DNA from: an archaeon
GTDB lineage: Archaea > Nanobdellota > Nanobdellia > Pacearchaeales > GW2011-AR1
Direction of reading: 5' to 3'
NCBI GenBank assembly: GCA_030638105.1
Contig: DAOWFF010000057.1
Location: 1-12,978 of the forward strand
Length of the DNA stretch: 12,978 bases
In this document: in pieces, positions 1-12,978 of the stretch
How positions within the stretch are numbered: position 1 is the stretch's first letter
Layout: the number at the start of each line of letters is the position of its first letter
The notes under the pieces: generated by a model
Seen by the model: only the letters and a program-made list of their open reading frames with translations
Database searches by the model: none
What the model was told of the DNA's origin: nothing
Translations under genes and position numbers: made by a program

Positions 1-22
1 AAATAATCCTAATAAAAAGATA

Positions 23-445
23 ATGAAAAAAGAAAATTTTATGCGAGAGGCAATTAAAGACGCAAAAAAAGATGGGCATCATTTTGGGGCAGTAGTTGTT
101 AAAGGAAATAAAATAATCTCAAGAATGGGTAAACGACCAGGGGGAGACCCTCGTTACCATGCAGAAACTCAGGCAATTCTTAAAGCCACAAGTAAATTAA
201 AAACAAGGAATTTGAAAGGATGCACTTTGTATTCAACTTGTGAACCCTGCCCGATGTGTTTTTATATGGCTTGGATAACCCACATCCCAAAAATTGTTTA
301 TGGTGCAAATTTAAAAGATGCAATTAATTTTGGTTCAGAACAAATTAAAATAACTACAAAAGAACTTAACAAAAAAGGCGGGAACAGAATTAAAATAACT
401 CCTGATTTTTTAAGGGGAGAATGTTTGGAGTTGTTTAGAAAATAA
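23..445 (+). CDS. Nucleoside/base deaminase of the cytidine/deoxycytidylate deaminase superfamily
   Basis: This 140-residue protein is a zinc-dependent hydrolytic deaminase. The substrate-side strand FGAVVV (residues 21-26) is followed by H46-A-E48, where His binds zinc and Glu is the proton shuttle, and by C73-E-P-C76-P-M-C79, where C76 and C79 bind zinc. The TCEPCPMC form and the C-terminal stretch after it resemble guanine deaminase (GuaD) and TadA-like enzymes more than CDD-type cytidine deaminase. The substrate could therefore be guanine, a nucleoside or a tRNA adenosine. The sequence fixes the chemistry but not the substrate. Length fits the family. The ATG at 23 is the first in frame, and only 22 bases are visible upstream, so the promoter cannot be judged. 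It converges on the Lrp-type gene, leaving two bases between the stops. Family call is firm, substrate unknown. Confidence 0.9.
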   Translation: MKKENFMREAIKDAKKDGHHFGAVVVKGNKIISRMGKRPGGDPRYHAETQAILKATSKLKTRNLKGCTLYSTCEPCPMCFYMAWITHIPKIVYGANLKDAINFGSEQIKITTKELNKKGGNRIKITPDFLRGECLELFRK

Positions 446-447
446 AT

Positions 448-1386
448 CTAACTAATCATTTCATCAACTTCAATTTTATTATTTTCTAAAATTGCTTTAC
501 CCAAAATTCTTTCAATATCTGCATTGATTTCCCTGAATTCTTCTCGGCTCTCAACTAAAAATGCATAATAAAGATTGACATACCCTACAGCTTTTATTAT
601 AATAATAAATCTTGGGTCGTTCTTTGCGTATTCAATAAACTTCTCAAGTTCTTTTTTATATGAAGGATCTATCCTAGAAATATAAGTGTACTCTGTATAG
701 CCCAATTTCTTTAAATCAAGGATTGGATAAAATCTTTCTATAACATTTTTCTTTTTAAGAGATTTGATTTTATTAATCACAGAATTAGCAGTTAGATTTA
801 GTTTGTTTGCAAGTTCAATAACTGGGATTTTGGAATTTTCTTTAAGCAAGGTCAACAACTTCCAATCCACATCCTTAATTTTGATATTTTCTGGATTGCT
901 TTTAATATCCACTTTGGCTTTTTTCTTTGGATTCAATCTTCTTGCAAAATAAGTGTGAGAAGTAATGCTCTGGAATGAAAGGTAGTTATTTATTTTATTT
1001 TTAAATTTGCTGAGGATTTTTGTTTGAATCTCATCGTATCTCTCGAGGGTTTTTGTCCAAACAGAAACATATAATTTCCACTGGCTTAATTCATGTAGCA
1101 TATAGCAACAACTTACTTCTTGAATATTTGTAATCTCTTTAAGATATTTCTCGACAATATCTGCTGTCACACCCTTAATGTCAAGGTAAATGGAATGCCG
1201 ACTAAATCCTAGTTTAGGATAATTTATGTTCGCTGTGTATTTTTTTATAATTCCAGATTCCTCTAATTTTTTTATTCTGTAACTTAATGTTTGTTGTGGA
1301 AGCCGAACTTTTTTTGCAATCTTTGACAGCGACTCTCTACAATCTTGAAGCAATTCAAAGAGGATAAGTTTGTCTTTTTCATCCAT
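448..1386 (-). CDS. Lrp/AsnC-family regulator with two tandem HTH-plus-sensor units
   Basis: This 312-residue cytoplasmic DNA-binding protein contains the Lrp winged-helix fold twice. The first HTH is at residues 1-50 (MDEKDKLILFELLQDCR, then recognition helix QQTLSYRIKKLEESGIIKKY) with an alpha-beta sensor-like region to about 150. The second HTH is at about 172-222 (VDWKLLTLLKENSKIP, then TANSVINKIKSLKKKNVIERF) with another sensor-like half to the end. Ordinary Lrp proteins have one unit of 140-170 residues and dimerise, so this chain probably carries a dimer's worth of domains. Effector and targets cannot be read. The ATG at 1386 lies about 23-32 bases from TATA-like sequences (1405-1422), consistent with a leaderless mRNA. 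It is divergent from the small gene at 1514 and may regulate across the shared 127-bp region. No truncation is seen. Confidence 0.88.
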   Translation of the reverse strand: MDEKDKLILFELLQDCRESLSKIAKKVRLPQQTLSYRIKKLEESGIIKKYTANINYPKLGFSRHSIYLDIKGVTADIVEKYLKEITNIQEVSCCYMLHELSQWKLYVSVWTKTLERYDEIQTKILSKFKNKINNYLSFQSITSHTYFARRLNPKKKAKVDIKSNPENIKIKDVDWKLLTLLKENSKIPVIELANKLNLTANSVINKIKSLKKKNVIERFYPILDLKKLGYTEYTYISRIDPSYKKELEKFIEYAKNDPRFIIIIKAVGYVNLYYAFLVESREEFREINADIERILGKAILENNKIEVDEMIS

Positions 1387-1404
1387 TTTACTTGAACTTG
1401 GTAG

Positions 1405-1422
1405 TTATAATAAGTTTTAAAA
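1405..1422 (-). promoter_or_regulatory. TATA region of the Lrp-type gene
   Basis: Read on the minus strand there are two overlapping candidates, TTTTAAAA (1415-1422) and TTATTATAA (1405-1413). They are centred about 32 and 23 bases before the ATG, which puts the transcript start at or a few bases from the start codon. Confidence 0.5.
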
Positions 1423-1460
1423 TGTTTTGTAGTATTTTCACCAAAGATTTCGGGGCATAG

Positions 1461-1469
1461 TTTTAATAG
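1461..1469 (+). promoter_or_regulatory. TATA box of the 85-residue gene
   Basis: TTTTAATAG is centred at 1465. The expected start is about 26 bases on, near 1491, which would give a leader of about 23 bases containing the Shine-Dalgarno sequence at 1495. Confidence 0.5.
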
Positions 1470-1494
1470 TAATATTTCTCGGTAGGAAAGTAAA

Positions 1495-1501
1495 GGGGTG
1501 A
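1495..1501 (+). promoter_or_regulatory. Shine-Dalgarno GGGGTGA
   Basis: GGGGTGA matches the GGTGA core complementary to the archaeal 16S rRNA 3' end and lies 12 bases before the ATG at 1514. It supports that start. It also stands out because the other first genes in the window look leaderless. Confidence 0.55.
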
Positions 1502-1513
1502 CAGGAATCTTAA

Positions 1514-1771
1514 ATGCCAAAAACACTCACCCCAAGAAATAAAATAGAGAGCGAAGGAAAAGTTCATTATAGTGAGGGCTTTCAGGCATGGAATACAATA
1601 AAAATAAAAAAAGAATTGTTCAGCGAATTTCCAGAACTAAAAGAAAAAAGATCTAAATTTTCTTATCAGTTAACTTTTTGTAGAAGTTATATTGAACTAT
1701 TAAAAAAAATCAAAAGTTTAAAGCAAGGTTCAGTTATGCCAATGTTGATGTGGTTGTATAAAGAAGATTAG
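1514..1771 (+). CDS. Small basic protein of unknown function
   Basis: I do not recognise this 85-residue protein. It has no signal peptide or membrane segment. The N-terminal third is polar, and the centre (about 28-70) is Lys-rich and likely helical (IKIKKELFSEFPEL, then IELLKKIKSLK). There is one cysteine. Its start is supported by a TATA-like box about 49 bases upstream and by GGGGTGA at 1495-1501. It is divergent from the Lrp-type regulator, which is often a sign of regulation by that neighbour, but no direct evidence exists here. The stop is followed after about 20 bases by the promoter of the candidate hairpin RNA, so gene and RNA may form one locus. No antisense gene explains the frame. 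I think it is real, function open. Confidence 0.6.
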   Translation: MPKTLTPRNKIESEGKVHYSEGFQAWNTIKIKKELFSEFPELKEKRSKFSYQLTFCRSYIELLKKIKSLKQGSVMPMLMWLYKED

Positions 1772-1791
1772 AAAATAAATGCTTACAAAAC

Positions 1792-1800
1792 TTATTTAAA
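1792..1800 (+). promoter_or_regulatory. TATA box of the candidate small RNA
   Basis: TTATTTAAA is centred at 1796. Counting about 26 bases gives a start near 1822, exactly the 5' base of the first UUCG hairpin. No ORF begins nearby, so this promoter would drive an RNA. Confidence 0.5.
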
Positions 1801-1820
1801 CTCAATTATTCTAATTAAAT

Positions 1821-1905
1821 TACTTAACTTCGGTTAGGTTTATCTGACTTCGGTTAGATAAGGGAGGTTATGAGCTTCGGTTTATTTCCTTCCACTTTTT
1901 TTATC
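1821..1905 (+). ncRNA. Candidate small RNA: three tandem hairpins with cUUCGg tetraloops
   Basis: Three hairpins sit back to back, each capped by TTCG closed by C-G, the exceptionally stable cUUCGg tetraloop on the plus strand. Hairpin 1 pairs 1822-1828 with 1833-1839 (7 bp, one G-U). Hairpin 2 pairs 1840-1848 with 1853-1861 (9 bp, one G-U). Hairpin 3 pairs 1870-1875 with 1880-1885, then a 2x2 internal loop, then 1862-1867 with 1888-1893. A TATA box lies about 26 bases before hairpin 1, and a seven-T run (1896-1902) follows hairpin 3, so the unit has the limits of an independent transcript of about 85 bases. It could instead be the 3' end or terminator of the upstream 85-residue gene. It matches no RNA family I know. 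Confidence 0.5.
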
Positions 1906-1910
1906 TTTTA
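1896..1910 (+). terminator. T-rich terminator after the hairpin RNA
   Basis: TTTTTTTATCTTTTA on the plus strand directly follows hairpin 3. Archaeal RNA polymerase stops at such T-runs, and the preceding GC-containing stem would reinforce this. Confidence 0.45.
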
Positions 1911-1935
1911 ATCCATCAATCTAATCTCGACAATA

Positions 1936-1944
1936 TTTATAAAT
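1936..1944 (+). promoter_or_regulatory. TATA box before the 49-residue ORF
   Basis: TTTATAAAT is a strong match to the archaeal TATA box. It is centred about 28 bases before the ATG at 1968, so a transcript would start at or just before that codon. Confidence 0.5.
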
Positions 1945-1946
1945 CG

Positions 1947-1974
1947 TTTCCATCACACACAACAGCGATGGAAA
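1947..1974. repeat. Perfect 8-bp inverted repeat across the start of the 49-residue ORF
   Basis: TTTCCATC (1947-1954) and GATGGAAA (1967-1974) are exact reverse complements separated by 12 bases. The right arm covers the ATG and the predicted transcription start. If transcription begins near 1965 the left arm is not in the RNA, so a DNA operator fits better than an RNA hairpin. Confidence 0.4.
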
Positions 1975-2117
1975 ATAAAATAAATTCAAACAAAAACCGA
2001 TTCCCACGAGTGTGCCACAACGAGCTGGTCGTCGGCGTACGGAAAATATTTTATTGTTTCATAAAATATCACAAAGAAAATCCCAAATCTCTTTTATGGA
2101 AACTTTTCATAATTTAA
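1968..2117 (+). CDS. Possible 49-residue leaderless small protein
   Basis: This short frame begins at an ATG placed at the normal leaderless distance from a strong TATA box. The product is basic, starting MENKINSNKNRF, with CHNELVVGVRK in the middle and a hydrophobic C-terminus (LLWKLFII). I recognise no family. The last 24 bases overlap the 3' end of the convergent membrane-protein gene. The stretch 1997-2040 is clearly richer in GC than its surroundings and contains ACGA/TCGT (2020-2023 with 2029-2032). In an AT-rich genome that can also mean a structured RNA. The promoter is the best evidence and the protein reading is the weaker part. Confidence 0.35.
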   Translation: MENKINSNKNRFPRVCHNELVVGVRKIFYCFIKYHKENPKSLLWKLFII

Positions 2118-2897
2118 ATTCTGAATTTCAATCCCCCAATTATTTGTTTGTTGTTGAACCAAATTAATTAATAAATCTGGGACATCTCCAGCAGTAATCT
2201 GTTGGGTATAAGTCTCTTGAAATTCGTCTCCAACATTAAATTTATTGATATGAATTTGTTTCTGGGAAATGATTGTATTAGAAACCTTAAAAACAATATT
2301 AAAATCTACAAAATTAGTATGATCATCTCCAATATTTATAACCTTTATACTCGCTTTTGGTTCAGCAATACTTAAATCTGGTTTTATAATTATTCCTCCA
2401 ATCATTGATAATAATATATTTCCATACTTCCAATCCCAGGATTTAGATGTAAAAACCAAATCTATCTTGGCTGAATTTGAGATTAATGGATTTGGGTCTA
2501 CACCATCATTATAACGATCATTATCTGAATTGGGATTATTTGGATTTGTTCCAATCTCTTTTTCTTTTATATCGGTAAGACCATCTTTATCGTTATCTAC
2601 TGCAATACATTTACTTTCTTTACATTCATAAAGATCTAAACAAGGTTTAACTAAAAATCCTGAACTTTCTTTGCAACACTCATAAGGGCAGGATTTTGTA
2701 AAATCTCCTTCATTTACAACATTCGCATTTTTAAAAACTAGAAATAACGCTACAAAAATAATAAGAATAATTCCTACAATTAAAATCCAATTAGTATTTT
2801 TGTTTTGTTCAATCTTTGAGATTGAATGGTCAGTCTTACAATCTACACAATGTTGTCCATTGGGGATTTCTTTCCCACATTTATTACAATAAGGCAT
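2094..2897 (-). CDS. Membrane protein with N-terminal zinc ribbon and Ca-binding (TSP3-like) segment
   Basis: The 267-residue protein starts with a treble of Cys pairs (C4-x2-C7, C17-x2-C20), the double-CxxC zinc ribbon of many archaeal membrane proteins. A single transmembrane helix (about 37-55) follows. Next is a Cys-rich stretch (C70, C74, C75, C86, C92, C97) and an acidic segment DNDKDGLTDIKEKEIGTNP (101-119) continuing NSDNDRYNDGVDP (123-135). This is the calcium-binding pattern of thrombospondin type 3 / dockerin-like repeats. The remaining ~130 residues look like a beta-rich extracellular domain (ASIKVINIGDDHTNFVDFNIVFKV). I infer a cytoplasmic ribbon and an exported, Ca- and disulfide-stabilised domain. 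Ligand and role are unknown. TATA-like ATTAAATAG lies 25 bases before the ATG, supporting the start, and three ATGCACAC boxes lie further upstream. Confidence 0.75.
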   Translation of the reverse strand: MPYCNKCGKEIPNGQHCVDCKTDHSISKIEQNKNTNWILIVGIILIIFVALFLVFKNANVVNEGDFTKSCPYECCKESSGFLVKPCLDLYECKESKCIAVDNDKDGLTDIKEKEIGTNPNNPNSDNDRYNDGVDPNPLISNSAKIDLVFTSKSWDWKYGNILLSMIGGIIIKPDLSIAEPKASIKVINIGDDHTNFVDFNIVFKVSNTIISQKQIHINKFNVGDEFQETYTQQITAGDVPDLLINLVQQQTNNWGIEIQNLNYEKFP

Positions 2898-2918
2898 TTT
2901 ATTAAGTATCTTTAAGAC

Positions 2919-2926
2919 TATTTAAT
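2919..2926 (-). promoter_or_regulatory. TATA box of the zinc-ribbon membrane protein
   Basis: On the minus strand this reads ATTAAATA, centred about 25 bases before the ATG at 2897. A leaderless transcript is expected. Confidence 0.5.
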
Positions 2927-2957
2927 CTTTGCCCCAAAAAACCCCGATTTTCAATAT

Positions 2958-2987
2958 ATGCACACCATATGCACACGGCATGCACAC
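2958..2987. repeat. Three ATGCACAC boxes at exactly 11-bp spacing
   Basis: ATGCACAC occurs at 2958-2965, 2969-2976 and 2980-2987 (GTGTGCAT on the minus strand). The period is one DNA turn, so a protein could contact all three on one face. They sit about 30-65 bp upstream of the TATA box for the minus-strand gene at 2897 and just past the elp3 stop. An activator or regulator site is the simplest reading. Confidence 0.55.
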
Positions 2988-2989
2988 TT

Positions 2990-4402
2990 TCAAAAACCAC
3001 TAAAATTCTTAACCATGTAACTGTTTTCCAATTCATAGCCCACTTTTTTGTAATATTCTCTGACTCCAATCCCACTAATTACCATTAATTTGTTAATCTT
3101 CTTATCTTTGACAATTTTTTCTGCCTCTTTCATTAACCATTTTCCTAAACCAGTATGTTGCCCAGTTTTTCCTTTTTTTCCAAGTTTCAAACTTTTTCCA
3201 TAAACATGCAACTCCCGAATAATTGCTTTGCCCTCTGTATTTAAATCTTCATTTACAGAGGGTACACCCTTGGGTGGCACAATTCTCAATCGTAGCAAGC
3301 CGAACAAAATATCGTCCTTGTTTATTATTTCTAAAAAATATTCCTGCCTGTTAGAAGCCAAGTATTTTGTAATTTTTAGTTTCAAATCCAAATTTATTTT
3401 CTTGTTGTCCCGCAAAGCAAAACCAATTTCCCTATATCTTATTTCTTTTAATTTAACATTCTTGTCCCGAAGTTCTGCTTCAATATTTTTTCTCAGATCA
3501 ATGTTAATAATTCCTGCGACAATATAGTCGGGCGGAATTTCCCGCATTATTCTCATGACTCTACAATATCGCGGAACCTGTTTCAGCATTTCAACGAGAA
3601 TTTTCTCAGTTTGTTTTTTGGTGTAAGGCCTGTATTTTTTCTTCCAATACAATTTCTCAATTCCTGAATTCGGCATAACTGTGCAAGGATAAATTTTCAA
3701 CTGGTCTGGTTTGAATCTCTGGTCGGAAAAAAGTTTTTTGAATAATCTTAAGTCATTTTTAAAATTACTTTCAGGCAGACCGGGCATGATGTGGTAGCCG
3801 ATTTTAAATCCTGCGTTTTTTAATTTTTCAGTTGCATTGACGACATCCTGAACTTTGTGCCCTCGTTTTATTTTTGTGTAAATTTTATCGTCAATAATCT
3901 GAACCCCGAGTTCAACTCTTGTCGCTCCCAATTCTCTCATCCAGCCAATATATTTTTCACAAACATCTGGTCTTGTCTCAATGCAAAGTGCAACGCACCT
4001 GTGTTTTGTCTGCTCGTTTATTTTTTGTGCCTGTTCCAAATTTTTGGATTTCTTTTTATTCATCGCGTCAAAACATCCCTTGACAAATTCATACTGAAAT
4101 TTTTTTGGATATTCTAAAAAAGTCCCGCCCATAATTATCAGTTCAATTTTTTCAGTTGGATGGTTCATGGCTTCAAAGGCCTTTACCCTCGCTGAGACCT
4201 GTTTGTAGGAATCATAATTAACTTTTGACGCCCGCATTACAACAGGGCTTTTCGGCGTGTAACTTTGCGGGACATTTAAATTCGGGCAATACAAACAAGT
4301 TCCGTGCTTGCATTTTCTTGGGGGCAACATCACCGCAACAGGCGTAATTCCTGAAATCGTTTTTGTCGGTTTGCGGATTTCGCCGGGTTTTGGTTTAAGC
4401 AT
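2990..4402 (-). CDS. elp3: Elp3 tRNA uridine(34) acetyltransferase / radical SAM enzyme
   Basis: Elp3 places the carboxymethyl group on C5 of wobble uridine 34 (cm5U), using a radical SAM domain and an acetyl-CoA-binding GNAT domain in one chain. The [4Fe-4S] motif is C31-x4-C36-x2-C39 (CKHGTCLYC), followed by the family signature NVPQSY. Further markers are GGTFLEYP, IETRPD, RVELGVQ and MPGLP. The C-terminal GNAT part has QHTGLGKWLMKEAE for acetyl-CoA and ends with the typical YYKKVGYELENSYMVKNF. The protein is 470 residues. It lacks the 60-80 residue N-terminal extension of most archaeal and eukaryotic Elp3 and so resembles the short bacterial form. The start is supported by TTTTAAAA 25 bases upstream. 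The neighbouring Trm9-like gene acts next in the same pathway. Confidence 0.95.
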   Translation of the reverse strand: MLKPKPGEIRKPTKTISGITPVAVMLPPRKCKHGTCLYCPNLNVPQSYTPKSPVVMRASKVNYDSYKQVSARVKAFEAMNHPTEKIELIIMGGTFLEYPKKFQYEFVKGCFDAMNKKKSKNLEQAQKINEQTKHRCVALCIETRPDVCEKYIGWMRELGATRVELGVQIIDDKIYTKIKRGHKVQDVVNATEKLKNAGFKIGYHIMPGLPESNFKNDLRLFKKLFSDQRFKPDQLKIYPCTVMPNSGIEKLYWKKKYRPYTKKQTEKILVEMLKQVPRYCRVMRIMREIPPDYIVAGIINIDLRKNIEAELRDKNVKLKEIRYREIGFALRDNKKINLDLKLKITKYLASNRQEYFLEIINKDDILFGLLRLRIVPPKGVPSVNEDLNTEGKAIIRELHVYGKSLKLGKKGKTGQHTGLGKWLMKEAEKIVKDKKINKLMVISGIGVREYYKKVGYELENSYMVKNFSGF

Positions 4403-4423
4403 GTAAATAAGAATAAAGAATAC

Positions 4424-4431
4424 TTTTAAAA
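4424..4431 (-). promoter_or_regulatory. TATA box of elp3
   Basis: TTTTAAAA is centred about 25 bases before the ATG at 4402. It fixes that start as leaderless and argues that the short N-terminus is genuine. Confidence 0.55.
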
Positions 4432-4497
4432 TAGTTTGGTAATATTAAAGACAAAGAAATTTTTTTGAAAGTAATTAAAATTTATGAAATTGTTTTT

Positions 4498-4857
4498 TTA
4501 AGAAAAAGTACTTATCCTTTCTATTACTTCTTCCTTGGTTAATTCTCCGAAAGAATTTGAATCAAAATAATAAACTTCTATTTCTGTTTTAGTTTTTGCC
4601 CCAGAATAAGGAGAAGCATCTATTTGTATGCCTACCAAACATTCACACCTAATAAAATTATATTGAGAATTATTATTAGAAGAAAGAACATCATATCTCT
4701 CGCATTTTTCTTCACAAAATTTAGGAGAAATTTCTCCTTCTGTTAGTTCAGGCATATTTTTATTATTAATAAAAACAGCTAACAAAACAATGCCTACAAA
4801 AAAAGAAATAATCGCTCCTAAAAAAATTATTTTAAAAAATAAATCACCTTTTACCAT
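4498..4857 (-). CDS. Small single-pass membrane protein with paired cysteines
   Basis: The product is 119 residues. A Lys-containing start (MVKGDLFFK) leads into one hydrophobic helix (about 9-31), then a soluble domain with C48-x3-C52 and C71-x-C73 that could form disulfides outside the cell. The end is acidic (FGELTKEEVIERISTFS). I recognise no family. The frame can be extended three codons to a TTG at 4866, but the ATG at 4857 lies 28 bases from the TATA box at 4881-4890 and the TTG would leave only about 19, so I choose the ATG. It stands between elp3 (same strand, downstream) and the divergent Trm9-like gene with a 78-bp shared promoter region. It has its own promoter, and elp3 has another. 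Confidence 0.6.
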   Translation of the reverse strand: MVKGDLFFKIIFLGAIISFFVGIVLLAVFINNKNMPELTEGEISPKFCEEKCERYDVLSSNNNSQYNFIRCECLVGIQIDASPYSGAKTKTEIEVYYFDSNSFGELTKEEVIERISTFS

Positions 4858-4880
4858 ATAAACCAAAAAGAAAATAAGTT

Positions 4881-4890
4881 TTTAAATATA
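4881..4890 (-). promoter_or_regulatory. TATA box of the Cys-containing membrane protein
   Basis: TATATTTAAA on the minus strand is centred about 28 bases before the ATG at 4857. It lies only 16 bases from the plus-strand TATA box of the methyltransferase, so the two divergent promoters are nearly back to back. Confidence 0.5.
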
Positions 4891-4905
4891 ACTTAAGAGA
4901 GTAAG

Positions 4906-4914
4906 ATTTTTAAT
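4906..4914 (+). promoter_or_regulatory. TATA box of the Trm9-like methyltransferase
   Basis: The sequence TTTTTAATC is centred about 26 bases before the ATG at 4936, indicating a leaderless start. Confidence 0.5.
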
Positions 4915-4935
4915 CATTAAAATTTTTATTAATTC

Positions 4936-5532
4936 ATGAATCAAAAACAAATCTGGGATAATATTGCTGAAGAATGGTTTGAATTTAGAGCAGAACCAAT
5001 GGAATGTACTCTTAAATTTTTGAAGGACAAGAAGGGAAAAGTGCTGGATTTAGGAAGCGGGGCAGGAAGGCACCTTGTAAAAATAAAAAATGGGAAAATG
5101 TATTTGGTTGATTTCTCCGAAGAGATGATTAAACTCGCGAAGAAAAAATCAGAAAAAGAAAAAATCAAGGCAGAATTTTTCGTGTCCCAAATAACTAAAC
5201 TTGATTTTGAAAATGATTTTTTTGATTCAGCAATTTGCATTTCTTCGTTGCATTGTGTAGAAGGAAAAGAAAACAGGGAAAAAGTTGTTGAAGAACTTTA
5301 TCGGGTTTTAAAACCAAATGCAAAAGCAGAAATCGGGGTCTGGAATAAAAATTCCAAGAGATTTAAAAATTCTGGCAAAGAAAAATATGTGAAGTGGAGA
5401 GACAAGGGAGAGAGATATTATTATTTATTTGACGAAAAAGAAATTCACGATTTGTTTGAGAGATGCGGGTTTAAAATAATTTCAACGCATAACAGCGAAA
5501 TGATGATAAACTTTGTTGTTGGGAAAATTTAG
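4936..5532 (+). CDS. SAM-dependent methyltransferase, Trm9/ALKBH8-like (wobble uridine)
   Basis: A 198-residue class I methyltransferase. It begins with WDNIAEEWFEFRAEP, the start typical of Trm9/ALKBH8 enzymes (WDxIAxxFxxxRxxPW). Motif I follows as VLDLGSGAGRHL (36-47). The motif II acidic residue is in YLVDFSEEM, the post-II region is DSAICISSLHCV, and the late ERYYYLFDEKEIHDLFERCGF matches the RYYH-F...EL signature of Trm9. In eukaryotes Trm9 methylates cm5U34 made by Elongator/Elp3 to mcm5U34 and needs Trm112. No Trm112-like zinc-binding partner gene is visible here. Location 0.5 kb from elp3 on the opposite strand supports that pairing. A different small-molecule or RNA methylation cannot be excluded. 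It converges on the next gene with two bases between stops. Confidence 0.7.
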   Translation: MNQKQIWDNIAEEWFEFRAEPMECTLKFLKDKKGKVLDLGSGAGRHLVKIKNGKMYLVDFSEEMIKLAKKKSEKEKIKAEFFVSQITKLDFENDFFDSAICISSLHCVEGKENREKVVEELYRVLKPNAKAEIGVWNKNSKRFKNSGKEKYVKWRDKGERYYYLFDEKEIHDLFERCGFKIISTHNSEMMINFVVGKI

Positions 5533-5534
5533 TA

Positions 5535-6083
5535 TTAATAAGATCCATGCCTATTTTTCCAAGAACCAGATGACTCTCCGTTTGCAAAAGCACCCATTTT
5601 ATCTTGGAATCGTGCTTCTTCTTCTCTTTTTATCATTTCGGGGTAACCTTCTCTAATTAAATTCCATCTTTGATTTATTTCTTCATCTGTTTTAGTATCC
5701 CCTAAAATTAATTTTTCTAAAGTATTTATGTCAAGAGAAACAAATGTTAAAATCCTTCCTCCCGCACCTAAATTTTTAATAGAATGTTCTTTTGGTCTTA
5801 CAAAAATTGTTCCATTGAAAACATATCCCTCTTGTTTTTCTTCTTCTCCTACTTCATATTTAGTAATTTTTTCAACAGGGATTGTTTCAGCAACTGCCAT
5901 TACTGAAAATGAGTTTGTGGAAGCTTTAAATTCTTCAAACTCAATTTCTTTATCAAGACATTTATAATTTACATTATAAAAACCTCCTTTTTCTAAATCA
6001 ATTCCTGAAAAACTAACTCCAAACAAAGCTTCTACAGAGGAAGTATTAAAATCATCAAAATGAATATTTTCTTTTTTATCCAT
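5535..6083 (-). CDS. Uncharacterised cytoplasmic protein, 182 residues
   Basis: I do not recognise this protein. It has no signal peptide, membrane segment or cysteine cluster. The first ~130 residues alternate as in a beta-sandwich (KGGFYNVNYKC, then SFSVMAVAETIPVEKI, then GYVFNGTIFVRPK), with a Gly-rich turn LGAGGR. The last 60 are charged helix (EEINQRWNLIREGYPEMIKREEEA) and end in a polar tail rich in Gly and Ser. TATA-like sequence at 6105-6114 is centred about 26 bases before the ATG, so the start and a separate leaderless transcript are supported. It lies between the Trm9-like gene (convergent) and another unknown on the same strand, 48 bp upstream. Confidence 0.65.
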   Translation of the reverse strand: MDKKENIHFDDFNTSSVEALFGVSFSGIDLEKGGFYNVNYKCLDKEIEFEEFKASTNSFSVMAVAETIPVEKITKYEVGEEEKQEGYVFNGTIFVRPKEHSIKNLGAGGRILTFVSLDINTLEKLILGDTKTDEEINQRWNLIREGYPEMIKREEEARFQDKMGAFANGESSGSWKNRHGSY

Positions 6084-6104
6084 CCTTTTTTTAACTTATT
6101 TCTG

Positions 6105-6114
6105 TTTTTAATTA
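6105..6114 (-). promoter_or_regulatory. TATA box of the 182-residue gene
   Basis: TAATTAAAAA on the minus strand is centred about 26 bases from the ATG at 6083. Confidence 0.45.
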
Positions 6115-6131
6115 TTTGTGTAATAGAATAT

Positions 6132-6629
6132 TCATTTCTTAATAATTTTCATCATATCCAGAAAACTTTTCTTTTCAAACGAAATTATTTTCATTTCAGG
6201 AATATTTATTTTAACTTTTAAAATTCCTAAAGCAGAAATAAAAATAGTTCCCAAGAGAAAATCATTGTCCTCTAATTTCTGTAGGGATAAAAGAACTTTT
6301 TGGATTTTTTTATTTATATTTTCTTTATTCATTTTTTCTTCAATTAATTTCACAACATCATCAAAATCAAAATTATAATTCATGGACAATTTTTCAGGAG
6401 TTCTTTTGTCAATAATTTCAACTGGAATTTTTTCTATTTCTGATTCCAATTTAAAACTGAACATTTTTTTTGTTGATGGAATAAAATAATCAAAATGAAA
6501 CTGGTTGTCTGACTTTTCAAAATCAATCATAAAAAATCCTGAACAAGGATATGCCTCTGGATTTTCTTTTTTAAATTCCTGAAAATTTTCTGACGCAAAT
6601 AATTTTTCTAAATAAAATTGGAAGTTCAT
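6132..6629 (-). CDS. Uncharacterised cytoplasmic protein, 165 residues
   Basis: This protein is unknown to me. It is Lys/Glu/Phe-rich, without membrane segments or signal peptide. It has a likely mixed alpha-beta fold, with FMIDFEKSDNQFHFDYFIP as an early strand pair and DFDDVVKLIEEKMNKENINKKIQKVL as a helix. It contains one cysteine (CSGFFMIDF). The ATG overlaps the stop of the NYN gene (ATGA), so translation is probably coupled and the pair is one transcript. The first 25 bases of this gene occur again, exactly, directly after thrS (7290-7314) in the same ATGA overlap. That suggests this gene once followed thrS directly and was separated from it by arrival of the NYN gene. A role linked to RNA is possible but only by association. 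Confidence 0.65.
   Translation of the reverse strand: MNFQFYLEKLFASENFQEFKKENPEAYPCSGFFMIDFEKSDNQFHFDYFIPSTKKMFSFKLESEIEKIPVEIIDKRTPEKLSMNYNFDFDDVVKLIEEKMNKENINKKIQKVLLSLQKLEDNDFLLGTIFISALGILKVKINIPEMKIISFEKKSFLDMMKIIKK
6605..6629. repeat. 25-bp direct repeat, copy A (start of the 165-residue gene)
   Basis: On the minus strand this is the ATG and first eight codons (MNFQFYLE plus one base). An exact copy lies at 7290-7314 in the same orientation, and matching ends sharply on both sides. The two copies flank the NYN gene. Confidence 0.85.
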
Positions 6630-7177
6630 TTTTTAAAACAACTTTCTAAAAATTCTTTTTTTAATTTAATAAAACTATCACATTCTTGTTTTAAGTGCCA
6701 AGAAAATTTATTTGGAAAACCGATATTCTTAACTTTTTTTCCGATGTCTTGAACAGCATGAATCGCTGGAACAAAATCTCCGTCAGAAGAAACCAAAACC
6801 GCAGTATCATAAGCATTGTTATACGCAAGTCGAACCATATCAACAGCAAGATGAATGTCATCTTCTTTAACCTGATAGCAGATTTTTCCGTTAATCTTAA
6901 CTTTTTGCATTCTACAAAGCACCAATTTAAAATTAGATATCTTTCTCAAGTTCTCAAAAAATTTCTGTTGCTTTTTGTAGGTTTCTTCATCCTTTTTCCA
7001 GTCCAATGGAGCAGTATAATAATAAACTCTCACTAAAGTTTTGTTTCCAACAAGTTTTTCAATAAAAAATTCAAAATTAAAATCTTTCAAACTTTTTGAA
7101 TTATTAAATAAACTTTTAAGTAAATTATAATGATTACTTCCATCAATAAAAACAGTTGCTTTTTCTTTCTTAACCAT
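6626..7177 (-). CDS. NYN-domain (LabA/PIN-like) ribonuclease
   Basis: The 183-residue protein has the acidic metal-binding pattern of NYN nucleases, relatives of PIN domains that cut RNA with Mg or Mn. FIDGSNHYN (10-18) gives D12 and N15, KEDDIHLAVDM (104-114) gives D106/D107 and D113, and LVSSDGDFVPAI (128-139) gives S131, D132 and D134. A conserved closing turn KKVKNIGFP follows. All key residues are present, so it should be active. The substrate is unknown. It has its own promoter (7199-7206, 26 bases from the ATG). The stop overlaps the start of the 165-residue gene. The gene plus promoter lies between two exact 25-bp repeats, which marks it as an insertion between thrS and that gene. Part of this may be a toxin-like or RNA-decay function, but I see no antitoxin. 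Confidence 0.85.
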   Translation of the reverse strand: MVKKEKATVFIDGSNHYNLLKSLFNNSKSLKDFNFEFFIEKLVGNKTLVRVYYYTAPLDWKKDEETYKKQQKFFENLRKISNFKLVLCRMQKVKINGKICYQVKEDDIHLAVDMVRLAYNNAYDTAVLVSSDGDFVPAIHAVQDIGKKVKNIGFPNKFSWHLKQECDSFIKLKKEFLESCFKK

Positions 7178-7198
7178 TAAAAATTTAATATAATTGCG

Positions 7199-7206
7199 TT
7201 AATAAA
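7199..7206 (-). promoter_or_regulatory. TATA box of the NYN gene
   Basis: TTTATTAA on the minus strand is centred about 26 bases before the ATG at 7177. It is inside the 25-bp-repeat-bounded segment, so the inserted gene brought or acquired its own promoter. Confidence 0.45.
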
Positions 7207-7222
7207 TCTTTAGAAAATAAAT

Positions 7223-7250
7223 CCCAGGTTTACTAAAAAGCAACCCTGGG
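7223..7250 (-). terminator. Hairpin between thrS and the NYN gene
   Basis: On the minus strand CCCAGG...CCTGGG forms a 6-bp GC stem, extended by TT/AA past one bulged G, with a loop of about 11 bases. ATTTATTTT follows. It lies after thrS and before the NYN TATA box, so it probably insulates the two transcripts. It is the only strong GC stem in an otherwise AT-rich gap. Confidence 0.45.
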
Positions 7251-7263
7251 GGGTATATAAAAT

Positions 7264-7314
7264 TCATAGTATAAAATCATTTATAAAACTTTCTAAATAA
7301 AATTGGAAGTTCAT
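7264..7314 (-). pseudogene. Severed 5' end of the 165-residue gene downstream of thrS
   Basis: The frame opens with ATG overlapping the thrS stop (GTATGA) and reads MNFQFYLE, identical to the start of the gene at 6629. It then diverges and stops after 16 codons. Its first 25 bases (7290-7314) are copy B of the direct repeat. It is best seen as the remnant left behind when the NYN segment entered. Confidence 0.6.
7290..7314. repeat. 25-bp direct repeat, copy B (after thrS)
   Basis: Exact match to 6605-6629 in the same orientation. It bounds the NYN segment on its upstream side, and the base before (C at 7289, T at 6604) already differs. Confidence 0.85.
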
Positions 7315-9005
7315 ACCCTTTCTTCAATTTCTTTTTTAATTTTTTCAACAAACTCCTCAACAGAAAATTTTTCAATTTTTTTATTCCCTTTTGTTCTCAC
7401 AGCCAAATTTTCTTCTTTTTCTTCTTTGTCGCCGACAACAACAATGTAAGGGATTTTCATAATCTCGGCGTCTTTAACTTTTGCAGAAACAGTTGTCTGG
7501 TTTAAGTCCTGTTCAATTCTTAAATTTGGAATTTCTTTTTTTATTTTTTCAGAAATTTTTTTTGCATAATTATCATTCCGATTTGTGAAACTTAAAACCC
7601 GAACCTGAATCGGTGCGAGCCAAGTTGGAAGTCGGCCTTTTGTGTGTTCAATCAAAACCCCGATAAATCTTTCCAAGCTTCCGTAAATAGTCCGATGAAG
7701 AACTGTTGGTCTTTTTCTTTTGTTTTCTTTGGTTGTATATTCTAATTCAAATCTTTCTGGCATTGCAAAATCCAACTGCAAAGTTCCGCATTGCCATTCC
7801 CGTCCTAAAGAGTCGGTAATATGAAAATCAATTTTCGGTCCGTAAAAAGCTCCGTCGCCTTTGTTAATCTTAAAATTAATTTTCTTTTTTTTCAGAACTT
7901 TTTCTAAAACCGCCTCGGCTTTGTCCCAGATTTTGTCGCTTCCTATTTTTTTCTTTGGGCGAGTAGAAAGTTCAACTCTGTAAGGAAGATTAAATATTTT
8001 GTAAAATTTATCAATTAAATTTATTACATTGATTAGTTCTGCTTCAATTTGTTTTTCTGTGCAAAAAATATGTGCGTCGTCCTGAGTGAATTGGATAACT
8101 CTGAACAGACCGCCTAGAACTCCTGACAATTCCTGACGATGAACAACTCCTAACTCGCCGACTTTCAACGGGAAATCTTTGTAACTCTTTGGTTTATTTT
8201 TGTAAACCAACATTCCTCCTGGGCAATTCATCGGCTTAATTGCAAATTGCCTTTTGTCGTAGTCAGTTAGGAAAAGATTTTCTTTAAATTTTTCCCAATG
8301 TCCTGAAATTTTCCAAAGTTTTTCGTCTAAAATCTGAGGGGTGGAAATTTCCTGATATCCAGAATTTTTATGGGCTTCTCTCCATAATTTAATTAATTCG
8401 TTTCTGATTATCAGCCCGTTGTTGTGCCAGAAAACCATTCCTGGTGCGGTCTCGCTAAAACTAAACAAGTCCATTTGTTGCCCGATAATTCTGTGGTCGT
8501 TTTCTTTTAGTTTGGAAGTGTCTAATCTTAATTTTGAAATTTCTTTTAAAAGTTGCCGAGGATTGTAATTATTCTTAGTTTCATTTATTTTTATTTCCCT
8601 GCTTAATTCAGAAAGAGGATGTCCCTTAACTTTGAGTTCAAATTCTTTGTAATAACCGAACGGGGCTTTGACAACTAAGAAATTTTTTTCCAAACTTTTT
8701 TTAGCATTTTCTAAAACATTCACTGCAATTTCTGGCGAGGACAAATTACTTGAAAGATGAGCATAAGGATAGAGAACTATATTTTTCGCGTGGACTTGTT
8801 TTGCGATTTCTTTTATATTTTCAACAAGTTTATCAACGACAAGTTTAATGTCAGTGTCGGATTTTTCAACAGCAATCATGATTACTAAAGCATCTTTAAT
8901 TTCTTTTTCTTTTTTTTCTTCATCAGATAGTTCTTTTATTTTTCTCAATGCTTTTTTCAGTGGTTTGAAATTTATATAATCGCAATGTAAAGATAGGAAT
9001 TTCAT
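7311..9005 (-). CDS. thrS: Threonyl-tRNA synthetase with archaeal editing domain
   Basis: The 564-residue enzyme charges tRNA-Thr in the cytoplasm. Residues 1-137 form the archaeal N-terminal editing domain, a relative of D-aminoacyl-tRNA deacylase that removes Ser from tRNA-Thr (LHCDY near the start, YPYAHLSS, KAPFGYYKEFELKVKGHPLSELSR). The class II core spans about 168-460: DHRIIGQQMDLFSFSETAPGM, motif 2 in FRVIQFTQDDAHIFC, and motif 3 in TVLHRTIYGSLERFIG. The zinc ligands are C261, H312 and H437, with spacing as in known enzymes. The anticodon-binding domain is about 465-564. The core reads like the bacterial ThrRS type, yet the bacterial N2 editing domain is absent. TATA at 9027-9036 lies about 26 bases before the ATG. 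The stop overlaps the remnant ATG downstream. Confidence 0.96.
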   Translation of the reverse strand: MKFLSLHCDYINFKPLKKALRKIKELSDEEKKEKEIKDALVIMIAVEKSDTDIKLVVDKLVENIKEIAKQVHAKNIVLYPYAHLSSNLSSPEIAVNVLENAKKSLEKNFLVVKAPFGYYKEFELKVKGHPLSELSREIKINETKNNYNPRQLLKEISKLRLDTSKLKENDHRIIGQQMDLFSFSETAPGMVFWHNNGLIIRNELIKLWREAHKNSGYQEISTPQILDEKLWKISGHWEKFKENLFLTDYDKRQFAIKPMNCPGGMLVYKNKPKSYKDFPLKVGELGVVHRQELSGVLGGLFRVIQFTQDDAHIFCTEKQIEAELINVINLIDKFYKIFNLPYRVELSTRPKKKIGSDKIWDKAEAVLEKVLKKKKINFKINKGDGAFYGPKIDFHITDSLGREWQCGTLQLDFAMPERFELEYTTKENKRKRPTVLHRTIYGSLERFIGVLIEHTKGRLPTWLAPIQVRVLSFTNRNDNYAKKISEKIKKEIPNLRIEQDLNQTTVSAKVKDAEIMKIPYIVVVGDKEEKEENLAVRTKGNKKIEKFSVEEFVEKIKKEIEERV

Positions 9006-9026
9006 ACGAAAAGAAAGCAGAAGGAG

Positions 9027-9036
9027 TTTTTAAAAT
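9027..9036 (-). promoter_or_regulatory. TATA box of thrS
   Basis: ATTTTAAAAA is read on the minus strand about 26 bases before the ATG at 9005, giving a leaderless mRNA. Confidence 0.5.
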
Positions 9037-9061
9037 TATTGCGTTTGAGTTTAGAATTATT

Positions 9062-9160
9062 TTAAGAAAAAATTTCTTCTTCTGTTAATTCCGCGGTTTT
9101 TATTATTGTGGATAAAATTGCCCCATAGATAGCAGTTATTGTTTCTATAAATTTAAACAT
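9062..9160 (-). CDS. Possible 32-residue small membrane peptide
   Basis: This ORF starts inside the last codons of the channel-like gene (ATGTTTAA overlap), an arrangement typical of coupled translation. The peptide reads MFKFIETITAIYGAILSTII and then KTAELTEEEIFS, so it has one short hydrophobic helix and an acidic tail. I recognise no family. It could be a real small subunit of the neighbouring membrane protein, a fragment of a longer lost gene, or chance. The overlap and amphipathic layout are the only support. Confidence 0.35.
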   Translation of the reverse strand: MFKFIETITAIYGAILSTIIKTAELTEEEIFS

Positions 9161-9839
9161 TTCTAAAATTTCTTTCCCTTGAATTTATTAATCTACCTAA
9201 GATGATTATATGCAAAATATAACTAATTGCCAATTCGATATAACTAATTAATTCTGATACACCATTTGGGATTTTTCCAAAATTTGTCGAATAGAAATTC
9301 GCTGTACTAAATCCTACATACCCCCAAGGATTCATTATTTTTTCTCCATTATTATTCAAAATAGATTGTCCTTCAATTCCTCCAACCATTGCAAAAAAGA
9401 AACCGAAAAGAACAATTATCGAGAAGGAGAATCCAATATAACTAATGATTATCGTAGGAGTAGTTTTACTTCTTTTAAGATGAGAATAATGTTGTGTTAC
9501 TGACCCAATTAAAATTCCTAAAAATAATAGGATAATGGTGATTATTGCAATTTCAATATCTTTAATTTTTAGAGAGTGATAGATAATTGCATAGAGAATG
9601 AAAATTATGAAGTAAGCCCATCCGAGAATATCTGTTTTTTTAGAAGTATTTTCTAGATTATAAATTAATTGGGATACTATTATTCCTATCAGACCAATCA
9701 TCCTCATTCTTTCAAAGGAAAAGATTATCGCTGAAAAAATTAATCCTCCGAAGTAAACCCAAATCCGAGGGTTTTTTAAATCTTCTTTAAATTCTTTTTT
9801 TGTTTGTTCCCATTTTGTTTGGTTTTTTATTATTCCCAT
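9153..9839 (-). CDS. Six-helix membrane protein with ion-channel-like pore segment
   Basis: The 228-residue protein has hydrophobic segments at about 28-42, 46-60, 70-89, 94-113, 128-151 and 197-216. Between the last two lies YVGFSTANFYSTNFGKIPNG (174-193). It follows the layout of the pore loop of two-helix/six-helix cation channels (FS...T..TVGYGDI.P), with the final helix ELISYIELAISYILHIIILGRL also channel-like. The selectivity filter itself is not the K+ sequence (TNFGKI in place of TVGYGD), so ion preference cannot be inferred and transport activity is uncertain. No charged S4-like helix is evident. It begins one base after the srp54 stop, so it is co-transcribed with srp54 and may reach the membrane through that pathway. 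Topology is firm and the channel assignment is tentative. Confidence 0.6.
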   Translation of the reverse strand: MGIIKNQTKWEQTKKEFKEDLKNPRIWVYFGGLIFSAIIFSFERMRMIGLIGIIVSQLIYNLENTSKKTDILGWAYFIIFILYAIIYHSLKIKDIEIAIITIILLFLGILIGSVTQHYSHLKRSKTTPTIIISYIGFSFSIIVLFGFFFAMVGGIEGQSILNNNGEKIMNPWGYVGFSTANFYSTNFGKIPNGVSELISYIELAISYILHIIILGRLINSRERNFRNV

Positions 9840-9840
9840 C

Positions 9841-11208
9841 TCAAATCCTCAACTTTTTCCCTTTCATAAATTTCTTCGCGAATTTCATCATTTGTTTTTG
9901 GTTCATTCCTTTTGACATATCTATGTTTGCCCCGCCTTTTATCATCTCGTTGAGCATGTCATATTGTTTTAGCAAAGAACGAATGTCTGAATTATTTACT
10001 CCTGAGCCCTTTGCAATCCGCGAAATTCTTGAGCTCTGTTTTTTCAGGAGCTCGGGATTTTCTTTTTCTTCAGGAGTCATTGATTTAATTATGTGTTCCC
10101 ATTTTGAAATTTTGCTTTGCTGGTTTTCCATCAAGTTGTCGGGAATTTTTGCATTGTTCATTCCTGGAATCATGCCTTTGATTTTTTCAAAACCGCCAAG
10201 AGAATTCATTGATTTCACTTGCTCAATAACATCTGTTAAACTCAATTTGCCCTGTTCTAATCTTTCCTGCATGGCTTGTTGCTCATCTTCATTTGTAACG
10301 GATTTTATTTTTTCAATTAATGTCTGCAAGTCGCCCATTCCCAAAAGCCGTGAGAGAAATGTCTGCGGATTAAATTCTTCTATGTCGTTTACTTTTTCGC
10401 CGGTTCCAATAAAATAAACTGGTGCTTCTGTTTCTGCACAGGCAGTCAAAGCCCCGCCACCTTTTGCTGTTGAATCCATTCGCGTAATTACAACCCCTGA
10501 AATATTCACTGCCTCTTTAAATTCCTGTGCCTGTTTTTTTGCTGCCTGTCCAATGTCTGCAGGCATGATTAAAACCGACGCTGTTGGTTTGATTTCCTTG
10601 CTCAAAGATTTTATTTCCTTGCTTAATTCCTTGTCTAAATTGTGTCTCCCTGCAGTGTCTATTAAAATCAAATTATAGTCCTTTAATTTTTTTTCATATT
10701 TTTTCCAGATTTTTATTGGGTCTTTTTCTTTTGAATCTATAAAATAATTTAACTTGTTTTTTTCTGCTAATTGTTTGAGTTGTTCGGGTGCTGCAGGACG
10801 ATGCACATCCAAGCCGATTAAGGCAACTTTGTTCCCGCGTTTTGAAAAATAATTCCCTAGCTTAGATATTGTTGTTGTTTTTCCGCAACCATACAATCCG
10901 AGAAGCATAATTCTGTTTTGCTTTGGCTGAAGTTTTAATTGCTTGTGTTCTCCAAGGATTTTAACAAGTTCGTCGTGAAGGAGTTTAATTATGTGTTCTT
11001 TTTTTTCTATTCCTTTTATTTTTTCATCAAAGGCAGATTTTTTAATTTTGTCGCTCAATTTTTTTACTAAAACAACATTTACATCTGCTTCAATTAACGC
11101 CCTTTGCAAATCCCGAACAATTGAATCCACTAAATTCTTGTCAAGAAAAATAGCATTCGCTATCTTGTCTGTCGCTTTTCTTAAAACCTCGCCTAATCGT
11201 TCGAGCAT
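9841..11208 (-). CDS. srp54: Signal recognition particle 54 kDa GTPase (SRP54/Ffh)
   Basis: SRP54 binds signal sequences on ribosomes and, with FtsY, delivers membrane and secreted proteins. The 455 residues show the N helix bundle (1-95) and the GTPase: G1 GLYGCGKTTT (104-113), G2 DVHRPAA (134-140), G3 DTAGRHN (184-190), G4 TRMD (242-245, usually TKxD/TRxD), AKGGG (248-252), and G5 GTGE (268-271). The Met-rich M domain (about 300-455) contains GSGVNNSDIRSLLKQY, the SRP RNA-binding helix-turn-helix, and ends in a Lys-rich tail. Length and order are normal. No TATA box lies 25 bases before the ATG at 11208. The nearest good one is at 11394-11403, so the gene has a long GC-rich leader that is either structured or contains a 59-codon ORF. 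The channel-like gene follows at once. Confidence 0.96.
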   Translation of the reverse strand: MLERLGEVLRKATDKIANAIFLDKNLVDSIVRDLQRALIEADVNVVLVKKLSDKIKKSAFDEKIKGIEKKEHIIKLLHDELVKILGEHKQLKLQPKQNRIMLLGLYGCGKTTTISKLGNYFSKRGNKVALIGLDVHRPAAPEQLKQLAEKNKLNYFIDSKEKDPIKIWKKYEKKLKDYNLILIDTAGRHNLDKELSKEIKSLSKEIKPTASVLIMPADIGQAAKKQAQEFKEAVNISGVVITRMDSTAKGGGALTACAETEAPVYFIGTGEKVNDIEEFNPQTFLSRLLGMGDLQTLIEKIKSVTNEDEQQAMQERLEQGKLSLTDVIEQVKSMNSLGGFEKIKGMIPGMNNAKIPDNLMENQQSKISKWEHIIKSMTPEEKENPELLKKQSSRISRIAKGSGVNNSDIRSLLKQYDMLNEMIKGGANIDMSKGMNQKQMMKFAKKFMKGKKLRI

Positions 11209-11372
11209 ACGAGGAAACCCCCTGATTTTCCCCTACTCAGCCATTGAAAAGTCGTCATTGATTTTGGATTTTTGTCGCTGTCCAATAACCTCGCTCCTTC
11301 CTTGAATCGCTGAAGCCGGGCATCTTTTCTTGCAATCCTGTTGATGCCACGCGAAGAACATTTATTTATCAT
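11193..11372 (-). CDS. 59-codon ORF overlapping the start of srp54 (uncertain)
   Basis: An uninterrupted frame runs from an ATG at 11372 to a TAG 16 bases inside srp54. The ATG is 26 bases from TATA-like CTTTAATAAT, the spacing seen at most real starts here. The product is very basic (MINKCSSRGINRIARKDARL...TTFQWLSRGKSGGF) and matches nothing I know. Against it, nearly half of its third codon positions are G or C, unlike neighbouring genes, and the same stretch folds into hairpins. A structured leader is at least as likely. Confidence 0.3.
   Translation of the reverse strand: MINKCSSRGINRIARKDARLQRFKEGARLLDSDKNPKSMTTFQWLSRGKSGGFLVCSND
11211..11348 (-). promoter_or_regulatory. GC-rich structured leader of srp54
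   Basis: On the minus strand three stems can form. GGCATC/GATGCC pairs 11343-11348 with 11319-11324. TTGGA/TCCAA pairs 11281-11285 with 11264-11268. GGGGAAA/TTTCCTC pairs 11227-11233 with 11211-11217, ending two bases before the srp54 ATG. The last stem encloses a nine-base loop holding AGGGGG, the only Shine-Dalgarno-like run, so folding could govern access to the start. High GC in an AT-rich genome supports RNA structure. A regulatory leader or separate RNA is an inference. Confidence 0.4.
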
Positions 11373-11393
11373 AAGAGAACGAGTGAAGAAGAG

Positions 11394-11403
11394 ATTATTA
11401 AAG
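11394..11403 (-). promoter_or_regulatory. TATA-like box for the srp54 transcript
   Basis: CTTTAATAAT on the minus strand predicts a start near 11372, which coincides with the ATG of the 59-codon ORF and lies 164 bases before the srp54 ATG. Confidence 0.4.
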
Positions 11404-11429
11404 TTTTGGTGTTAGAGATTTTAATAAGA

Positions 11430-11443
11430 AGATTTATAAATCT
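11430..11443. promoter_or_regulatory. Perfect 14-bp palindrome between toxin-antitoxin and srp54 promoters
   Basis: AGATTTATAAATCT is its own reverse complement. It sits in the divergent region, just upstream of the TATA-like box at 11449-11457. AbrB-type antitoxins commonly bind symmetric sites at their own promoter, so an operator is plausible. It also contains a TATA-like core usable on either strand. Confidence 0.4.
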
Positions 11444-11448
11444 CTTTA

Positions 11449-11457
11449 TTTTAAGTA
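11449..11457 (+). promoter_or_regulatory. TATA-like box of the toxin-antitoxin pair
   Basis: TTTTAAGTA is centred about 30 bases before the ATG at 11483. No Shine-Dalgarno sequence precedes that ATG, so a nearly leaderless mRNA is expected. Confidence 0.4.
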
Positions 11458-11482
11458 TTTTAGAATTAAAATCAATTTTAAA

Positions 11483-11758
11483 ATGGAAATTTCAATAACA
11501 AAAATGTCTTCAAATGGGCAAGTAGTAATTCCTTCGGAAATTCGGGAGAACGGAATGATCAAGCCGCTCACGAAATTTCTTGTTTTTAACAAACAGGGAA
11601 ACATTTTTTTAAAACAGATAAAAGAAGATTCCTTGATTAAAGATATGGAATTTGTTGAAAGAATTAGAGAAAGTGAGGAGCAGATAAAAAACGGAGAATT
11701 TGTTAGTGTTAATGTTAATCTTGAAGAAAACGAAATTGATAAAATTTTAATGAATTGA
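11483..11758 (+). CDS. AbrB/SpoVT-type antitoxin
   Basis: This 91-residue protein has the swapped-hairpin AbrB/MazE DNA-binding domain at about 3-46 (ITKMSSNGQVVIPSEIRENGMIK, a close match to the family pattern xSSKGQVVIPKEIR, then FLVFNKQGNIFLKQI). The acidic C-terminal tail (about 50-91, MEFVERIRESEEQIKNGEF and NLEENEIDKIL) is of the kind that wraps around and blocks a toxin. It is followed one base later by a RelE-type toxin gene, so the two are translated together. Such antitoxins usually repress their own operon. The palindrome at 11430-11443 is a candidate site. Antitoxin role is inferred from fold and pairing. Confidence 0.85.
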   Translation: MEISITKMSSNGQVVIPSEIRENGMIKPLTKFLVFNKQGNIFLKQIKEDSLIKDMEFVERIRESEEQIKNGEFVSVNVNLEENEIDKILMN

Positions 11759-11759
11759 A

Positions 11760-12002
11760 ATGGAAATTATTTTTTCTGACGAATTCAAAAAGGACTTTAG
11801 AAAGATTAAAGATAAAAAAACACGCCTGAAAATTTTAAAGCAAATTAAAAAAATTGCAGTTTATTCTGGCGTCGGGAAGCCATTAAAATATAATTTAAAA
11901 AATCACAGAAGTTTGAGGATTCATCCGTTTAGATTAATTTACAGGACTGAGAAAAATAAAATAATTATTAATTGTTTTGACCATCGGAAAAAAGTTTATT
12001 AG
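11760..12002 (+). CDS. RelE/ParE-family toxin
   Basis: The 80-residue protein has the compact RelE/ParE layout: beta strand EIIFSDEF, a Lys-rich helix pair (about 8-34), then strands SLRIHPFRLIYRTEKNKIII and the closing FDHRKKVY. The basic residues R53, R58, R62, H75 and R76 and the last-residue Y80 are placed as in mRNA-cleaving RelE toxins, which act on the ribosome A site. The family also contains gyrase poisons (ParE), and the sequence alone does not exclude that. The PLKYNLKNHRSLRI stretch is typical of the archaeal RelE members. It follows the antitoxin by one base. The chain is full length, with no stop or frameshift, so the pair appears intact. Confidence 0.85.
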   Translation: MEIIFSDEFKKDFRKIKDKKTRLKILKQIKKIAVYSGVGKPLKYNLKNHRSLRIHPFRLIYRTEKNKIIINCFDHRKKVY

Positions 12003-12018
12003 ATTGGAAAGAGGGGTT

Positions 12019-12216
12019 TTATCCAATTAATGTTATAATATAATCCATTAAATTAATCCACAATCTGATTAAAGTTAATATTCCTACAATTAGAACAATT
12101 CTCCAAAACCAATTTGCATGTTTCCACATCAACTTAGTTTCTTGCCATTTAGCACTTGCTATCTCCTTTTCAAGCTGTTCTTTTTGTTTCTTTAGTTCTT
12201 TTGATGTCCTTTCCAT
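12019..12216 (-). CDS. Small membrane protein with N-terminal coiled coil
   Basis: This 65-residue protein has a charged helix (1-27, KELKKQKEQLEKEIASAKW) that fits a coiled coil. One or possibly two hydrophobic segments follow (about 35-52, FWRIVLIVGILTLIRLWI, then LMDYIITLIG). I recognise no family. TTTTAAAA at 12237-12244 lies about 25 bases before the ATG, which supports the start. It converges on the toxin gene (stops 16 bp apart). It shares orientation with ftsY, and the ftsY tail duplicate lies between them. Probably a real small gene with role unknown. Confidence 0.6.
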   Translation of the reverse strand: MERTSKELKKQKEQLEKEIASAKWQETKLMWKHANWFWRIVLIVGILTLIRLWINLMDYIITLIG

Positions 12217-12236
12217 ATAAAATAAAACAAAATATA

Positions 12237-12244
12237 TTTTAAAA
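12237..12244 (-). promoter_or_regulatory. TATA box of the 65-residue membrane protein
   Basis: TTTTAAAA is centred about 25 bases from the ATG at 12216. The adjacent AAAATATATTTT (12229-12240) is an alternative. Confidence 0.45.
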
Positions 12245-12273
12245 AACTATCTGTTTAGATACAATAACTTTTT

Positions 12274-12312
12274 TTACAACCCCAACTTCTCAATAAATTT
12301 TTGTTTGTCAAA
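12274..12312 (-). pseudogene. Duplicate of the last 12 codons and stop of ftsY
   Basis: On the minus strand this reads FDKQKFIEKLGL and TAA, identical in protein to the end of ftsY (12435-12473). The first five codons match at every base. The last seven sense codons all differ, each only at the third position. In the same frame the ORF continues back through the GC-rich insert with no stop until near the ftsY end, but it has no start codon. Confidence 0.8.
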
Positions 12313-12436
12313 ATCAAAACAACCTAAGCGGTTTTTTACGCCGAAGGTGATCCCCCAGGGATGGATTTTCCCTTCCTTTGCGGTTAAGCGATTTTTTATT
12401 GCAATTCTTCTAAAATCGCATAGACAAACAAAATTT
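12295..12436. repeat. Inverted repeat around a GC-rich insert after ftsY
   Basis: The 15 bases 12295-12309 and the 14 bases 12423-12436 are inverted copies with one bulged base (core GACAAACAAA / TTTGTTTGTC). They enclose a smaller hairpin GCGATTTT/AAAATCGC (12412-12419 with 12388-12395). They also enclose two direct copies of TAAGCG[G/A]TTTTTTA exactly 60 bp apart (12325-12338, 12385-12398) and a GC-rich core (12340-12383). This fills the 218 bp between the 65-residue gene and ftsY. Confidence 0.55.
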
Positions 12437-12978
12437 ATAATCCTAATTTTTCTATGAATTTTTGTTTGTCAAAAACTTCTATGTCGTCGTATTGTTGTCC
12501 TGTTCCCAAGTAAAGAATTGGTTTTTTTGTTACATAACCGACGCTGAGTGCTGTCCCGCCTTTTTCGTCAATGTCTGCTTTTGTCAGGACAATTCCGTCA
12601 ATTCCGATTTCCCAGTTGAAACTTTTTACCTGTTCTATTACATCATTTCCAGTTATTGATTCGCCGACAAAAATTTTTGTATCTGGTTTGCAGACCCTGG
12701 AAATTTTTTCTATTTCTTTTAAAAGATTTTTTGAGGTGTGCATTCTTACTGCAGTGTCTATTAAAACGCAATCAACAGAATTTTTCTTTGCGTATTTGAT
12801 TGCGTCAAACCCAACAGACGCAGGGTCAGAACCATACTCGTGCGAAATAATTTTCACCCCTATTTTCTCGCCGTGTTCTTTTATCTGCTCAATTGACGCA
12901 GCCCTGAATGTGTCGGCTGCAGCGAGGACACATGAAATTCCCCGGCGTTTTAAAGAGTCGGCAATTTTCGCAATCGTC
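12435..12978 (-). CDS. ftsY: Signal recognition particle receptor FtsY, C-terminal part (5' end outside window)
   Basis: FtsY is the membrane-associated GTPase that docks SRP. The window holds 180 codons; the P-loop and N domain lie beyond the right edge. Visible motifs are AAADTFRAASIEQ (G2 region), DTAVRMHTSKNL (G3), FVGESITGND, TKADIDEKGG (G4) and YLGTGQQYDDIEVFD (G5), ending in FDKQKFIEKLGL. The frame enters from base 12978 in ACG ATT GCG and is open throughout. The GTG at 12857 is only an internal codon. The DTAGR box of the family reads DTAVR here, a Gly to Val change at the residue next to the gamma-phosphate. A second copy of the tail lies downstream. The partner srp54 is 1.2 kb away in the same direction. 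Confidence 0.93.
   Translation of the reverse strand, partial: TIAKIADSLKRRGISCVLAAADTFRAASIEQIKEHGEKIGVKIISHEYGSDPASVGFDAIKYAKKNSVDCVLIDTAVRMHTSKNLLKEIEKISRVCKPDTKIFVGESITGNDVIEQVKSFNWEIGIDGIVLTKADIDEKGGTALSVGYVTKKPILYLGTGQQYDDIEVFDKQKFIEKLGL

What the first reader, a model, noticed from the sequence alone, without database searches (positions are those of the whole stretch)
12274..12476. ftsY tail present twice, differing only at synonymous sites, across a GC-rich insert
The last 12 residues plus stop of FtsY are encoded at 12435-12473 and again at 12274-12312. Seven codons differ and all seven only at the third position, so the copies diverged as coding sequence rather than as a fresh duplication. 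This is the pattern left when an element inserts into a gene end and supplies its own version of that end. Here the second copy would be the displaced original tail. The element would be only about 160 bp, or a deletion remnant.
Basis: partly seen in the sequence, partly recalled or inferred. Interest (0 to 1): 0.8.

Follow-up and report, generated by a model that had tools for sequence, protein, structure and literature searches.

The report
Tiny archaeal elements duplicating gene ends
The extra piece next to ftsY is one copy of a tiny, hairpin-forming, apparently mobile DNA element found in many Pacearchaeota-type archaea; copies often sit exactly at gene boundaries, and some have a second, protein-identical copy of a gene's end beside them.

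Summary
The last 12 FtsY codons plus stop occur at 12435-12473 and 12274-12312 (minus strand); seven codons differ, all at third positions. The core is not unique: it is a copy of a dispersed, structured repeat with matches on nine other contigs of the same genome. A model of its right-hand hairpin matches 104 of 180 family genomes. Its right end favours gene boundaries: a start codon within 14 nt in 27 of 105 copies versus 0 of 105 on the left. In a minority a gene end is duplicated across it: ftsY in 3 of 88 parsed loci (three genera), Gins51 in 2 of 10 genomes, two further protein genes, and tRNA ends in ten copies. In the six protein pairs first compared, every difference is synonymous (24 codons, 0 amino acids). 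Most likely these are small integrated elements that leave a working gene end in place, like a miniature of phage/ICE attachment at gene ends. The enzyme is unknown. That the distal tail is the displaced original is not supported: the joined tail matches close relatives better. One larger case carrying an ORF keeps 'deletion remnant' open.

The parts
12435..12977 (-). 3' part of ftsY (SRP54-type GTPase domain; the gene runs off the contig end)
   Evidence: ORF; PF00448 E 7e-60
12435..12473 (-). gene-end copy 1: FDKQKFIEKLGL*, joined to the ftsY body
   Evidence: closest to relatives G066/G106
12423..12434 (-). ARM': inverted complement (ATTTTGTTTGTC) of the start of the tail, directly after the stop codon
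   Evidence: inverted repeats I3/I4; own-species equivalent in G030; complementarity test on 15 copies
12388..12419 (-). P1: hairpin GCGATTTT...AAATCGC, 5' stem of the repeat
   Evidence: fold; equivalent arms with changed sequence in other copies (10 valid cases)
12363..12387 (-). conserved linker TTAACCGCAAAGGAAGGGAAAATCC of the dispersed repeat
   Evidence: same linker in the G030 ftsY insert but not in the G106 one
12338..12362 (-). extra GC-rich module (ATCCCTGGGGGATCACCTTCGGCGT), present in only some copies (also C2, C39)
   Evidence: alignment A1
12314..12337 (-). P2 (type A): AAAAAACCGCTTAGGTTGTTTTGA, right-end hairpin
   Evidence: related type-B P2 shows covariation
12274..12312 (-). 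gene-end copy 2: FDKQKFIEKLGL* with seven synonymous codon changes, abutting P2

Best explanation
12313-12434 is a copy of a small, hairpin-forming element family of Pacearchaeota-type archaea (mostly about 70-160 bp from one gene-end copy to the next) that behaves as a mobile or integrative element. Shown: (1) it is dispersed in this genome and family; (2) its right end is a structured hairpin (P2) that often abuts a gene boundary (start codon, tRNA end), and some copies lie in frame inside proteins; (3) in a subset a gene end is present on both sides; in the 16 clear short cases the complete gene is on the left (P1) side and the fragment starts at P2, in one longer case the complete gene follows P2; (4) the shared stretch usually stops at the gene boundary, and in protein genes the two versions encode the same residues; (5) in the gene-end cases a short ARM' left of P2 is complementary to the first bases of the fragment. 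Inferred: the element recombines into a conserved gene end using a gene-end copy that can serve as a functional replacement, as attP sites of phages and ICEs do, so the host gene stays intact. Repeated joining of either copy to genes would explain why both stay protein-identical. ARM'/fragment pairing may position the reaction on a folded single strand. The recombinase is unknown and may act in trans.
For: Dispersed copies: own genome; family 104 of 180 genomes, (stricter filters); 19 exact-pattern stretches in genome contigs, all archaeal MAGs, 17 titled Pacearchaeota or Nanoarchaeota. Structure of type-B P2: 98.3% of cells paired, 3 pairs changed on both sides, 0 of 500 shuffles as high. Boundary position: start codon right of the element in 27 of 105 (24 at offset -1 or 0) versus 0 of 105 on the left. 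Duplications abutting P2: 16 of 106 copies score 12 or more (p <= 0.0072; control 99% = 11), 10 at tRNA ends, 2 in protein genes, 4 unclear. Same-gene recurrence: ftsY in three genera, Gins51 in two. Synonymous-only divergence in six protein pairs: 24 codons, 26 nt, 0 aa; a seventh pair (L257) has one synonymous change in 13 codons. Shared stretch ends within 3 nt of the gene boundary in 14 of the 16 clear short cases (read). ARM': 0 of 2000 permutations reach the observed mean in 15 selected cases. In-frame copy in a Trm5-type gene. The window element is 97% identical over 59 nt to the C43 copy, so it looks younger than the 7-of-36-nt split between the tails.
Against: No recombinase is linked: some element-rich genomes have no PF00589 hit at E <= 1e-5 (G118 with 19 element matches, G128 with 13; G000 has one weak hit) and several have no RVT_1 hit (G000, G118, G094, G128). 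Three exact-pattern viral scans and one plasmid search found nothing. 90 of 106 copies show no duplication by the 250-nt test, and 12 of 13 own-genome copies show none. Which copy is native is unresolved. The G106 ftsY insert lacks the linker match and is assigned by architecture only. In L257 the complete gene is right of P2, against the polarity of the others. No filled/empty pair within one species was found, so movement itself is inferred.
Confidence: 0.55

Rival explanations
1. Ordinary transposition with a variable-length target-site duplication of the gene end, followed by recombination with diverged relatives that replaced one copy, giving synonymous differences.
For: Exact 12-24 nt duplications at tRNA genes; homologous exchange between species could produce unlike copies. 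In the G118 Gins51 case the two heads share a codon (AAC) where the six relatives compared have AAT, as expected for duplication in place.
Against: The shared stretch stops at the gene boundary instead of running on by random lengths in 14 of 16 clear short cases (and others); a replacement would be needed independently in several protein genes; most copies show no duplication.
Confidence: 0.25
2. A structured 5' leader or portable ribosome-binding site (P2 contains AGGTG about 7 nt before ATG, by reading) that regulates or restores translation; the end duplications are by-products of its spread.
For: 27 of 105 copies sit just before start codons in the sense direction. Downstream genes include S4e and FttA by Pfam and, by recall only, L37Ae, L10e, L39e and RpoP.
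Against: Copies also lie in tRNA introns and at tRNA ends on either strand, and inside ORFs; at ftsY the element follows the gene.
Confidence: 0.15
3. A spliced intron or translational bypass element whose removal joins copy 2 to the gene body, so both tails are selected.
For: Both tails stay protein-identical; copy 2 is in the ftsY frame in G030 and G106.
Against: The element is sense in ftsY but antisense in Gins51 and at tRNA-Lys and tRNA-Thr 5' ends; copy 2 is out of frame in the window; copy 1 already has a stop; no Rfam intron match.
Confidence: 0.03
4. Assembly chimera of two strains.
For: MAG of 75 contigs.
Against: The same architecture occurs in separate genomes and genera at ftsY, Gins51 and tRNA genes.
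Confidence: 0.02

Closest known systems
microCIMEs (decayed ICE/IME remnants at gene 3' ends, Streptococcus salivarius; PMC7563491, passages seen)
   Same: 130-220 bp, no genes, flanked by att sites at a gene's 3' end, occur in tandem structures
   Different: There derived from ICEs or IMEs found at the same sites; here one structured core is shared across many target genes, and no ICE was seen
Prophage attachment in a protein gene (e14 in icd; PMC2973815, passages seen)
   Same: Two versions of a gene end differing mostly synonymously (ten synonymous, two non-synonymous stated for icd)
   Different: e14 is about 15 kb with its own genes; the window element is about 160 bp with none
Rickettsia palindromic elements (review PMC10969869, passages seen)
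   Same: About 150-bp palindromic repeats, found in frame inside protein genes
   Different: Gene-end duplication and tRNA-boundary positions are not mentioned in the passages seen; no sequence comparison was made
Casposons / Cas1 integration (review PMC9939771, passages seen)
   Same: Target tRNA 3' ends at the T-loop or the aEF-2 gene 3' end; duplications; tandem copies
   Different: Casposons have terminal inverted repeats, about 15-bp duplications and cas1-polB; here no conserved terminal repeat was seen and duplications run from 12 to 41 nt outside tandem cases; Cas1 was not searched
MITEs and REP/BIME-type repeats (features partly by recall)
   Same: Small, dispersed, hairpin-forming
   Different: No conserved terminal inverted repeats seen; the inverted arms are specific to each locus

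Membership tests
microCIME / ICE-derived element | flanked by duplicated gene end (attL/attR-like) | tested here: met
   met in a subset of copies only; 1 of 13 own-genome copies
microCIME / ICE-derived element | related full-size ICE/IME or integrase at the same site | tested here: inconclusive
   no larger duplication-bounded form found in flanks of median 600 nt except one 620-nt case with an ORF of no Pfam or PHROG match; elements occur in genomes without a PF00589 hit
Rickettsia palindromic element | in-frame insertion in protein-coding genes | tested here: met
   Trm5-type gene, insert site shared by several homologues (19 of 120 listed homologues aligned); a second case (L107) translated by eye
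Rickettsia palindromic element | sequence relationship to RPE families | not tested
   no RPE sequences were compared
MITE | conserved terminal inverted repeats | tested here: not met
   inverted arms are locus-specific; the conserved core is one hairpin near the right end
MITE | fixed-length target-site duplication | tested here: not met
   none detected in 90 of 106; others of varied length
Casposon | cas1 gene / casposase in the host | not tested
Retroelement (group II intron, SINE-like) | reverse transcriptase in genomes that carry copies | tested here: not met
   RVT_1 in 69 of 180 genomes; G000, G118, G094, G128, G153, G067 not among them; MAGs are incomplete
Known Rfam RNA or intron | match above gathering score | tested here: not met
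   only tRNA; only tRNA and RNase P above the gathering score

The most novel reading that the evidence does not exclude
A sequence-flexible mini-element in which a folded strand (P2 plus ARM' pairing with the target next to the element end) directs insertion to conserved gene boundaries and carries a recoded but protein-identical gene end, so essential genes such as ftsY, Gins51 and tRNAs can be used as safe harbours: a natural counterpart of 'recoded rescue' designs.
Probability: 0.2. Interest if true: 0.9.

Novelty: new variant of a known kind. Interest (0 to 1): 0.72.

Why it matters
It would show how a very small element persists in reduced genomes with little spare DNA, by sitting on gene boundaries of essential genes without breaking them. 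It gives a clean natural test (synonymous-only gene-end pairs across elements) for how integrative elements keep host genes working, and points to an unidentified recombination activity in Pacearchaeota-type archaea. It also adds small in-frame peptides to proteins such as the Trm5-type methyltransferase.

Tried and rejected
Reverse transcription: RVT_1 hits do not follow the element. A resident tyrosine recombinase: element-rich genomes without a PF00589 hit exist. Virus or plasmid carriers: three viral scans with exact patterns and one plasmid blastn of the window region, no match. Known RNA families: none. RNA intron: orientation varies. Free-energy folding of whole copies was not informative: z between -0.6 and 0.1 for five of seven, -2.4 and -2.6 for two. 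A general test for inverted arms over 47 copies hardly differed from its control (mean 7.06 vs 6.82); the signal appears in 15 gene-end cases chosen after inspection. Codon usage fits copy 1 somewhat better but does not decide which tail is native. Local alignments with gaps were noisy in AT-rich DNA. A search for gene-head remnants further left in 51 copies held in loci of 2.5 kb or more found only the window's case above its control.

Errors and dropped rows: one search printed minus-strand loci unreversed and was redone. In one search the G128 row was misaligned and ignored. Four of 92 ftsY loci were never parsed; three further ftsY loci had borderline scores (L180, L021, L141; p about 0.04-0.05) and were not counted. 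The P1-arm count contains 12 empty matches from a script fault, leaving 10 valid of 22. ARAGORN's label for L259 (Phe with intron) is doubtful. In one search, L281, L283, L254 and L272 pass the score but are low-complexity or not clearly genic and are not counted as gene ends; L229 contains masked bases. The start codon was left out of the Gins51 pairs. A notebook line calling the rpoP differences synonymous was wrong; at least two change the residue.

Full report
Setting. The window is a whole contig (C13) of a 441,662-base MAG in 75 contigs, 75% complete. Exact matches to the element's core in the species collection lie in archaeal MAGs, 17 of 19 titled Pacearchaeota or Nanoarchaeota. ftsY runs off the right end of the window on the minus strand and SRP54 lies at 9841-11208. 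No other genome of the same genus was available to the genus search.

Observation. The ftsY tail FDKQKFIEKLGL* is encoded at 12435-12473 and again at 12274-12312; seven of twelve codons differ, all at the third position. Directly after the first stop codon lies ATTTTGTTTGTC, the reverse complement of the tail's beginning.

The core is a dispersed repeat. A search of the same genome with 12200-12500 found matches on nine other contigs, with further weaker ones and one more contig. The best partner by identity, on C43, is 97% identical over 59 nt. Thirteen copies were aligned. The order is a 5' hairpin P1 (GCGATTT..AAATCGC), a linker AACCGCAAAGGAAGGGAA, optional modules, and a right-end hairpin P2 in two main sequence types: A (as in the window, AAAAAACCGCTTAGGTTGTTTTGA) and B (GCGAAGGAAACCGTAGGTGTCCTCGC). 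For 35 distinct type-B copies the P2 structure is 98.3% paired, with three pairs changed on both sides; paired cells and covariation exceed all 500 shuffles and all slid versions. A model of it matches 104 of 180 family genomes; a plain DNA query matched 42 of 180.

Where it sits. Of 105 copies with enough flank, 27 have an ATG of an ORF of at least 40 codons (or open to the stretch's end) within 14 nt of the right end, 24 of them at offset -1 or 0, against 0 of 105 reading outward from the left end. Nine lie inside what ARAGORN calls a tRNA with intron, 32 within 110 nt of or overlapping a tRNA, six inside a long open frame, and 35 in none of these; classes can overlap. One own-genome copy lies in frame in a Trm5-type gene (PF02475). 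Of 3089 homologues, 120 were listed and 19 aligned: some (P0003, P0016, P0021) lack an insert, several carry diverged or unrelated inserts at the same point just before FDVIVMPRP.

Gene-end duplications. For 106 copies I compared the first bases right of P2 with the 250 nt on the left. Sixteen score at least 12, against a swapped-control 99th percentile of 11. Ten are tRNA ends: seven 3' ends and three 5' ends. Two are protein genes: a G169 gene tail IDFRRAFG*, and the Gins51 head in G118 (PF22090). Four are unclear. Independently, ftsY loci were tested for a second tail within 400 nt: 88 of 92 parsed, duplicated in three, the window, G106 and G030, three genera, at the same codon. The G106 insert lacks the linker match and is placed in the family by its architecture only. 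Gins51 heads in ten genomes: duplicated in G118 and G074, single in the other eight, among them four of G118's genus. In these 16 clear short cases (ten tRNA, six protein) the complete gene is on the left and the fragment begins at P2, and in 14 of 16 the shared stretch ends within 3 nt of the gene boundary; the two exceptions (L275, L229) look like tandem insertions. In the window's own genome only 1 of 13 tested copies, the window's, shows a duplication.

A larger case. Widening the left flank (median 600 nt, 48 of 106 with 1400 or more) added one case: in G074 (L257) a gene head MANIKFSRKIFEK, PheT by recall, occurs twice, 620 nt apart. The left head runs into a different 147-codon ORF without Pfam or PHROG match; the right head follows P2 directly and opens a long ORF. 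One codon of 13 differs, synonymously. Here the long gene is on the right, unlike the other cases, and the interval is not tiny. A further search of 51 copies in longer loci gave no other case above control except the window.

Synonymous only. Across the six protein pairs first compared 24 codons (26 nucleotides) differ and no amino acid does. If one copy had drifted freely the combined chance is about 1e-17 by simulation, a rough figure because one factor rests on a single hit in 100,000, and an extreme null. One exception lies outside the counted codons: in G030 copy 2 has lost its stop. The window's element is nearly identical to other copies in the genome while its tails differ at 7 of 36 positions, so the tails' split seems older than the insertion, unless the elements are homogenised by conversion.

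Which tail is native? The joined tail shares 11 of 12 codons with G066 and 10 of 12 with G106; the distal tail 5 of 12 with each. The distal tail's best matches are G067 and G016, 9 of 10 shared residues each. In G118 Gins51 the joined head shares 7 of 8 codons with G067, the other 2 of 8; of the other five relatives four differ by one codon either way and G000 favours the other head 5 to 2. The joined tail is also the best of 15 windows to G066 and G106, so import of the joined copy cannot be excluded. Numbers are small.

ARM'. In 15 gene-end cases, chosen after inspection, the sequence left of P2 is more complementary to the first bases of its own fragment than to others' (mean 7.27 vs 5.09, 0 of 2000 permutations). 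Over 47 copies in general there was hardly a signal. ARM' at ftsY differs between the window and G030 but fits each one's own tail; in G106 the fit is weak.

Mechanism. Shown: dispersal, structure, boundary position, duplicated and protein-identical gene ends. Inferred: integration by recombination within a gene end, with an element-borne gene-end copy kept functional by repeated use, as for phage and ICE attachment sites. Not known: the enzyme, whether folded DNA or RNA takes part, and whether short copies derive from longer ones. RVT_1 and PF00589 do not track the element; no virus or plasmid match was found.

Comparison. [quoted passage not shown] none shares all. Searches for a description in Pacearchaeota found none in the listings seen.

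Noticed in passing
window 11483-12002 (+): A small ORF with weak DUF2683 similarity (below cut-off) followed by a ParE-type toxin ORF: a likely toxin-antitoxin pair between SRP54 and ftsY.
   Followed up: no
L046 end (G000:C1) and L039 about 3397 (G000:C70): A gene that looks like rpoP (named by recall) occurs on two contigs with different upstream context and a few base differences, some changing the residue; each is preceded by an element copy.
   Followed up: no
RVT_1 hits in G062, G072, G093, G104, G149, G155, G168, G180 and others: Reverse transcriptase matches recur as two neighbouring pieces split near profile position 110.
   Followed up: no
Trm5-type homologues P0002, P0010, P0072 (alignment A2): The same insertion point carries inserts that look unrelated to this element, so it may be a hotspot for several small in-frame repeat families.
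   Followed up: partly
G118:C3 (623 kb contig): All ten pattern-matched copies lie on the same strand.
   Followed up: no
L054, L057, L062, L045: Several leader copies are preceded by a short ORF beginning MKIQ- or MMIKTQ-like (read by eye), upstream of different genes.
   Followed up: no
L257:65-508 (+), G074:C30: A 147-codon ORF that begins with 13 codons of the neighbouring gene's head and then differs completely; no Pfam or PHROG match.
   Followed up: partly
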